From positions 806,001-870,000 of the forward strand of contig JAIUME010000001.1 of NCBI GenBank assembly GCA_022565695.1: a stretch of 64,000 nt of DNA. The letters run 5' to 3'. Shown here in pieces: positions 1 through 64,000 of the stretch. How positions within the stretch are numbered: the stretch's first letter is position 1; each line of letters opens with the position of its first letter. The notes beneath the pieces are model-generated. The model worked only from the letters and a program-made list of their open reading frames with translations, was not told where the DNA came from and made no database searches. The position numbers and the translations under genes are program-made. This DNA is from Alcanivorax sp. (lineage in GTDB: Bacteria; Pseudomonadota; Gammaproteobacteria; Pseudomonadales; Alcanivoracaceae).

Positions 1-1730
1 TGCTGGGTGTGAAAGAAGCGGACCTGCGCAGCAAGCGGCACGAGTGGAATATCCGCCCGGTGTACAAGCGCGTGGATACCTGCGCGGCGGAATTCTCCAC
101 CAGCACCGCGTACATGTACTCCTCCTACGATGAGGAATGCGAAGCCGAGCCGACCGGCCGTGACAAGATCATGGTCATCGGCGGCGGCCCGAACCGTATC
201 GGGCAGGGCATCGAGTTTGATTACTGCTGCGTGCACGCAGCACTGGCGATGCGTGAAGACGGTTACGAGACCATCATGGTCAACTGTAATCCGGAAACCG
301 TCTCCACCGATTACGACACGTCCGACCGTCTCTACTTCGAGCCGGTGACACTGGAAGACGTGCTGGAAATCGTTGCCAAGGAACAACCCAAGGGTGTGAT
401 CGTTCAGTACGGCGGCCAGACGCCGCTGAAACTGGCCCGTGCCCTGCAGGCCGCCGGCGTGCCGATTATCGGCACCAGCCCGGATGCCATCGACGAAGCA
501 GAGGACCGCGAGCGGTTCCAGCAGATGGTGAACAAGCTCGCCCTCAAGCAGCCGCCCAACCGCACCGCGCGCAGCATCGAAGATGGTGTGCGCCTGGCGG
601 CAGAGATCGGCTACCCGCTGGTTGTGCGTCCGTCCTATGTCCTGGGCGGCCGTGCCATGGAAATCGTCTTCAACGAAGACGAACTGCGCAGCTACATGAA
701 GAACGCAGTGTCCGTGTCCAATGAATCACCGGTACTGCTGGATCGCTTCCTGGACGACGCCATCGAGGTGGACGTGGATGCCATCTGCGACGGCAAGCAG
801 GTCGTGATTGGCGGCATCATGCAGCATATCGAGCAGGCGGGCGTGCACTCCGGTGACTCCGCCTGCTCCTTGCCGCCTTACTCCCTCGACGACGACGTGC
901 TCAATGTGATGCGCGAGCAGACCGCCGCCATGGCGCTGGAGCTGGGCGTGGTCGGCCTGATGAACGTGCAGTTCGCGGTCAAGGGCACCGAGGTGTATGT
1001 GCTGGAAGTGAATCCGCGCGCCTCACGGACCGTGCCTTACGTGTCCAAGTGCATCGGCGTATCGCTGGCCAAGGTCGCCGCGCGTTGCATGGCCGGCACA
1101 TCGCTGGCGGATCAGGGCTTTACCAAAGAAATCGTGCCGTTGTTCTTCAACGTCAAGGAAGCCGTGTTCCCCTTCGCCAAGTTCCCGAAGGTGGACCCGA
1201 TTCTTGGCCCGGAAATGAAATCCACCGGCGAAGTCATGGGCGTGGGCGAAACCTTCGCCGAGGCGTATGGCAAGGCATCCCTGGCGGCCGGCGAGCGTTT
1301 GCCGCGCAGTGGCACCGCCTTTATTTCCGTGCGGGAAGCCGACAAGGAAGCCTCGCTGAACGTGGCCCGCGAACTCCACTCGCTGGGTTTCCGGCTGGTG
1401 GCGACGCGCGGTACAGCGGCCTGCATCACAGAAGCAGGTATTCCCGTGACAGCGGTGAATAAAGTGCTTGAGGGTCGCCCCCATGTCGTGGATATGATCA
1501 AGAATGATGAAATCAGCATGATCATCAACACCACAGAGGGCAAGCAGGCGGTACGGGATTCCTTCACCATCCGTCGCTCGGCACTGCAGCACAAGGTGTA
1601 CTACACCACCACGATTTCAGCGGCCTGGGCGGTGTGCCAGGCGCTGAAGATAGATGACGATCTGCAGGTAAGACGTCTGCAGGACATGCATGCGGCCATA
1701 CTGGCGGCCGCCGGCAACGGAGACAAGTAA
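1..1730 (+). CDS. carB: Carbamoyl-phosphate synthase large subunit, C-terminal part (partial)
   Basis: The gene runs in from before the window; about 575 C-terminal codons of a subunit that is normally about 1070 residues are present. CarB makes carbamoyl phosphate from bicarbonate, ammonia (from CarA) and two ATP, for pyrimidine and arginine synthesis in the cytoplasm. The visible part holds the second ATP-grasp (carbamate-phosphorylating) domain, with [14 protein letters not shown] and [13 protein letters not shown] as landmarks, followed by the MGS-like allosteric domain from about the [15 protein letters not shown] segment to the end. The stop codon overlaps the greA start (TAATG), so the two are probably co-transcribed and translationally coupled. 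The identification is firm; only the 5' part is missing. Confidence 0.97.
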
Positions 1731-2206
1731 TGCAACGAGTGCCCATGACGATTGAAGGTGCGGAAGCGCTTCGCGACGAGCTGCAGCACCTGAAGATGGT
1801 CGTTCGGCCACGTATCGTGCAATCCATCGCCGAAGCCCGTGAGCATGGCGACCTGAAGGAAAACGCCGAATACCATGCTGCCCGTGAGGAGCAGGGATTC
1901 TGCGAGGGGCGTATCAACGAAATAGAAAGCAAGCTGGGTGCGGCGCAGATCATTGATGTGCGCGATATCCAGCACACTGGCAAGGTGCTGTTCGGCACCA
2001 CCGTGACGATCATCAATGTGGATACCGACGAACAGAAGGTCTACAAGATCGTGGGCGACGACGAAGCCAGCATCAAGAAGGGCAAGATTTCGGTGAACTC
2101 ACCGATTGCCCGGGGCCTGATTGGCAAGATGGAAGGCGATTCGGTGCAGATCGAAACGCCGGGCGGCGTCGTGGAATACGAGATCGACAAGGTCGAGCAT
2201 CTTTGA
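1730..2206 (+). CDS. greA: Transcription elongation factor GreA
   Basis: GreA (158 residues, the usual length) rescues backtracked RNA polymerase by stimulating cleavage of the nascent RNA 3' end. The N-terminal coiled coil (about 1-75) inserts into the secondary channel. Its acidic tip is present as D41 and E44 within [16 protein letters not shown]. The C-terminal FKBP-like domain includes [13 protein letters not shown] and ends [16 protein letters not shown]. The ATG shares its A with the carB stop, which fixes the start and suggests coupling to carB, an arrangement common in Pseudomonas relatives. Confidence 0.97.
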
Positions 2207-2221
2207 TCAGGTGCTGCGCGC

Positions 2222-2536
2222 TCAGCCTTGCTGGGCGCGCAGTATATTGGACAGCTTCGGGTTAGGTTTTTTCGCCCCCCGGTAAAGCAGTGCGATGTTG
2301 CCGATGCGCTGCACCAGTTCAGCCTTCCCGGCCTCGCACAGCGCGTCCACAATGGCGGCCCGGTCATCCCGGTTTTCGGCATTGACGCGCACTTTGATCA
2401 GCTCGTGATCTTCGAGGCGGCCGTTCAGCTCCTCGATAAAGGTCTCGGTCAGGCCGTTGCCACCAAAGATCAGCACCGGCTTGAGGTGATGGCCGATGGT
2501 CTTGTAACGTCGTTTGTCTTGCTGATTCAGGGGCAT
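2222..2536 (-). CDS. yhbY: YhbY-family RNA-binding protein
   Basis: This 104-residue protein has the single CRS1-YhbY (CRM) fold, which binds RNA and is associated with pre-50S ribosomes. The family pattern is clear: an N-terminal KTIGHHLKPVLIFGGNGLT segment with the conserved glycine-rich loop, then ELIKVRVNAENRDDR and a C-terminal IGNIALLYRGAKKPN strand. It is transcribed divergently from rlmE and convergently with greA, an arrangement shared with many gammaproteobacteria. Confidence 0.92.
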   Translation of the reverse strand: MPLNQQDKRRYKTIGHHLKPVLIFGGNGLTETFIEELNGRLEDHELIKVRVNAENRDDRAAIVDALCEAGKAELVQRIGNIALLYRGAKKPNPKLSNILRAQQG

Positions 2537-2689
2537 TGCCGGTCTCCTTCGCGGGCGGCCATTCTACACGCGCTGCAGCGCGAGTACATCAGGCCCTGAC
2601 CGGGGGCAGGGTGCCGCGACATACAGGTGCCGCGGCATATTTGGCGCGACACATCATGTACGGACAGACAAGTACGGGCAGATTCGGGC

Positions 2690-3313
2690 ATGGGCAGGTC
2701 CAAGAGTAGCAGCCGCTGGCTGCACGAACACTTCAATGACCACTGGGTCGCCAAGGCCCAGGCCGAGGGCTATCGCTCCCGCGCCAGCTTCAAGTTGCTG
2801 GAAATCCACGAAAAAGACAAACTCTTCCGCCCCGGCCTGCGGGTGCTTGATCTGGGCGCGGCGCCCGGTGGCTGGTCCCAGGTAGCGGCCCGGCTCATGG
2901 GCAGCAATGGCCAGATACTGGCCAGCGACATTTTACCTATGGAGGCGATTGCCGATGTCACCTTCATTCAGGGCGACTTTCGTGAAGAATCGGTGTTTCA
3001 GGAACTGCTGAACGCACTGGATGGTCGTCAGGTGGACCTTGTAATGTCCGACATGGCCCCCAATATGAGTGGTAACAGAGCGGTAGATCAGCCGCGGGTC
3101 ATGTATCTGGCCGAACTGGCCCTGGATATGGCCAATCGAGTTCTGGCACCAGACGGCCGTTTTCTGGTCAAGGTATTCCAGGGCGAAGGGCTTGAAGCGT
3201 ACCGCCGCGATCTTCACGCCAGCTTTGACAAGCTGGTGACGCGCAAGCCTGCCGCCAGTCGGCCGCGTTCCCCGGAGGTGTATCTGCTGGGGTCGGGTCG
3301 CAAAATGGTGTAA
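2690..3313 (+). CDS. rlmE: 23S rRNA (uridine-2'-O)-methyltransferase RlmE (FtsJ/RrmJ)
   Basis: RlmE methylates the 2'-O of U2552 in the A loop of 23S rRNA using S-adenosylmethionine. The start chosen is the ATG at 2690 ([10 protein letters not shown]). The reading frame is open 21 codons further upstream, but that part has no family similarity. The 207-residue product carries the SAM motif [13 protein letters not shown] and the K-D-K-E catalytic tetrad at K35, D121, K161 and E196. It stands just upstream of ftsH, as in E. coli and Pseudomonas. The ribosome-binding site before 2690 is weak. Confidence 0.95.
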
Positions 3314-3326
3314 CGTATATCATATC

Positions 3327-3351
3327 AATTCAGGCAATAACCGCCTGAATT
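3327..3351. terminator. Hairpin between rlmE and ftsH
   Basis: A 9-bp inverted repeat (AATTCAGGC at 3327-3335 and GCCTGAATT at 3343-3351) with a 7-base loop lies 75 bp upstream of ftsH. There is no proper T run after it. It could be a weak terminator, an attenuator or an mRNA processing hairpin. Confidence 0.45.
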
Positions 3352-3387
3352 TCCGCAGATTTCTGCGTCAGTAGGGAGAGGTGTCCC

Positions 3388-5331
<1,944 letters not shown>

Positions 5332-5351
5332 TACGATCAAGCACTAACGCA

Positions 5352-6200
5352 ATGAAAACACTGCAATGCGGGGCGCGGACACTGACACTGTCCGCGCCTG
5401 TCGTTATGGGGGTATTAAATGTGACCCCCGATTCCTTTTCTGACGGTGGCCGCTTCATCGGCCGTGATGCCGCCCTGCATCAGGCGCGGCAAATGCACGC
5501 CGACGGCGCGGCCATCATCGATGTGGGCGGCGAATCCACCCGTCCCGGCGCGCTGCCCGTCAGTGAGCAGGAAGAGCTGGACCGCGTGATTCCTGTCGTG
5601 GAAGCCATCGCCGCCGAGCTCGACACCATCATTTCCCTGGATACCAGCACCCCTGCCGTGATCCGTGCTGGCGCCGCCGCTGGCGCCGGGCTGATCAACG
5701 ATGTGCGTGCCTTGCAGCGCCCCGGCGCGCTGGAAGCCGTCGCGCTGACCGGCTTGCCGGTTTGCCTGATGCATATGCAGGGCGAGCCGGACACCATGCA
5801 GCAGGCGCCCCGCTATGATGATGTGGTGGCGGATGTGCTGGCGTTTCTGCGCCAGCGCATCCAGGCGTGTGAGGCGGCAGGCATCGGGCGCGAGCGCCTG
5901 CTGCTGGATCCGGGCTTCGGTTTTGGCAAGACTCTGGCGCATAATCTGCGCTTGCTGCGCGAACTGGACCGGCTGGCGGCAGAAGGGCTGCCACTGCTGG
6001 TGGGTATGTCGCGCAAGTCCATGATTGCAAAGCTGCTGGGCCGGGGCGTGGATGAGCGCCTGCCCGCCAGTCTCGCGCTGGCGGTGATGGCTGCAGAGCG
6101 CGGCGCGGCGATCCTGCGCGTGCATGATGTCAGAGAGACCAGCGATGCGCTGCGTATGACCCAAGCGGTACTACATGGGGCGGTCCTGCACGGCGCTTAA
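5352..6200 (+). CDS. folP: Dihydropteroate synthase
   Basis: FolP joins p-aminobenzoate to 6-hydroxymethyl-dihydropterin pyrophosphate to give dihydropteroate in folate synthesis; it is the sulfonamide target. The 282-residue TIM-barrel has the pyrophosphate-binding [14 protein letters not shown] (from residue 20), [27 protein letters not shown] and the C-terminal RVHDVRET signature. It sits between ftsH and glmM in the common ftsH-folP-glmM order and is probably in one operon with them. The folK gene for the preceding step is elsewhere in this window, at 43832-44350. Confidence 0.97.
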
Positions 6201-6259
6201 CGACTCAAGCCTTTACTTCAGGGCAAACCCAGGGCAAAGAATGGCGACGGAGGCCAGGG

Positions 6260-7597
6260 ATGACGCGACAGTATTTTGGTACCGATGGGGTACGCGGCAC
6301 AGTGGGAGAATTCCCGATTACGCCGGACTTCGTGCTCAAGCTCGGCTGGGCCGTGGGCTCGGTACTGGCGGAGCAGGGCCAGAGCAAGGTGCTGATCGGC
6401 AAGGACACACGGATTTCCGGGTACATGTTCGAATCGGCCCTGGAGGCCGGGATTTCCGCCGCCGGGGTGGACGTGCTGCTGCTGGGCCCCATGCCGACCC
6501 CGGCCATCGCCTACCTGACCACCACCTTTCAGGCCCAGGCGGGTATCGTCATCTCTGCGTCCCACAACCCCTATACCGACAACGGTATCAAGTTCTTCGG
6601 CGCCAACGGCCGCAAGTTGCCGGATGCCATGGAAGAAGCCATCGAGCGGCGTCTCGGGGAAGAGATGAAGATGGTGGATACCGATGCCCTCGGCAAGGTA
6701 CGCCGTATCGGCGATGCCCGCGGGCGCTATATTGAATTCTGCAAAAGCACGGTGCTCGGCCGCCTGGCGCTCAAGGGCAAGAAGATCGTGGTGGACTGCG
6801 CCAATGGCGCCGCCTACCACATTGCCCCGGACGTGCTTGAGGAGCTTGGCGCGGATGTGATTACCCTGTTCGCCGAGCCCGATGGCGTCAACATCAATCG
6901 TGATTGTGGCAGCACCCACCCGGAAGCGCTGGTTGCGCGAGTGCGTGCCGAGAACGCCGACCTGGGCATTGCCTTCGATGGTGATGCCGACCGCGTGCTA
7001 ATGGTGGATGATCAGGGCGAGTTGGTGGATGGTGACCAGCTGTTGTACGTGCTGGCCACCGACCGCAAGCGTCGCGGCGGCGCATTTGGCGGTGCTGTTG
7101 GCACGCTGATGTCCAACTTCGGTCTGGAGCTGGCGCTGCAGCGCGAGGGCATTCCCTTCGTGCGCGCCAAGGTCGGCGACCGTTATGTCATCGAGGCCAT
7201 GGACCAGAAGGGCTGGTTGCTGGGCGGCGAGTCCTCCGGGCACATTATCTGTCTGGACCGTGCCTCCACCGGTGACGGTGTGGTGTCGGCCCTGCAGGTG
7301 CTGGCGGCGTTGCAGCATCAGGGCTGCTCCCTGCGAGAAGCCTGTGCCGGCATGGAGAAGCTGCCGCAAGTCATGATCAATGTGCGTGGCGCGCGCCGCG
7401 ATGGCATGGACGGCAATGCCGCCGTGCAGGCCGCCGTGGCCGCCGCCGAGCAGCGACTGGCGGGCACCGGGCGCGTCCTGCTGCGGCCGTCCGGCACCGA
7501 GCCACTGGTGCGGGTCATGGTCGAGGGCGAGGCGCCGGCGCTGGTGCAGAGCGTTTGCGAAGAACTGGCGGCGGTGGTGGAGCGGGAAATCGCCTGA
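6260..7597 (+). CDS. glmM: Phosphoglucosamine mutase
   Basis: GlmM converts glucosamine-6-phosphate to glucosamine-1-phosphate for UDP-GlcNAc, feeding peptidoglycan and lipopolysaccharide synthesis. The 445-residue protein starts [13 protein letters not shown]. It has the phosphoserine loop [11 protein letters not shown] with the catalytic serine at residue 101, the metal-binding DGDADR, the sugar-binding GGESSGH, and the C-terminal phosphate-binding [12 protein letters not shown]. The length is normal. Spacing to folP (59 bases) and tpiA (46 bases) fits one transcript. Confidence 0.97.
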
Positions 7598-7643
7598 CCT
7601 GAACCGTTATCATGATGACCAATAAGGAAAAAGGGGAGCAGGT

Positions 7644-8399
7644 TTGCGCACACCAATAGTCGCCGGAAACTGGAAAATGCATGGTCGCCTGGAGATGGCG
7701 CGCACCCTGGCAGCGGATATCGCAGTGGGCGCCCCGGCGGATGTCGAGGTGGTTTTGTGCCCGCCATATCCCTATCTGGGGGTGCTGGCTGAGGTCCTGA
7801 AAAACAGATCTGTGGCCCTGGGTGCCCAGAATCTGGCCCGCGAGGCCGAGGGCGCCTACACCGGCGAAGTCGCCGGCGAGATGCTCGCCGAGTTCGGCTG
7901 CCGCTACGTGCTGGTGGGCCATTCCGAGCGTCGCAGCCTGTTCGGCGACACCGATGACGAGGTGGCGGCGAAGTTCTGTCGGGCCCAGGCCGCCGGCCTG
8001 CAGCCGGTGCTGTGCCTGGGCGAAAGCCAGTCAGAGCGCGAGGCTGGCGATACCGAAGCAGTGATTGCCCGGCAGCTGGATGCCGTGCTGTCACAGGCTG
8101 GCGTCGCGGCGCTGGCCACCGCCGTGATCGCCTATGAGCCGGTCTGGGCCATCGGTACAGGGCTGACCGCCAGCCCCGCACAGGCCCAGGCAGTGCATGC
8201 TTTCATCCGCGCGCGGGTGGCTCAGCAGAGCCCGGAAGTGGCTGCTGGTGTCCGTATCCTTTACGGCGGCAGTGTAAAGGCGGATAATGCCGCCTCTTTG
8301 CTGGCCGAGCCCGATATCGATGGGGGCTTGATCGGTGGGGCGTCACTTGACGCGGACAGTTTTCTCGCCATTTGTCAGGCGGCAACTACATCCCAGTAA
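7644..8399 (+). CDS. tpiA: Triosephosphate isomerase
   Basis: TpiA interconverts dihydroxyacetone phosphate and glyceraldehyde-3-phosphate. The 251-residue barrel has K11 in GNWKMHG, the catalytic H93 in VGHSERR and the catalytic base E165 in AYEPVWAIGTG, followed by LYGGSVK near the C-terminus. A TTG start at 7644 is supported by the Shine-Dalgarno AAGGGGAG at 7631-7638 and by the family's usual N-terminus. The stop codon lies inside a short tandem repeat. The glmM-tpiA-secG order is conserved in Pseudomonas and relatives. Confidence 0.97.
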   Translation: MRTPIVAGNWKMHGRLEMARTLAADIAVGAPADVEVVLCPPYPYLGVLAEVLKNRSVALGAQNLAREAEGAYTGEVAGEMLAEFGCRYVLVGHSERRSLFGDTDDEVAAKFCRAQAAGLQPVLCLGESQSEREAGDTEAVIARQLDAVLSQAGVAALATAVIAYEPVWAIGTGLTASPAQAQAVHAFIRARVAQQSPEVAAGVRILYGGSVKADNAASLLAEPDIDGGLIGGASLDADSFLAICQAATTSQ

Positions 8400-8421
8400 C
8401 AGCCCAGTAACAGCCCAGTAA
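8392..8421. repeat. 11-bp tandem repeat over the tpiA stop codon
   Basis: The unit CCCAGTAACAG occurs at 8392-8402 and 8403-8413, with a third, slightly altered copy from 8414. The first copy contains the tpiA TAA stop, so each extra copy adds only untranslated spacer before secG. Confidence 0.8.
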
Positions 8422-8432
8422 GCAGACTTTTT

Positions 8433-8840
8433 ATGGATATTGTTCTTCATATCGTGCACGTGTTGACAGCTCTGGCCCTGATCGGCCTCGTCCTGATTCA
8501 GCACGGCAAGGGCGCCGATGCCGGCGCTTCATTTGGTGGTGGCGCTTCGTCATCCACCGTATTCGGCGGCAGCGGTGCCAGCAGTTTCCTGACCCGGACA
8601 ACCGCTATCCTGGCCACCGTGTTCATGCTCACCAGCCTGGCGCTGGCCTGGCATGCGCGCCAGATGTCCTCGGACGACGGCTCGGCCCTGCCTGTTCTGG
8701 AGCGTATCCAGCAGGAGCAGGACTCCGAAGTGCCTGACTGGACGCAGGATATGGACGGCATGATTCCACAAGTGGAAGAAAGTGCTGCAGAAGTGCCGCA
8801 GCCTGAGGTAGAATCTCCCGCCCCGACGGACGACCAGTAA
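8433..8840 (+). CDS. secG: Protein translocase subunit SecG
   Basis: SecG is the small, non-essential subunit of the SecYEG channel and helps the SecA-driven translocation cycle. The 135-residue protein has TM1 at about 3-23 (IVLHIVHVLTALALIGLVLIQ), the conserved HGKGADAGASFGGG cytoplasmic loop and FGGSGASSFLTR segment, and TM2 at about 53-72. A hydrophilic Glu/Pro-rich tail of about 60 residues follows; this part is poorly conserved and longer than in E. coli. Two tRNA genes follow directly. Confidence 0.94.
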   Translation: MDIVLHIVHVLTALALIGLVLIQHGKGADAGASFGGGASSSTVFGGSGASSFLTRTTAILATVFMLTSLALAWHARQMSSDDGSALPVLERIQQEQDSEVPDWTQDMDGMIPQVEESAAEVPQPEVESPAPTDDQ

Positions 8841-8865
8841 AACCGGTCGTCCCGGTCGAGAATTT

Positions 8866-8951
8866 GCCGAAGTGGTGGAATTGGTAGACACGCTATCTTG
8901 AGGGGGTAGTGAGCCTAGCTCGTGCGGGTTCAAGTCCCGCCTTCGGCACCA
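8866..8951 (+). tRNA. tRNA-Leu (GAG anticodon)
   Basis: An 86-base tRNA with an encoded CCA end. The acceptor stem GCCGAAG (8866-8872) pairs with CTTCGGC (8941-8947), followed by discriminator A and CCA. The anticodon arm is CTATC-TTGAGGG-GGTAG, giving anticodon GAG. The long variable arm and the GGTTCAAGTCC T-arm are as expected for leucine. It lies in the secG-rimP gap with tRNA-fMet, as in Pseudomonas and E. coli. Confidence 0.96.
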
Positions 8952-8963
8952 TTAATTGTTTGC

Positions 8964-8979
8964 GGCGCGCATGCGCGCC
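8964..8979. other. Perfect 16-bp palindrome between the two tRNAs
   Basis: GGCGCGCATGCGCGCC is fully self-complementary and starts 13 bases after the tRNA-Leu CCA end. No T run follows. It may form the hairpin that bounds the tRNA-Leu transcript or mark a processing site. Confidence 0.5.
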
Positions 8980-9038
8980 GGCCCGGTTCGGGTGGCAGTA
9001 AGCGGAAAGTTTTTTATGTCGGAGATTCACGGAATCGT

Positions 9039-9067
9039 TTGACATAAGTGCCGTAAATCATTAAGGT
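9039..9067 (+). promoter_or_regulatory. Probable sigma-70 promoter for tRNA-fMet
   Basis: A perfect -35 box TTGACA (9039-9044) is followed after 17 bases by TAAGGT (9062-9067), a poor -10 match. A GC-rich stretch lies between it and the tRNA start at 9083. A GC-rich discriminator would fit stringent control of stable RNA genes. Confidence 0.5.
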
Positions 9068-9082
9068 TTGCGGCCAGTTTAG

Positions 9083-9159
<77 letters not shown>

Positions 9160-9201
9160 CTTAACGAACAAGGCTGTGACTGCTCGCAGGCCTTGTAACA
9201 G

Positions 9202-9226
9202 AAAGCCCCTCTAGCAGGGGCTTTTT
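9202..9226 (+). terminator. Rho-independent terminator or attenuator before rimP
   Basis: AAGCCCC (9203-9209) pairs with GGGGCTT (9217-9223) across a 7-base loop and is followed by a T run. It lies between tRNA-fMet and rimP, where E. coli also has terminators that are partly read through into the nusA operon. Confidence 0.85.
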
Positions 9227-9282
9227 GTTTGGTGCAGATTGCCGCCGCTGGCGGCTGTCTGGTACACGATTCGAGGACATGA

Positions 9283-9738
9283 ATGTCACGTAAGGTCGAA
9301 CAGCTGCATGCTCTGCTGGCCCCGGCGGTCGAAAGCCTGGGCTTCACGCTCTGGGGTCTGGAATATATCCAGGGCCGCGGGGCTGTGCTGCGTGTGTATA
9401 TCGACAAGGAAGACGGCATTGATGTGGATGACTGCGCTGCAGTCAGTCACCATGTAAGCGGTGTACTGGACGTCGAAGACCCCATCAGTGGCGAGTACAA
9501 CCTGGAAGTGTCTTCTCCGGGTATGGACCGGCCACTGTTTACACCCGAGCAATGGCAGCTTTATATCGGTGAGCAGGTGCACATGCGTCTGTTGGCGCCG
9601 GTACTCAAGCGCCGCAAGATGACAGCGGAGATTACCGCTGTAAACGGGGACGTCATCAGCCTGACCTTTGAAGGTCAGACTGCCGATGTCCCTTTCGCGC
9701 AGATCGACCGGGCCCATCTGGTGCCCCGCTTCGATTGA
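9283..9738 (+). CDS. rimP: Ribosome maturation factor RimP
   Basis: RimP assists assembly of the 30S subunit. The 151-residue protein has the alpha/beta N-terminal domain (LAPAVESLGFTLWGLEY, VLRVYIDKEDGIDVDDCA, YNLEVSSPGMDRPL) and the SH3-like C-terminal domain from about residue 85, ending VPFAQIDRAHLVPRF. It opens the conserved rimP-nusA-infB-rbfA-truB-rpsO-pnp cluster. Confidence 0.95.
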   Translation: MSRKVEQLHALLAPAVESLGFTLWGLEYIQGRGAVLRVYIDKEDGIDVDDCAAVSHHVSGVLDVEDPISGEYNLEVSSPGMDRPLFTPEQWQLYIGEQVHMRLLAPVLKRRKMTAEITAVNGDVISLTFEGQTADVPFAQIDRAHLVPRFD

Positions 9739-9818
9739 TCCGGCTCTGTCGAGCAGGATAGTCGAGCGTCATGTCGATCTGAAAAGATGACATTTATTGT
9801 CTTTGTAAAGGCCTGGCC

Positions 9819-11324
9819 ATGAACAAAGAGATTTTGCTGGTTGCGGAAACAGTTTCCAACGAGAAGGGCGTCAGCCGTGACGTCATTTTCGAAGCTATTG
9901 AGCTTGCACTGGCCGCAGCAACGAAAAAACGCTTCAAGGAAGAAGACGTGGAAGTGCGTGTGCACATCGACCGGGTTGCCGGCGATTACCGCACCTATCG
10001 CGTCTGGCACGTGGTGGAAGACGAGGACCTGTACGAGTTCGGTCGTCAGCTGACCCTCGACGAAGCCCACGAGCAGGATCCGTCCTTGCAGATCGGCGAC
10101 ACCTGGGCCGAGGAAATCGAGTCTGTGGCGTTTGGCCGCATTGCCGCCCAGACCGCCAAGCAGGTCATCGTGCAGAAAGTGCGCGAAGCCGAGCGCGCCC
10201 AGATTATCGAAGAATACCGTGACCGCATTGGTGAACTGATCAGCGGCACCGTCAAGAAAGCAACACGTGACAGTATTATTCTGGACCTCGGCGGCAACGC
10301 TGAAGCGCTGATTACCCGCGACCAGATGATTCCCCGCGAAGCCGTGCGTCAGAACGACCGCATTCGCGCCTACCTGTCAGGTGTGAACCCGGAAAGCCGC
10401 GGCCCGCAGCTGTTTGTCAGCCGCGCCGCACCGGAAATGCTGATCGAACTGTTCAAGATCGAAGTGCCGGAAATCGGCGAAGAGCTGATCGAGATCAAGG
10501 GCGCTGCCCGTGATCCCGGCTCCCGCGCCAAGATCGCCGTGAAGAGCAACGACCAGCGTATCGACCCGGTGGGTGCGTGCGTGGGTATGCGCGGCGCCCG
10601 GGTACAGGCTGTCTCCAACGAGCTGGGTGGCGAGCGTATCGACATCGTGCTCTGGGATGACAACCCCGCCCAGCTGGTGATCAACGCCATGCAGCCTGCA
10701 GAAGTGGCCTCCATCGTGGTGGACGAAGAACGCCACTCCATGGATGTCGCGGTGGAAGACGAGTCGGCACTGGCCCAGGCCATCGGCCGAGGCGGCCAGA
10801 ACATCCGTCTGGCCTCCGAGCTGACCGGCTGGGAACTGAACGTGATGACCCTGGACGCGGCGCAGGAAAAACTGCAGGCCGAGAGCCAGGAAGCGCTGGA
10901 TCGTTTTGTTAACGATCTGGACGTTGATGAAGACATGGCAGCAGTGCTGGTGGAAGAAGGCTTCAGCACACTGGAAGAAGTCGCCTATGTGCCGATGGAA
11001 GAGATGCTGCAGATCGAAGGTTTCGACGAAGAGATCGTTGAAGCCCTGCGACAGCGCGCCAAGGATGTGCTGTTGACTCGCGCGCTGACCTCCGAAGAGC
11101 AGCTTGAACATTCCGCGCCGGCAGAAGACCTGCTGACGATGGAAGGCATGGATCGCGAGCTGGCAATGAAGCTTGCCGCTCAGGGCATTACGACCATGGA
11201 AGATCTGGCCGAACAGGCAGTGGATGATCTGCTTGAGATTGAAGGCCTGGATGAAGAACGCGCAGCAACACTGATTATGACCGCACGGGCGCCATGGTTC
11301 GCCGAGGAGAATGCCGGCAAATAA
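9819..11324 (+). CDS. nusA: Transcription termination/antitermination factor NusA
   Basis: NusA binds RNA polymerase and RNA and modulates pausing, termination and antitermination. The 501-residue product starts [21 protein letters not shown]. It has the N-terminal polymerase-binding domain (1-125), the S1 domain (about 135-200), two KH domains (about 230-345, with [14 protein letters not shown] and [13 protein letters not shown]), and two C-terminal acidic repeats of about 60 residues (from about 365 and 440). The two acidic repeats are the gammaproteobacterial form. It is 80 bases downstream of rimP. Confidence 0.97.
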
Positions 11325-11331
11325 AGGCTGC

Positions 11332-11369
11332 CCGTGACGTCGCCGGCGCCTTGCGCCTGTCAGTCACGG
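11332..11369. other. Long stem-loop in the nusA-infB gap
   Basis: CCGTGAC (11332-11338) pairs with GTCACGG (11363-11369), with an inner GGCGC-CTT-GCGCC hairpin (11345-11357). No T run follows, so it is more likely an RNA processing or stability element in the 190-base leader of infB than a terminator. Confidence 0.45.
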
Positions 11370-11516
11370 TGCGCACCAGATCAGCGGGCATGGGTCCGTG
11401 ATCTGTAACAGGTTATTGAAAGGGCCCGTGCGCTCTTTCATACCGCGAGGCAGGCAGGTGAGTATCCACGCGATACCCTGCCCACCCCGGCGGGCGGACA
11501 GGAGATGTTGGCTGAC

Positions 11517-14246
11517 ATGGCTGAAACAACCGTAAAGAAACTGGCAGATATCGTAGGTACCCCGGTAGACACGCTGCTCAAACAGATGAGCGAAGCAGGC
11601 CTGCCCCACGGCACCGCCGAAGACACTGTGTCTGATGAACAGAAGCAAGTGCTGCTGTCATTCCTGCGTAAATCCCACGGCAGCGCTGATGCCGAGCCGC
11701 AGAAAATCACCCTCAAGCGCAAGAGCACCAGCACCATCAAGACAACGGGTGCTTCCGGCAAAGCCAAGACTGTCGCAGTAGAAGTGCGCAAGAAGCGCAC
11801 CTACGTCAAACGCTCCGTGATCGAAGATCAGGAACGTGAGCGTCAGGAGCAGGAGCGCCTCGAGCAGGAGCGCCTGGAAGCTGAAGCCGCGGCCCGCAAG
11901 GCCGAAGAGGATGCGCGCCGCAAAGCCGAAGAAGACGCCATCGCCAAGCGCGAAGCAGAGCGTGTTGCCGCCGAAGGCGCTGCAGCCCCTGTCAGCGATG
12001 CTGGCGCAGCGGCCAGCGCGGCTGCGGCAGACAAGAAAGCCGAAGACAAGAGCAAGCGTCTGACGGTGCCGAAGTCCACGAAGAAGGCGGAAGCCCCGCC
12101 GAAGGACGAGACCCCGGAAGAGCGCGCCAAGCGCGAGGAAGAGGAACGCCGCAAGCGCGAGGCAGAAGAAGCCCGCCGCAAGCAGGAAGCCGAAGCCCGC
12201 AAGAAGGCCGAGGAAGAAGCTGCCCGCCGCACGGCTGAAGAAGCCCAGCGCATGGCCGCCGAGCTCGAGAAGCGCGGCCAGCAGGAACCGAAAGAAACCA
12301 CCGAGGAAGTCGAAACCGGGTCCGGTATTGTTACCGAGGCACTGGAGGCCAGCTGGCGCGATGAAGAACGCACCACCAAGCGCCGCCGTCGCCGCCCGGC
12401 CGCACAGGCCCGCAATGTCGTGGCACATGGCCAGATGAAGAGCTCCTTCCACAAGGAGCATGGCTTCAAGAGTCCGACGGAGAAAATGGTGTACGAAGTT
12501 GAAGTACCGGAAACCATCACGGTGGCCGATCTGTCCCAGCGCATGAACATCAAGGCGCGGGAAGTGATGCGCACCCTCATGAAGATGGGTGAGATGGCGA
12601 CGGTGAACCAGCATATCGACCAGGAAACGGCGATGCTGCTGGTAGAAGAAATGGGCCACAAGCCGGTCGCGTCGAAGGGCGAAGAAGCCTCCCTCGAAGC
12701 GGATCTGGCGGATATGGTGCAATACACCGACGAGCCGATGCCGCGCGCGCCAGTCGTGACCATCATGGGCCACGTTGACCACGGCAAGACCTCGCTGCTG
12801 GATTACATCCGCAAGGCCAAAGTGGCCGACGGCGAAGCTGGCGGCATTACCCAGCACATCGGCGCTTACCACGTGGAAACCGAGAAGGGCATGATCTCCT
12901 TCCTGGATACCCCCGGCCACGCGGCGTTCACCGCCATGCGTGCCCGTGGCGCCCAGGCAACGGATATCGTCGTGATCGTGGTGGCGGCGGATGACGGCGT
13001 CATGCCGCAGACCGAAGAAGCCATCAATCACGCCCGGGCTGCCGGCGTACCGCTGATCATTGCCGTCAACAAGATGGACAAGGAAAGCGCGGACCCGGAT
13101 CGGGTCAAGAACGACCTGTCCCAGATCGGTATCATTTCTGAAGAGTGGGGCGGCGATCACCAGTTCCAGTACGTGTCTGCACACAGCGGCATGGGCGTGG
13201 ATGACCTGCTGGACGCGATCCTGCTGCAAGCCGAAGTGCTTGAACTGAAAGCCGTACCGGTAGGCCCTGCACGGGGTATCGTCATCGAGAGCCGCATCGA
13301 GAAAGGCCGCGGCCCGGTGACCTCCGTACTGATCCAGGAAGGCCGCCTGCAAGTGGGCGACATGGTCCTGGCGGGCGCCCATTACGGCCGCAACCGCGCC
13401 ATGTCCGACGAGAACGGCAAGCCGATCCAGGCCGCTGGCCCCTCCATTCCGGTGGAGATCCTGGGCCTCAACGGCGCGCCGGAGTCCGGTGAGCAGTTCA
13501 TGGTCGTGGCCGACGAGAAGAAAGCCCGCGAAGTGGCTGAATTCCGCCAGATCCGCGACCGCGATCTCAAGCTCAAGCGCGCACAGGCCTCCAAACTGGA
13601 GAACCTGTTCGAGACCATGGGCGAGAAAGACGCCAGCCAGGTCAACATCGTCCTCAAGACCGACGTGCGCGGTTCTCTCGAAGCCCTGCTGGGCGCCTTG
13701 AAGGAACTCAACACCGACGAAGTGAAGGTCAATGTGGTTACCGCCGGCGTTGGCGCGATCAACGAATCCGACGTCAACCTGGCCATGACCTCACAGGGCG
13801 TCCTGCTGGGCTTCAACGTGCGGGCCGACAGCGCCGCCAAGCGCCTGTGCGAACGCGAAGGCATCGACCTGCGCTACTACAGCATCATCTATGAGCTCAT
13901 CGATGACGTGAAGAAGGCCATGAGCGGTCTGCTCGAGCCCGAGCGTCGCGAAGAGATTGTCGGTGTGGCCGACGTGCGTGATGTGTTCCGCTCCTCCAAG
14001 TTCGGCGCTGTGGCCGGCTGTATGGTGATTGAAGGCACCCTGCGCCGTAACCTGCCGATCCGCGTACTGCGGGACGACGTGGTGGTCTTCGAAGGCCAGC
14101 TCGAATCCCTGCGCCGCTTCAAGGAAGATGTGCCGGAAGTACGCAACGGCATGGAGTGTGGCCTCGCGGTGAAGAGCTACAACGACGTGAAGGCGGGCGA
14201 CAAGATCGAGGTCTTTGAAGTCCGCGTGGTAGAGCGGACGCTGTAA
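11517..14246 (+). CDS. infB: Translation initiation factor IF-2
   Basis: IF-2 is the GTPase that brings fMet-tRNA to the 30S subunit and promotes subunit joining. The product is about 909 residues from ATG 11517 ([14 protein letters not shown]). An in-frame ATG at 11505 touches the Shine-Dalgarno AGGAG (11500-11504) and is too close to it to be likely. The N-terminal IF2_N domain is followed by a long charged Lys/Glu/Ala/Arg helix region (to about residue 300), a second IF2_N-like segment, and the G domain with [20 protein letters not shown] and NKMDK. Domains II-IV follow and end VRVVERTL. The stop is one base before rbfA. Confidence 0.96.
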
Positions 14247-14247
14247 T

Positions 14248-14688
14248 ATGACCCGGCATCGCCGCCCTCAGGGCTTTCAGCGCACCGACCGTATCGGTGA
14301 CTACATCCAGCGCGAACTGGCGGAAGTGATCCGCCGGGAAGTGAAAGACCCGCGCCTGGGTATGGTCACCGTGCAGCAAGTGCGCGTGGCCCGGGACCTG
14401 TCCTGGGCCGATGTCTACTTTACCCTGCTGGGCGAAGACGCCGACGCCGGGCTGGAAGCCCAGGGGGTGCTGACCCGCGCCTCCGGTTTCCTGCGTAGCC
14501 AGCTGGCCAAAGACATCAACACCCGCACCACACCCAAGCTGCGTTTCCATTATGACAAGCTGCCGGAACAGGCCAGCCGCCTGTCTGCCCTGATTGATCA
14601 GGCGCGGGCCGATGACCGGGATCTGATCCACAATCCCGACAGCGATGCCGCGACAGACAGCGATGCTAAGTCCGACGACACGCCCTGA
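14248..14688 (+). CDS. rbfA: Ribosome-binding factor A
   Basis: RbfA is a KH-fold factor needed for late 30S maturation and cold growth. The 146-residue protein has RTDRIGDYIQRELAEVIRREVKDPRLGMVTVQQVRVARDLSWADVY at its start (the family signature is split here over residues 11-57), then RSQLAKDINTRTTPKLRFHYD. A divergent Asp/Ser-rich tail follows. It begins one base after the infB stop, so the two are probably translationally coupled. Confidence 0.95.
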   Translation: MTRHRRPQGFQRTDRIGDYIQRELAEVIRREVKDPRLGMVTVQQVRVARDLSWADVYFTLLGEDADAGLEAQGVLTRASGFLRSQLAKDINTRTTPKLRFHYDKLPEQASRLSALIDQARADDRDLIHNPDSDAATDSDAKSDDTP

Positions 14689-14729
14689 TTACCCCCTGAC
14701 CCGAATCCCAGAATCAAGGAGAGCCGCCC

Positions 14730-15650
14730 TTGGCCAGGCAACGCCGCGGACGTGATATCAACGGTATTCTGCTGCTGGACAAGCCCCCGGGCGTGACCAG
14801 CAACGGCGCCCTGCAGGTGGTCAAACGGCTGTTCTCCGCCGCCAAGGCCGGCCATACCGGCAGCCTCGATCCCCTGGCCACCGGTATGCTGCCGATCTGC
14901 TTCGGGGAAGCCACCAAATTCAGCCAGTTCCTGCTGGACGCCGACAAGTCCTACCGCGTGACCGCCCGCCTGGGCGTGACCACGGAAACCGGCGATGCCG
15001 ATGGCGCCGTGGTGACCACCCGCCCGGTGCAGAGCGATGCTGCCGCCATCGAGCAGGCCCTGATGACCTTCCTTGGCGACATCCAGCAGATCCCTTCCAT
15101 GTACTCGGCGATCAAGCACCAGGGCCAGCCCCTGTACAAGCTGGCGCGCCAGGGCATCGAGGTCGAGCGCAAGCCCCGCAGCGTGACGATCAAGCGCCTC
15201 GAAGTACTGGCGGTGGACGGCGACGATGTGACCTTCGAAGTGGACTGCACCAAAGGCACCTACGTGCGCAGCCTGGTGGAAGACCTGGGCGCAGCACTGG
15301 GCTGCGGCGGCCACGTGACCATGCTGCGCCGCCTGAGCGCCGGCCCCTATCCCACCAGCGAAATGCTGACCCTGGATGAGCTCGGCGCACTCAAGGAAGA
15401 GGGCGGCTTTGACGCCATTGATGCCCGCCTGCTGCCGGTCTCCACCGCCGTGGCAGACTGGCCCCGCGTCCAGCTCGGCCCGGATGCTGCCCACTTTCTC
15501 TGCCAGGGCCAGCCCGTGATGGCCGCAGAACGCCCCCGTGATGGCCAGGTTGCCCTGTATCAGGCCGACTCAGGCGCATTTCTGGGTGTCGGAGAGGTGC
15601 AGGAAGATGGTATGATCGCCCCTCGCCGGCTGGTGGCACAGCCTCGGTAG
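14730..15650 (+). CDS. truB: tRNA pseudouridine-55 synthase TruB
   Basis: TruB makes the universal pseudouridine 55 in the tRNA T-loop. The 306-residue product has the catalytic aspartate D47 in GHTGSLDPLATG, the KSYRVTARLGVTTETGDADG stretch, and a C-terminal PUA-like domain from about residue 245. The TTG start at 14730 is supported by AAGGAGAG (14716-14723), seven bases upstream, and by the family N-terminus (GILLLDKPPGVTSN). Confidence 0.96.
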   Translation: MARQRRGRDINGILLLDKPPGVTSNGALQVVKRLFSAAKAGHTGSLDPLATGMLPICFGEATKFSQFLLDADKSYRVTARLGVTTETGDADGAVVTTRPVQSDAAAIEQALMTFLGDIQQIPSMYSAIKHQGQPLYKLARQGIEVERKPRSVTIKRLEVLAVDGDDVTFEVDCTKGTYVRSLVEDLGAALGCGGHVTMLRRLSAGPYPTSEMLTLDELGALKEEGGFDAIDARLLPVSTAVADWPRVQLGPDAAHFLCQGQPVMAAERPRDGQVALYQADSGAFLGVGEVQEDGMIAPRRLVAQPR

Positions 15651-15772
15651 CCAAAAGCCGCTGAGCGCCGCCCGGTCCGGCGTACCAGGGGATCACCCCG
15701 CCATGACGGCGGCAGCTATAAATATGCATGGCTGTCCGCGACACGAAACGACGCATATTTGGAGAGAAACAC

Positions 15773-16042
15773 ATGTCACTGACAGCAGCACAGAAAGCCG
15801 AAATCCTGAAAGAGTATGGCCAGAAAGAAGGCGATACCGGTTCCCCGGAAGTGCAAGTAGCCCTGCTGACCGCGAACATCAACGGTCTCCAGGATCACTT
15901 CAAGGACCACAAGAAGGATCACCATGGCCGCCGCGGCCTGATCCGCATGGTAAACCAGCGCCGCAAGCTGCTGGATTACCTGGCGCGTAAAGATCACGGG
16001 CGTTATGCCAAGCTGATCAGCAGCCTGGGTCTGCGTCGTTAA
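15773..16042 (+). CDS. rpsO: 30S ribosomal protein S15
   Basis: S15 (89 residues) is a primary binder of 16S rRNA. ATG 15773 ([16 protein letters not shown]) is preceded by GGAGAG at 15761-15766 and matches the family start; the frame is open 15 codons further upstream but without similarity. Conserved [39 protein letters not shown] and the terminal LGLRR are spread over the protein. A terminator follows, and pnp lies downstream as in most gammaproteobacteria. Confidence 0.97.
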
Positions 16043-16071
16043 GACCGGATTGCAGGTCTTGTGCGGTGCCT

Positions 16072-16109
16072 CAACAAAAGCTCGGTAGCCCCGGGCTTTT
16101 GTTGTTTTT
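16072..16109 (+). terminator. Rho-independent terminator after rpsO
   Basis: CAACAAAAGC (16072-16081) pairs with GCTTTTGTTG (16095-16104) and is followed by TTTTTG. It separates rpsO from the pnp leader; in E. coli partial read-through at this place links the two genes. Confidence 0.85.
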
Positions 16110-16209
16110 GTTGTTGGCAAGAAGCAGTTGTGCACGTCGTGCATGTTGAACGAGCAGAAGACGGAATTTGCAGCATTGAGTTGTTGATGCAAGTTGATGA
16201 GTAGTTGTC

Positions 16210-16237
16210 GAGAAGAGACGAGAGAGAAGAGACGAGA
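16210..16237. repeat. Exact 14-bp tandem duplication at the pnp ribosome-binding site
   Basis: GAGAAGAGACGAGA occurs twice back to back (16210-16223 and 16224-16237), ending one base before the pnp ATG. Each copy holds a purine-rich Shine-Dalgarno-like stretch. Confidence 0.85.
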
Positions 16238-16238
16238 T

Positions 16239-18332
16239 ATGTTTAAAATTGTGCGTAAAGAATTCCAGTACGGCAAAGACACCGTCGTACTCGAAACGGG
16301 CCGAGTAGCCCGCCAGGCCACCGGCGCAGTGATGGTCACCATCGGTGAGACCGCAGTGCTGGTCACAGTTGTTGGCAAAAAAGAAGCCGATCCAGGCCGC
16401 CCCTTCTTCCCCCTGACTGTGAACTATCAGGAGAAGACCTACGCTGCCGGCCGTATCCCCGGTGGTTTCTTCAAGCGCGAAGGCCGCCCGTCAGAGAAAG
16501 AAACCCTGACCTGCCGCCTGATCGATCGCCCGATTCGCCCGCTGTTCCCGAAAGGGTTCATGAACGAAGTGCAGGTCATCGCCACCGTCATGTCCACCGA
16601 CAAGGACGCTGATCCGGATATCGCAGCACTGCTCGGCACCTCCGCAGCACTGGCGATCTCCGGCATTCCGTTTGACGGCCCGCTGGGCGCTGCCCGCGTC
16701 GGCTTCCGCAACGGCATGTACGAACTGAACCCGCGTTACTCCGAACTGAAAGATTCCGAACTCGACCTGGTCGTCGCCGGCACCGAAGCTGCCGTCCTGA
16801 TGGTGGAATCCGAAGCCAAAGAACTGACCGAAGACCAGATGCTCGGCGCTGTCCTGTTCGGCCACGTTGAAATGCAGGTCGCCATCAAGGCCATCAGCGA
16901 ATTTGCTGCCGAAGTTGGTACCCCGAAATGGGAATGGAAAGCCGCTGAGACCAACCAGGCCCTGTACGCCCAGATCAAGGAGCGCTTCAGTGCTGCCCTG
17001 GCTGAGGCCTACACCATCACCGACAAGATGGCCCGCTACACCCGCATCGGCGACATCAAGACCGAATGCAAGGAAGCCTTCATCACCGGCGAAGAAGGTG
17101 CACCGGACAAGGAAGAAGTCAGCAGCCTGTTCGGCAAACTGGAAAAAGCCATCGTTCGTGATGCCGTCGTATCCGGCAAGCCACGTATCGACGGCCGCGA
17201 CCAGAAAACCGTCCGCGCCATCGACGTTGCCGTGAAAAACCTGCCGAAAGCCCACGGCTCCGCCCTGTTCACCCGTGGCGAGACCCAGGCTATCGTGGTG
17301 GCCACCCTTGGTGGCATGCGCGATGCACAGCTGATCGACGCCCTGGAAGGTTCACGCCAGGACCGCTTCATGCTGCATTACAACTTCCCTCCCTACTGCG
17401 TCGGCGAGACCGGCTTTGTCGGTAGCCCCAAGCGTCGCGAAATCGGCCACGGCCGCCTGGCACGCCGCGGTGTACAAGCCGTACTGCCGAGCGAGCAGGA
17501 TTTCCCCTACGCGATTCGCGTGGTGTCTGAAATCACCGAATCCAATGGTTCCTCCTCCATGGCTTCCGTGTGCGGCACCTCCCTGGCACTGATGGACGCC
17601 GGCGTGCCGATCAAGGCACCCGTGGCCGGTATCGCCATGGGCCTGGTGAAGGAAGAAGACGGCCGCTTCGCGGTACTGTCCGACATCCTGGGTGACGAAG
17701 ATCACCTCGGCGACATGGACTTTAAAGTTGCCGGCACCGAGAAAGGCGTGACCGCCCTGCAGATGGATATCAAGATCCAGGGCATCACCGAAGAAATCAT
17801 GGAAGCCGCGCTGGTCCAGGCCCGCGATGGCCGCCTGCATATCCTCGGCGAAATGAACAAGGTGATCAGCACCCCGCGCGCGGAACTGTCCGCTAACGCA
17901 CCGACCCTGCTGACCATCAAGATCAACCCCGAGAAGATCCGCGACGTGATCGGCAAAGGCGGCGCCACCATTCGTGCACTGTGCGAAGAGTTCAGCGCCA
18001 ACATCGACATCGAAGACGACGGTTCAGTGAAGGTCTACGCGGAAACCCGCGACCAGGCCGCCGCGGCTGTCGCCAAGATCGAAGGCCTGACCGCCGAGCC
18101 GGAAGTGGGCGAGATCTACGAAGGCAAAGTGACCCGTACCGTAGACTTCGGCGCCTTCGTCGAAATCTTCCCGGGCACCGAAGGCCTGCTGCACATCTCC
18201 CAGATCGCCCAGGAGCGTGTGGAGAAAGTCACCGATTACGTCAAGGAAGGCGACATGATCAAGGTGAAGGTGCTGGACGTGGATCAACGCGGCCGCATCA
18301 AGCTGTCCATGAAAGAGGCCGCTGAAGCGTAA
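16239..18332 (+). CDS. pnp: Polynucleotide phosphorylase
   Basis: PNPase is the phosphorolytic 3'-5' exoribonuclease and RNA degradosome subunit. ATG 16239 ([26 protein letters not shown], split over the first 26 residues) is the family start; an in-frame ATG at 16194 would only translate the duplicated purine-rich leader. The 697-residue protein has two RNase PH domains (about 10-215 and 310-520), the second holding the active-site [12 protein letters not shown]-like segment (here [14 protein letters not shown]). A KH domain (about 550-615) and a C-terminal S1 domain (about 620-690) follow. The leader between the rpsO terminator and the ATG may be the RNase III/PNPase autoregulation region. 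Confidence 0.97.
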
Positions 18333-18358
18333 ACACGCGCTTCTTCCGCCACTGCGAG

Positions 18359-18383
18359 AACGCCACCTTCGGGTGGCGTTTTT
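18359..18383 (+). terminator. Rho-independent terminator after pnp
   Basis: AACGCCACC and GGTGGCG with a TTCG tetraloop (18359-18378), followed by TTTTTG. A very stable terminator closing the conserved cluster. Confidence 0.92.
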
Positions 18384-18795
18384 GTTTTTGGGGTTGCTAT
18401 CACCGCACCGGCGCGGCAGTATCAGAACAGGGCTACTGGCATGCCGGACAAGCGCCCACAAGAGGTGCTGCCCGCTACGCCTGTCTTTAATATGCTGAGA
18501 ACTACGGATGCTCGCCGCTGCATGGGACGATGCGCGGGATGTCGGGTAGGGCGGTAGCGTGTCTGGTATTCTGCTTTGCGCATGCGGGCCTCATTCTGAC
18601 TGCCCGATTTGGACAGTGTTATTGAATCGGGAAAAAAGAAGTCACGCGAACAGGACGTGGCTCGAATATGACCTCTAATCGATTGTTTTGTAATGATTAA
18701 TTTTTGATATACAAATAACGGAACTGTGATAAGCCGCGTGCGTAGTTATTCGATATGGGCGCGCGCGTCCTAATACCTGTTAAAAAGGAAGCATC
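18384..18795. other. Gene-free 412-bp stretch at the start of the accessory segment
   Basis: No convincing gene, RNA or repeat is visible. The first 200 bases are GC-rich like the core. From about 18600 the sequence becomes AT-rich, which probably marks the edge of acquired DNA. No tRNA fragment or direct repeat that could be an attachment site was seen. Confidence 0.5.
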
Positions 18796-19224
18796 GTGAC
18801 ATTTGAGCAGGTTGCAATGGAGCTTAGGCGGTTAGGCGAAGAAGTGCCTAAACCATTACGCTTGCCCAGTGAGCGCGAAGTCGCAGGTGCAGAATCAAGG
18901 TTAGGCGTTTCTTTTCTCCCTGAGTTTCGCCGCTATCTGCTCGAGCTCTCAGATGTCGTATTCGGCCCATTAGAGCCAGTCACACTCACAGTTCCTGACT
19001 CACATACTCACTTGGACAGAGTTGCTACTCACGCATGGTCAGGCTGGGGTGTCCCACGTGATTTGATTCCCATATGTCACGACAACGCAGATTTCTATTG
19101 TGTGACTAAAGACGGTGATGTCGTGTTCTGGTCTCATGAGATGAACGACCTGTCTGGCGAAAAATGGCCGTCAGTAAAACACTGGATCAAAGATGTCTGG
19201 ATCGAGGAAACAAAATCCTTCTAA
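18796..19224 (+). CDS. SMI1/KNR4 (SUKH) family protein, putative immunity protein
   Basis: The 142-residue product looks like a SUKH-superfamily protein. An N-terminal helix is followed by LPSEREVAGAESRLGVSFLPEFRRYLLELSD, which is the typical 'I-x-x-x-E-x-x-L-G-x-x-L-P-x-x-y-r-x-f-L' pattern (residues about 23-53), and a C-terminal region with FYCVTKDGDVVFWSHE. Many bacterial SUKH proteins are immunity partners of polymorphic toxins. No toxin gene lies beside this one, so its role is open. The GTG start has an AAAAAGGA Shine-Dalgarno just upstream. The region is AT-richer than the core. Confidence 0.75.
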   Translation: MTFEQVAMELRRLGEEVPKPLRLPSEREVAGAESRLGVSFLPEFRRYLLELSDVVFGPLEPVTLTVPDSHTHLDRVATHAWSGWGVPRDLIPICHDNADFYCVTKDGDVVFWSHEMNDLSGEKWPSVKHWIKDVWIEETKSF

Positions 19225-19309
19225 CAATCACAATCACAGTGGTGGCTACTACATTGCGGCTTCGTCTCCATTCCGCAGCCATGCGTTCAATTGGCGTTAT
19301 ACATCCGAG

Positions 19310-19331
19310 TTCCCCAAGAAAAGTAGACACC
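19310..19331 (+). repeat. Left inverted repeat of the IS3 remnant
   Basis: TTCCCCA, AAAAG and AGAC blocks match the right end at 20147-20168 in the same order, allowing for two-base differences between them. Confidence 0.7.
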
Positions 19332-19359
19332 TAATCCCCACTTAACGGAGGGTGTCATT

Positions 19360-19857
19360 ATGACCAGAAAGACCCGGAACAAGTACAATCACTACACAGA
19401 GAATTTTCGACGCAAAGCGGTACGCCGCGCCGATGATCCCAATGCCAGCGCCGCCGAGGTAGCGAAAGAGCTCAGTATTCACTCCGGCCAGATCTATAGC
19501 TGGCGTCGGCAGCATAAGCGGCTATCCGACAAGCAGTTCAATAGCGTCCAGGGGGTGGACTACTCCATGAAAGAGAGCGAAGAGATCCGAAAACTGAAGC
19601 GACAAGTGGCTGATTTGAAAGAGGAGAACGAGTTTCTAAAAAAGGCGACAGTCCGAGTGCGGCCCAGAACTTCAGCAAAGACAAGTAGTGAAGTACGCCT
19701 TCATCGAATCGCTCCGCGGGCAGCATGTCATCCAGAAGATGTGCCGCTAGGCAAGCGTCGGCCGGTCAGGCTATTACAAGTGGAGATCCCGGTCACTGAC
19801 TTCTTCGGCGCAACTTCACCGCTGCCCGACCTGACGAGAAATGGGTGTCTGATATAA
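19360..19857 (+). pseudogene. IS3-family transposase OrfA, frame-disrupted
   Basis: The first 95 or so codons are a normal IS3 OrfA: MTRKTRNKYNHYTENFRRKA, a helix-turn-helix around ASAAEVAKELSIHSGQIYSWRRQ, and a leucine-zipper-like EEIRKLKRQVADLKEENEFLKKA. A slippery heptamer AAAAAAG (19638-19644) lies where IS3 elements make the OrfAB fusion by -1 frameshifting. Beyond it the zero frame runs on as non-homologous sequence to 19857, while the expected OrfA end (AQNFSKDK then stop at 19688) lies in the -1 frame. A small insertion or deletion has therefore displaced the frame. Confidence 0.75.
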
Positions 19858-20161
19858 CGTACATCAAAGTCGAGAAGGGTTTTGTTTTCCTGGCGGTGAT
19901 TATGGATCTTTTCTCGCGCAAGATTATCGGCTGATCGCTGGACACCATCATAAAAAACCAGCTGACAAAGGAGTCGCTCTTTGCGCGCTTCAAGTTCGAA
20001 GCGTTGTATGCCGAAGACGTGAAGAGCAAGCAGGAGGCACACTCCTACTTCTTCGAGTATATTGAACTATTCTATAACAGCCACCGGCGGGCTATAAAAT
20101 CCCGAGGGATTATGAGGATGAGTATGCACGAATGTATACCAAAACCAGTCTCCGCTTTTAG
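19688..20161 (+). pseudogene. IS3-family transposase OrfB (DDE integrase) remnant
   Basis: OrfB pieces can be followed through several frames: KYAFIESLRGQHVIQKMCR then a stop, GRSGYYKWRSR, then EKWVSDITYIKVEKGFVFLA and VIMDLFSRKIIG with the first two catalytic Asp residues, then another stop. About 60 codons between the second Asp and the catalytic Glu region are missing. The remainder, KESLFARFKFEALYAEDVKS and FFEYIELFYNSHRR, leads to the usual MYTKTSLRF ending at the TAG inside the right inverted repeat (20159-20161). Two in-frame stops, a deletion and late frameshifts make it inactive. Confidence 0.8.
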
Positions 20162-20168
20162 TGGGGAA
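20147..20168 (-). repeat. Right inverted repeat of the IS3 remnant
   Basis: Reverse complement of the left-end pattern (TTCCCCA..AAAAG..AGAC). It contains the stop codon of the orfB remnant, as in other IS3 elements. Confidence 0.7.
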
Positions 20169-20188
20169 GATCAGAGTCGGGGGATAAA

Positions 20189-20566
20189 GTGAATAGAGAA
20201 AACATTCGAATAATTCTGACAGCCCTATTTTTTCTTTTCGGTGGTCTAGCGCTACTATCGCTACCCTTGGTCGGCTTTAAACCACTTCAAGCGACTGTGG
20301 GGGTAGGATACTTGTGCATGGCTTCTGCCCTGAATGGAAAGGGCGGTCAAGCCGTTCATTTCCTTGGTCTTGTAGTAAGTGGCCTGCTTGCGCTTTTCCT
20401 TGCTTATTCAGCGTACGATCTAATAGCAATGTTTTTTGGGCGACAGCTTTTCCTGGTTGGCTTTGCGATGAATGTAGTATTTGGGGTAATTGGCCTGGCC
20501 ACATTCCGAATATTGCTAAGTGATTTTCGAGCAACCAGAGCCTCTCAGTCCAGAGGAGATACATGA
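20189..20566 (+). CDS. Small integral membrane protein, unknown function
   Basis: A 125-residue protein with four predicted membrane segments at about 7-27, 33-48, 54-78 and 85-110 and a short basic tail (FRATRASQSRGDT). The GTG start at 20189 has a GGGGGA stretch a few bases upstream and lies 20 bases after the IS3 right end. I do not recognise the family. It could be part of the cargo around the element or a native gene whose upstream region was displaced by the insertion. Confidence 0.55.
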   Translation: MNRENIRIILTALFFLFGGLALLSLPLVGFKPLQATVGVGYLCMASALNGKGGQAVHFLGLVVSGLLALFLAYSAYDLIAMFFGRQLFLVGFAMNVVFGVIGLATFRILLSDFRATRASQSRGDT

Positions 20567-20753
20567 CAAGCCTGTGACGCGAACCCGTTTAATAAGCGAT
20601 TCACGTTGCCCCGAAAGCTATGTAGTACCAGTTGAAGCTCAGGGTGATGCGGGGTTTTGGGATGAGATAATTCGGCGGCGCCTATTCGATTCAGATTTAG
20701 CAATAGAAGCAGCAGCTACTCCCCGCGACATATACTGTTGGCCGAGAAATTGA
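20520..20753 (+). CDS. Doubtful 77-residue reading frame
   Basis: A GTG-initiated frame overlapping the end of the membrane protein by 47 bases. The product (MIFEQPEPLSPEEIHDKPVT...) is hydrophilic and acidic with no recognisable motif. No clear ribosome-binding site is seen. It is listed because otherwise the 20567-20849 stretch holds nothing visible. Confidence 0.2.
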   Translation: MIFEQPEPLSPEEIHDKPVTRTRLISDSRCPESYVVPVEAQGDAGFWDEIIRRRLFDSDLAIEAAATPRDIYCWPRN

Positions 20754-20849
20754 AAGCGATATTCGAGGAGCGCGGGCACGATGGCCGCTTCTCCGCAATG
20801 CGGTGATGGGCCCTTTATAGTGGCTTCGGTTTCATCGAGAAGCTGTGCA

Positions 20850-21512
20850 ATGGGAACGTTATTGAGTAGGTATGGACTGCTAATGTATCTGAAAGATTAT
20901 ATAAATGTTCGCCGCCCGCTCACATATTGGCGAGAGCTTCTTCATGAATGGGTGTTTCTGGTGCATCGGGTTTACCGGGTTTCAAACAGAAAAGCCGCTG
21001 TCTACGCAGAGAAGGAGAGGGCAAATACTGGGCTGCTGGCTGCGGCGGCTACTCGGAATGGTTGGGTGGCACTGGAAGAGTGCCGATCACAGAAGATTTA
21101 TCGATACATTGAGAATGAAGAGTACAGTGGCCGCTGCGACCTAATGTTGTGGAGAGATCGAAAGCACCACATTATTGAGGCCAAGCATGTTAGGCACCCC
21201 ATAGGTGCTCGCTCGATTTCAAGAATTGACCGGGCGCACTCTCGTGCCTTAGCGGATTCTGGTCGCTCAATGTCCTCGGGATACAAGTCGGAAAAGATGG
21301 TTGCTATCACCTATATCGTTCCGGTTGTTAAGCCAAAGAATTTTGAGGTCATGACAAAAGAGGAGATATCCAAAAAGCTTAGCGAAGTTGTCGAAGATGT
21401 TCGGAAGAAACATAGCCCGACTTTCATGGCATATGCGTTTCCTGGAGTGGTTGAGCTTCAGGGCAGTCCCAACTTGGGTCTTGGGGTAATAGTAATTGGG
21501 CAAGTAACATAA
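20850..21512 (+). CDS. PD-(D/E)XK nuclease-like protein, unknown function
   Basis: About 220 residues from ATG 20850; ATGs at 20781 and 20883 are alternatives and none has a strong ribosome-binding site. The core resembles a PD-(D/E)XK nuclease: an early helix with E76/E77 (VALEECR), then RCDLMLW with D97, then HHIIEAKH with E110 and K112, giving the E...D...ExK spacing of restriction-endonuclease-like folds. A basic segment (GARSISRIDRAHSR) and a C-terminal hydrophobic strand pair (MAYAFPGVVEL, LGLGVIVIGQVT) follow. No methyltransferase is adjacent. Function unknown; the AT-rich context suggests acquisition. Confidence 0.55.
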   Translation: MGTLLSRYGLLMYLKDYINVRRPLTYWRELLHEWVFLVHRVYRVSNRKAAVYAEKERANTGLLAAAATRNGWVALEECRSQKIYRYIENEEYSGRCDLMLWRDRKHHIIEAKHVRHPIGARSISRIDRAHSRALADSGRSMSSGYKSEKMVAITYIVPVVKPKNFEVMTKEEISKKLSEVVEDVRKKHSPTFMAYAFPGVVELQGSPNLGLGVIVIGQVT

Positions 21513-21618
21513 GAAGATGTTTGATCTGGCTCTAATCTCATTGATGGGTTTTTCGTGAGAGGTTAGGCACGGATCATGCGCGGAAAATTTATTTCGGGAA
21601 CATACGATGTGGAGGTAA

Positions 21619-21831
21619 ATGCATGCTGTTTACTTTAATTTCGATGTCGAGATATTCAGTTTTTTGACGTTCTTTCCATTATTAGGTTTGAACTCGGTTT
21701 ATGGGACTATAGATATGGGTGATATGGTGCTTTTGCTGGCCGCGCTTCTATGGGGCTCTATTGCCGGATGTTGTCTCATGCTTCTGCAGTGCACCAATTC
21801 GAGAACGATGCCGGTTTGGTTCAGCGCATGA
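21619..21831 (+). CDS. Small membrane protein, unknown
   Basis: A 70-residue product with two hydrophobic segments (about 10-25 and 35-57, LLLAALLWGSIAGCCLMLL). An AGGT stretch precedes the ATG at a reasonable distance. No family is recognised; it could be a chance frame in AT-rich DNA. Confidence 0.35.
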   Translation: MHAVYFNFDVEIFSFLTFFPLLGLNSVYGTIDMGDMVLLLAALLWGSIAGCCLMLLQCTNSRTMPVWFSA

Positions 21832-21986
21832 GATATTCGATAGGATATTCGATAATGTATGCAAAGATTTTCCTGAAAATAGACTGAGATGAAGGCACAA
21901 GAAGGGAGCCAAGTCACGCTTGATCATGCGCTATAGAATAAGCCATGCGGCGGGCATTAGAACTGAATTTCCTATTGGGGTTTTTT

Positions 21987-22481
21987 ATGGCATGTGCAAA
22001 CTGCGGAAGCAGCATACTGTTTGGCGGGAAGAGATCTGGGGATAGAGTGTACTGTAGTGCAAAATGCCTCAATGCCGATGATCTGGGCAGGCAGTCTGAT
22101 TCGGTTCCTGAATTGGATGTGGCTAAGCTTGCAAGGGATATACGGAGAAGTCAGTGTCCCAAGTGTCAGCAGAGAAATGGCGTAGAGATTTTCAAATCCT
22201 ATTTTGTATATTCTATAGTCTTCATGACTAGCTGGAAAACAAAGCCTGCATTGTCTTGTCGTTCATGTGCGAGAAAGCAGCAGGCCAAGGATCTGGTGGG
22301 TTCTTTTTTCCTTGGTTGGTGGGGTATACCTTTCGGCATCATAGCTACGCCCATTATCCTGATGATGAATATAGGTGTGATGTTTAGAGATCCACTGGCC
22401 AGGCCGCCAAGTAAAGCGCTACTGCAGCATTCACGACTTCTTATAGCTGATGATATCTTGCAAAGAAGGGAGAATCCTTGA
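21987..22481 (+). CDS. Double zinc-ribbon membrane protein, unknown
   Basis: About 164 residues from ATG 21987 (MACANCGSS), chosen over the in-frame ATG at 21945 because the first zinc ligand is at residue 3. Two cysteine clusters are clear: C3-x2-C6 with C23-x3-C27, and C57-x2-C60 with C91-x2-C94. A hydrophobic stretch at about 103-132 (FFLGWWGIPFGIIATPIILMMN) is likely to anchor the protein in the membrane. Family not identified. No related partner lies beside it. Confidence 0.6.
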   Translation: MACANCGSSILFGGKRSGDRVYCSAKCLNADDLGRQSDSVPELDVAKLARDIRRSQCPKCQQRNGVEIFKSYFVYSIVFMTSWKTKPALSCRSCARKQQAKDLVGSFFLGWWGIPFGIIATPIILMMNIGVMFRDPLARPPSKALLQHSRLLIADDILQRRENP

Positions 22482-22627
22482 ATATCCTGAGCTTTGTCAA
22501 AGCATGCGGATGCATTGTTCGATCCGCATGTCGGCGCGGAGTGGTTTCATGAAATGGAAGTCGCTGAGACGTCTGAAAGGTAGTGCGCATTGAAGCAGCA
22601 CATTGACCAGCACGAGACATATTTGAC

Positions 22628-22807
22628 GTGAAGTACTACCAACTGCTGATTATCGTTTGGACCCTTTTCATAGGCGGATCATACTATCTGGGGTTTACTC
22701 CCTTGTTCCTGGGTCTGGTGGTATTTCTGGCCAGCATAATAGCCTATGCCCTGTATGCAAAAGACAAGGCGGCGGCCAGATCCGGGGGCTGGCGCGGCAA
22801 GTCCTGA
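22628..22807 (+). pseudogene. Truncated DUF1294-like membrane protein
   Basis: A GTG-initiated frame of 59 codons encodes two hydrophobic segments followed by LYAKDKAAARSGGWRGKS and a stop. The segment with a hydrophobic helix then Y-x-x-D-K-x-A-A-x-x-G-x-W-R is the start of the DUF1294 family, which normally continues for 40 or more residues (LHLLALLGGWPGAL type). That part is missing, so this is probably a gene remnant. The next frame overlaps its end. Confidence 0.45.
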
Positions 22808-23225
22808 TGGGAGTAAGGCACCCTGGTGGAGAAAGTCTGTCTCATTCATCTACGACTTTATATGGTTATTAGGTTTGCTATTTATCCCGTTTACTTTTTT
22901 ATCACTGATTGTCCATGTCGGGGGTTTTCCGCCTCCGTGGCAGATAGAAAGTGACCAAGCGCAAAACGGTATATTGGAAGTGGTGATATTTATAGTGATT
23001 TTTGTCGCTTTCTGGGTTTTTCTTGGGCTATGTTTAAGTCCAAATGTACAAACCCCGGGCATGGCGCTTGCAAACATTGATTTATATGTTGAGGGAGAAG
23101 CTTCAAAGTTAAAGCTTTCTATTGTGGGTGTGTTTGCGTACTACGGTGTTTTTATTCCGATCTTCAATATGTTCTCCATGGGTTTGAATGTAAAGGGAGT
23201 TTGTCGTGGGTCGCAGGGCTTATAG
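22746..23225 (+). CDS. RDD-like membrane protein, possibly frame-disrupted
   Basis: A 159-residue frame with three hydrophobic segments (about 33-57, 75-95 and 123-147). The stretch TPGMALANIDLYVEGE resembles the 'T-P-G-K-x-x-x-x-x-x-V' part of RDD-family proteins, but Lys is replaced by Met. The first 25 codons overlap the preceding DUF1294-like frame and have no family look, so the true start is uncertain. A fusion or frameshift between two neighbouring genes is possible. Confidence 0.4.
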   Translation: MPCMQKTRRRPDPGAGAASPDGSKAPWWRKSVSFIYDFIWLLGLLFIPFTFLSLIVHVGGFPPPWQIESDQAQNGILEVVIFIVIFVAFWVFLGLCLSPNVQTPGMALANIDLYVEGEASKLKLSIVGVFAYYGVFIPIFNMFSMGLNVKGVCRGSQGL

Positions 23226-23401
23226 TAATGGCACAGTGTCGCGCCTATATGGCCAAGGTGGTCTCATGGGATTCTGAGACATAATATCGAAGACATTTCA
23301 CTACAAAAATCTACGATCCCTAAAATATATCTATGCCATTATTGGTTTAATGCCTATGCTTGCCATCGGAATGTCAGTCTTGGTATGAAGGAAGCCCTAC
23401 T

Positions 23402-24031
23402 ATGAATTATCTTAACGCAGCCATCATTGCTCTGCTTCTGATAATGACGTCAGGCCATGCTTATGCAGGCGCGGACGACGGGCATGTTATTCGCATACAG
23501 GGTGATGCCGCCCAAAGGCTCGGGCGAATGGTTGGTGTGAGGGAGAGTATTGAGAATCCGTCCACCAGCATCGATGAACTTGTCAGCTGCGTCCATGCTC
23601 GGGATGATCTGGAGAGCGCCAGTCAGCGTGCCAGGGCTAACAGACAGTGGCTGGATGACAAGCATCTTGAGTTGGAAAGAGCCTGGAGCCAGTATGAGCG
23701 AAGCAACAGCGCTGTGGAGCAGGCTCGGTGGGATTATGAAGGGGATTGCGGGAGGTATGGGAATAAATCACAGAGCTACTGCAACAGAAAAGTGAGAGAC
23801 GTTAATCGACTGATTGATGATAGCAATAACCAGCTCACTGCATATAACAGGGAGTATGACAACTTTGCGCGGCGTTCGGTGCAGCAGGACGCATTGGTTG
23901 ACCAGGCGCTATCGCAGCACCGTAATTATGCTCAGCAGTGTGGGGGCAAAGAGTTCAGCAACGCTGATTTGCAGGAAGTGTGTAACCGGTTCCCCACATC
24001 GCCATTCTGCAGAGAGAATTTCTCTCGGTGA
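23402..24031 (+). CDS. Secreted coiled-coil protein, unknown
   Basis: 209 residues from ATG 23402, with an AAGGAAG Shine-Dalgarno about 10 bases upstream. A signal peptide is clear: MNYLNAAIIALLLIMTSGH then AYA, with cleavage expected before GADDGH. The mature part is rich in Arg, Asp, Gln and Ser and helical throughout (about 60-180), so coiled-coil is likely. Several cysteines (CGRYGNKSQSYCNRK, YAQQCGG, EVCNRF, PFCREN) could form disulfides in the periplasm. No family recognised. It converges with the protease gene downstream. Confidence 0.6.
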   Translation: MNYLNAAIIALLLIMTSGHAYAGADDGHVIRIQGDAAQRLGRMVGVRESIENPSTSIDELVSCVHARDDLESASQRARANRQWLDDKHLELERAWSQYERSNSAVEQARWDYEGDCGRYGNKSQSYCNRKVRDVNRLIDDSNNQLTAYNREYDNFARRSVQQDALVDQALSQHRNYAQQCGGKEFSNADLQEVCNRFPTSPFCRENFSR

Positions 24032-24069
24032 CGCTTGTGAATGACGGTGGGGGATGCATCGGTTAGCGC

Positions 24070-25290
24070 TCAGTTGCAGAGCCGTATGACCACATCGCCA
24101 AAGTCGCTGTGATTCATCTGCCGGAAGCCAATGTTGTTTCCGTGCAGTCGCGCGCGATGGCCCCCTTCCATATGCACGTTCCCCTGCAAGTCATGCGCAT
24201 GCACATAGAATATGCTATTGCGGGTTTGTGCCAGCTCGACGCTGTCTCCAGGTGCAAGCTGATAGAAGCCCTCGGTGGCCCAGTCCCCGTTGAGGCCGAG
24301 GTATTGTATTCCGACATACTGACCGGCTCGGCAGGTGTTGTGCGCCACAACATTGATCCGCTGGCTGTCGAGTAGCGTGATGGATCGCCAGCGCTCGTTC
24401 TCGTTGCTGGTCTGCGGGTTGTACTCGTCCCGCGTGATGGCCGCTATGATCCTTTGTCGCTCAGGGTGGATGCGCGTGGCATAGTTCGCCGTGGTTGTCT
24501 CGCCGCTTATCACTGCGTGGATGAAGCTTTCGCCCTGCCGCTCCGGGTGTGTGACAAGTGCTGGCGAGCCGCTCTGGCCGCTGAAGACATCGCAGTAGGT
24601 ACGCAGCATTGTGTTGCCGACGAGATCGAACGCACAATCTTCTTCGTAGTACTGGACGCGGGCCGTCTTGTCGCCTGGATAGCCCAGGGTGGTCATAACG
24701 CCAGGCTGCAAAGTGCTGGTGCCCCAGTAGCCGCGAAAGCCCACGCGCCTGGCCAGGTCTCGGCCAGTGTCATCGGTACCAACCTCCAGCACAGCGATAT
24801 CATAGCCCACGCCAGCCAGGGTGCTGGAGAGTGGGTCATAACTTTCAGGATGATGAATGCGGGTCACGCGGAAGCGGCCGTAGGGCATCTGGTTGTATTG
24901 GTTGGCGCCCGGGTAGAAGTAGATGTCTTCGTCCAGCCTGGGTTGGCCGTTGACGACCTCGTACACGCAATGGGCCGAGGTCAGCACGTGCCTTGGGCTG
25001 ATGGCGGTCGCGGTACAACGTGACAGCCGGTTATTGCTCCGTGGGGCTTCCAGTTGGCCGACGGTCCGTGTGACCCAGTTGTAGTTCGCCGGCGTTCTGC
25101 GCCGGTTGTCCGGGCCTATGATCACACGCTCCCGTACCCCATCATCTGTCGGCGCGCTTTCCGGCATGGGGGCGACTTCTGATGCGAGCGTGGCCTCTCG
25201 GGGCAGCTGGCTGCAGCCCGGCAGGGCGGCCCCGGTAAGGAGTGCGCCGAGGGCGGCAAAGAGGACGGCAAATCGAAGTGTTCTGTTCAT
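24070..25290 (-). CDS. Trypsin-like serine protease lipoprotein with C-terminal DUF1036-like domain
   Basis: 406 residues from the ATG at 25290 (MNRTLRFAVLF). The frame is open 26 codons further upstream but lacks a signal there. A lipoprotein signal ends in the lipobox LPGC with Cys26. The S1-type catalytic triad is H107 (LTSAHC), D164 (YDIAVLE) and S240 (SGQSGSP), in a layout like bacterial glutamyl endopeptidases. The last 90 residues (from about VVAHNTCRAGQYVGIQYLG, with ATEGFYQLAPGDS and IFYVHAHD) resemble DUF1036, a small domain found in secreted proteins. Likely acts in the periplasm or outer membrane; substrate unknown. It converges with the neighbour at 23402-24031. Confidence 0.8.
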   Translation of the reverse strand: MNRTLRFAVLFAALGALLTGAALPGCSQLPREATLASEVAPMPESAPTDDGVRERVIIGPDNRRRTPANYNWVTRTVGQLEAPRSNNRLSRCTATAISPRHVLTSAHCVYEVVNGQPRLDEDIYFYPGANQYNQMPYGRFRVTRIHHPESYDPLSSTLAGVGYDIAVLEVGTDDTGRDLARRVGFRGYWGTSTLQPGVMTTLGYPGDKTARVQYYEEDCAFDLVGNTMLRTYCDVFSGQSGSPALVTHPERQGESFIHAVISGETTTANYATRIHPERQRIIAAITRDEYNPQTSNENERWRSITLLDSQRINVVAHNTCRAGQYVGIQYLGLNGDWATEGFYQLAPGDSVELAQTRNSIFYVHAHDLQGNVHMEGGHRARLHGNNIGFRQMNHSDFGDVVIRLCN

Positions 25291-25499
25291 ATCAAGTATC
25301 GGCCCGCTGAGATCGTTGATGGATGCCCATGAGTAAGGGGGACAGGTAGCGCCGTGTGAACGGCGCACAAGTAAAACAATGGGTTGCTGTCCGGGCGTCC
25401 CTGTTTTATCAATACCTTACTATAAGCGGTATTGGTATCAGCTGGAATAAAGATGCCAGTACGGCGGGTTATGCAGTTGCAGTGGATTGGGGGGAGGAG

Positions 25500-25787
25500 A
25501 TGGTGATTCGCATACAGCTGGGGCCGCGCCGGGATCGCTGTGTGGTCGGTGCCGTGCTCGGAGGCCTCATATGCGCGGGGCTGTCCGGGTTCGGGTTCTT
25601 CATCGTGATCTCTGGTGCAACGCTTTCAGGCGGTATCCCGCTTGTGCCGGACGACTTGAACCAGGCCATCGGCAGAGGCATCTTCGGTGTGGGCGCTGTC
25701 CTCACGTCGGGCCTGGCGGGATACGCGTTCTACGATGCATGGCGCCTTGTTCGGGAGCGGCGAGGTAACCATCGGCCGCCGGGCTGA
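25500..25787 (+). CDS. Two-segment membrane protein, unknown
   Basis: A 95-residue product (MVIRIQLGPRRDRC...) with hydrophobic segments at about 18-38 and 60-80 and a basic C-terminus (LVRERRGNHRPPG). GGGGAGGAG (25491-25499) touches the ATG; the next codon is GTG, so either may start translation. The frame is open upstream to 25356. No family recognised. It converges with the GGDEF gene. Confidence 0.5.
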   Translation: MVIRIQLGPRRDRCVVGAVLGGLICAGLSGFGFFIVISGATLSGGIPLVPDDLNQAIGRGIFGVGAVLTSGLAGYAFYDAWRLVRERRGNHRPPG

Positions 25788-25815
25788 GCACCCGGGGCCG
25801 AGAATGTGCATGTTT

Positions 25816-27021
25816 TCACTCCGTCGTTAGCGTGTGCAATGCCAGCTTTACCCGATTCCGGCCGCCGGTTTTGGCCTGATAAAGTGCGGCGTCAGCGGCT
25901 TTGAGCAAATCGTTTAAATCGTTGATGTCTGGCGCCGGGTAGCAGGCGACACCAAGGCTGGCAGTGACGCTGATGGTATGGCCGTCAATGTTCACGGCAG
26001 CCTCGCTGATCTTCTGTCGCAGACGTTCAGCGATGGCGGCGGCGGTATCCAGTGTCACCCCAGGCAGCAGCACGGCAAACTCTTCGCCGCCATAGCGCCC
26101 GACTTCATCATACTGGCGAGCGTTTTCCATCATGATTCTGGATGCGGTAACCAATACGGCATCACCGGCATGGTGGCCCCACGTATCGTTAATGAATTTG
26201 AAGTGATCAAGATCCAGCATAATGCAGGCCAGGGAGCCGGGGGGCGGGGGCGTCTGGCGTTTTGCTCTGGCGAGTTCTTCATGGCCGCGCTGAATAAATG
26301 AACTGCGATTGCTCAGGCGAGTAAGGCCGTCAATGGTCGACATTTCGCGATACAGGTCCTCTCGCTGAACCCAGCGCCGCACAGCCAGAATGCAAACATA
26401 TATCAGAATGGAAAGAATGCCGGCGATTATCGCGCGGCCGATCATCCAGGCCATGATGGGCTTGCCGTCGGCATCAGTCAGGGGCAGCTCCATCAAGGGG
26501 GCAAATGTGAATTGGCTACTGAAATCCATCCATCCCATTACCAGCATGGCAGGCACTACAAACCAGTAGCTGAAGCGAATTTTATCAATATTGGCCAGTG
26601 CAGAGGTAATGTTGACGCCCAGGAATAACAGCAGCAGCCCTTCGGCAAAATGCGCGCCAGTAGCGTAGCCGCTTGCCATGACCGTCAGAATGTAGCCGCC
26701 GATGATGATGTTCTCGAACAGAGGCCAGTCCGGATGCGTCTTCCGGCGCTTGAGTGCTGCGCCAATAAATCCGGCCAGTACCAGAATATGTATGGCGTAA
26801 AGACCAAGCAGGCCATACAGGATACTGGTGTTGAAATACTCGGGGCTGACAAGGCTGGCCCAGATAAGGCTGATGGCGAAACAACCAGGGGCAAGCAGCA
26901 CCAGTGAGGCGAGCAGAATAAAACGGTCAATCGGTTGCCAGTCCATCGGACTTGACTGCCATAAAGGTTGGCTAATGGCAGAGGGTAAGGGCTTGGCACT
27001 GGACGTTTTTTTGGGCTTCAT
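25816..27021 (-). CDS. Membrane-bound diguanylate cyclase (GGDEF)
   Basis: 401 residues from the ATG at 27021, with AAGGA about 10 bases upstream; an open extension further upstream has no domain. Six or more membrane segments occupy about residues 30-225, followed by a short linker and a complete GGDEF domain (about 240-395). The active site reads GGEEF at 311-315, a functional variant. The product-inhibition I-site RxxD (RQYD, 302-305) lies exactly five residues upstream. IDGLTRLSNRSSF and DLDHFKFINDTWGHHAGD are also intact. It is expected to make cyclic di-GMP and to be feedback-controlled; the input sensed by the membrane part is unknown. Confidence 0.9.
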   Translation of the reverse strand: MKPKKTSSAKPLPSAISQPLWQSSPMDWQPIDRFILLASLVLLAPGCFAISLIWASLVSPEYFNTSILYGLLGLYAIHILVLAGFIGAALKRRKTHPDWPLFENIIIGGYILTVMASGYATGAHFAEGLLLLFLGVNITSALANIDKIRFSYWFVVPAMLVMGWMDFSSQFTFAPLMELPLTDADGKPIMAWMIGRAIIAGILSILIYVCILAVRRWVQREDLYREMSTIDGLTRLSNRSSFIQRGHEELARAKRQTPPPPGSLACIMLDLDHFKFINDTWGHHAGDAVLVTASRIMMENARQYDEVGRYGGEEFAVLLPGVTLDTAAAIAERLRQKISEAAVNIDGHTISVTASLGVACYPAPDINDLNDLLKAADAALYQAKTGGRNRVKLALHTLTTE

Positions 27022-27237
27022 GCAGGCAAGATCCTTCTTTATTGTTATCGCTGTATGACGGAGTATCTGATGCCATAGGGCTATAATGGCAAAGTTAAGC
27101 GAATAATAGAAATATGGCGTGGAACGATACGAACACCAGATAGTCGGGCTTCGTGGGTGCTGTGGACGGTTTGGCATGTTGAACGGAATCGCTGGGCGGA
27201 GCATACTGGATTATTCAACCTGGATAAGAGAGTGAAC

Positions 27238-27651
27238 ATGAGCACCAGCCCCAAAATTGTTATCTCAACGCTTGATGCAGACAGGCTTGAGGCACTATTG
27301 GAGTCGTTGCCGCGCGGGGGCTTCCCCGGGAAGGCGGATCTGGAGTCTGAATTGGCAAGGGCGGAAATCGTCGAGCCCAAGGACATCCCGCCAACGGTTG
27401 TAACCATGAATTCCACAGTGAGATTCAAGGTGGAATCGTCGTCGGAAGAGTTTACGTTGACCCTGGTTTACCCCAAAAGCATGGACGCCAGTGGCACGAC
27501 CATTTCAGTGCTGGCGCCAGTAGGGAGCGCGTTGCTTGGCCTCTCACAGGGTGATCAGATTGAATGGCCAAAGCCCGGCGGCGGGCTCTTGCGCGTGTGT
27601 ATAGAGGAAATCACCTATCAGCCTGAGCGGGCAGGGGATTTTCATCGGTAA
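27238..27651 (+). CDS. rnk: Regulator of nucleoside diphosphate kinase (Rnk)
   Basis: 137 residues from ATG 27238 (MSTSPKIVISTLDADRLEALLESLP), the length of E. coli Rnk. The frame is open to 27157, but only this start matches the family. The short N-terminal helical part is followed by a GreA/GreB C-terminal-like FKBP fold (VVTMNSTVRFKVE, EFTLTLVYP, ISVLAPVGSALLGLSQGDQIEWPKP). Rnk binds RNA polymerase near the secondary channel and affects nucleotide pools. Its 3' end overlaps the truncated TetR gene on the other strand by about 40 bases. Confidence 0.9.
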   Translation: MSTSPKIVISTLDADRLEALLESLPRGGFPGKADLESELARAEIVEPKDIPPTVVTMNSTVRFKVESSSEEFTLTLVYPKSMDASGTTISVLAPVGSALLGLSQGDQIEWPKPGGGLLRVCIEEITYQPERAGDFHR

Positions 27652-28003
27652 CGGCTAGCTGCCAGCCCTCGCTTTCCTGGCTGCGCTGAAGCATCGGGCG
27701 CGTAAAGGCCCCGGTAATCTGCTGCAATGCTCGTTTCCCCCCTTTGCCAATCTGCATGTCATCCAGAATGGCCAGGCGGTCTGCATTGGTGATCGGCGCC
27801 CGGCGGGCAATCACCGCCTGAAACAGCATTTCCTTGCCGCCGAAATGGTCATTGATGGAGGCCACCCGGACGTTTGCAGCGCTGGTGATATCCCGCACCG
27901 ACACACCGTGGTAGCCGCTTTCGGCGAACAACGCCTCGGCGGTGTCGAGCAGTTTTTCCCTGAGGATCGCGACGGACACGTTTCTTCTGCCGAGAGGCGT
28001 CAT
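27611..28003 (-). pseudogene. TetR-family regulator, C-terminally truncated
   Basis: About 130 codons from an ATG at 28003 (28051 is an alternative). The helix-turn-helix is complete: REKLLDTAEALFAESGYHGVSVRDI, TSAANVRVASINDHFGGKEMLFQAVIARR. After SQESEGWQ the sequence loses resemblance and stops within 16 residues, overlapping rnk. TetR proteins usually have about 190-220 residues, so most of the ligand-binding domain is missing. A deletion that fused this gene to the rnk side of the locus is likely. A shortened but DNA-binding product cannot be excluded. Confidence 0.7.
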
Positions 28004-28117
28004 GGGGGCATGGGACGGCTTTGATGTCGCCACCTTCCCGCTGCGCCTCAAGAATGCGTCTGCCGCACCAGCGCGGGTTGTCGGCTTTCTTTATGAGTAG
28101 GAGAAAAGTGCGCTGAA

Positions 28118-28570
28118 TCACCCGACCTTGTCGACAAACGGCGCCATATCCCGGGCATGCAGTTCCTCGCCGCACTCGGAGCAACGTAACTGCGGGTCGG
28201 TGACATGGCCGCAAGGCTTGTGTATGACCTGTAGCGGCGGATGGCTGTTGTCGTCATTCAGCCAGATATTCCCCCATTTCGTCAGCATCAGGATGATCGG
28301 ATAGAGCGCCAGGCCGGCCTCTGCCAATCGGTACTCGTAGCGTTTCGGGGCGTCCTGATAGCGTACTTTCGTGAAAATATCCTTCTCGGTCAGGCGGTTC
28401 AGGCGATCTGATAGCAGGTGGCGGGTGATGCCCAGCTGTTTCTGGAAGTCGTCGAAGCGGCGTGTCCCCATGAAGGCGTTGCGAATGATCAGCAAGGTCC
28501 AGCGATCGCCCAGAATCGACAGACTACGGGCTATCGGGCAGTCCATTTCGCCAAGCTCATGCCATTTCAT
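28118..28570 (-). CDS. HxlR-family transcriptional regulator
   Basis: A 150-residue winged-helix regulator: CPIARSLSILGDRWTLLIIRNAFMGTRRFDDFQKQLGI, then TRHLLSDRLNRLTEKDIF and the wing VRYQDAPKRYEYRLAEAGLALYPII. The C-terminal part has a zinc-ribbon-like C-G-H and CSECGEE cluster, seen in a subset of the family. It is divergent from the operon at 28707-30044. The gap holds two copies of an AGTTC-N7-GAA(C/T)T palindrome, probably its binding sites, so autoregulation and control of the operon are likely. The inducer is unknown. Confidence 0.9.
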   Translation of the reverse strand: MKWHELGEMDCPIARSLSILGDRWTLLIIRNAFMGTRRFDDFQKQLGITRHLLSDRLNRLTEKDIFTKVRYQDAPKRYEYRLAEAGLALYPIILMLTKWGNIWLNDDNSHPPLQVIHKPCGHVTDPQLRCSECGEELHARDMAPFVDKVG

Positions 28571-28621
28571 ATCTGCACCTGTTGCGTCTCTGGTTGGTCA
28601 TATCGGGCCAGTTTTATAGTC

Positions 28622-28638
28622 AGTTCCAAAAAAGAATT
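28622..28638. promoter_or_regulatory. Operator-like palindrome, copy 1 (probable HxlR site)
   Basis: AGTTC, seven bases, GAATT. It is nearest the hxlR start and has the same layout as the copy at 28675-28691, with centres 53 bp apart. Confidence 0.55.
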
Positions 28639-28674
28639 GAATGTCACCATATCACAGGATAGCCTTCTTTCATA

Positions 28675-28691
28675 AGTTCTGTTTTAGAACT
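28675..28691. promoter_or_regulatory. Operator-like palindrome, copy 2 (probable HxlR site)
   Basis: AGTTC, seven bases, GAACT: a perfect inverted repeat ending four bases before the AAGGAG Shine-Dalgarno of the 28707 gene. A protein bound here would block translation-proximal transcription of the operon. Confidence 0.6.
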
Positions 28692-28706
28692 GACAAGGAG
28701 TGCATT

Positions 28707-29567
28707 ATGCCGTCAGCCACTAGCAAGCTCTCTCCGTCCTTTCCTGTGCGTCGGATGGACTATGATTTCGAAGACATGCCAAAGTACTGGTGTGACAACG
28801 AACCCTCCCTCACGCACTACTTTACTGGCCTCTCAACGCTATTCCCGGAAGGTGAGTCCTACTTCGTGCGCGCTGTGCGAGCGCTGCGCCCGCGTGTAAA
28901 AGACCACCCTCAACTGGACCGGGACATTGGCGCCTTTATTGGTCAGGAGGCCATGCACTCCAGGGAGCATCACCAATTCCACGTCAGTGCGCAGCAGTAC
29001 AACCTTGATCCGGAGTCGCTGGAGAGAATGACCGGGATCATACTCAAAGGGCTGGAGCGCGTGTTTCCAAAGAAGTGGAACTTGCTGGTGACGGTAGGTC
29101 TGGAGCATTACACCGCTGTACTGGTGGCAACTATGATGCGAAGCACGTACCAACTGATGCGCGACGACACCATTCGTGACTTGTGGTTATGGCACAGTAT
29201 CGAGGAGACCGAACATAAAGCGGTGGCTTTTGATCTGTATGAGCACCTTTATGGGCGTGGACTCGATGCCTACGTGCCAAGGGTGATGATATATACCTTC
29301 AGCCTGGCCATGATTACGCTGATGTCGGCGCTGTATCATCTGGTGCTGATGAAGCGCGATGGCCATCTTTTCAATATCAAGTCCTGGCGTAGATTTGCCA
29401 CGTTTGCCGGGGAGCATTACAGGATCTTCACCCCGAAATTCCTGGCTTACTTCCGGTTCAACTTCCACCCCAATGATGTCGATGAGTCGGCTCTGGTGGC
29501 GAAAACCAGGGCAGTTATCGGGTTGCCACCAATGTCGCCTGAAGGGCGCGAGTCAAGCGCTGCTTGA
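28707..29567 (+). CDS. Metal-dependent hydrolase family protein (PF10118 type), ferritin-like
   Basis: 286 residues from ATG 28707, with AAGGAG at 28695-28700. The protein matches the 'predicted metal-dependent hydrolase' family by its pattern FPVRRMDYDFED, GQEAMHSREHHQFH and HSIEETEHKAVAFDLYEH. The metal ligands look like a carboxylate-bridged diiron set: E81-x2-H84, E133 with H134, and E167-x2-H170, in long helices. Whether it is a hydrolase or an oxidase is unknown; members often sit near lipid or aromatic-compound genes. It is the first gene of a two-gene operon with a PaaI thioesterase and faces an HxlR regulator. Confidence 0.8.
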   Translation: MPSATSKLSPSFPVRRMDYDFEDMPKYWCDNEPSLTHYFTGLSTLFPEGESYFVRAVRALRPRVKDHPQLDRDIGAFIGQEAMHSREHHQFHVSAQQYNLDPESLERMTGIILKGLERVFPKKWNLLVTVGLEHYTAVLVATMMRSTYQLMRDDTIRDLWLWHSIEETEHKAVAFDLYEHLYGRGLDAYVPRVMIYTFSLAMITLMSALYHLVLMKRDGHLFNIKSWRRFATFAGEHYRIFTPKFLAYFRFNFHPNDVDESALVAKTRAVIGLPPMSPEGRESSAA

Positions 29568-29585
29568 GGAATGAGGTGATTTTTT

Positions 29586-30044
29586 ATGATCAATCCCAGA
29601 GAAATGACTGGTCTGCAGATCATGCAGGCGTTTGCAGAAGGTGTTTTTCCGGCCCCCGGGATTGCCAAGACGGTTCCCATGGAGCCTTCGGAAGCAGAGC
29701 ATGGTCGGATGGTGTTTTTTGCCACAGCGGATGCGCGGCACACTAACCCGCTGGGCGGTGTGCATGGTGGGTTTGCGGCAACCGTGCTGGACTCCGTGAC
29801 AGGCTGCGCGACGCATACCGTGCTGCAGGCCGGTGAGGGCTACGGTACCACGGACCTGAATATCAAGATGTGCAGGCCGATCCCTTTCGGAACCCGGATG
29901 ATCGCTGAGGGCAAGGTCATCAACATTGGCCGGACATTGGTCATCTCGGAAGGCTATCTCCGTGATGAAGCAGGCAAGCTGTATGCGCACGCGACCGCAA
30001 CCAATATGATCCTCAGGCAGCCGCGTACCGACTCATCTGGATAA
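29586..30044 (+). CDS. PaaI-family thioesterase
   Basis: A 152-residue hotdog-fold protein. NPLGGVHGGFAATVLDSVTGCATHT carries the catalytic HGG-x(6-8)-D pattern of PaaI thioesterases, followed by TTDLNIKMCRPIPFG and VINIGRTLVISEGYLRDEAGKLYAHATAT. These enzymes hydrolyse acyl- or aryl-CoA esters. It begins 18 bases after the ferritin-like gene and is probably co-transcribed and HxlR-controlled with it. Confidence 0.88.
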   Translation: MINPREMTGLQIMQAFAEGVFPAPGIAKTVPMEPSEAEHGRMVFFATADARHTNPLGGVHGGFAATVLDSVTGCATHTVLQAGEGYGTTDLNIKMCRPIPFGTRMIAEGKVINIGRTLVISEGYLRDEAGKLYAHATATNMILRQPRTDSSG

Positions 30045-30106
30045 GAATCTGGATAAGAGCGCAGAGAGATGCCACCCCATGCTCTCTGCGTTCGGCGCTG
30101 TGGCGG

Positions 30107-31129
30107 CTACCCCTCTCCACTTCGCCGCTGCCGATACTCCCCCGGCGAACACCCCACCCAGCGCCTGAAAGCCCGCGTAAAGCTGGCGGTATCTGTATAG
30201 CCAAGATGAATGGCGAGTTCGTCCAGTTTCATCTCGCTGCTGCGCAGAAACTGCAGGGCAATCTGACGGCGTTCATCCTCTACCAGCGCCCGGAAGCTGG
30301 TGCCTTCCTGATCCAGTTTGCGGCGCAGGCTGCGGGGCGATAGCGCCAGCGCCCGGGCGATCTCGTCCAGGGAGGCGACCAGCCCAAGTGGGCCGTGAAG
30401 CTGCTGGCGTACCTGGTCCCCCAGGCTGGCGGTTTGCAGGCGTTGCAGCCGCAGTCGGCATTGGTCATCGAGCATGCGGACCAGCTCGGCGTCGTAGGTG
30501 GGCAAGGGGCGGTCGGCGTCGTCGCTTCTCACCATGATGACGTTGTAGGGGCTGTCGTAGGTCGGCGTGATCGCGCAGGCCTGTGCGATATGGTCGGCGT
30601 AGTCTGGCGGTGGCCCCCGGAATCCCAGCGTGACCACAAGCTTGCCCGCCAGGCTGAGTTCGTTGAGCAGATTGAAGCCGGTGGCCATATCCCGCTCCAG
30701 CAGAAACTGGCGCAGGTGGGAGGGGATGGCGTCCGGGTCCATGATCACGCCGAAGCCGCCAGCCTCGTCAATCGGGGTGATCTGGCAATAGGCGGTGCTC
30801 AGGGGCAGGTAACGCAAGGCCCGGTGTGAGGCCTCGCGCAGCGTCCGGCTGGTGCGCAGGGCAAACCCCCAGAGGCCGAAGTTGGACAGGCTGTATTGCA
30901 GCCCGAGCCGGAAACCCAGGGCGGGCTCGTCGGGCAAGGCCAGCATCAGGTTCTCGATCAGCCGCATCTCCTGGGCGCGGGTGACCAGGGTTTCGCTGTC
31001 CAGCAGGGCCGCTTCGGTGAGCCCGGTACCCAACAGACAGGTGTCGCCGTCTGCGCCCAGTTGGGCAGCAAAGTTGACCATTACCTGGGCAATGGCGACG
31101 GGATGCAGGAGGGTGTCGGCGGTCGGCAT
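30107..31129 (-). CDS. AraC-family transcriptional regulator
   Basis: 340 residues. The N-terminal two thirds are of the 'arabinose-binding-like' type (PF12625) common in Pseudomonas relatives (LGFRLGLQYSLSNFGLWGFALRTSRTLREA). The C-terminal AraC domain (about 240-335) has both helix-turn-helix units: SLDEIARALALSPRSLRRKLDQEGTSFRALVEDERR and MKLDELAIHLGYTDTASFTRAFRRWVGCSPGEYR. It is divergent from the desaturase gene. The shared 168-bp gap holds two direct repeats 21 bp apart, which suggests direct control of the desaturase. The ligand is unknown, perhaps a fatty acid. Confidence 0.92.
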   Translation of the reverse strand: MPTADTLLHPVAIAQVMVNFAAQLGADGDTCLLGTGLTEAALLDSETLVTRAQEMRLIENLMLALPDEPALGFRLGLQYSLSNFGLWGFALRTSRTLREASHRALRYLPLSTAYCQITPIDEAGGFGVIMDPDAIPSHLRQFLLERDMATGFNLLNELSLAGKLVVTLGFRGPPPDYADHIAQACAITPTYDSPYNVIMVRSDDADRPLPTYDAELVRMLDDQCRLRLQRLQTASLGDQVRQQLHGPLGLVASLDEIARALALSPRSLRRKLDQEGTSFRALVEDERRQIALQFLRSSEMKLDELAIHLGYTDTASFTRAFRRWVGCSPGEYRQRRSGEG

Positions 31130-31196
31130 GCACTGGAGTCTACCCCGCGGCCTGGTCCACGGCCATGATCCTGGAGGGCAAGCCGGGTGTGTCAGG

Positions 31197-31229
31197 GGCT
31201 GGCCATAAATGCCTTGCGGCTGGCCACAA
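31197..31229. promoter_or_regulatory. Direct repeat pair, probable AraC-family operator
   Basis: GGCTGGCCATAA (31197-31208) and GGCTGGCCACAA (31218-31229) are in the same orientation, 21 bp apart (two helical turns), in the gap between the AraC regulator and the desaturase. This is the usual layout of AraC-type binding sites. Confidence 0.6.
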
Positions 31230-31297
31230 CAGCCCTGTCCGGGGATGGGGCGCGGGGCTAGATTGATAGCCTGTTAATCCAGCCGGGACGGCGCGTC

Positions 31298-32203
31298 ATG
31301 TCGGAAGACCATTCACAAGATCTGGCGGTACTGAACAAACAGGCCATTGCGGCGGCGAAGCGGCATATGGGGCAGGTGTGCTGGCCCACGGCGTTGCTGG
31401 CTGTCGGGGTGGTGGCCGCGTTTATCGCGACGCTGGTGCTGTTTGCCCAGGGTGCATTGCCGGTATGGGGCGCAGTGCTGCTGGTGGGTGCGCTGACCTA
31501 CTTCTCCTACACGCCGCTCCATGAGGCGGCCCATGGCAACATCAACGGCAGCAATGAAAAGCTGAAGTGGCTGAATGACCTGTGCGGTTATCTGGTCGCG
31601 CCGCTTATCGCGGTGCCCTACGCCTCTCACCGCCATGAGCACTTCACCCATCACCGCTATACCAACCAGCCGGACAAGGATCCGGACTATGTCGTCAGCG
31701 GCATGGGCAAGGGGCCGTGGCAGGCCCTGGTGACGGTGGTGAAGTTTATCTGGGTGCAGAACAGCTTTTTCGTGACCCGGCACTGGGGCACGGCGTCGCG
31801 CAAGGAACGTACTATCTACTGCCTTGAGGTGCTGGTGTCGGCGGGCTGGCGGGTGGCGTTCGTGCTGCTGGCGGGCCAGCAGGGTGCGTTGACGGTGGTG
31901 CTGGTGGGTTATTTGCTGGGCGGCTTTTTTACGGCCTACTGGTTTGCCTACCGCCCGCATATTCCGTATCAGGACCCCACCCGGTATCGCAATACCAACA
32001 GCCTGATCATGCCCACCTGGATGAAGCCGCTGGAGTGGTTCTGGTTAGGGCAGAACCTGCACTCCATCCATCACCTGTTTCCCCGGGTGCCGTTCTACCG
32101 CTACCACGCCCTGCACCGCGAGATCGAACCGGTCATGCACGCCCATGGCACGCCGATCGTCGGGATCTTCAGTCGGCAGCCCGAGGAAAGCCGGGTGTCT
32201 TGA
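31298..32203 (+). CDS. Membrane fatty acid desaturase family protein
   Basis: 301 residues with membrane segments at about 28-50 and 55-72 and a further pair at about 180-215. All three histidine boxes of membrane diiron desaturases/hydroxylases are present: HEAAH (75-79), HRHEHFTHH (111-119) and HSIHH (255-259). The closest general type is fatty-acid desaturase/beta-carotene hydroxylase; the position of the double bond or hydroxyl group cannot be read from sequence. Likely regulated by the divergent AraC protein, and it may adjust membrane lipid fluidity. Confidence 0.88.
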   Translation: MSEDHSQDLAVLNKQAIAAAKRHMGQVCWPTALLAVGVVAAFIATLVLFAQGALPVWGAVLLVGALTYFSYTPLHEAAHGNINGSNEKLKWLNDLCGYLVAPLIAVPYASHRHEHFTHHRYTNQPDKDPDYVVSGMGKGPWQALVTVVKFIWVQNSFFVTRHWGTASRKERTIYCLEVLVSAGWRVAFVLLAGQQGALTVVLVGYLLGGFFTAYWFAYRPHIPYQDPTRYRNTNSLIMPTWMKPLEWFWLGQNLHSIHHLFPRVPFYRYHALHREIEPVMHAHGTPIVGIFSRQPEESRVS

Positions 32204-32215
32204 TCTTACGTCACG

Positions 32216-32935
32216 TTAGTCCAGCGCCACGTTGTGGTAGACGTTCTGCACGTCGTCCAGGTCGTTCAGCATGGCCATGAATTTGTCGAACAGAAGCTGG
32301 TCGTCCGCGCTGATGGTGGTGGTGCTCTGCGGGATGAACTGCACCTCGTCCACCTGAAAATCAATGCCGCTCACCGCCTCCACCAGTGCCTGCCGCGCTT
32401 TTGCATAGGCGGTGTGCGGTGCGAAGACGGTGAGAATACCGTTCTCGTTTTCGATATCGGTAACATCGACCTCTGCTTCCAGCAGGGCCTCAAGCACCGC
32501 CTCTTCATCATCATGGGCAAACATGAAGATCGCCACATGATCGAACATATGGCTGACGGTGCCCTGGGTGCCGATCTTGCACTTGGCCTTGGTAAAGGCG
32601 TTGCGTACATCACCAAAAGTGCGGTTCGGGTTATCCGTCAGGCATTCGATCAGTGCCATGCAGCCACCGGGGCCGTACCCTTCGTAACGCGCGGGTGAGT
32701 AGTCTTCGCCGGCGCCGCCCTTGGCTTTCTCAAGCGCCTTGTCGATCACATGGCCCGGCACCTGATCCTTTTTGGCCCGGTCGATCAGCCCGCGCAGGGT
32801 CAGGTTGGCGGAGGGGTCCGGCCCGCCGGTTTTCGCACAGACATAGATTTCCCGGCCGTAGCGGCTGTATACCTTGGCCTTCATGTCCGAGGTCTTGGCC
32901 ATGGAATCTTTGCGGTTCTGGTAGGCGCGCCCCAT
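32216..32935 (-). CDS. YebC/PmpR-family protein (YeeN-like)
   Basis: 239 residues from the ATG at 32935 (MGRAYQNRKDSMAKTSDMKAKVY); an open extension to 32971 has no similarity. YebC-family proteins have been described as DNA-binding regulators and as translation factors that help ribosomes at proline runs. The family landmarks GPDPSANLTLRGLIDRAKKDQVP, KGGAGEDYSPARYEGYGPGG and a terminal DLDDVQNVYHNV are present. The N-terminus is of the YeeN rather than the classical YebC subgroup. It converges with the desaturase gene. Confidence 0.88.
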   Translation of the reverse strand: MGRAYQNRKDSMAKTSDMKAKVYSRYGREIYVCAKTGGPDPSANLTLRGLIDRAKKDQVPGHVIDKALEKAKGGAGEDYSPARYEGYGPGGCMALIECLTDNPNRTFGDVRNAFTKAKCKIGTQGTVSHMFDHVAIFMFAHDDEEAVLEALLEAEVDVTDIENENGILTVFAPHTAYAKARQALVEAVSGIDFQVDEVQFIPQSTTTISADDQLLFDKFMAMLNDLDDVQNVYHNVALD

Positions 32936-33088
32936 ATGAATCCTGCTCCTGAGCTGATGGTCGTTGGGCATTTTATGGGAAAAGCCTGGCCGGGCCTACG
33001 ATCAATCCTGTGCGGCGCCGGAACAGAACCGTTTGTAGCGGGTCTCTTATAGTAGCGCTGCTGAATAGACCCTCTTTGAGATGCCCCC

Positions 33089-33832
33089 TTGACCAGACCC
33101 TCCCGACATCACCTCACCTGGCCCCAACGCCTCATCGTCGGTGCATTTCTGCTGTTGTTGCTGGTGCTGATCGTCGTGCTGTCCATGCGCCCGTGGCGGA
33201 TGCTGCCGCCGGCCTGGAATCCCTGGGCGCCGCTGGCGGTGGAGCACGCCATGACGCCGGTCACGCGCAACAAGCTGCGTCGCCTGAAGCATGCGCCGGC
33301 GGCGGATTGCCAGGCCATTCTGGCGCAGGTGCCGGAGGACAAGCTGCATTTCCTGCCGCTGGAGGACTACACCCCGGTGGCGGGCTGCCCGTTGACCAAT
33401 GTGGTGCGGCTGCATCACACCAGCGTGGCCTTCAATGCGCCGGTCACGATGAGTTGTCCGCTGGCAGTGGCCTGGGTGATGTATGAGCAGCAGGCACTGC
33501 AACCGTTGGCGCAGCGGCGGCTGGGGCAGCCGCTGGTGTCGGTCACGCATATGGGGGCGTTTTCCTGCCGCAATATCTATCACCGTGAGAACGCTCGGCG
33601 CAGTGAGCACGCTACGGCCAGTGCGCTGGATGTGGCGGCGTTCGAGCTGCGCGATGGGCGGCGTATCACGGTGCTGGTGGGCTGGGAAGGGGGGCGGCGC
33701 GAGGCGCGCTTCCTGCGTGAGGCGCACGAGGCGGCCTGCGATTATTTCGGCACGGTGCTGGGGCCGGATTACAACGCGCCCCACGCCGACCATTTCCACT
33801 TCGGCACGCGCGGGCTGCGTTTTTGCCGCTAA
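33089..33832 (+). CDS. Extensin-like C-terminal domain protein, membrane-anchored
   Basis: 247 residues with a TTG start (33089) and an N-terminal membrane anchor (about 15-32, LIVGAFLLLLLVLIVVL). The rest is an extensin-like domain (PF06904): TSVAFNAPVTMSCPLAVAW, THMGAFSCRNIYHRE, SEHATASALDVAAFEL and NAPHADHFHFG. The conserved His/Asp residues at HATASALD and HADHFH resemble zinc-binding peptidoglycan hydrolases of the D-Ala-D-Ala peptidase fold, so a role in the cell wall is plausible but unproven. The ribosome-binding site is weak. Confidence 0.85.
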   Translation: MTRPSRHHLTWPQRLIVGAFLLLLLVLIVVLSMRPWRMLPPAWNPWAPLAVEHAMTPVTRNKLRRLKHAPAADCQAILAQVPEDKLHFLPLEDYTPVAGCPLTNVVRLHHTSVAFNAPVTMSCPLAVAWVMYEQQALQPLAQRRLGQPLVSVTHMGAFSCRNIYHRENARRSEHATASALDVAAFELRDGRRITVLVGWEGGRREARFLREAHEAACDYFGTVLGPDYNAPHADHFHFGTRGLRFCR

Positions 33833-33965
33833 CGGCCCTTTTTGCTGATTCTCGCCAATCTCTTGTCAGTTGCTGACGAGGCAGTTGTCCCCGTGTCGGG
33901 GCGCTGCGCATGATGCCTCCCTTGCTCAACGACAACACGCTATAACAACAATACCGGAGTACCCC

Positions 33966-36371
33966 ATGACAGCCCTGCTGCGCCTGATTTTCCTTTCCCT
34001 GGTCCTGGTGTTGACCGCCTGCGGTGGTAGTTCAGGGGGTGGTTCAACGCCAGTGGAGGAGCCGCCCGGGGGCGACGGGCCCGGCGATGGCGAGCCGGGT
34101 GACGATGACCCCACCGAGCCGGGTGATGCGGAAGCGCTTACCGGGCGGGCCACCAAGGGCATTCTGCGTAATGCCAGCATCGAAGCCAGTGTCTGGGCCG
34201 GGACAGGCTGGGCCAGTCTGGGGACCGCCGAGACCGGCGATGATGGTGAATTCGGTCTGGACATCGTGCCGCAGAATGCGCCAGTGCGTATTGTGGCCAC
34301 CGCCACCGGCAGTACCACAATGCGCTGCGATGCACCGTCGGGCTGTGGCGGGGCGGCGTTTGGCGATTTCGTGCCCGTGCCCTCAGGGCTGACGCTGACC
34401 ACGCTGGTGCCGGGCGATGCCCTGGTGGAAGACGGGCATGTGGCGATAACGCCGCTGACCCATCTGGCGGCGCGCTGGGCGCAGGACATGCCGCAGGGCA
34501 TCAGCAATGCCGGTGCGGAGCTGGCGTTGAACCGTGTTGCCGCGCTGTTTGATCTGGCCGAGGATTTCGCCGTGCAGTGGCCGGTGGATCTGGGCGACGC
34601 CGATGAGGTTGCTGCTGCGGATGATGCCGCGCTGCGTCAGGCGTTGCTGTCTGCCGCGTTCCTGCAACTGGCGGAGACACAGGACGTGCCACTGCCGACA
34701 TTGCTGGCAGGGGCGGGCAGTGTATTCAGCCTGTTCGGTGGGCAGCTGATTACGCTCTCTGGCGGTTTCACGATGGATGAGCTGGCGCAACAGCTGGCAC
34801 TCCTTGATCTGGATCTGGAGGCCGTGCTGGCGGATCTGGATCTTGAGCTGGATCTGGACGATGTGAACCTGCCCGGGCTGGACAGCCTGGTGAATGCGGC
34901 CACCGCCGTTGCAGCGCATCTGGATACAGAAGGCTCGCTGGATGACGTGATCGCCAGCCTGGATGCCCTGATGACGCCCTGGCAGACGCGGCCGTTGACC
35001 ACGGTGGCCGGTACGGCACGCTATGACAGCGCGGATTTCGACAGCGGCCTGGTGCCACTGGATGATTACGACCTGTATCGCACGCTGGCGCTGGATGCTG
35101 CTGACGGCGTGTCCGCTGAGCTGCGGGGGCTTGGTTGGCTGTATCGTGATGAGGCGGCCCGCGACGACACGGAAGGCATGCTGAATGTGCTGGCGGAGGC
35201 GCTGGGTTTTGCATTGGATGCCGCCATTTGTGTGCCGCAGCGCAAGAACGCGCAAAGCTGCGATGTAGCCCCGCCCTACGCCACCCTGGTGCAGACCAGT
35301 GGCGTTGGGAATTTCTGGACCAACGGTTATCTGCGGTTGCAGGGCACGCGCTTCGGGCAGGCCGTGGACATGCAGATCAGCGCGAACGATATTCGTGATC
35401 TGCTGCGCCAGGGCGAAATGCCGATCACCCTCGATGGCACCATTACCAGTGGCACCTCGGTGACCAGTCTGGATGTGCGGCTGGATATGGATATTACCGA
35501 CAACGATCTCAGCGGGTTCCAGGCGCTGAGCAACACGGCATTTGGTAATGAAGCGCTGCTCAATCCGCTGCTGGACGACCTGGCGGCGGATCTGTCGCTG
35601 GCGCTGACCTTCTCCGGCGCGGGCAACATTACCAGTACCGATTCAGAGGTGGGCAGTTACAGCTTCACCGGACTCGACAGTGGGCTGACCTTCAATCGGC
35701 GGGTGCTGACCCAGGACGAGTCGGGGCCGCTGATGACCCTGCTGCTGGCGGCCGGCTCGCGCACCAATCCTGCCGGCGAGACGCTGTTTTCTCTGCCCGG
35801 GGACGACGCGTTCAGTCTGATCCTCGATGACCCGCTGGCGCTGCATATCGAATACGGTACCGAGCGACTCGGGTTACCGGAGATGCAGGTGCTGCTGGCC
35901 GGTACGCTGGAAGGCTATACGCCGCTGCTGGATGCGCTGGGTGATTACATCACGGCACTGCTGGACGAGGACGTCGCTGTGCCGGAGTTCGATCTGGATG
36001 AGTGGCTGGGAGATATCGACCTGACCCTGTTGGCCGCTGCGGGCACTGCGGAGCTGAAGATTCTGGATCAGACCCACGGCGAAAAACACTATCGTTTCAC
36101 CAGCGATGCAGACGGCCTGCATATCAGTGCACCAGACAGCCTGGATACGGCCCTGACGCTCCGGCTCAGTGGCCTGGCGGGTTACCTGTATGCGGGCGAG
36201 AGCCTGATCGGCACGGTGCATGCCGGCAATGCCGAGGACGGCCTGCTGATCAATCTGCTGGATGCCAGCCAGCGCAGCTACCTGCCCGTGGAGACCGACC
36301 GTGCGGAGGTGCTGAGCAATCTCTACCTGCTGCTGGAAGGCCTCTTTGGTGGGTTGTTCGACACAGAGTGA
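33966..36371 (+). CDS. Large outer-membrane or periplasmic lipoprotein, unknown function
   Basis: 801 residues from ATG 33966, with GGAG a few bases upstream. A lipoprotein signal ends in LTAC with Cys19 (MTALLRLIFLSLVLVLTAC). A disordered Gly/Pro/Asp/Glu linker follows to about residue 55. The rest mixes beta-rich segments with long acidic Leu/Asp stretches, e.g. near 34798-34890 where Leu-Asp pairs recur. A pI well below neutral is evident from composition. No family recognised; no catalytic motif seen. It stands alone, with a possible terminator at 36421-36438. The Leu-Asp segments could be amphipathic strands or helices. Confidence 0.7.
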   Translation: MTALLRLIFLSLVLVLTACGGSSGGGSTPVEEPPGGDGPGDGEPGDDDPTEPGDAEALTGRATKGILRNASIEASVWAGTGWASLGTAETGDDGEFGLDIVPQNAPVRIVATATGSTTMRCDAPSGCGGAAFGDFVPVPSGLTLTTLVPGDALVEDGHVAITPLTHLAARWAQDMPQGISNAGAELALNRVAALFDLAEDFAVQWPVDLGDADEVAAADDAALRQALLSAAFLQLAETQDVPLPTLLAGAGSVFSLFGGQLITLSGGFTMDELAQQLALLDLDLEAVLADLDLELDLDDVNLPGLDSLVNAATAVAAHLDTEGSLDDVIASLDALMTPWQTRPLTTVAGTARYDSADFDSGLVPLDDYDLYRTLALDAADGVSAELRGLGWLYRDEAARDDTEGMLNVLAEALGFALDAAICVPQRKNAQSCDVAPPYATLVQTSGVGNFWTNGYLRLQGTRFGQAVDMQISANDIRDLLRQGEMPITLDGTITSGTSVTSLDVRLDMDITDNDLSGFQALSNTAFGNEALLNPLLDDLAADLSLALTFSGAGNITSTDSEVGSYSFTGLDSGLTFNRRVLTQDESGPLMTLLLAAGSRTNPAGETLFSLPGDDAFSLILDDPLALHIEYGTERLGLPEMQVLLAGTLEGYTPLLDALGDYITALLDEDVAVPEFDLDEWLGDIDLTLLAAAGTAELKILDQTHGEKHYRFTSDADGLHISAPDSLDTALTLRLSGLAGYLYAGESLIGTVHAGNAEDGLLINLLDASQRSYLPVETDRAEVLSNLYLLLEGLFGGLFDTE

Positions 36372-36420
36372 GGCGATGTCGTATTGCTGAGCGCTGCCGA
36401 TTGGCCTGATGCGATGACCT

Positions 36421-36438
36421 CCCGGAGGAACATCCGGG
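36421..36438 (+). terminator. Possible weak terminator after the large lipoprotein gene
   Basis: CCCGGA (36421-36426) pairs with TCCGGG (36433-36438), followed by TATTATT. A short stem with an imperfect T run. Confidence 0.35.
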
Positions 36439-36474
36439 TATTATTCGTCATCGTCTGAATCGGTGGAGCGCAGC

Positions 36475-37296
36475 ATGAAGGATTTTCGCGGCAAGCAGGT
36501 GTTGATTACCGGTGCTGGCAGCGGCATTGGCCGTGAAACGGCGCTGGCATTCGCCGAGGCGGAGGCTTGTCTCTGGGTCGTGGATATTCAGCTGGCCAAC
36601 GCCGAAGAGACTGTGCAGCAGATCATGTCCCGCGGCGGGCGCGCCAGGGCGTTGCAATGCGATGTGGCCGATATGGCATCGGTGCAGCGTATGGCGGATG
36701 CAGTGCATGCGGAGATCCCGGCACTGGATATCCTGATGAACAATGCCGGCATTGGCAGCGCTGGCCGGTTTCTGGATACAGAGCTGGAGACCTGGCGCAA
36801 GGTCATGGACGTCAACCTGATGGGCGTGGTGCATGGCTGTCACGCCTTTCTCGGCAAAATGGTCGAGCGGGGGCAGGGTGGCCATGTGATCAATACGGCG
36901 TCAGCAGCGGCGTTTGTCGCCGCGCCGGACATGCCAATCTATGCGGCCAGCAAGTTTGCGGTGCAGGGCTTCACGGAAGCATTGCGCGGTGATATGGCAA
37001 CGCATGATATCGGGGTCACCGCGATCTGCCCGGGCATTATCAATACGGCTATCGTTGCGAATTCGATCATGGAAGGGAAAATCGGTGCGGCGGAGACCCA
37101 CGACAAGGTGATGAAGTTCTACGAGAAGCGCAACTACACACCGGCCCAGGTGGCGCGGGTCATTCTCAGTGCGGTACGGCGCAATGTCGGCGTGCAACCG
37201 GTGTCGCCGGAAGCCTGGGGTATGTATTACGCCAAACGTTTTACCCCTGGCCTGCTGCAGGTGTTGTCCAGAAAAGAGCTGCCATTCCTGAAATAG
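36475..37296 (+). CDS. Short-chain dehydrogenase/reductase
   Basis: 273 residues from ATG 36475 (MKDFRGKQVLITGAG), with GGTGGAG about 8 bases upstream; an in-frame GTG at 36463 overlaps that site. It is a classical SDR: the cofactor loop TGAGSGIG (residues 11-18), an acidic residue ending beta-2 (VVDIQ) that favours NAD, NNAG, the catalytic Ser in INTASAAAF, and the YAASK motif. A C-terminal extension (FTPGLLQVLSRKELPFLK) is typical of SDRs linked to lipid or long-chain alcohol metabolism in this group. The substrate is unknown. Confidence 0.9.
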   Translation: MKDFRGKQVLITGAGSGIGRETALAFAEAEACLWVVDIQLANAEETVQQIMSRGGRARALQCDVADMASVQRMADAVHAEIPALDILMNNAGIGSAGRFLDTELETWRKVMDVNLMGVVHGCHAFLGKMVERGQGGHVINTASAAAFVAAPDMPIYAASKFAVQGFTEALRGDMATHDIGVTAICPGIINTAIVANSIMEGKIGAAETHDKVMKFYEKRNYTPAQVARVILSAVRRNVGVQPVSPEAWGMYYAKRFTPGLLQVLSRKELPFLK

Positions 37297-37304
37297 GGAA
37301 TGGC

Positions 37305-37655
37305 TCAGCTTTTCTTGACGAACTCTGATTTGAGTTTCATGGCACCGATGCCATCGATCTTGCAGTCGATGTCATGATCCCCCTCCACTAACCGAATGCT
37401 CTTCACGCGGGTGCCGATCTTGACCACCAGTGAGGAGCCTTTGACCTTCAGATCCTTGATGACGGTCACGCTGTCGCCATCCTGCAGTACGTTACCTGCG
37501 GCATCGCGGATCACAGGCTCGGCGTTGCCCGCGATGGCGGCGGCTGTTTCAGCGGCTGTCCATTCGTGGCCACATTCCGGGCACACCAGCAGCAGGCCAT
37601 CTTCGTAGGTGTAGGCGGAAGTGCATTGCGGGCAAGGTGGTAGTGCGTCGGTCAT
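37305..37655 (-). CDS. yjdM: PhnA/YjdM-family zinc-ribbon protein
   Basis: 116 residues. The N-terminal zinc ribbon has CPQC (residues 8-11) and CPEC (25-28). The PhnA domain follows: [69 protein letters not shown], here spanning about residues 47-115. It was originally linked to alkylphosphonate use in E. coli, but its biochemical function remains uncertain. It is downstream of, and on the same strand as, the cation efflux gene, with a 42-base gap. Confidence 0.92.
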
Positions 37656-37697
37656 GGTGATGGTCTCGGTAGTGAGTCAGTTTGCGCCCGGCAGATG

Positions 37698-38603
37698 TCA
37701 GGCCCAGTCCGGGTTGGCCGTAAAGGCGACGGTGATCCAGCGCTTTTCATCCGGCTTTTCCAGCCCGGCAGTGATCTCGGCGCGCACGGTATCCAGCGCC
37801 TGTACCCCTTGATCAACGCCAAAATCCCCGCGTGTCACGATGTGGATTTCGATGAAGTAGATGCGGCCGCTTTTCGCGACGTGGCTGTAATAGTCGATCA
37901 GGCCGTCGCGTTTCATGATGCCGGCCATGACAGTGCGCACCTCCTGGTCGAGCATGTTCGGCGCGACAATCAGAATCTCGCTCATGGCACGGCGCACGAT
38001 GCCGATGGGCACCGGCATGAAGCAGAGCGTCAGCACCACCAGCAGCAGGGAGTCGATATAGGGGATGAACGGCTCGGCAGGCGTGTCAGCCATGAACAGC
38101 GCCCCGATAAAGGCCAGCAGCAGGGATAGCGTGATCAGGCCGGCCATGAGCCAGCTCTGGGTGTCGATGCGCAGGAACTCGGAATTGACCCGGCGATTCA
38201 CCCGCTTCTCGATCAGATACATGCTGAAGCAGACGGTGGCCACCACCACTGCATAGGCGATGGCGACATCAAACGCCAGTTCGCGACCGCCGTCGAGCAG
38301 GCCGCCCACCGCGTTGAAGAACGCATAGACACACAGCAGCAACAGGATGCTGCCGTTGAGGGCGGCGACCAGGGGTTCCATATGCCAGTAGCCGTACTGG
38401 AAGCGGCGGCTGCCCTCGCGCATCAGCAGGCGCGAGACAAACAGCGCCAGCAGCGACATGGCCGCATCAATGGTCGAGAACATGCCGTCGAACAGAATCG
38501 ACTGTGAGCCGGACAGCAAGCCCAGGGCGATGCCCAGCCCGGCGACGATCAGCGTCATGCAGATGGATAGTTTGAGTGTGGTCTGTTCGGGGGTGGGACC
38601 CAT
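37698..38603 (-). CDS. Cation diffusion facilitator family transporter
   Basis: 301 residues with six predicted membrane segments between about 10 and 210 and a cytoplasmic C-terminal domain (about 215-300) of the CDF type. The membrane metal site is of the D-x-x-x-D kind (FDGMFSTIDAAMSLLALF in the second helix and PYIDSLLLVV in the fifth). CDF proteins export divalent metals such as Zn, Fe or Mn in exchange for protons; the metal cannot be told here. It lies downstream of acs, beyond a hairpin. Confidence 0.88.
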   Translation of the reverse strand: MGPTPEQTTLKLSICMTLIVAGLGIALGLLSGSQSILFDGMFSTIDAAMSLLALFVSRLLMREGSRRFQYGYWHMEPLVAALNGSILLLLCVYAFFNAVGGLLDGGRELAFDVAIAYAVVVATVCFSMYLIEKRVNRRVNSEFLRIDTQSWLMAGLITLSLLLAFIGALFMADTPAEPFIPYIDSLLLVVLTLCFMPVPIGIVRRAMSEILIVAPNMLDQEVRTVMAGIMKRDGLIDYYSHVAKSGRIYFIEIHIVTRGDFGVDQGVQALDTVRAEITAGLEKPDEKRWITVAFTANPDWA

Positions 38604-38659
38604 GGCGGGGGCTCTCTATAACGTGCTGTATGTTCGTTGATGCGCGACCAGTATAGCAG

Positions 38660-38683
38660 AAGGCCCGGTATTCACCGGGCCTT
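38660..38683 (-). terminator. Hairpin after acs
   Basis: AAGGCCCGGT (38660-38669) and ACCGGGCCTT (38674-38683) form a 10-bp stem with a 4-base loop, just after the acs stop. The T run is short on either strand, but the stem is very stable. Confidence 0.6.
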
Positions 38684-38727
38684 GTTGGAGGGTTGCTGGG
38701 CGGTTGCTGAGGAAGGTCTGTCGGGTG

Positions 38728-40665
<1,938 letters not shown>

Positions 40666-40789
40666 CTGTGGCCTCCTTTATTGGGCTTATGCAAGATAGG
40701 TCACTATTGATGAAATGGCGCACCGGGTAAAGCCCACTTTGGTATAAGCGACGCGAGCAGAATCAGCGGCGGCCGGGCAATGATGACGC

Positions 40790-40819
40790 AAAAAAAAGCC
40801 CCGAAAAATCGGGGCTTTC
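40790..40819 (-). terminator. Rho-independent terminator after panD
   Basis: Read on the minus strand: AAAGCCCCGA, a four-base loop, TCGGGGCTTTTTTTT. It ends 17 bases after the panD stop and closes the pcnB-folK-panBCD transcript. Confidence 0.93.
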
Positions 40820-40835
40820 AGACAGCGGGCCTGCC

Positions 40836-41216
40836 TCAGGCGACTTGTACCGGTATGGCGTCGCTGCTGCCTTTTACGGCATTGCCGTCTGCCAGATAGA
40901 TCAGGCGCGGCTTGAAGTTGATCAGCTCTGCGCTGCTGTAGTTGGCGTAGGCGCAGATAATCACGCGGTCGCCAGGCTGTGCTTTATGCGCAGCGGCGCC
41001 GTTGACAGAAATCATTCGTGAGCCTTCCTCGGCGCGAATGGCATAGGTGGTGAAACGCTCGCCATTGTCCACGTTGTATATCTGGATCTGTTCGTATTCC
41101 AGAATGCCCGCCATATCGAGCAAGGTGCCATCAATGGCACAGGAACCTTCGTACTCCAGCTCTGCGTGCGTGACGCGCGCCTGGTGCAGCTTGGCTTTCA
41201 GCATAGTGCACTGCAT
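40836..41216 (-). CDS. panD: Aspartate 1-decarboxylase
   Basis: PanD makes beta-alanine from aspartate for pantothenate. The 126-residue proenzyme self-cleaves between G24 and S25 (YEGSCAID) to create its pyruvoyl cofactor. [35 protein letters not shown] forms the double-psi barrel core around residues 57-92. It is last in the panB-panC-panD order with a terminator after it; all three genes needed for pantothenate except panE/ilvC are here. Confidence 0.97.
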
Positions 41217-41358
41217 GACTCTACCTCTCTGCGCTACCCCGACAAGGATGTCTCAGCGCTGTGATGCGGGCCCTTTTTAGCACCGCACACACCGGGACAC
41301 AACCGTTAAACGGACCTGGGATCAGTGCCGAAAATGGCGCGCCAGTATGCCTGAACGA

Positions 41359-42210
41359 TCAGTCACGCACAATTGCGACCGGGATATTGTCTATCAATCG
41401 GGTCTTGCCCAGTCTGGCGGCGACCGCAACCCGCAGCATGCGGTCTTCTGGCGCTGCGGGCGTGACGGTCTCGGCATTCACCACATCCAGGTAATCCACC
41501 CGGAAACCGGCGCTTTCAAGGCTTTCTGCCAGGCGGCGGCTCAACCCGGGATAGTCTCTTTCCCCGGCCTCGATGGCGGCCCGGGCCTGCTGCAAGTGAG
41601 CATGCACTTTCGGTGCCAGGGCCCGCTGCTCGGCGCTCAGGTAGCCATTGCGCGAGCTCATGGCCAGGCCATCGGGCTCACGCTCCGTGGCGACGCCAAC
41701 AATCTCGATGCCGAAACACAAATCCGTGGTCATGCGCCGGATCACGGCTAACTGCTGAAAATCTTTCTCGCCGAAGCAGGCCACATCGGGCATGACGATA
41801 TGAAACAGCTTGCTGACCACCGTGCTGACACCGCGAAAGTGCCCGGGACGGCTGGCGCCGCACAGGTGCTCGCCGAGCTGGTCCACGTCCACCCAGGTGA
41901 GGTTCTGCTGCGGGTACATCTCGTCCACGGAGGGCGCGAACAGCAGGTCGGTGCCAGCCTCTGCCAGCCGGGCCTGGTCGCTGTCCAGGGTGCGCGGGTA
42001 GGCATCAAAGTCTTCGCCGGGCCCGAACTGGGTCGGGTTGACGAACACGCTGGCCACCACCTTGTCCGCATGGCGGCGGGCTTCCGTCACCAGGCGGATA
42101 TGGCCCGCGTGCAGATTGCCCATGGTCGGCACGAAGCCGACCCGCAGGCCGCTGGCCTGCCAGGCGCGCACCTGGGCGCGGGTGTCTGCAATGCGATGCA
42201 GCGTGAGCAT
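41359..42210 (-). CDS. panC: Pantothenate synthetase
   Basis: PanC joins pantoate and beta-alanine with ATP hydrolysis to AMP. The 283-residue protein has the nucleotidyl-transferase signature GFVPTMGNLHAGHIRLV (HAGH for the HIGH motif), FVNPTQFGPGEDFDAYPRT, FGEKDFQQLAVIRRM and AMSSRNGYLSAEQR. The length is normal. It is 73 bases downstream of panB and 142 bases upstream of panD. Confidence 0.97.
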   Translation of the reverse strand: MLTLHRIADTRAQVRAWQASGLRVGFVPTMGNLHAGHIRLVTEARRHADKVVASVFVNPTQFGPGEDFDAYPRTLDSDQARLAEAGTDLLFAPSVDEMYPQQNLTWVDVDQLGEHLCGASRPGHFRGVSTVVSKLFHIVMPDVACFGEKDFQQLAVIRRMTTDLCFGIEIVGVATEREPDGLAMSSRNGYLSAEQRALAPKVHAHLQQARAAIEAGERDYPGLSRRLAESLESAGFRVDYLDVVNAETVTPAAPEDRMLRVAVAARLGKTRLIDNIPVAIVRD

Positions 42211-42283
42211 AGGTCGGTCTCCGGGATCAGCGTTGTGCTGCGTCAGGGTGCTGCGTCAGGGTGCCGTGTCAGGGTGCGATGAG

Positions 42284-43078
42284 CTACGAGAAGCAGTGCT
42301 CGGGCGCCGGGAAGCTGCCGTCCTTGACGGCGGCGTCATAGGCGCGCAGGGCGGCCGCAATATCGCCGCCCGCGTCGGCCAGAAAGTTCTTCACGAAGCG
42401 GGCCGGCTTGCCCGGGCTGATGCCCAGCATGTCATGCAGCACCAGCACCTGGCCGTCGCATTCCGGGGCGGCGCCGATGCCGATCACCGGCACGGAGACG
42501 GCGGCCAGTAAACGTTGGGTGACGCCCCGTGGCACGCACTCCAGCAGCAGCACGTCTGCCCCGGCGGCTTCCAGTGCCCGGGCGTCGTCGATCAGGCGCT
42601 GGGCGCTGTCGTCCTCGCGCCCCTGCACCCGGTATCCACCAAAGGCGTTGACCGATTGCGGTGTCAGGCCCAGATGCACGCACACCGGCACGCCGTTGCG
42701 TTTGAGGCAGGTGACGGTGTCGGCGAGCCAGCCTGCGCCTTCCAGCTTGATCATGTGGGCGCCAGCCTGCATCAGGGTCTGGCTGGCTGCCAGCGCGCCT
42801 TCAAGGGTGGCGGCGCCCATGAACGGCATATCGGCCATGATCAGGCTGCCCCGGTTGCCTCGGGCGACGCAGGCGGTGTGGTAGGCAATGTCGGCCACGG
42901 TGACTGGCAGGGTGCTGTCATGCCCCTGCAGCACCATGCCCAGGGAGTCTCCCACCAGGATGGCGTCGATGCCGGCGCTGCTGACTTGTGTGGCAAAGCA
43001 GGCGTCATAGGCAGTCAGCACAGAGAACTTGCGACCTTCGGCTTTGCACTGCTGCAATGTGCGGATGGTGACAGTCAT
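42284..43078 (-). CDS. panB: 3-methyl-2-oxobutanoate hydroxymethyltransferase
   Basis: PanB transfers a one-carbon unit from methylene-tetrahydrofolate to ketoisovalerate, giving ketopantoate. The ATG at 43078 is preferred (264 residues, [10 protein letters not shown]): AGGA is 8 bases upstream of it but only 2 bases from an in-frame ATG at 43084. The motifs [47 protein letters not shown] and [17 protein letters not shown] are intact. Confidence 0.97.
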
Positions 43079-43129
43079 GGGCATTGTCCTGGGTTTGCTT
43101 GAGCGGGCTTGGCGACGCTGGCTGGCAGC

Positions 43130-43813
43130 TCAGCCGGCCAGCGGGCGGGGATTAAAATAGTGGCGACCCTTGCCGATGTCCAGCAAGTAGCTCACCAGTT
43201 GCTGGTAGTCCTCGTCGTGGCCGGCAAAATCGATATCGGCCGCGTTGACGATCAGCAGCGGGGCGTCGTCATAAAAATGGAAGAACCGGGCATAGGCGTT
43301 GTTGAGGCGGTCGAGGTAATCGCTGTCGATACTGCGCTCGATGGGTAGCCCGCGTTTGCCGATGCGCTGCAACAGCACGTTGGTCGGCGCCTGCAAATAG
43401 ATCACCAGGTCCGGGCGCGGCGCATCCAGCGTCAGGTGCTTGTGCACATTCTGGTACAGCCGGAACTCGTCTTCATCCAGGGTCACTTCGGCGAACAGCT
43501 CGTTCTTGTCGATCAGGAAATCACTGACCCGGACTTCCTCGAACAGACTGTTCTGCTTGAGTTCGCGCAGCTGTTCGGCACGTTGAAACAGGAAAAACAG
43601 TTCGGTCTGCAGGGCGTACTGGCGGGGCGCGCGGTAAAAGCGCTCCAGGAACGGATTGGCTTCGGCCTGCTCCAGCAGCACTTCGTAGTTGAAGGTTTCC
43701 GCCAGACGCCGGGCCAGGGTCGTCTTGCCGACGCCGATGGGGCCTTCCACAGCAATGAAGCGTGGCAGTTCACCGGCATCCCGCATGGCCTGTACCCGTT
43801 CATTCAGCATCAT
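43130..43813 (-). CDS. Deoxynucleoside kinase
   Basis: 227 residues of the dNK/deoxyadenosine-deoxyguanosine kinase family, which phosphorylates deoxynucleosides for salvage. The P-loop GPIGVGKTT (residues 24-32), the ERF segment, QTELFFLFQRAEQL, VSDFLIDKNELFAEVTL and the LID region RGLPIERSIDSDYLDRLNNAYARFF are present. The gene stands between folK and panB; this insertion is seen in several marine gammaproteobacteria but not in the classic P. aeruginosa order. Which deoxynucleoside it prefers is unknown. Confidence 0.9.
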   Translation of the reverse strand: MMLNERVQAMRDAGELPRFIAVEGPIGVGKTTLARRLAETFNYEVLLEQAEANPFLERFYRAPRQYALQTELFFLFQRAEQLRELKQNSLFEEVRVSDFLIDKNELFAEVTLDEDEFRLYQNVHKHLTLDAPRPDLVIYLQAPTNVLLQRIGKRGLPIERSIDSDYLDRLNNAYARFFHFYDDAPLLIVNAADIDFAGHDEDYQQLVSYLLDIGKGRHYFNPRPLAG

Positions 43814-43831
43814 CCGCCCCCGCTACGCTCA

Positions 43832-44350
43832 CTACAGTTGACTGATATCGTCGTGTCCGACATCCGGCGCGGCCTCATGGTACCAGACTCCCGCATCATC
43901 GCACTGCTGCCGATGGCTCGCCAGCGTGCTGCCGTCCGGCAGGGTCAGGGTGGGTGCCAGGTCGGCCAGGGGCACCAGCACAAAGGCGCGCTCCAGCATG
44001 CGTGGGTGAGGCACGGTGAGGCGGGGGTGGTGGATGGATTGTTCGCCGTACAGCAGCAGATCCAGATCCAGGGTGCGCTCGCCCCAGTGGCGCAGGCGCT
44101 CCCGGCCTGCGGCCTGTTCCAGGCCTTGCAGGGCGTCCAGCAGTGTCAGAGGCGGCAGGTCGGTATCGAGGGCGGCGACGGCATTGATGAAATCCGGCTG
44201 GTCTGCCGGGCCGACCGGGGTGGAGCCATAGAGCGGGGAGCAGCCGACCAGCCGCGAATCCGGCAGCCGGGCCAGGCCATCAAGCGCCCGGCGCAGTTGG
44301 CCGGCCGGATCGGCCAGGTTGCTGCCCAGGCCGATATGGCAGCGAATCAT
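43832..44350 (-). CDS. folK: 2-amino-4-hydroxy-6-hydroxymethyldihydropteridine pyrophosphokinase
   Basis: FolK pyrophosphorylates hydroxymethyl-dihydropterin, the step before FolP. The 172-residue protein has CHIGLGSNLADPAGQLRRAL, FINAVAALDT, RHWGERTLDLDLLLYG (the core HPPK signature) and TVPHPRMLERAFVLVPLADLAP. Its ATG overlaps the pcnB stop (ATGA), a coupling also found in Pseudomonas. Confidence 0.96.
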   Translation of the reverse strand: MIRCHIGLGSNLADPAGQLRRALDGLARLPDSRLVGCSPLYGSTPVGPADQPDFINAVAALDTDLPPLTLLDALQGLEQAAGRERLRHWGERTLDLDLLLYGEQSIHHPRLTVPHPRMLERAFVLVPLADLAPTLTLPDGSTLASHRQQCDDAGVWYHEAAPDVGHDDISQL

Positions 44351-45741
44351 GCGCTCTCGCCGCCACCACTGTTGCCACCACCACCGCCGCTACTACGACG
44401 CCGGCGCCGACGTTTGCGGCCGGTGCCGCTGTTGCCGGCGGCGGGGGCGCCTTTGGCTGCGGCGGCGGCCATGGCATCGCGGGCATCTTCGTCCACGGCC
44501 TGATAGTCGGTCCACCACTGGCCCAGGCCGGGGGGGATTTCGCCGGCTTCTTCGCGCAGCAGCAGGAAGTCATAGGCAGCGCGGAAGCGGGGATGGGTGA
44601 CCAGCTGGGCGGCACGGTTACCGTGGCGGCGCGGCAGGCGCGGTTGCAGGTCCCATATCTCACGCACCACTGAGGAGAAGCGGCGCGGAATGGCAATGGT
44701 GCTGACCTGCTCGGCGATCACTTTGCCGGAGGCCTTGTTCAGGGCCACGGAAGGCGGCATGCCGTCTTCGATGTAGCGCTCCATCAGTTGGCGCATGGGT
44801 GCCCATAACAACACGGCGAACAGGAATGCCGGGGTAACAGGTTTGTCCTGGGCCAGGCGTCGGTCGGTATTGATCATGGCCGCTTCCAGCAGCCGCTGGT
44901 CGCTGTCTTGCAGCGTCTCTGCGGTGGCCGGGAACAAGGCATCGAAGAGACCGTAGTCCTGCAGCAGCTCCAGGGTGTATTCCGCATGGCCGCCGAGGAA
45001 CAGTTTGAGCATCTCGTCAAACAGGCGCGCCGCCGGCACTTGCTGCATCAGCGGTGCCAGTTCGTGAATCGGTGCCTCGGTGGCCGGATCAATGGTGAAA
45101 TCGAGCTTTGCAGCGAAGCGCACGGCGCGGATCATGCGTACCGGGTCTTCGCGGTAGCGCTGGGCCGGGTCGCCCATCAGGCGCAGAGTCCTGTCCTGGA
45201 TGTCCTGCATGCTGCCAGCGAAGTCGTACAGGGTGAAATCGGCAATGTTGTAGTAGAGCGCATTGACGGTGAAATCGCGGCGCAGGGCGTCTTCTTCGAT
45301 GTTGCCATAGACGTTGTCGCGCAGGATCTGGCCTTCGCGGCTATGGCTGCTGTCGCTGTCGCCGGGTTCCCCCAGGGCGCGGAAGGTCGCCACTTCGATC
45401 ACTTCAGGCCCGAACCGCACGTGCACCAGGCGGAAGCGGCGGCCAATGATGCGGGCGCGGCGGAAGATGCGCTCGATCTCCTCCGGCGTGGCATTGGTGA
45501 CCACATCGAAGTCCTTGGGCTGGATGCCGGTGAGGATATCGCGCAGGCACCCGCCTACCAGAAAGGCATCGAAGCCCGCCTCATGCAGCCCGTACAGCAC
45601 GTTGAGTGCGGCACGACTGATCTGCTTGCGCGAGATCGGATGCTGGTCGCGGGGGATGATCACGGGCTCTGTCAGCGTCCGGCGAGCACCGTTATCACGC
45701 CCGATGAGTCGTGTCAGAAAAGCCGGGATCTTGCGTAGCAC
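44347..45741 (-). CDS. pcnB: Poly(A) polymerase I
   Basis: PcnB adds 3' poly(A) tails that speed up RNA decay. The 464-residue protein has the nucleotidyltransferase core: FLVGGCLRDILTGIQPKDFDVVTNATPEEI with the catalytic DFD, then GRRFRLVHVRFGPEVIEVATFR, RRDFTVNALYYN and the RNA-binding helices. The tail is KRRRRRR followed by a Gly/Ser run; a basic tail is usual but the Gly-rich end is distinctive. GTG start at 45741. It lies downstream of the cbrB-crcZ region, as in Pseudomonas. Confidence 0.95.
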   Translation of the reverse strand: MLRKIPAFLTRLIGRDNGARRTLTEPVIIPRDQHPISRKQISRAALNVLYGLHEAGFDAFLVGGCLRDILTGIQPKDFDVVTNATPEEIERIFRRARIIGRRFRLVHVRFGPEVIEVATFRALGEPGDSDSSHSREGQILRDNVYGNIEEDALRRDFTVNALYYNIADFTLYDFAGSMQDIQDRTLRLMGDPAQRYREDPVRMIRAVRFAAKLDFTIDPATEAPIHELAPLMQQVPAARLFDEMLKLFLGGHAEYTLELLQDYGLFDALFPATAETLQDSDQRLLEAAMINTDRRLAQDKPVTPAFLFAVLLWAPMRQLMERYIEDGMPPSVALNKASGKVIAEQVSTIAIPRRFSSVVREIWDLQPRLPRRHGNRAAQLVTHPRFRAAYDFLLLREEAGEIPPGLGQWWTDYQAVDEDARDAMAAAAAKGAPAAGNSGTGRKRRRRRRSSGGGGGNSGGGESA

Positions 45742-45860
45742 TATAGGTAGGCCTGTCGGTTGGCGGTGGCAGTGATTGATCGTAAAGCGCGCAATGTTAA
45801 CCTGTATCCGGATTCAGGGCGACCCGGGGGCTGAACGCAGGGCCCAAGGAAGGGCAGAAA

Positions 45861-45893
45861 TGAAAAAGGGACCACAGCAAGCTGTGGTCCCTT
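45861..45893 (-). terminator. Strong rho-independent terminator of the crcZ-like RNA
   Basis: On the minus strand AAGGGACCACAGC, a two-base turn, and GCTGTGGTCCCTT make a perfect 13-bp stem (45866-45893), followed by TTTCA. It lies between cbrB and pcnB and matches the end of a discrete RNA rather than of cbrB, which stops 380 bases earlier. Confidence 0.92.
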
Positions 45894-46237
45894 ATAATTG
45901 CGCTGATTCTGTTATTGTTATTGTTTGTTTTGTTTTCTGCCTTGTGGTCACGACAGTCCGGTCATGACAAGCACTGCATTGGCTCGTGAAATTATTATTC
46001 TTTATGAGCCTTTAACGCCGCTGTTATTGTTGTTTGCTGGCGTGTGTTCATCCTGCATTCACCCTCGCCTCATTGCAACAATTTGAAAAACTTATATTTA
46101 TCAATGGCTTGGGCTGTTTTGGCTGAGTGAACGGTATGTTCACTGGTGAAGTGTGTAGTTTTGGTGTTACGCCGATGTGTAGGACGGTAACACCTGGGTC
46201 GCTTTTGGTCAGGAATGCTGTTTGTTGCGGCAGAGTA
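45866..46237 (-). ncRNA. crcZ: CrcZ-like Hfq/Crc-sequestering small RNA (candidate)
   Basis: The 530-base cbrB-pcnB gap has no convincing protein gene. Read on the minus strand it holds several A-A-N repeat clusters like the CA motifs that bind Hfq (with Crc): CAACAAACAG near 46227-46218, CAAACAACAATAACAG (46036-46021), AAAGAATAATAATTT (46003-45989), and a long cluster at 45937-45910. The RNA ends at a perfect terminator. In Pseudomonas, CrcZ occupies exactly this place, is about 400 bases long, is switched on by CbrB and titrates Hfq to relieve catabolite repression. The 5' end (about 46237) is a guess from a weak -24/-12-like GG-N10-GC at 46262-46249. Identity rests on position and motif content, not on an alignment. 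Confidence 0.78.
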
Positions 46238-46272
46238 AAGCGTTCCGCGCTGCATCTCTGCCCATGATTTTT

Positions 46273-47640
46273 TTATGCACCTGCCGTGCTGCGGCGGCGC
46301 GGAATACCCAGGCGCTGGCGGCGCTCCCACAGGCATTTGCGGCTGATACCCAGCTTCTGGGCCAGCTCGGTTTCGGTCATGGCGTCCTGATTCTCCAGCA
46401 CGAAGCGGGTGAAATAGTCCTCCAGGGACAGGTCTTCCTGGGGATCTTCCAATGGACGCCGGCTGCTGGTGCTGCTCGGGGTGCTGGCGGCAGCGGCGTT
46501 CAGGGCCAGTGCCTCGGGGGTAATCTCCGGGCCATCGGCAAGGATCACAGCGCGCTCGATGGCGTTCTCCAGCTCCCGCACGTTGCCGGGCCAGCTGTGT
46601 TGCGCCATGGCATCCAGGGCGCTCTGGCTGAAGGTCAGGGGCTGGCTGTTATGGCGCTCGCACAGGCGAGACAGCAGGGCGTGTGCCAGCAGGGCGATGT
46701 CGCTGCCGCGCTCGCGCAGGGGAGGGAGCTCCAGCTGCAGGATATTCAGGCGATAGAACAGGTCCTTGCGGAAGCGGCCCGCTGCCACCTGGGCATCCAG
46801 CGCCTTGGGTGAGGCCGCAATCAGGCGGACATCCACCCGGCGCGGCATGACGCCACCGATGCGGGTGATCTCGCCATCGTGCAGCAGGCGCAGCAGATGG
46901 GCCTGGGTTTCCATGGGCAACTCGCCGATTTCATCCAGGAACAGGGTGCCGCCATGGGCGTCCTCGATCAGGCCGGGCTTGGCTTCATCGGCGCCGGGCA
47001 GGGCGTCCCGCTCATGGCCGAACAGCTCTGCCTCCAGTTGCGGCCCCGAGATGGCGGCACAGTTCAGTGATACCAGCGGGGCCTGGGCGCGGCGACTGCG
47101 CTCGTGCAGCAGGCGCGCCAGCAGTTCCTTGCCGGTGCCGGCTTCGCCGGTGATCAGCACGCTGGTGTCCGTGGGGGCAACCTTCTCGACGCGGCGGAAC
47201 AGTTCCTGCATTGCCGTGGATTCCCCGAGCATGGCGCCGGTGGGGTAGCTGCGTGCCACGTCGGTGCGCAGCACGTGGTTATGCCGGCGCAGTTTGCCTT
47301 CCTTGAGAATGCGATTGACCGACAGGAGCATTTCGTCGTGGTCGAACGGCTTGGCGACATAGTCCACCGCGCCCAGGCGCATGGCATCCACGGCGGAGCG
47401 CAGGCTGGCGTAGCTGGTCATGATCAGAACGGGGGTGGGGTTGGCGCTGCCGATCAGATCTGTGCCGCCAGCACCGGGCAAGCGGAGATCGCTGATGATC
47501 AGGTCGAAGCTTTGCAGGGGGTGTTCCAGTGCCTGTTCTGCCGAGGCGGCTTCCACCACCGTATGCTCGTGACGTTCCAGCAGCTTGCGCAGGGCGCCAC
47601 GGATAACCGGCTCATCCTCAACGATCATGATATGGCTCAT
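46273..47640 (-). CDS. cbrB: NtrC-family response regulator CbrB, with altered GAFTGA motif
   Basis: 455 residues from the ATG at 47640 (MSHIMIVEDEP). The receiver domain has the phospho-acceptor D51 (LIISDLRLPG) and the switch Lys in AKPFDHDE. The AAA+ domain has Walker A GEAGTGKE and Walker B GGTLFLDEIGELP. The Fis-like C-terminal domain ends TETELAQKLGISRKCLWERRQRLGIPRR, characteristic of CbrB. The sigma-54 contact loop, normally GAFTGA, reads DALPGA (residues 212-217). In Pseudomonas CbrB activates crcZ and nitrogen/carbon genes with sigma-54; here that ability is in doubt. It lies directly downstream of cbrA. Confidence 0.92.
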   Translation of the reverse strand: MSHIMIVEDEPVIRGALRKLLERHEHTVVEAASAEQALEHPLQSFDLIISDLRLPGAGGTDLIGSANPTPVLIMTSYASLRSAVDAMRLGAVDYVAKPFDHDEMLLSVNRILKEGKLRRHNHVLRTDVARSYPTGAMLGESTAMQELFRRVEKVAPTDTSVLITGEAGTGKELLARLLHERSRRAQAPLVSLNCAAISGPQLEAELFGHERDALPGADEAKPGLIEDAHGGTLFLDEIGELPMETQAHLLRLLHDGEITRIGGVMPRRVDVRLIAASPKALDAQVAAGRFRKDLFYRLNILQLELPPLRERGSDIALLAHALLSRLCERHNSQPLTFSQSALDAMAQHSWPGNVRELENAIERAVILADGPEITPEALALNAAAASTPSSTSSRRPLEDPQEDLSLEDYFTRFVLENQDAMTETELAQKLGISRKCLWERRQRLGIPRRRSTAGA

Positions 47641-47735
47641 GGTAACCCACCTAACTGAAAACAACGGTTGTCGCGCAGGCGCTGTGCAGGTGCCGACGGC
47701 GTATCAGCCTGCGTCCGGCTCAGCTTGCATCCGGC

Positions 47736-50669
47736 TCAGCCTGCATCCAAGTAGCTTGGCAGCGTAATCACAAATCGGGTCCCGTGTCCGTCAGCAATCG
47801 GGCTTTCTGCGCGAATGCTGCCGAAGTGGTCCTCAATAATACTGTAAACCAGCGCCAGACCAAGGCCGGTGCCGCGCCCGGGCGGTTTGCTGGTGACAAA
47901 CGGTTCGAACAGCGACGATGCCAGTTCGGCCGGAATGCCATGGCCCTGGTCTTCGATCATCACATCCAGCCGTTCTTCCTGGCGTTCGCTGCGGACGGTG
48001 ACCGGGTCATTATCTTGTGTAGCGTCCGCTGCATTGGACAGCAGATTCACGAACACCTGCAACAGGCGCTGGCTGTCGCCGCGCACCAGATGATCGGCGG
48101 GGCAGTCATTGCGGAACATCTGCTGGCGGTGATCCGGGTCCATCTGCAACAGGCTGATGGCCTCGTTGACGGTATCGCGCAGGGATACCGGCCCCTGTAC
48201 CGGCTGCGGGATGCCGCCGCTGTGGCTGAACGTCACCAGTGATTCGACGATGCGCGAAATGCGCCGGGTCTGTTCGACGATCTGCTGCGAGGCCTGGGCG
48301 ACCTCGTCGCCGCCGGCGTCGTGGTCCAGATTCTGCGCCAGGCAGGCGATGGCGGTGACCGGATTGCCGATTTCGTGGGCGACGCCCGCCGCCAGGCGGC
48401 CCACGGAGGCGAGCCGTTCGCTGTGCGTCAGCTGGGCTTCCAGCGCCCGGAGATCGGTAATGTCCTCGACAACGATGACCTGGCCCTCGGCGCGCTCCCC
48501 GGGCAGTGTGCCGACCACCTCGGATTTATGCAGGCTCAGCCAACGCGACTGGCCGCGCAACTGCACCTCGACCTGAGGCAGGCGCACTGTGTCACCCAGG
48601 GCGAAATCATGGAACACGACATTCCAGGGGCGCGGCAGGGTATTGAGCCGGGCACCGATGGTGCGCTGGGCGGTAACGCCGGTGAGGTGTTCCATGGCCA
48701 GGTTCCAGCCGATGATCTCGCCGTCTGCGCCCAGGGAGATGACCCCCATGGGGAGTTCCAGCAGCGTCTGCCGGTGGAAGCGGCGCAGGCTGTCCAGTTC
48801 GGCGGCCAGCCCGGAAAGCCGGTCGCGGTAGAGCTCCAGGCGCGACTCGATGAACTGGATGTCTTCGCTGGATTCGTTTTCTGCCTGGGGCTTGTAGGGC
48901 AAATGCTTGTCCACGATGCGGTGCGACACCGACGGCCCGAGCAGTCCGGACAGGTTGGTTTCCAACTGGTCGCGCAGTCGCCGCAGGGCATAGGGGCGCG
49001 TCTCGCTGCGGGCCTGGCCCAGGTCGCGCAGCGCCAGGGTGACTTCCCGCTCTGCCGTGACCGGGCCCAGGGGTTCGGTCAGGGAGGCGACGAAATCCTC
49101 CACGGTGTCGGCTTCGAGCTCCCAGCGGAAGGTGCGCCGCAGGCTGTCCACGGCACAGGTTTCGGCGGCGTTGCGTTCAGCGCGGCTGGACGGGGTGATC
49201 AGGGAGAAGATCACGAACACCACACCGTTGGCGACCACCGAGGCGATGGCCACGTGATGCCACTGGTGGGCGGTGGATTGATGGGAAATGCCCAGCAGGT
49301 CGAACAGCAGGGTGGGTTGCCAGTGCGGCATGACGATCGGCAGCACCAGTGCGGCCACCCACATGGTGAAGCCGGTCAGCAGGCCGGCAAACAGGCCCAT
49401 GCGGTTGGCGCCGGGCCAGAACAGTGCGCCGATCAGGCCGGGCACGAACTGCAGGGTTGCGACGAAGGAGAGCACACCGAGTTCGGTCAGGGTGTGGTGA
49501 TCGCCGGCGATGACGTAAAACATGTAGGACAGTGCCAGCACGCCGGCAATCAACAGGCGCCGGGCCCACAGCAGCCAGCGATACAGGCTTTCGTCCAGGC
49601 GCTGGGTGCGTGCCGGCAGCACCAGGTGATTGAGCGCCATGGAGGACAGTGCCAGGGCGGCAACGATCAGCATGCCGCTGGCGCCGGCCAGGCCGGCAAT
49701 ATAGGCCAGCATGGCACCGTGGCTGCCGCTGAGGCTGCCGACCGCCAGTGCATAGTAATCCGGCAGGCCGTCCACCTGGGCTGCGGTGGCCGTCCACAGG
49801 ATCACCGGAATACACAGGGCCATGATCAGCAGCAACAGGGGCAGTCCCCAGCTGGCGGTCATCAGCGCGCGCGGATTCAGGTTTTCACTGAAGGCCATAT
49901 GGAACATGTGCGGCATCACCACAGCGGAAACAAAAAAGGCCAGGATCATCGAGTGCCAGGTGCCGTCCTGTAGCGGGTAGTACAACCGGGCCAGGGCATC
50001 CGGGTTGGCATCCAGCCAGGCGGTGAGCCCGGCCGGGCCGTCGAAAACGCTGTACAGGCCGAGCACGGTCAGCAGCACGAAGGCGACGATCTTGATCAGG
50101 GATTCCACCGCAATCGCCACCACCAGGCCTTCGTGTTTTTCCCGGTTGGTGGCGTGCCGGGCGCCGAACAGAATGGCGAACAGAGTGATCAGCAGACAGA
50201 ACCAGAACGCCAGGCTGCCGGGGTGTGCCTCGCCGGTCAGTATCTGGATCGACTCGGCAACGGCTTTTACCTGCAATGCCAGCAACGGCAACATGCCGGC
50301 AAGCATCATCAGCGTGGTCAGGGCGCCGGCGAGACGGCTGCGATAGCGGAAGGCGAACAGGTCCGCCATGGAGCTTAACTGGTAGCTGCTGGTCAGGCGC
50401 AGAATCGGGGCCAGCAGAATGGGCGCCAGCATGAAAACGCCGGAGATCCCCAGGAAATAGGCCAGGAAGTTGTAGCCGTAGTGGTAGGCATAGCCCACGC
50501 TGCCGTAAATGGCCCAGGCACTGGCGTAGACGCCCAGTGAGAAAACATAGACGGCGGGGTGGCGGACCAGCCGTGCGGGCAGGAACCCGCGATCCGTAAT
50601 CCAGGCGACCAGAAACAGGAACAGCAGATAGCCGACGGCGACCAGAAAGACCTGGGTGAAACTAAACAT
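47736..50669 (-). CDS. cbrA: Sensor histidine kinase CbrA
   Basis: 977 residues, close to the 983 of P. aeruginosa CbrA. The first 480 residues are a sodium/solute symporter-like (SSSF) module with about 13 membrane segments (starting MFSFTQVFLVAVGYLLFLF); CbrA proteins have been linked to histidine uptake as well as sensing. A cytoplasmic linker, a PAS domain (about 640-740, LELPMGVISLGADGEIIGWN) and a kinase core follow, with phospho-acceptor H765 (AAGVAHEIGNPVTA), N box NLLSNAADA and G boxes EDQGHGIP and GRGTGLGLALV. It acts with CbrB in carbon/nitrogen balance. A CGGAG Shine-Dalgarno is present, and cbrX ends 21 bases upstream. Confidence 0.95.
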   Translation of the reverse strand: MFSFTQVFLVAVGYLLFLFLVAWITDRGFLPARLVRHPAVYVFSLGVYASAWAIYGSVGYAYHYGYNFLAYFLGISGVFMLAPILLAPILRLTSSYQLSSMADLFAFRYRSRLAGALTTLMMLAGMLPLLALQVKAVAESIQILTGEAHPGSLAFWFCLLITLFAILFGARHATNREKHEGLVVAIAVESLIKIVAFVLLTVLGLYSVFDGPAGLTAWLDANPDALARLYYPLQDGTWHSMILAFFVSAVVMPHMFHMAFSENLNPRALMTASWGLPLLLLIMALCIPVILWTATAAQVDGLPDYYALAVGSLSGSHGAMLAYIAGLAGASGMLIVAALALSSMALNHLVLPARTQRLDESLYRWLLWARRLLIAGVLALSYMFYVIAGDHHTLTELGVLSFVATLQFVPGLIGALFWPGANRMGLFAGLLTGFTMWVAALVLPIVMPHWQPTLLFDLLGISHQSTAHQWHHVAIASVVANGVVFVIFSLITPSSRAERNAAETCAVDSLRRTFRWELEADTVEDFVASLTEPLGPVTAEREVTLALRDLGQARSETRPYALRRLRDQLETNLSGLLGPSVSHRIVDKHLPYKPQAENESSEDIQFIESRLELYRDRLSGLAAELDSLRRFHRQTLLELPMGVISLGADGEIIGWNLAMEHLTGVTAQRTIGARLNTLPRPWNVVFHDFALGDTVRLPQVEVQLRGQSRWLSLHKSEVVGTLPGERAEGQVIVVEDITDLRALEAQLTHSERLASVGRLAAGVAHEIGNPVTAIACLAQNLDHDAGGDEVAQASQQIVEQTRRISRIVESLVTFSHSGGIPQPVQGPVSLRDTVNEAISLLQMDPDHRQQMFRNDCPADHLVRGDSQRLLQVFVNLLSNAADATQDNDPVTVRSERQEERLDVMIEDQGHGIPAELASSLFEPFVTSKPPGRGTGLGLALVYSIIEDHFGSIRAESPIADGHGTRFVITLPSYLDAG

Positions 50670-50690
50670 GCAGACCGCTCCGGGGCAGCA

Positions 50691-50867
50691 TCACAGGCGA
50701 TCCGCTGGTCGGCCTCGGCCGATCCAGTAACTCAGGGCAATCAGCACCAGCCACATCATGTAGGGGCGATACCAGGCGCGGCCGCCCTCGCTCCACCACT
50801 CGATGATGACGGGCGAGAGCAGATAGGCCCCGACAATGAAGATGATCAGTAATCGGTCTGTATACAT
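50691..50867 (-). CDS. cbrX: CbrX-like small membrane protein
   Basis: A 58-codon frame directly upstream of cbrA. It starts ATG at 50867 (MYTDRLLIIFIVGAYLLSP) and ends 21 bases before cbrA. Two hydrophobic segments (about 5-22 and 37-50) are separated by VIIEWWSEGGRAWYRPY, the pattern of small membrane proteins encoded beside solute symporters. A small frame called cbrX is known at this place in Pseudomonas, where its translation is coupled to cbrA (from memory, not checked). Here it may also feed ribosomes to cbrA or partner with its symporter domain. Confidence 0.75.
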   Translation of the reverse strand: MYTDRLLIIFIVGAYLLSPVIIEWWSEGGRAWYRPYMMWLVLIALSYWIGRGRPADRL

Positions 50868-50956
50868 GGTTCAAGAGTGCCGGAATCGGATATCGCAAGA
50901 TAGTAGCAGGTTGTGTCATAGCTGTCGGTGCAGACGCTGCCGGTACGAGCGGCGAG

Positions 50957-51829
50957 TCAGGTCACGTCGGTAAAGGGAAACGTCAGCGTTCTGGCGAGCC
51001 TGCCGGGTTGCCATTGGGGGATGGCCCAGGCCAGTTGTTCTGCGCAGGGGGCACCGGCCAGGGCAACGGGCGGATCAAGCCCCAGCATCCTGAGGGCGGC
51101 ATACAGGTTGGCCGGGGTGTCGTCGCTCAAGGCGGCGGCGCCAGCCGATTTCGACAGCTTGTTACCGTCCTGGTCGGTCAGCACCGGCAGGTGGCCGTAT
51201 TCGGGGCGAGGGCGCTGCAGGCAGTCCAGCACATGCAACTGGCGGAGGGTGGAATCCATCAGGTCGGCGCCGCGCAGGATATGCGTCATGCCCTGGTCTG
51301 CGTCGTCCAGGGCGCAGGCCAGTTGATAGGCGTACAGATTATCTCGACGTCGAATGACGAAGGCGCCGTCGGCCTCGTCCAGTGACAGGCTTTGTGGGCC
51401 TTGCAGGCGATCGGTAAACGACACCGGTGCCGTGGGGACTGCCAGCCGGACAGCACGGCCGGGGCCAGCACCCACAGCCACGGCAGGGCCGGGATGGGGC
51501 CCGCCGAGGTCGGCAAGCTGGCGTCTGGAAAGCTGGCAGTAGAAGGCATGGCCGCTGGCCAGCAGCGCATCAACCGCTGCGGCGTAGGCTTCATGGCGCT
51601 GGCTCTGGTACTGGACGCTGCCGTCCCAGTGGAGCGCATGATCAGCCAGTTGCTGTTGCAGGCGGTCGGCGGCGCCGGGGACTTCCCGGGGCGGGTCGAT
51701 ATCATCGATACGCAGGTGCCATTCGCCATCGGCCTGGCGCGCATCGAGATAGCTGGCGACGGCCGTTAGCAGCGAGCCCCGGTGCAGGTCGCCTGACGGC
51801 GTGGGTGCAAATCGCCCCCGGTAGGTCAT
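50957..51829 (-). CDS. gluQ: Glutamyl-Q tRNA(Asp) synthetase
   Basis: GluQ-RS activates glutamate and attaches it to the queuosine of tRNA-Asp. The ATG at 51829 (MTYRGRFAPTPSGDLHRGSL) gives 290 residues; ATGs slightly upstream are possible. It resembles the catalytic half of glutamyl-tRNA synthetase: FAPTPSGDLHRG (HIGH-type), LRIDDIDPPREVPGAADR, and the KLSKS loop in DGNKLSKSAGA, and it lacks the anticodon-binding domain. It follows dksA on the same strand, as in E. coli and Pseudomonas. Confidence 0.94.
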   Translation of the reverse strand: MTYRGRFAPTPSGDLHRGSLLTAVASYLDARQADGEWHLRIDDIDPPREVPGAADRLQQQLADHALHWDGSVQYQSQRHEAYAAAVDALLASGHAFYCQLSRRQLADLGGPHPGPAVAVGAGPGRAVRLAVPTAPVSFTDRLQGPQSLSLDEADGAFVIRRRDNLYAYQLACALDDADQGMTHILRGADLMDSTLRQLHVLDCLQRPRPEYGHLPVLTDQDGNKLSKSAGAAALSDDTPANLYAALRMLGLDPPVALAGAPCAEQLAWAIPQWQPGRLARTLTFPFTDVT

Positions 51830-51880
51830 GTGGCGCATCCTTTCAGCACTCAAGCACTCCAGCACTCATTCTTCCTAAGC

Positions 51881-51904
51881 AAACGCCGGGCAAGCCCGGC
51901 GTTT
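51881..51904 (-). terminator. Hairpin between dksA and gluQ
   Basis: AAACGCCGGGC and GCCCGGCGTTT with a two-base loop: an 11-bp perfect stem 29 bases after the dksA stop. The T run is short (TTT), so termination may be partial. Confidence 0.75.
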
Positions 51905-51932
51905 GTCTGGTGTGGTGATGATCAGGGTCAAC

Positions 51933-53282
51933 TCAGCTTGCGAGCTGCTTTTCCTTGATTTCAGCCAGTTCCTTGCAGTCGATACACAGCTCGGCGGTGG
52001 GGCGTGCTTCCAGTCGGCGAATGCCGATCTCGACACCGCATGCTTCGCAGTAGCCGTAGTCACCCGTATCCACCTTGTCGAGTGTCTTTTCGATTTTCTT
52101 GAGCAGCTTGCGCTCACGATCCCGGGTGCGCAGCTCCAGGGCGAATTCTTCTTCCTGTGTGGCGCGATCAGCCGGGTCCGGCAGATTCGATGCTTCGTCC
52201 TGCAGGTGGTGCATGGTGCGGTCCGCTTCTTCCATCAGCTCCTGGCGCCAGGCGAGCAGGATGCTGCGGAAGTGAGCGTACTGCGCTTCGCTCATGTATT
52301 CCTCGCCTTTGGCAGGCGTGTAGGGCTTCAAACCGTATATCAGAGTGCCTGGCTTTGGCGCCGCTATGTTCATCGGGTCTTTCACGTTTTGCGATACCTG
52401 AGAAGGGGTTGACGGGGCGTTGGCGCTTCCCTGAGCCGCGCGTGCCTTCCTGGCGTGATCATTTGCATGCATGTTTGCTTGTGCCGAAGCAGACTGCGCC
52501 GGACGTTTCGGCGGCAGTGGCTTCTTCACCCCCGCCGCGGCCGCTGCCGTGCGGGCGGAGTTTGCCTTGGCGGCGGCTTTTTTCACTGCTGCAGCGCGTG
52601 CGGCCTGGGTTACTGTTTTGGCTGCTGTTTTGGCTGCGGGTTTGGTCGCTGCCTCGGCGGCGCTGACTTTACCAGCCGGCGCGCCAGCTGTCTTGCGGGT
52701 ATTCTCGGCTTTATTGGCCAGGGTGCGCGTCACGGCGGCCTTTTTCTTCGTCGGTGCGGCACTTTTTGCTGCGGCTGCTTTCTTGGCCGGCGTTGGCGCG
52801 GCTTTTTTTACGGCCTTGGTGGCGGTCGCTTTCGCGGGTGCCTTGGCCGCTTTCTTCGGCTTGGTCGCCGCAGCGGCCGGTTTTTTGGCGGCGGGCTTTT
52901 TGACTGCCGGCGTTTTCACCGCCTTCGTCGCGCTGCTCTTTTTGGCTGCGGCTTTCTTTGCAGTGGCTTTTGTTGCAGTGACTGTTTTTGCAGTGGCTTT
53001 CTTTGCAGTACTCTTTACAGCGCCTTTTACCGCTGCCGGCTTTTTGCCCGCGACAGCTTTGGTTGTCTTGGTGGCAGCCTGTTTGGCGGGGGCTTTTTTT
53101 GCAGCCGCTTTTTTAGCCGCTGCCTTTTTCACTGCGGGCTTTGCAGCAGGTTTCCTGGCAACAGCTTTTTTCGCGGCAGCTTTCTTCTTGGCCGGGGCGG
53201 TTGCTTTGGCCGGTGTGCTTGTCGCTTTGGCGGCTTTCTTCGAGGCTGGCTTCGCCGGCGCTTTTTTCTTGCGTGTGGCCAT
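51933..53282 (-). CDS. dksA: DksA with a 300-residue Lys/Ala-rich N-terminal extension
   Basis: 449 residues from the ATG at 53282 (MATRKKKAPAKPASKK), with GGGAG 9 bases upstream. Residues 304-449 are a complete DksA: a coiled coil with the acidic tip in LPDPADRATQEEEF and a zinc finger at C412, C415, C433 and C436, ending CKELAEIKEKQLAS. DksA binds the RNA polymerase secondary channel and acts with ppGpp. Residues 1 to about 300 are Lys/Ala/Pro-rich repeats like histone H1 or AlgP-type tails and should bind DNA or RNA. An ATG at 52373 would yield a DksA of 146 residues, the usual size, so two products are possible. Standard DksA lacks this extension. Confidence 0.9.
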   Translation of the reverse strand: MATRKKKAPAKPASKKAAKATSTPAKATAPAKKKAAAKKAVARKPAAKPAVKKAAAKKAAAKKAPAKQAATKTTKAVAGKKPAAVKGAVKSTAKKATAKTVTATKATAKKAAAKKSSATKAVKTPAVKKPAAKKPAAAATKPKKAAKAPAKATATKAVKKAAPTPAKKAAAAKSAAPTKKKAAVTRTLANKAENTRKTAGAPAGKVSAAEAATKPAAKTAAKTVTQAARAAAVKKAAAKANSARTAAAAAGVKKPLPPKRPAQSASAQANMHANDHARKARAAQGSANAPSTPSQVSQNVKDPMNIAAPKPGTLIYGLKPYTPAKGEEYMSEAQYAHFRSILLAWRQELMEEADRTMHHLQDEASNLPDPADRATQEEEFALELRTRDRERKLLKKIEKTLDKVDTGDYGYCEACGVEIGIRRLEARPTAELCIDCKELAEIKEKQLAS

Positions 53283-53309
53283 CCTGATCAACTCCCTTAA
53301 CATACTCAC

Positions 53310-53640
53310 TGCTCGCTGTAAGTTGGGGGCCGAGTCATACCCGGCTCTGTTACACTGTCTGGCAGCACGGTTGTGTAGTGCTGTTGTCCAGCAGTGTGTG
53401 TGGCACCTGCGTTACTGCTGCCGGTGCACACTCAGACGGTGTCTCAGGTGGCCCCTTTGCGCCGCATCCATTGCCTGTACTGGCGCGACAAACATCAATC
53501 CCCGACGATAACCCTGACTCGGGGGGCTTGTCACCCCCGTAGCGGCTGGGATTATAGCCATTGCTCGCGAACATGAAAGCGGGTCTTGAAGCGCTGTTTT
53601 CCAGATAAATAGCCAGATATCGGATATAGAGAGACACCTT
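53310..53640. other. Divergent dksA / aminotransferase control region
   Basis: A 330-bp gene-free stretch. It holds the TATAAT box listed separately and two mutually exclusive hairpins, CCCCGA/TCGGGG (53500-53505 with 53519-53524) and GGGGG/CCCCC (53522-53537), in what would be the dksA leader. No gene or repeat otherwise. Confidence 0.45.
53551..53556 (-). promoter_or_regulatory. Possible -10 box of the dksA promoter
   Basis: A perfect TATAAT on the minus strand, about 270 bases before the dksA start. No good -35 lies 17 bases upstream, so the call is tentative. Confidence 0.35.
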
Positions 53641-54867
53641 TTGACAAATCACCGCACGACTCACAGCACGACTCTCCGCACGACCAGCCAGACCGCCGGG
53701 CCGGGACCGCGTGCCGCGCGCTGTGACCGGATCGCACCGTTTCATGTCATGAGCCTGGTTGCCCGGGCGCAGGCGCTGGGGGCGGCGGGCCATGATGTCA
53801 TCCACCTGGGGGTGGGCGAGCCCGACTTCCCAACGCCTGCGCCGATCATCGAGGCCGGGCAGCGGGCGCTGGCTGACGGGCAGACTCGCTACACCCCGGC
53901 GGCGGGCATGATGCCGCTGCGAGAGGCGATTGCCGGCTTCTATGCCAGCCGGTTTGGTGTCACGGTGCCGGCGGAGTGTGTGGTGGTGACGCCGGGGGCC
54001 TCTGGCGCCTTGCAGCTGTTGCTGGCGTCACTGGTTGATCCGGGCGACGAAGTGCTGGTCACGGATCCGGGCTACCCCTGCAACCGGCATTTTGTCGAGC
54101 TGGTCAACGGCGTGCCGCGTCCGCTCAGGCTGGACCCGACCCGGGGTTGGTCGCTGACCCCGGAACAGATCGCGGCGGCCTGGAACAGCCGTACCCGGGC
54201 GGCATTGCTCGCCTCGCCGGACAACCCCACCGGGAATGTCATGACGCCGCAGCAGGTGGGCGCCATGGCAGATGTGATACGTGAGCGCGGCGGGGCGCTG
54301 ATCATGGATGAGATATACCAGGGGCTGGTCTACGACGCGCCGTCGTTTACCGCGCTGTCCGTGGCGCCGGACACACTGGTGATCAACAGCTTCAGCAAGT
54401 ACTTCGGCATGACCGGCTGGCGTCTCGGCTGGCTGGTGGCGCCCCGTTCGCGCATTCCGGATCTGGAACGTATGGCGCAGAATTTTTATCTGGCGCCGTC
54501 CACGCTGGCCCAGCACGCGGCGCTCGCGGCGTTCAGTCCGGAGACGCTGGCGGAGCTGGAGCGCCGTCGTCAGGAACTGGCGCAGCGCCGGGCCCTGTTG
54601 CTGGCGCGCCTGCCGGCCCTGGGCATGAAGGTGGTGGGCGAACCGGCGGGTGCCTTTTACCTGTATCTCGATGCCTCGGCGCTGACCGATGACAGCTTCG
54701 GCTTTTGCGAGCGGTTGCTGGAGCAGGCCCATGTGGCGCTCACCCCCGGCATGGATTTTGGTAGCGGCCACAACCCGGCGCAGTATCTGCGGGTGGCGTA
54801 TACCTGCGATCTGGCCCGGCTGGATGAGGCACTGACCCGCATCGCAGGTTTTCTGGAACGCACATGA
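53641..54867 (+). CDS. Class I/II PLP-dependent aminotransferase
   Basis: 408 residues from a TTG at 53641 (AGAGAG upstream). The first 25 residues are low-complexity Thr/Ser/Arg, encoded by repeated GCACGAC units, and may be extra; the family body starts near RCDRIAPFHVMSL. HLGVGEPDFPTP, SPDNPTGN, DEIYQGLVYD, the PLP lysine in INSFSKYFGMTGWRLG and the substrate Arg in YLRVAYTC are intact. It belongs to the aspartate aminotransferase fold group. A gene of this type next to dksA also occurs in Pseudomonas. Its amino acid substrate is unknown. The stop overlaps sfsA by 4 bases. Confidence 0.9.
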   Translation: MTNHRTTHSTTLRTTSQTAGPGPRAARCDRIAPFHVMSLVARAQALGAAGHDVIHLGVGEPDFPTPAPIIEAGQRALADGQTRYTPAAGMMPLREAIAGFYASRFGVTVPAECVVVTPGASGALQLLLASLVDPGDEVLVTDPGYPCNRHFVELVNGVPRPLRLDPTRGWSLTPEQIAAAWNSRTRAALLASPDNPTGNVMTPQQVGAMADVIRERGGALIMDEIYQGLVYDAPSFTALSVAPDTLVINSFSKYFGMTGWRLGWLVAPRSRIPDLERMAQNFYLAPSTLAQHAALAAFSPETLAELERRRQELAQRRALLLARLPALGMKVVGEPAGAFYLYLDASALTDDSFGFCERLLEQAHVALTPGMDFGSGHNPAQYLRVAYTCDLARLDEALTRIAGFLERT

Positions 54868-55616
54868 AGTTTGATCCTCCCTTGCGCCGTGGTCGTCTGG
54901 TGAAGCGCTACAAGCGTTTCATGGCCGATATCATCACCGAAGACGGCCAGGCGCTGACGCTGCATTGCCCGAATACGGGTTCCATGAAGCATTGCACGCC
55001 GGACAATGCGCCAGTGCTGTTCTCGGACAGCGGCAATCCCAAACGCAAATACCGGCATACCTGGGAAGCGGTGCAGGTGGCCCATGGTCATTGGGCGGGA
55101 ATCAATACCGCGCGGACCAATGCGCTGGTGGCGGAGGCGATTGCCGGGCAGCGTGTCCCGGGCCTGTCGCCCGAGGGGCTGCGCCGTGAGGTGACCTTCG
55201 GGGATAGCCGGTTTGATCTGGCGTCGGGCGGCGCTCCGCTGGGCGGCATTCCGTCGGGCGGCGCTCCTTTTGACGGCGCTCCCGACACCTTTATCGAGGT
55301 CAAGAATGTGACGCTCGGCGGCGGGGACGATGAGCCGGATCATGGGCTGATCCGCTTTCCTGATGCGGTGACCCTGCGCGGGCAGAAGCATCTGCGCACC
55401 TTGATGGAGGTGGTGGCCGGCGGGCGGCGGGCCGTGTTGTTCTTCTGCGTGCAGCACACTGGTGCGCAGCAGGTTGCCCCTGCCGATGACATCGACCCGG
55501 CCTATGGCCGTCTGCTGCGTGAGGCGGTCGAGGCCGGGGTCGAGGTCATGGCGTGGCGCACGACGATCAGCCCCACGGTCTTCGCCCTTGATGCGCCAGT
55601 GCCGGTGCTGCTGTAG
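54864..55616 (+). CDS. sfsA: SfsA family protein, with a Gly/Pro-rich insertion
   Basis: 250 residues. SfsA was named for sugar fermentation stimulation in E. coli; the fold is PD-(D/E)XK nuclease-like and it binds DNA. Intact parts: RRGRLVKRYKRFMADI, LHCPNTGSM, YRHTWEAVQV, ARTNALVAEAI, FIEVKNVTL (E and K of the nuclease motif), FPDAVTLRGQKHLRTLMEV and the C-terminal part. Between FDLA and DTFIEVKN there is an extra stretch of about 19 residues built from repeats of GGAP/GGIP, encoded by repeated GGCGGCGCTCC-like DNA (55225-55290). It may be a harmless surface loop. It overlaps the aminotransferase stop by 4 bases. Confidence 0.93.
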   Translation: MKFDPPLRRGRLVKRYKRFMADIITEDGQALTLHCPNTGSMKHCTPDNAPVLFSDSGNPKRKYRHTWEAVQVAHGHWAGINTARTNALVAEAIAGQRVPGLSPEGLRREVTFGDSRFDLASGGAPLGGIPSGGAPFDGAPDTFIEVKNVTLGGGDDEPDHGLIRFPDAVTLRGQKHLRTLMEVVAGGRRAVLFFCVQHTGAQQVAPADDIDPAYGRLLREAVEAGVEVMAWRTTISPTVFALDAPVPVLL

Positions 55617-55634
55617 CGGCAGTTTTCCGGTGTC

Positions 55635-56126
55635 TTAAAGCCAGCCCCGCTCCGCCAGGCTGACGTTGCCATGCTCACCCAGAATCACATGGTCCAGGGT
55701 GCGCACCTCCACGAGGGCCAGGGCATCTCGTACGCGATGGGTCATTTTGCGGTCGTTGGCGCTGGGCTCGGGATCACCGGAGGGGTGATTGTGGGCCAGG
55801 ATCACGGCGCCGGCATTCAGGGCCAGTGCGCGGCGCGCCACCTCGCGGGGATGCACGGCGGTGAAGTTCAGTGTGCCCATGAACAACACTTCAAAGCTGA
55901 TGACCCGGTGTTTGTGGTCCAGAAACAGGGCACCAAACAGTTCCCGTTCTTCGCGGCACAGCCGCATGCGCAGAAACGCTGCAGCGTCGTCGACGCCGTT
56001 TACGGCGGGGCGTGCGAGCAGGTCATTGCACAGCAGATGGCTTGCGTATTCGATCAGTTCTTTCTCGGTCACCGGACGCAGGGTCCGGTGGCGCCCTTCG
56101 GCATCGCGCCGGAAGAGTGATTGCAT
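55635..56126 (-). CDS. Short RadC-like JAB-domain protein
   Basis: 163 residues of the RadC/JAMM family in the short form found on mobile elements; chromosomal RadC is about 220 residues with an N-terminal helix-hairpin-helix part that is lacking here. The JAMM metal motif is present (AHNHPSGDPEPSANDRKM, H-x-H-x7-S-x2-D), with FLDHKHRVISFEVLFMGTLN before it. The biochemical function of these proteins is unsettled. A short RadC often marks integrated islands, but no integrase lies nearby. Confidence 0.85.
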   Translation of the reverse strand: MQSLFRRDAEGRHRTLRPVTEKELIEYASHLLCNDLLARPAVNGVDDAAAFLRMRLCREERELFGALFLDHKHRVISFEVLFMGTLNFTAVHPREVARRALALNAGAVILAHNHPSGDPEPSANDRKMTHRVRDALALVEVRTLDHVILGEHGNVSLAERGWL

Positions 56127-56336
56127 GACAGGCTCCTTGGTCGTGTCCCCCCGATACGGCCAGCCCGTAGCGGGTGTCAGGCATCCCTGATAGATCGCCG
56201 TGCCGGACGTACCGTTCTGTGACGGTTCATGCGGTGCCCGGGCACGGATTGCCTGACGGCAGGACTATTCTGCTGGCGGAGCCTTGTTTGCGCAATATGC
56301 AAATGGTGTATTCTGAATTGGCGTAAAGGGCAGGGA

Positions 56337-57338
56337 TCAGTAAATGGCCAGGTGCGGCTCGTTGAGCTCAGCCATCTGCATGCGCAGATCCAGAATGCGC
56401 TCGCCCCAGTATCGGGGGCTGTCGAACCAGGGGAAGGCACGCGGGAAGGCAGGATCATCCCAGCGCCGCGCGATCCAGGCGCTGAAATGCAGCATGCGCA
56501 GGGTGCGCAGGGGTTCGATCAGGCGCAGTTCGGCCGGATTGAAATCGCGGAATTCGCTGTAGCCCTCGATGATCTCGGAGAGTTGCTGTGTCTGCCGATG
56601 GCGGTCGCCGGAGAGCAGCATCCAGATATCCTGCACCGCAGGGGCCATGCGCGCATCATCCAGGTCGATGAAGTGCGGTGCATTGTCGCGCCAGAGCACA
56701 TTGCCGCTGTGGCAGTCGCCATGCACGCGAATCAGGGCGGCATTGCTGACGCTGTTGATCTGGGCGTCCACCGCCTGCAGCAGGTCGCGGGTCAGGCTGT
56801 CGTAGGCGGTTTTCAGTTCTTTGGGCACGAAGTGTTCGCTGCAAAAGGCAACAGCGTCGTGGCCGAAATCCTGGCTGGTGAGGGTGGGGCGATGCGCAAA
56901 GGGGCGTATCGCGCCGACATTGTGCAGGCGCCCGAGGAAGCGCCCCATAATCAAAAGATTGTCCAGGTTATCCAGTTCCGGCGCATGGCCGCCCTTGCGC
57001 GGGTACAGGCTGAAACGGAACGCGCCATGCTGATGCGGATAGTGATGCAGGGTTTCACCCTGGTCATTGCGCAGTGGCGCGACAACCGGCAGTTCGTGTT
57101 CGGCCAGCGTCAGGCAGAGCTCATGCTCTTCCTGTATTTGCGCGTCACTCCACCGCCCGGGGCGGTAGAATTTGGCGATGATCGGGGCCTCGCCCTCGAT
57201 GCCGACCTGATAAACCCGATTCTCATAGCTGTTGAGTGCCAGCATGCGACCGTCACTGAGCACGCCGGTGCTTTCCACGGCATCCAGCAACAGATCCGGC
57301 GTCAGTGCCTCAAACGGATGTTGCGTATGCTCTGTCAT
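56337..57338 (-). CDS. srkA: Stress response kinase A (YihE/RdoA family)
   Basis: 333 residues with an aminoglycoside-phosphotransferase-like kinase fold. The conserved Lys is in IIAKFYRPGRWSD, the catalytic loop is HGDCHSGNVLW, and the metal-binding Asp is in HFIDLDDARM. In E. coli SrkA limits programmed cell death in response to envelope stress and antibiotics, by phosphorylating unknown targets. No dsbA follows it here as in E. coli. The upstream neighbour on the same strand is a Rieske protein 90 bases away. Confidence 0.93.
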   Translation of the reverse strand: MTEHTQHPFEALTPDLLLDAVESTGVLSDGRMLALNSYENRVYQVGIEGEAPIIAKFYRPGRWSDAQIQEEHELCLTLAEHELPVVAPLRNDQGETLHHYPHQHGAFRFSLYPRKGGHAPELDNLDNLLIMGRFLGRLHNVGAIRPFAHRPTLTSQDFGHDAVAFCSEHFVPKELKTAYDSLTRDLLQAVDAQINSVSNAALIRVHGDCHSGNVLWRDNAPHFIDLDDARMAPAVQDIWMLLSGDRHRQTQQLSEIIEGYSEFRDFNPAELRLIEPLRTLRMLHFSAWIARRWDDPAFPRAFPWFDSPRYWGERILDLRMQMAELNEPHLAIY

Positions 57339-57428
57339 CGGGCGGTCTCTTCATGTCGACGTGCGGGCGCAGGCCAACCAGTGTACGGCATCTGTCGCGC
57401 GTCGTGGCGCTCGGTTGGTTATTCGGAG

Positions 57429-57761
57429 TCAGACCGGCGGATCCCGCAGTTCAACCCAGACTTCCTCGCCGCGCAGTTCATGACGGATCGCCGCCAGGGG
57501 TTCGCCCTGGCAGGGGCCCGAGAGGCAGATGCCGGTCTCGATCTCGAACAGGGCGCCATGATTGGCGCAGGTAATGAACTGGCGGTCCATGTCGAGAAAC
57601 TCATCCGGCATGAAGTTGAGCTCGATACCGAGGTGCGGGCACCAGTTGAGATAGGTATAAAGCTGGCCGTCGCGCATGACAGCCACGACGGATTTGGGGC
57701 CGAACTCGAAGCCCCGGGATTCGCCCTCGGGCACATCGTGCAGGGTACACAGGTAATGCAT
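57429..57761 (-). CDS. Rieske [2Fe-2S] ferredoxin-like protein
   Basis: 110 residues with a complete Rieske cluster site: C-P-H-L-G-I-E-L (residues 41-48) and C-A-N-H-G-A-L-F (65-72). No signal peptide or membrane segment, so a soluble cytoplasmic electron carrier of the NirD/BphF type. It starts 10 bases after the PfkB kinase stop and may be co-transcribed with it. Its redox partner is not evident. Confidence 0.9.
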   Translation of the reverse strand: MHYLCTLHDVPEGESRGFEFGPKSVVAVMRDGQLYTYLNWCPHLGIELNFMPDEFLDMDRQFITCANHGALFEIETGICLSGPCQGEPLAAIRHELRGEEVWVELRDPPV

Positions 57762-57770
57762 GATGCCCCC

Positions 57771-58775
57771 TTAGCTGCCCAGTACCTGGCGACGTACCGC
57801 CAGATGCTCTTCCGGTGTCAGGCGTGGGCCGAAGCCGCTGACCACTTGTGCGGCAGCGTGGCTGGCGAGACGGCCGGCGGTGGCAAAATCGTGGCCTTGC
57901 GTGATGCCGTAGAGGAAGGCACCCGCAAACATGTCGCCTGCGCCGTTGGTGTCCACGGCGGTGACGGGTACCCCTGCGATCTTGTGCAGGGTCTCGCCAT
58001 CCCAGGCCAGTGCGCCGTCGGCGCCGCAGGTCATGACCACATTCTTGCTGAGGGTCTTGAGTGCGGCCAGTGCCGCGTCGGTGCTGTCGGTGTTGGTGAA
58101 GTCTCTGGCTTCATCTTCGTTGCAGAACAACAGGTCGACGCCGTCGCCGATCATTTCGAGCAGGCCGTCCCGGAAGAAGCGCACCATGGCCGGGTCAGAG
58201 AGCGTCATCGCCACCTGGACGCCATGCTGGCGGGCCAGCTCGCGCAGGCGAATCGAGGCCGCCCGGGCGCTCGGCGAGGTCACCAGATAGCCTTCGATGT
58301 ACACGTAGCGCGACGCGCGCAGGGCGGCTTCGTCGATGTCGTCGCTGCAAACCGTGGCGGAAATGCCGAGAAAGGTGTTCATGGTGCGTTCGGCATCGTC
58401 AGTGATCATCACCAGGCAGGTGCCGCTGACGCCGTCAGGGCGGGGGCCGGTCATGTTGGTGTCCACGCCCGCGGCGGTCAGCGCCCGGACAAACAGCTCG
58501 CCGGTGTCGTCATTGGCTACCCGGCAGGTGTAAAAGGTGCTGCCGCCGAAGTAGCGGGTGGCGATGATGGTGTTGGCTGCGGAGCCGCCACAGGTCTGGC
58601 TGTGGGGGTCTGCTTGTCCGCGCAGCGCTTCCAGCAGTGCCATCTGTCTCTCTTTTTCCACCAGCGTCATCAGACCTTTGCCAATGTCCATCTGCTCGAG
58701 GAAGGCATCGCTGACTTCGATTTCGGTATCGACCAGGGCGTTGCCGATGGCGTAAACGTCGTACTGCTGGGTCAT
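57771..58775 (-). CDS. PfkB-family carbohydrate/nucleoside kinase
   Basis: 334 residues from the ATG at 58775 (MTQQYDVYAIGNALVDTEIEV); the frame extends to 58850 without similarity. It belongs to the ribokinase-like PfkB family and resembles adenosine kinase-type members. CGGSAANTIIATRYFGG is the first signature and VDTNGAGDMFAGAFLYGI, with the catalytic Asp in the GAGD loop, the second. The substrate is uncertain: adenosine, sugar or other nucleoside. It is followed 10 bases later by a Rieske gene. Confidence 0.9.
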   Translation of the reverse strand: MTQQYDVYAIGNALVDTEIEVSDAFLEQMDIGKGLMTLVEKERQMALLEALRGQADPHSQTCGGSAANTIIATRYFGGSTFYTCRVANDDTGELFVRALTAAGVDTNMTGPRPDGVSGTCLVMITDDAERTMNTFLGISATVCSDDIDEAALRASRYVYIEGYLVTSPSARAASIRLRELARQHGVQVAMTLSDPAMVRFFRDGLLEMIGDGVDLLFCNEDEARDFTNTDSTDAALAALKTLSKNVVMTCGADGALAWDGETLHKIAGVPVTAVDTNGAGDMFAGAFLYGITQGHDFATAGRLASHAAAQVVSGFGPRLTPEEHLAVRRQVLGS

Positions 58776-58824
58776 GAACAAGACTCCGGAGGTGAAAAGC
58801 GAACCATTATGGGGTTGCGGTTGT

Positions 58825-58856
58825 CTGTTGCCAAATGGCTCTGTTGCCAAATCGCT
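58825..58856. repeat. 16-bp tandem duplication between the PfkB kinase and mrcB
   Basis: CTGTTGCCAAAT followed by GGCT (58825-58840) is repeated directly as CTGTTGCCAAAT followed by CGCT (58841-58856), with one mismatch. It lies in the shared control region of the two divergent genes, 26 bases before the mrcB start. Confidence 0.8.
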
Positions 58857-58882
58857 GACGGAATTCCTTTATACTGCGCGCC

Positions 58883-61174
58883 ATGCCAAAAAAAGCCTCA
58901 TCCTCATTCTTCTCCCGTGGGTTGCTGATCAAAGCCACCCTGGTGTTCCTGGTCCTGCTGCTGGTCGGCCTCGCGTGGCTGGACGCGCTGGTGCGCAGCC
59001 GCTTCGACAGCCATCAATGGCAACTGCCGGCCCGTGTCTATGCCCGGCCCGTGGAGCTGTACAACGGCCGGGTGCTGGACATGGCGCACATCGACCGTCT
59101 GGTGGCACTGATGCGTTATCGCGAGGAGGCCGGGGCCAGAACGCCTGGCTCCTGGGCGCGCGAGGGCGACAGTCTGCTCCTGCACACGCGAGGATTTCGT
59201 GATAGCGACGGCGGGGAGCAGGCCCGGCGCATCCGGTTGCGGATCAGTGGCGGTCGTGTGGCGGGGCTGGCCAATGCGGATGGCGGCGCCGTATCGGTAG
59301 CGCGGCTGGAGCCGATGCAGATCGGCAGCATCCATCCTGGCCACAGTCAGGACCGGATTCTGGTGCGGCTGGAGCAGACGCCGCCGACGCTGGTGGACAT
59401 GTTGCTGGCAGTGGAAGACCGGCAATTCTATGAACATCGCGGTGTGTCCTTTCGTGGCCTGGCGCGTGCCACGGTGGCTAACCTGCGCGCTGGCGGGGTG
59501 CGCCAGGGCGGCAGCACGCTGACCCAGCAGTTGGTGAAGAATTTCTGGCTGAGCCGGGACCGCACGCTGAGTCGCAAGCTGCTGGAACTGCCCATGGCAG
59601 TGCTGCTGGAGTTGCACTACGAAAAGCCGCAGATTCTCGAGACCTATCTCAACGAGGTGTACCTCGGCCAGGACGGTGCGCGCGCCATCCACGGCATGGG
59701 GCTGGCGGCCCAGTTCTACTTCGGGCGCCCGCTGGAAGAGCTTGATACGCATCATCTCGCTCTGCTGGTCGGCATGCTCAGGGGGCCGGGCTTGTACGAC
59801 CCGCGCCGCCGCCCCGAACGCGCGCAGGCGCGACGTGATCTGGTGTTGCGTGCGTCCCACGCCGAGGGTGTCATCAGTGCGGCACAGCTGGAGCGGGCGC
59901 TGGCGCGGCCTTTGGAGGTGGTCCCCAGGGAGGGCGGCGCGCTCTACGCGTTCCCGGCATTCATTGATCTGGTGCGCCGTCAGTTGGCGCGGGACTATGC
60001 GCCTGCGGTGCTCTCCAGTGAGGGGTTGATCATCCACTCGACACTGGACGTGCTGGCGCAGCTGGCGGCGGAAGATGCGCTGGCGAAAGCGCTGGAGGCT
60101 CGGGACCCGGGCAGCAGCAATGGGCTCACTGGTGCGGTGGTCATGACCGCGCCGGACCAGGGCGATGTGCTGGCGGTGGTGGGCGATCGCCGTGCCCGCA
60201 GTACCGGCTTCAATCGTGCGCTGGATGCAGTGCGGCCGATCGGATCGCTGGCCAAGCCTGCTGTGGTGCAGACGGCTCTGGAGCAACCGCGGCGTTATCA
60301 TCTGGCCCGCCACGTGATGGATGAACCCTTTGAAGTGCCCCTGGCCCATGGCCAGGTCTGGGCGCCGAAGAATTTCGATAATGAATCCCGTGGCCCGATC
60401 CCGATGCTGGATGCGCTGGCGCATTCCCGCAACCAGGGGATGGCGAGCCTGGGGATGGAAGTCGGATTGGACAAGGTCATTGTAACGCTGCGGCGTCTGG
60501 GTGTGCAGCGCCGCATTCCGGCCTACCCGAGTATTCTGCTGGGCAGCCTCGAGTTGAGCCCGTTTGAAGTGGCGGTCATGTACCAGCCCCTCGCCACCGG
60601 CGGATTTCGCACGCCCCTGCGCAGCATTACCGATGTGCTGGATCTCAGCGGCACCCCCCTGGCGCGTTACCCGGTGTCGGCAGACCCGGTGCTGGATCAG
60701 GATGCGGCGTTCCTGACGCAATGGAGCATGATCCAGGTGATGCGGGAAGGGACTGGCCGTGGTCTGCTGGGCGTTCTGCCGGCGGACATCACGGTGGCTG
60801 GCAAGACCGGCACCAGCGACGGGTTCCGGGATGCCTGGTTTGCCGGTTTCAGTGGCAACCATCTGGCGGTTGTCTGGGTCGGGCGGGATGATAACCAGCC
60901 CGCCGGTGTCACCGGCAGCAATGCGGCATTGCCGATCTGGGGGCAGGTCATGGCGTCGGTGCCGCAACGCACCCTGCGTGAGTCGCCGCCGCCGGGCGTA
61001 GAGTGGGTCTGGATGGATGCCGATGGCGAGCGGACCAGCGCTGAAGGCTGCGGTGATGCACGCCGATACCCGATGATGAAAGCATCCATCCCGTCAGACA
61101 GCACGAATTGTGGTGCCCGAAGGAGTGATAACGGAGGAGGGATACGCGGATGGTTCAGGCGGCTTCGAGATTAA
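58883..61174 (+). CDS. mrcB: Penicillin-binding protein 1B (bifunctional)
   Basis: 763 residues; makes and cross-links peptidoglycan. A short cytoplasmic tail and one membrane anchor (about 12-33) precede the UB2H-like domain, the GT51 glycosyltransferase (catalytic E178 in VEDRQFYEHRG, GGSTLTQQLVKNFWL) and the transpeptidase with S455-x-x-K458 (GSLAK), S515-R-N517 and K641-T-G-T. The length and domain set match PBP1B rather than PBP1A. The C-terminus is Gly/Arg-rich. It overlaps the following lipoprotein by 25 bases. Confidence 0.96.
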   Translation: MPKKASSSFFSRGLLIKATLVFLVLLLVGLAWLDALVRSRFDSHQWQLPARVYARPVELYNGRVLDMAHIDRLVALMRYREEAGARTPGSWAREGDSLLLHTRGFRDSDGGEQARRIRLRISGGRVAGLANADGGAVSVARLEPMQIGSIHPGHSQDRILVRLEQTPPTLVDMLLAVEDRQFYEHRGVSFRGLARATVANLRAGGVRQGGSTLTQQLVKNFWLSRDRTLSRKLLELPMAVLLELHYEKPQILETYLNEVYLGQDGARAIHGMGLAAQFYFGRPLEELDTHHLALLVGMLRGPGLYDPRRRPERAQARRDLVLRASHAEGVISAAQLERALARPLEVVPREGGALYAFPAFIDLVRRQLARDYAPAVLSSEGLIIHSTLDVLAQLAAEDALAKALEARDPGSSNGLTGAVVMTAPDQGDVLAVVGDRRARSTGFNRALDAVRPIGSLAKPAVVQTALEQPRRYHLARHVMDEPFEVPLAHGQVWAPKNFDNESRGPIPMLDALAHSRNQGMASLGMEVGLDKVIVTLRRLGVQRRIPAYPSILLGSLELSPFEVAVMYQPLATGGFRTPLRSITDVLDLSGTPLARYPVSADPVLDQDAAFLTQWSMIQVMREGTGRGLLGVLPADITVAGKTGTSDGFRDAWFAGFSGNHLAVVWVGRDDNQPAGVTGSNAALPIWGQVMASVPQRTLRESPPPGVEWVWMDADGERTSAEGCGDARRYPMMKASIPSDSTNCGARRSDNGGGIRGWFRRLRD

Positions 61175-61632
61175 ACAGTGTGCGCGTCAGCGCATTGCGC
61201 TGCGGCGCGTTATTGGTGTTGCTGATGGGGCTGGCGGCCTGTGCGGTGCGCCCGGTGCCGACGGCGCCACCAGAGCCCGTGGAAATCGCGGCAGACTCAC
61301 CAGCCGCCAGCCTGCTTCAGGCGGCGCGCGCCGCCCGCAGTCGCGGTGACCTGAGTGCCGCCGGGCGTTACCTGGAGCGGGCGCTGTCCATGGGGCGCGG
61401 CCAGGATACGACGGTGCTGTATCGTGAGTTGGCCGATCTGCGCCTGGAAGAAGATCAGCCGCGGGCCGCCGAAGGGTTGGCCATGCGGGCATTGCGCGAG
61501 TCGCCCGCCAATCCGGCATGGCAGGCAGAGCTGTGGGAGCTGGTCGCAGTGGCCCGCGCCCGACAGGGTGACGAGGCTGGTCGAGACGCGGCGCGAGACA
61601 ATGCTGAACGATTGAGGGCAGAGCTGCCTTGA
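61150..61632 (+). CDS. TPR-like lipoprotein downstream of mrcB
   Basis: 160 residues with a lipoprotein signal ending in LAAC (Cys31; leader GALLVLLMGLAAC). The mature part has two or three TPR-type helices (ASLLQAARAARSRGDLSAAGRYLERALSM, QPRAAEGLAMRALRESPANPAWQAELWELVAVA). A gene of this kind follows mrcB in Pseudomonas, where such lipoproteins may support PBP1B in the way LpoB does in E. coli; that role is inferred from position. It starts inside the end of mrcB. Confidence 0.85.
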   Translation: MVQAASRLNSVRVSALRCGALLVLLMGLAACAVRPVPTAPPEPVEIAADSPAASLLQAARAARSRGDLSAAGRYLERALSMGRGQDTTVLYRELADLRLEEDQPRAAEGLAMRALRESPANPAWQAELWELVAVARARQGDEAGRDAARDNAERLRAELP

Positions 61633-61683
61633 ACGGCTGACCTGGGTTATGCGGGTTTTGCGTTCGGCGCGCGCGGATGCGCA

Positions 61684-62070
61684 TCAGATCTTGCGAATCG
61701 GCCCCGGATAGCGTGCCACCATGTCGTCCATGGTCAGTAACAGAAAGCCTTCGTATTCTGCTTGAGCAACCAGCAGGCGGTCGAAGGGGTCTTTGTGCAG
61801 AGGCGGCAAGTGGGATACTGCCAGCGTATGCTGTGACGAAATGGGGAGTTCTGCATAGCCGTTTTCGATCAGGCCACGGCGGAGCAGGTGCGCGTCCACG
61901 CGAAAGTCCGGGCGGTCGAGGCCGGACTTGATCACCACTTCCCAGATGCTGGCGGCGCTGAAATAAAGCGTATTCTCCGGCGCTTCAATGAGATGCAGGG
62001 CGTCCTGACTCAGGCGTCCCGGGTCTGTGGCCGCCCAGAGAATCACATGGGTGTCCAGGAGCAGATGCAT
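61684..62070 (-). CDS. vapC: PIN-domain toxin, VapC type
   Basis: 128 residues of the VapC/PIN family, metal-dependent RNases that cut tRNA or rRNA. The acidic residues are at D6 (LLLDTHVILW), E44 (SAASIWEVVIK), DPFDRLLVAQA near 95-98, and TMDDM near 115. LHKDPFDRLLVAQA marks the subgroup with YefM/Phd-type antitoxins. It starts 2 bases after the antitoxin stop and is expected to be inactive while bound to it. Confidence 0.92.
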   Translation of the reverse strand: MHLLLDTHVILWAATDPGRLSQDALHLIEAPENTLYFSAASIWEVVIKSGLDRPDFRVDAHLLRRGLIENGYAELPISSQHTLAVSHLPPLHKDPFDRLLVAQAEYEGFLLLTMDDMVARYPGPIRKI

Positions 62071-62072
62071 GA

Positions 62073-62312
62073 TCAGCTCCCGAACAGCGTGGTTATCTCG
62101 TCTTCGCCCATGCGGTCGAAGTCCGCAGGTATCTGGAATTGATCTTTCAAAAATCCGAGGCGGCGCTCATTGCCCGAGATGGGGCTGTCGATGGCCGTAA
62201 CCCGTGCAATGGGCTTGCCGGCCTTGGCAATGATGAAGGGCTCTCCCTTGGCCACCTTGTCGACCAGTTGGGACAGCCGGGTTTTGGCGTCATGCATGTT
62301 GACGGTTTCCAT
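62073..62312 (-). CDS. vapB: Phd/YefM-family antitoxin
   Basis: 79 residues. The N-terminal DNA-binding part METVNMHDAKTRLSQLVDKVAKGEPFIIAKAGKPIARVTAI is the Phd/YefM signature, here spread over residues 1-41; the C-terminal tail (LKDQFQIPADFDRMGEDEITTLFGS) should wrap the toxin. First gene of the pair, preceded by a GGAGAGG Shine-Dalgarno on the minus strand and two direct repeats that look like its operator. Confidence 0.9.
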   Translation of the reverse strand: METVNMHDAKTRLSQLVDKVAKGEPFIIAKAGKPIARVTAIDSPISGNERRLGFLKDQFQIPADFDRMGEDEITTLFGS

Positions 62313-62325
62313 CGATCCTCTCCGT

Positions 62326-62349
62326 CTAGCTTAGTTCAACTAGCTTAGT
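62326..62349. promoter_or_regulatory. Direct-repeat operator of the toxin-antitoxin pair
   Basis: CTAGCTTAGT occurs at 62326-62335 and 62340-62349, with TCAA between. Each half is nearly palindromic (CTAGCTTAG). It ends 14 bases before the antitoxin start, a usual place for the autoregulatory site of a Phd-type antitoxin. Confidence 0.65.
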
Positions 62350-62420
62350 CTGAAAATGATGCGTGTGGCAACCGTGCATGTTGCATCAATGGCCCCGGCT
62401 GCCCGCCCATTGCGGTCTGT

Positions 62421-63707
62421 TCAGCCCTGCGCCAGTGCGGCGCGTGCCTGCTCCAGCGTGAAGTCGATATCCTCATCGCTGTGGGCGATGGAGATAAAGC
62501 CGGCTTCGAACGCTGACGGGGCCAGGTACACACCGCGATCCAGCATGCCGTGGAAGAAGCGCTTGAAGCGCTCCTGGTCGCACGCCATGACCTGTTCAAA
62601 ACGCGTGATCAGTGTCTGGTCGGTGAAGTAGAAACCGAACATGCCGCCGACCTGATGCGTGGTCATGGCCACGCCCTGTGAGCGGGCTTCGTTGGCCAGA
62701 CCTTCCACCAGCCGTTTTGCCTTGGCGGCCAGGGCGTCGTGGAAGCCGGGCGCGCTGATCTTTTCCAGCGTCATCAACCCGGCTGCCATGGCAACGGGAT
62801 TGCCGGACAGGGTGCCGGCCTGATACACGGGCCCGACAGGGGCCAGATGCTGCATGATGTCCCGGCGACCGCCGAAGGCACCCACAGGCATGCCGCCACC
62901 GATGATCTTGCCCAGTGTGGTCATGTCGGGTTTGACGTCGTAATGCGCCTGGGCGCCGCCCAGCGCGATGCGGAAGCCGGTCATCACTTCATCGAAAATC
63001 AACACACTGTCGTAGTCGTCGCAACATTTGCGCAACCCCTCCAGGAATCCCTTGACCGGCGGAATGCAGTTCATGTTGCCGGCGACCGGCTCGACGATCA
63101 CGCAGGCGATGCGCTCGCCGTGCTCCGCAAAGCAGGCCTCGACGCTGGCGATATCGTTGTAGGTCAGCGTCAGCGTATCGTTGGTCACGGCCTTGGGGAT
63201 GCCCGGTGAGCTGGGCACGCCGAGGGTCAGGGCGCCGGAGCCGGCCTTGACCAGCAGGCTGTCCACGTGGCCGTGGTAGCAGCCTTCGAATTTCACGATC
63301 AGGTCGCGTCCGGTGAACCCCCGGGCAAGACGGATGGCGCTCATGGTGGCCTCTGTGCCGGAGCTGACCATGCGCACCTGATCCATGGACGGGACCAGTT
63401 CGCAGACCTTCTTCGCCATCGCGACCTCGATGGCCGTGGGCGCGCCGAAGCTCATGCCGCCATCAATGGCGGCGTGCACCTTTTCCCGCACGTCGGCATC
63501 GCAGTGCCCGAGGATCATGGGTCCCCAGGAGCCAATATAGTCGATATAGCGGTTGTCGTCCTCGTCGTAGACGTAAGCGCCTTCCGCCCGGTGGAAGAAT
63601 ACCGGCGTGCCGCCGACGCCGTTGAAGGCCCGCACTGGCGAATTGACCCCGCCCGGAATGTAGTGACGGGCATCGTTGAACAGCTGCTCGGAATGCTTGC
63701 GACTCAT
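62421..63707 (-). CDS. hemL: Glutamate-1-semialdehyde 2,1-aminomutase
   Basis: HemL converts glutamate-1-semialdehyde to 5-aminolevulinate, the C5 route to haem. The 428-residue protein starts at the ATG 63707 ([28 protein letters not shown]), preceded by GGAG 8 bases away; two codons upstream are open but less likely. [40 protein letters not shown], the PLP-binding Lys in [15 protein letters not shown] and [16 protein letters not shown] are intact. It follows thiE on the same strand, as in Pseudomonas. Confidence 0.97.
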
Positions 63708-63725
63708 TACCAAAACTCCAGAATT

Positions 63726-64000
63726 TCAGAGGGGACGGGCTGGTCCCGGAAAAAGCAGATTGAACTGTTGCACCGTGGCCGCGATAGCGCGGGTGTCCGG
63801 TGATGAACGGTCATACGGTGAATGGCCAAACAGTGAGTGAATGGCGGCGACGGCATGCGCCCCGGCGTCGATCAGTTGCGTCGCATTATCCGGATTCACT
63901 CCGCCAATGGCCACCACGGGGACCGGCAGGCTTTGTCGCGCCTGCCGCAGGACCTGCAGATCAGCGCCCGGCGCATCCGGCTTGGTCTGCGACGCGAAGA
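63726..64000 (-). CDS. thiE: Thiamine-phosphate synthase, C-terminal part (partial)
   Basis: About 90 C-terminal codons of ThiE; the gene continues past the window end. TKPDAPGADLQVLRQARQ, VPVVAIGGVNPDNATQLIDAGAHAVAAIHSLFG are the C-terminal half of the TIM barrel, including the phosphate-binding GG loop. ThiE couples the thiazole and pyrimidine halves of thiamine. The stop is 18 bases before the hemL start codon. Confidence 0.9.
   Translation of the reverse strand, partial: FASQTKPDAPGADLQVLRQARQSLPVPVVAIGGVNPDNATQLIDAGAHAVAAIHSLFGHSPYDRSSPDTRAIAATVQQFNLLFPGPARPL

Follow-up and report, generated by a model that had tools for sequence, protein, structure and literature searches.

Does the DNA between cbrB and pcnB of an Alcanivorax sp. 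encode a CrcZ-type RNA, and if so, from which promoter and with which partners would that RNA act? In Pseudomonas aeruginosa, it is Hfq rather than Crc that binds CrcZ; CrcZ attaches to the distal face of this protein and draws it away from A-rich translation starts, and Crc, which does not bind RNA itself, contributes to repression (PMC4063720). In Pseudomonas, crcZ is transcribed from a sigma-54 promoter under CbrB control (PMC6296734). A preliminary description of the Alcanivorax locus had proposed a distant CrcZ counterpart in a non-Pseudomonas lineage and, with it, an Hfq/Crc decoy mechanism wider than the genus. The window analysed here is the whole stretch of 64,000 nucleotides that contains this locus.

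Genes were assigned by open reading frame (ORF) calls and Pfam and NCBIfam searches of the window. The cbrB-pcnB gap, described before as 530 bases, measures 531 bases (45742-46272) and is flanked as follows.

44347..45741, minus strand: pcnB (poly(A) polymerase; TIGR01942, 532 bits), downstream of the RNA
46273..47640, minus strand: cbrB, a response regulator of 455 aa with an AAA+ domain and a conserved C-terminal HTH
47736..50669, minus strand: cbrA-like sensor kinase of 977 aa with HisKA and HATPase_c (ORF call, Pfam)

The names CbrA and CbrB were given from gene order and similarity to Pseudomonas loci, with no family model behind them. The N-terminus of the CbrA-like kinase had no Pfam match to an SLC5-type domain at E<=1e-5 and was read as SLC5-type by eye. 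The closest named relative of the CbrB protein is that of Alcanivorax limicola (95% identity); from this match and from locus L069 (Alcanivorax sp. 1008), the window's own family (f1) was taken to be Alcanivoracaceae. CbrB was present in 45 of 46 own-family genomes at E<=1e-100, the remaining genome being 64% complete. The 45 family gaps span 8 genera, and two of them (L122 and L166) are cut by contig ends. Two short ORFs overlap the gap of the window (88 aa, 46070-46336, minus strand; 63 aa, 45776-45967, plus strand). Elsewhere in the window, Rfam matches marked a ribosomal S15 leader and two tRNAs (15708-15829 and 8866-9156).

On the minus strand of the gap, a small RNA gene with the following elements was predicted.

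45866..46043, minus strand: predicted CrcZ-like small RNA, about 178 nt plus a T tail, its start placed by inference about 7 nt past the -10-like element
46015..46043, minus strand: hairpin 1 (ACGCC/GGCGT), whose loop holds the first CA motifs
45981..46010, minus strand: hairpin 2 (GGCTC/GAGCC), whose loop holds AAGAATAATAA, also given as AATAATAA
45947..45968, minus strand: hairpin 3, variable across the family
45911..45936, minus strand: A-rich tract, unpaired, in which three AAYAAYAA motifs overlap
45899..45910, minus strand: the 12-mer AGAATCAGCGCA, left unpaired by the fold prediction and almost unchanged across the family
45866..45893, minus strand: intrinsic terminator hairpin, followed by T-rich sequence

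Seven overlapping AANAANAA motifs were counted on the minus strand of the gap (shuffle mean, 0.76; reached in 1 of 2000 shuffles), together with six AAYAAYAA motifs (shuffle mean, 0.17; reached in 0 of 2000 shuffles), and neither motif occurred on the plus strand of the gap. AAYAAYAA has 10 positions on both strands of the 64-kb window, 6 of them inside the gap. The A-rich cluster CAAACAACAATAACAG (46036-46021) and the 28-base A-rich stretch (45937-45910), both on the minus strand, lie where the preliminary description had placed them, with motifs beyond chance in shuffles. The perfect 13-bp terminator also holds, as an inverted repeat of 13 bp around a 2-base centre, in which the tools see a hairpin of 12 bp with a loop of 4 bases. 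The fold of the predicted RNA was better than that of all 200 shuffles (z -4.32). The range first given for the RNA, 45866-46260, takes in the promoter and the enhancer; the likely transcript (about 46043-45866) lies within it.

CA motifs and the promoter element described below are kept in 45/45 family gaps, and every own-family genome with a cbrB match (45) retains the predicted RNA gene. A terminator script delimited 40 of the 45 family RNAs and found no terminator in five (L122, L125, L160, L166, L169). The 40 RNAs carry a mean of 10.6 CA motifs, compared with 1.2 in shuffles, and, as delimited by the script, measure about 177-199 nt, against about 400 nt for CrcZ. Twenty-eight of the 40 were aligned (alignment A2). 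Three helices pair in 94.7% of cells, compared with 35-48% when slid, and almost all double changes fall in the terminator; hairpins 1 and 2 therefore rest on conservation more than on covariation. By a loose script, a stem of at least 4 bp was possible at both hairpin places in 40/40 RNAs, and the first loop contained AANAANAA in 33/40.

The Rfam CrcZ model (RF01675) had no match in the window at its gathering cut-off of 95 bits, and when run on only 701 bases it scored 12.7 bits (E 0.46) on the correct strand; plain RF01675 membership was rejected on these results. The cut-off was passed by 2 of 57 genomes, none of them own-family. Weak matches (E<=10) were seen in 8/36 own-family genomes, not including the window's own, with the best match inside the cbrB-pcnB gap in six of the eight and elsewhere in two; at the same threshold, the model also matched weakly in 4/14 control genomes. 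Among 12 named loci, CrcZ was found at E<1e-8 in three (two Marinobacter and Aestuariicella), more weakly in three, and not in six, including both Alcanivorax. A family model built from the 28 RNAs (R1) gave its best match in the crcZ gap of a relative (L259; E 1.9e-5, 38.7 bits) and, at E<=1, had 20 matches beyond the window, spread over 18/36 other sources; some of these were checked for their place.

Homology with CrcZ is thus strong by position and architecture and weak by RNA sequence. Like CrcZ, the window RNA lies between cbrB and pcnB in the order cbrA-cbrB-RNA-pcnB and has a CbrB enhancer-like site, many AAN/CA motifs and a terminator. It differs from CrcZ in predicted length (about 178 nt against about 400 nt), in the lack of a sigma-54 box in its gap where CrcZ has a sigma-54 promoter, in a family-specific 12-mer, and in that CrcZ has Crc as a partner, whereas Crc was not found in the window's family. 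The RNA looks like one that works as CrcZ does, from the place of crcZ below a CbrB enhancer, and is not filed as CrcZ because it scores far below the Rfam cut-off, has half the length, and belongs to a family without a found Crc. What stands of the distant counterpart is thus a candidate CrcZ-type RNA in the syntenic gap, family-wide; the Rfam match, the length and the sigma-54 promoter do not follow. The CbrA/CbrB-CrcZ logic is also found outside the genus Pseudomonas in Azotobacter; Azotobacter lies within Pseudomonadaceae, unlike the window's lineage, in which Crc was not found (PMC6292655). An Hfq-bound RNA of Acinetobacter baumannii with A-rich motifs, sRNA99, has been likened to CrcZ by its authors (PMC12802169) and is compared here by description.

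Partner genes were sought in the window's genome and its relatives. The genome encodes Hfq (101 bits) and RpoN (483 bits); sigma-54 itself has therefore not been lost. The Hfq of this genome (L085) reads VSIFLVNG. We take the E. coli protein to read VSIYLVNG, which would put the F of the window's Hfq at the place of Y25 on the A-binding distal face. The Crc query combined the aligned Crc proteins of Pseudomonas, Marinobacter and Microbulbifer, of which the first matches solved Crc structures. At E<=1e-25, it matched 125 of 193 relatives: 0/46 own-family genomes as against 125/147 others. NCBIfam labels Crc 'exodeoxyribonuclease III', so some of the weaker matches outside the family may be such nucleases. 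PF03372 detects Crc in Pseudomonas, Marinobacter and Microbulbifer, and the four PF03372 proteins of the window's genome were read by eye as non-Crc and rejected; presumably, one is exonuclease III and three are other proteins of the endonuclease/exonuclease/phosphatase type. The genome search for both partners therefore returned hfq and no crc, and the proposed Hfq/Crc partnership is not supported, since Crc was found neither in the window's own genome nor in the 46 family genomes.

The activator and the promoter of the gap both depart from the Pseudomonas arrangement at the following positions.

46990..47007, minus strand: DALPGA at residues 212-217 of CbrB, where the sigma-54-contacting loop GAFTGA would be expected (alignment)
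46073..46078, minus strand: -35-like TTGCAA, a conserved hexamer
46050..46055, minus strand: -10-like CAGGAT, 17 bp past the -35

The CbrB of the window has lost GAFTGA and kept the AAA+ Walker motifs, the receiver and the HTH. GAFTGA occurs in 0/45 family CbrB proteins, whose loop variants include GAFEGA (L118), GAFAAA (L160), GAFAGA (L169) and many shortened forms. A change of Thr/Ser to Pro, as in DALPGA, is favoured in this loop (PMC3162934).

A sigma-54 box was likewise found in 0/45 family gaps, and a sigma-54 site in the window gap was rejected on the box search and position weight matrix (PWM) scores. The box TGGCA[CT]-N7-GC was present in 121/123 pcnB-linked loci with GAFTGA (58/58 in set A, named genomes L001-L072; 49/51 in set O, order relatives; 14/14 in set D, divergent additions). 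The two misses are L279 and L318. The gap of L318 measures 136 bases and lacks CA motifs; the RNA is seemingly lost from it, and GAFTGA is kept. The best PWM score had a median of 22.1 in the 123 GAFTGA gaps, on which the PWM was trained, and a median of -4.4 (maximum 5.6, within the shuffle range) in 54 gaps without GAFTGA. Loci were considered linked when pcnB lay within 1600 bases. Thirty unlinked GAFTGA loci (13 with and 17 without the box) were left out for a contig end or no pcnB nearby; 13 of the 17 box-less ones have no CA motif. L075-L079 were left out of set A (no pcnB; about 41% identity). Sets A and O retain redundant entries, and L029 and L286 look like one genome. The order survey covered 70 chosen non-family places among the matches listed, with divergent families added.

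In place of the box, TTGC[AC][AT]-N17-CANNAT was found in 45/45 family gaps (L115 with TTGCCA), compared with 11/1800 shuffles; the pattern also occurred at spacers of 12 (2 loci) and 25 (1 locus). In 26 representatives, conservation was 1.79 and 1.59 bits per base in the two hexamers, 0.56 in the spacer, and 0.71 in the 50 bases upstream. The match to the E. coli sigma-70 consensus is weak (4/6 and 3/6), and a consensus promoter scan of the gap found no promoter.

Loop state and sigma-54 box agree in 174 of 176 CbrB loci. In this count, L227 was scored by hand as 'no box', since its loose match sits past the CA motifs, and GAFSGA (L313) was scored as a loss; PMC3162934 groups Ser with Thr, and agreement is otherwise 173/176. 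A CbrB tree of 176 rows (175 different) was built without the loop by a quick search that gave long-branch warnings. It left out same-genome or near copies (L001, L069, L241, L244), L122 (cut short), set-D loci below 40% identity, rows shorter than 330 aa, and unlinked loci other than the family's, L073 and L238. The box was found in 0/53 tree rows without GAFTGA, with L227 set by hand. The 44 family rows group in a single clade with a support of 99, next to neighbours that bear GAFTGA. On this tree, the loop label requires 6 changes, and well supported branches force at least 4 of these; such counts do not tell gain from loss, and several rows have long branches. Four independent loop/box contrasts could be drawn on supported branches, 4 of them favourable in most pairings and 3 in a few; with a median sign-test p of 0.125, they are too few for significance.

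The same loop/box pairing appears in a SAR92-type group (L073, L074, L080, L227), with a different sigma-70-like promoter. In this group, the loop is missing and CA motifs remain; three of the four CbrB proteins (L073, L074, L080) also have altered Walker residues. TTG-N19-TANA[AG]T, with a 16-bp spacer chosen post hoc, was found in 4/4 loci, compared with 2 to 12 of 500 shuffles each. Four further loci that have lost the loop (L060, L238, L243, L313) have a short or cut gap with one CA motif or none, from which the RNA seems to be gone where the gap is not simply cut, and another (L208) has a long gap with 6 CA motifs kept. Crc loss was considered as the cause of the promoter change and rejected: three f29 genomes without a Crc match (G171, G144, G113; loci L202, L203, L205) keep GAFTGA, the sigma-54 box and 13-21 CA positions, and apparent Crc loss is there unaccompanied by promoter change.

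Upstream of the promoter element, two further sites were noted.

46099..46111, minus strand: IHF-like site CAAGCCATTGATA, by the IHF consensus
46165..46192, minus strand: CbrB enhancer-like site TGTTAC-N16-GTAACA, by the consensus of PMC8871633

The published CbrB enhancer has an F1-R1 spacing of 12-14 (PMC8871633); in the window, this spacing is 16, and the R2 part is not obvious. The full inverted pair GTTAC...GTAAC was found in 40/45 family gaps, and only the first half-site was clear in the other five (L116, L117, L118, L160, L169). The distance from GTTACC to the -35 is 111-113 bp in 41/45 family gaps and 101 bp in four, one helical turn apart; all four are among the five gaps with one clear half-site. 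In sigma-54 gaps, GTTACC lies 120-126 bp from TGGCAC in at least 76 of 121 and was absent from the range searched in 20. We assume that the sigma-54 box sits at -26 and the -35 hexamer at -35 of the predicted start. The commonest enhancer layouts of both promoter types then fall at about -147 to -149. A shift of the enhancer by one helical turn was considered and dropped, since the distances of 122-123 and 112 bp refer to different promoter elements; measured to the predicted start, the enhancer distance is nearly unchanged. The composite GTTAC-N95-122-TTGCAW-N17-CANNAT was found in 44/46 family genomes (misses: G017, with TTGCCA, and the incomplete G020), and its reversed control had 3 matches in 2 genomes. 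It occurs once per genome, save overlapping doubles in three and one extra match in G007; the exact layout is therefore nearly confined to crcZ. IHF-like sites were present in 24/45 family gaps and 56/121 sigma-54 gaps, compared with 51/2250 shuffles. From this conserved layout, we infer that CbrB still uses the enhancer in the family.

Taken together, the locus probably encodes a CrcZ-type, Crc-free Hfq decoy RNA of about 180 nt that is activated by CbrB at a sigma-70-type promoter. An Hfq decoy without Crc and with a changed promoter fits better than a distant CrcZ with Hfq/Crc. By analogy with Pseudomonas, the CbrA/CbrB pair would sense a poor carbon state. CbrB would bind TGTTAC-N16-GTAACA and, probably helped by IHF-bent DNA, activate the sigma-70-type promoter, the -35 of which is found about 112 bp further downstream. 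Having lost the contact loop, CbrB is unlikely to work with sigma-54. The AAN repeats of the RNA, exposed in the open tract and in the loops of two hairpins, would engage Hfq at its A-binding distal face and thereby draw it off A-rich translation starts. As Crc, the helper of Hfq in Pseudomonas, was not found, Hfq would act alone; the repeats are of the kind found in CrcZ and hfq is present, so the simplest reading is a decoy that targets Hfq by itself. We give somewhat better than even weight to a broader reading, in which the regulatory axis changed its sigma factor at least twice (in Alcanivoracaceae and separately in the SAR92-type group), with CbrB losing its sigma-54 contact and -24/-12 giving way to -35/-10. 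In Alcanivoracaceae, the enhancer would have stayed near its old distance (about 147-149 bp) in a layout nearly confined to crcZ, and Crc would have been lost, which would leave a dedicated Crc-free CbrB-RNA-Hfq switch.

Four alternatives were weighed against this scheme. At the level of the RNA, the main rival is a base-pairing, Hfq-bound small RNA (class II-like) in which the 12-mer is the seed and the AAN repeats merely load Hfq. The 12-mer could indeed be such a seed: it is invariant in 28/28 aligned family RNAs (L169 differs), and ATCAGCGC occurs in 44/45 family gaps (the sole miss, L122, is cut short) as against 0/58 and 1/51 other linked gaps. Outside the RNA, about 48 further places were counted in the 46 family genomes versus 1 for the reversed pattern, an excess that codon use may cause. 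However, among the 12 outside loci in a set of 30 returned, shared contexts were limited to three pairs (L334/L350, L338/L341, L344/L348), no context being common to more than two, and the repeats, at least 7, exceed what loading should need. A base-pairing role in place of a decoy is thus unlikely, if still the strongest competitor. That the A-rich sequence is an untranslated leader of pcnB, or chance, is barely credible: it does lie upstream of pcnB on the same strand, but a terminator with compensating changes separates the two, and the promoter and CA motifs are kept in every family gap.

At the level of transcription, the promoter may be a constitutive sigma-70 promoter that CbrB no longer activates, the enhancer being a relic or a repressor site. 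GAFTGA-less regulators of the TyrR type can repress. So do some others, such as Caulobacter NtrC (PMC10274813); the lost loop, the -35/-10 element, and the five gaps with one clear half-site would suit such a change. Against it, all 45 family gaps, from 8 genera, have a GTTACC half-site at 111-113 or 101 bp upstream of the -35, the receiver and HTH of CbrB are conserved, and a site so far upstream is unusual for simple repression; we regard this alternative as doubtful and rank it behind base pairing. Continued use of sigma-54 by CbrB through a degenerate -24/-12 site would agree with the presence of rpoN, but it is very improbable given PWM scores within shuffles and the absence of GAFTGA from all 45 family proteins. 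The preferred reading, activation by CbrB at a sigma-70-type promoter, has precedents. GAFTGA-less regulators at sigma-70 promoters include R. capsulatus NtrC, Caulobacter NtrC, TyrR, DhaR and HupR (PMC10274813; PMC3162934). The window's CbrB resembles these in the lost loop and the kept AAA+ domain and HTH, and the gene next door has a candidate sigma-70-type promoter. It differs in that a joint change of the activator and one of its target promoters can be followed across a clade, the enhancer being retained, and in that activation is here a prediction.

The new point is transcription: judging from the sequence comparisons, promoter and activator both appear to have changed between RNA polymerase types. 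In open-licence PMC literature, no paper joining CrcZ with Alcanivorax or Marinobacter was found, CbrB with Alcanivorax led to a community study only, and none of the matches listed joined CbrB with GAFTGA loss. The prediction is sharp, as it concerns one promoter, one enhancer distance and one loop. Alcanivorax offers a natural test of what a CrcZ-type decoy does without Crc, and of an enhancer-binding protein moving from sigma-54 to sigma-70 with its target kept. For carbon-source control in hydrocarbon degraders, the locus suggests where to look.

CbrAB has been stated to be exclusive to Pseudomonadaceae (PMC8871633; PMC6296734). CbrB with a CrcZ-like gap was found in Marinobacter, Microbulbifer, Gilvimarinus, Cellvibrio, Aestuariicella, Nitrincola and others, assigned at the level of CbrB only. 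The named non-Pseudomonadaceae loci show pcnB linkage, the sigma-54 box and CA motifs and, for CbrB, seem to speak against the Pseudomonadaceae-only claim. Of the idea of a mechanism wider than the genus, the presence of candidate CrcZ-type gaps in many non-Pseudomonadaceae is supported; the Hfq/Crc part is not, in the window's own family. In three loci (L026, L003, L051), the gap after cbrB holds 30-35 overlapping AANAANAA positions, compared with 7 in the window, and these CA arrays are possibly enlarged decoys.
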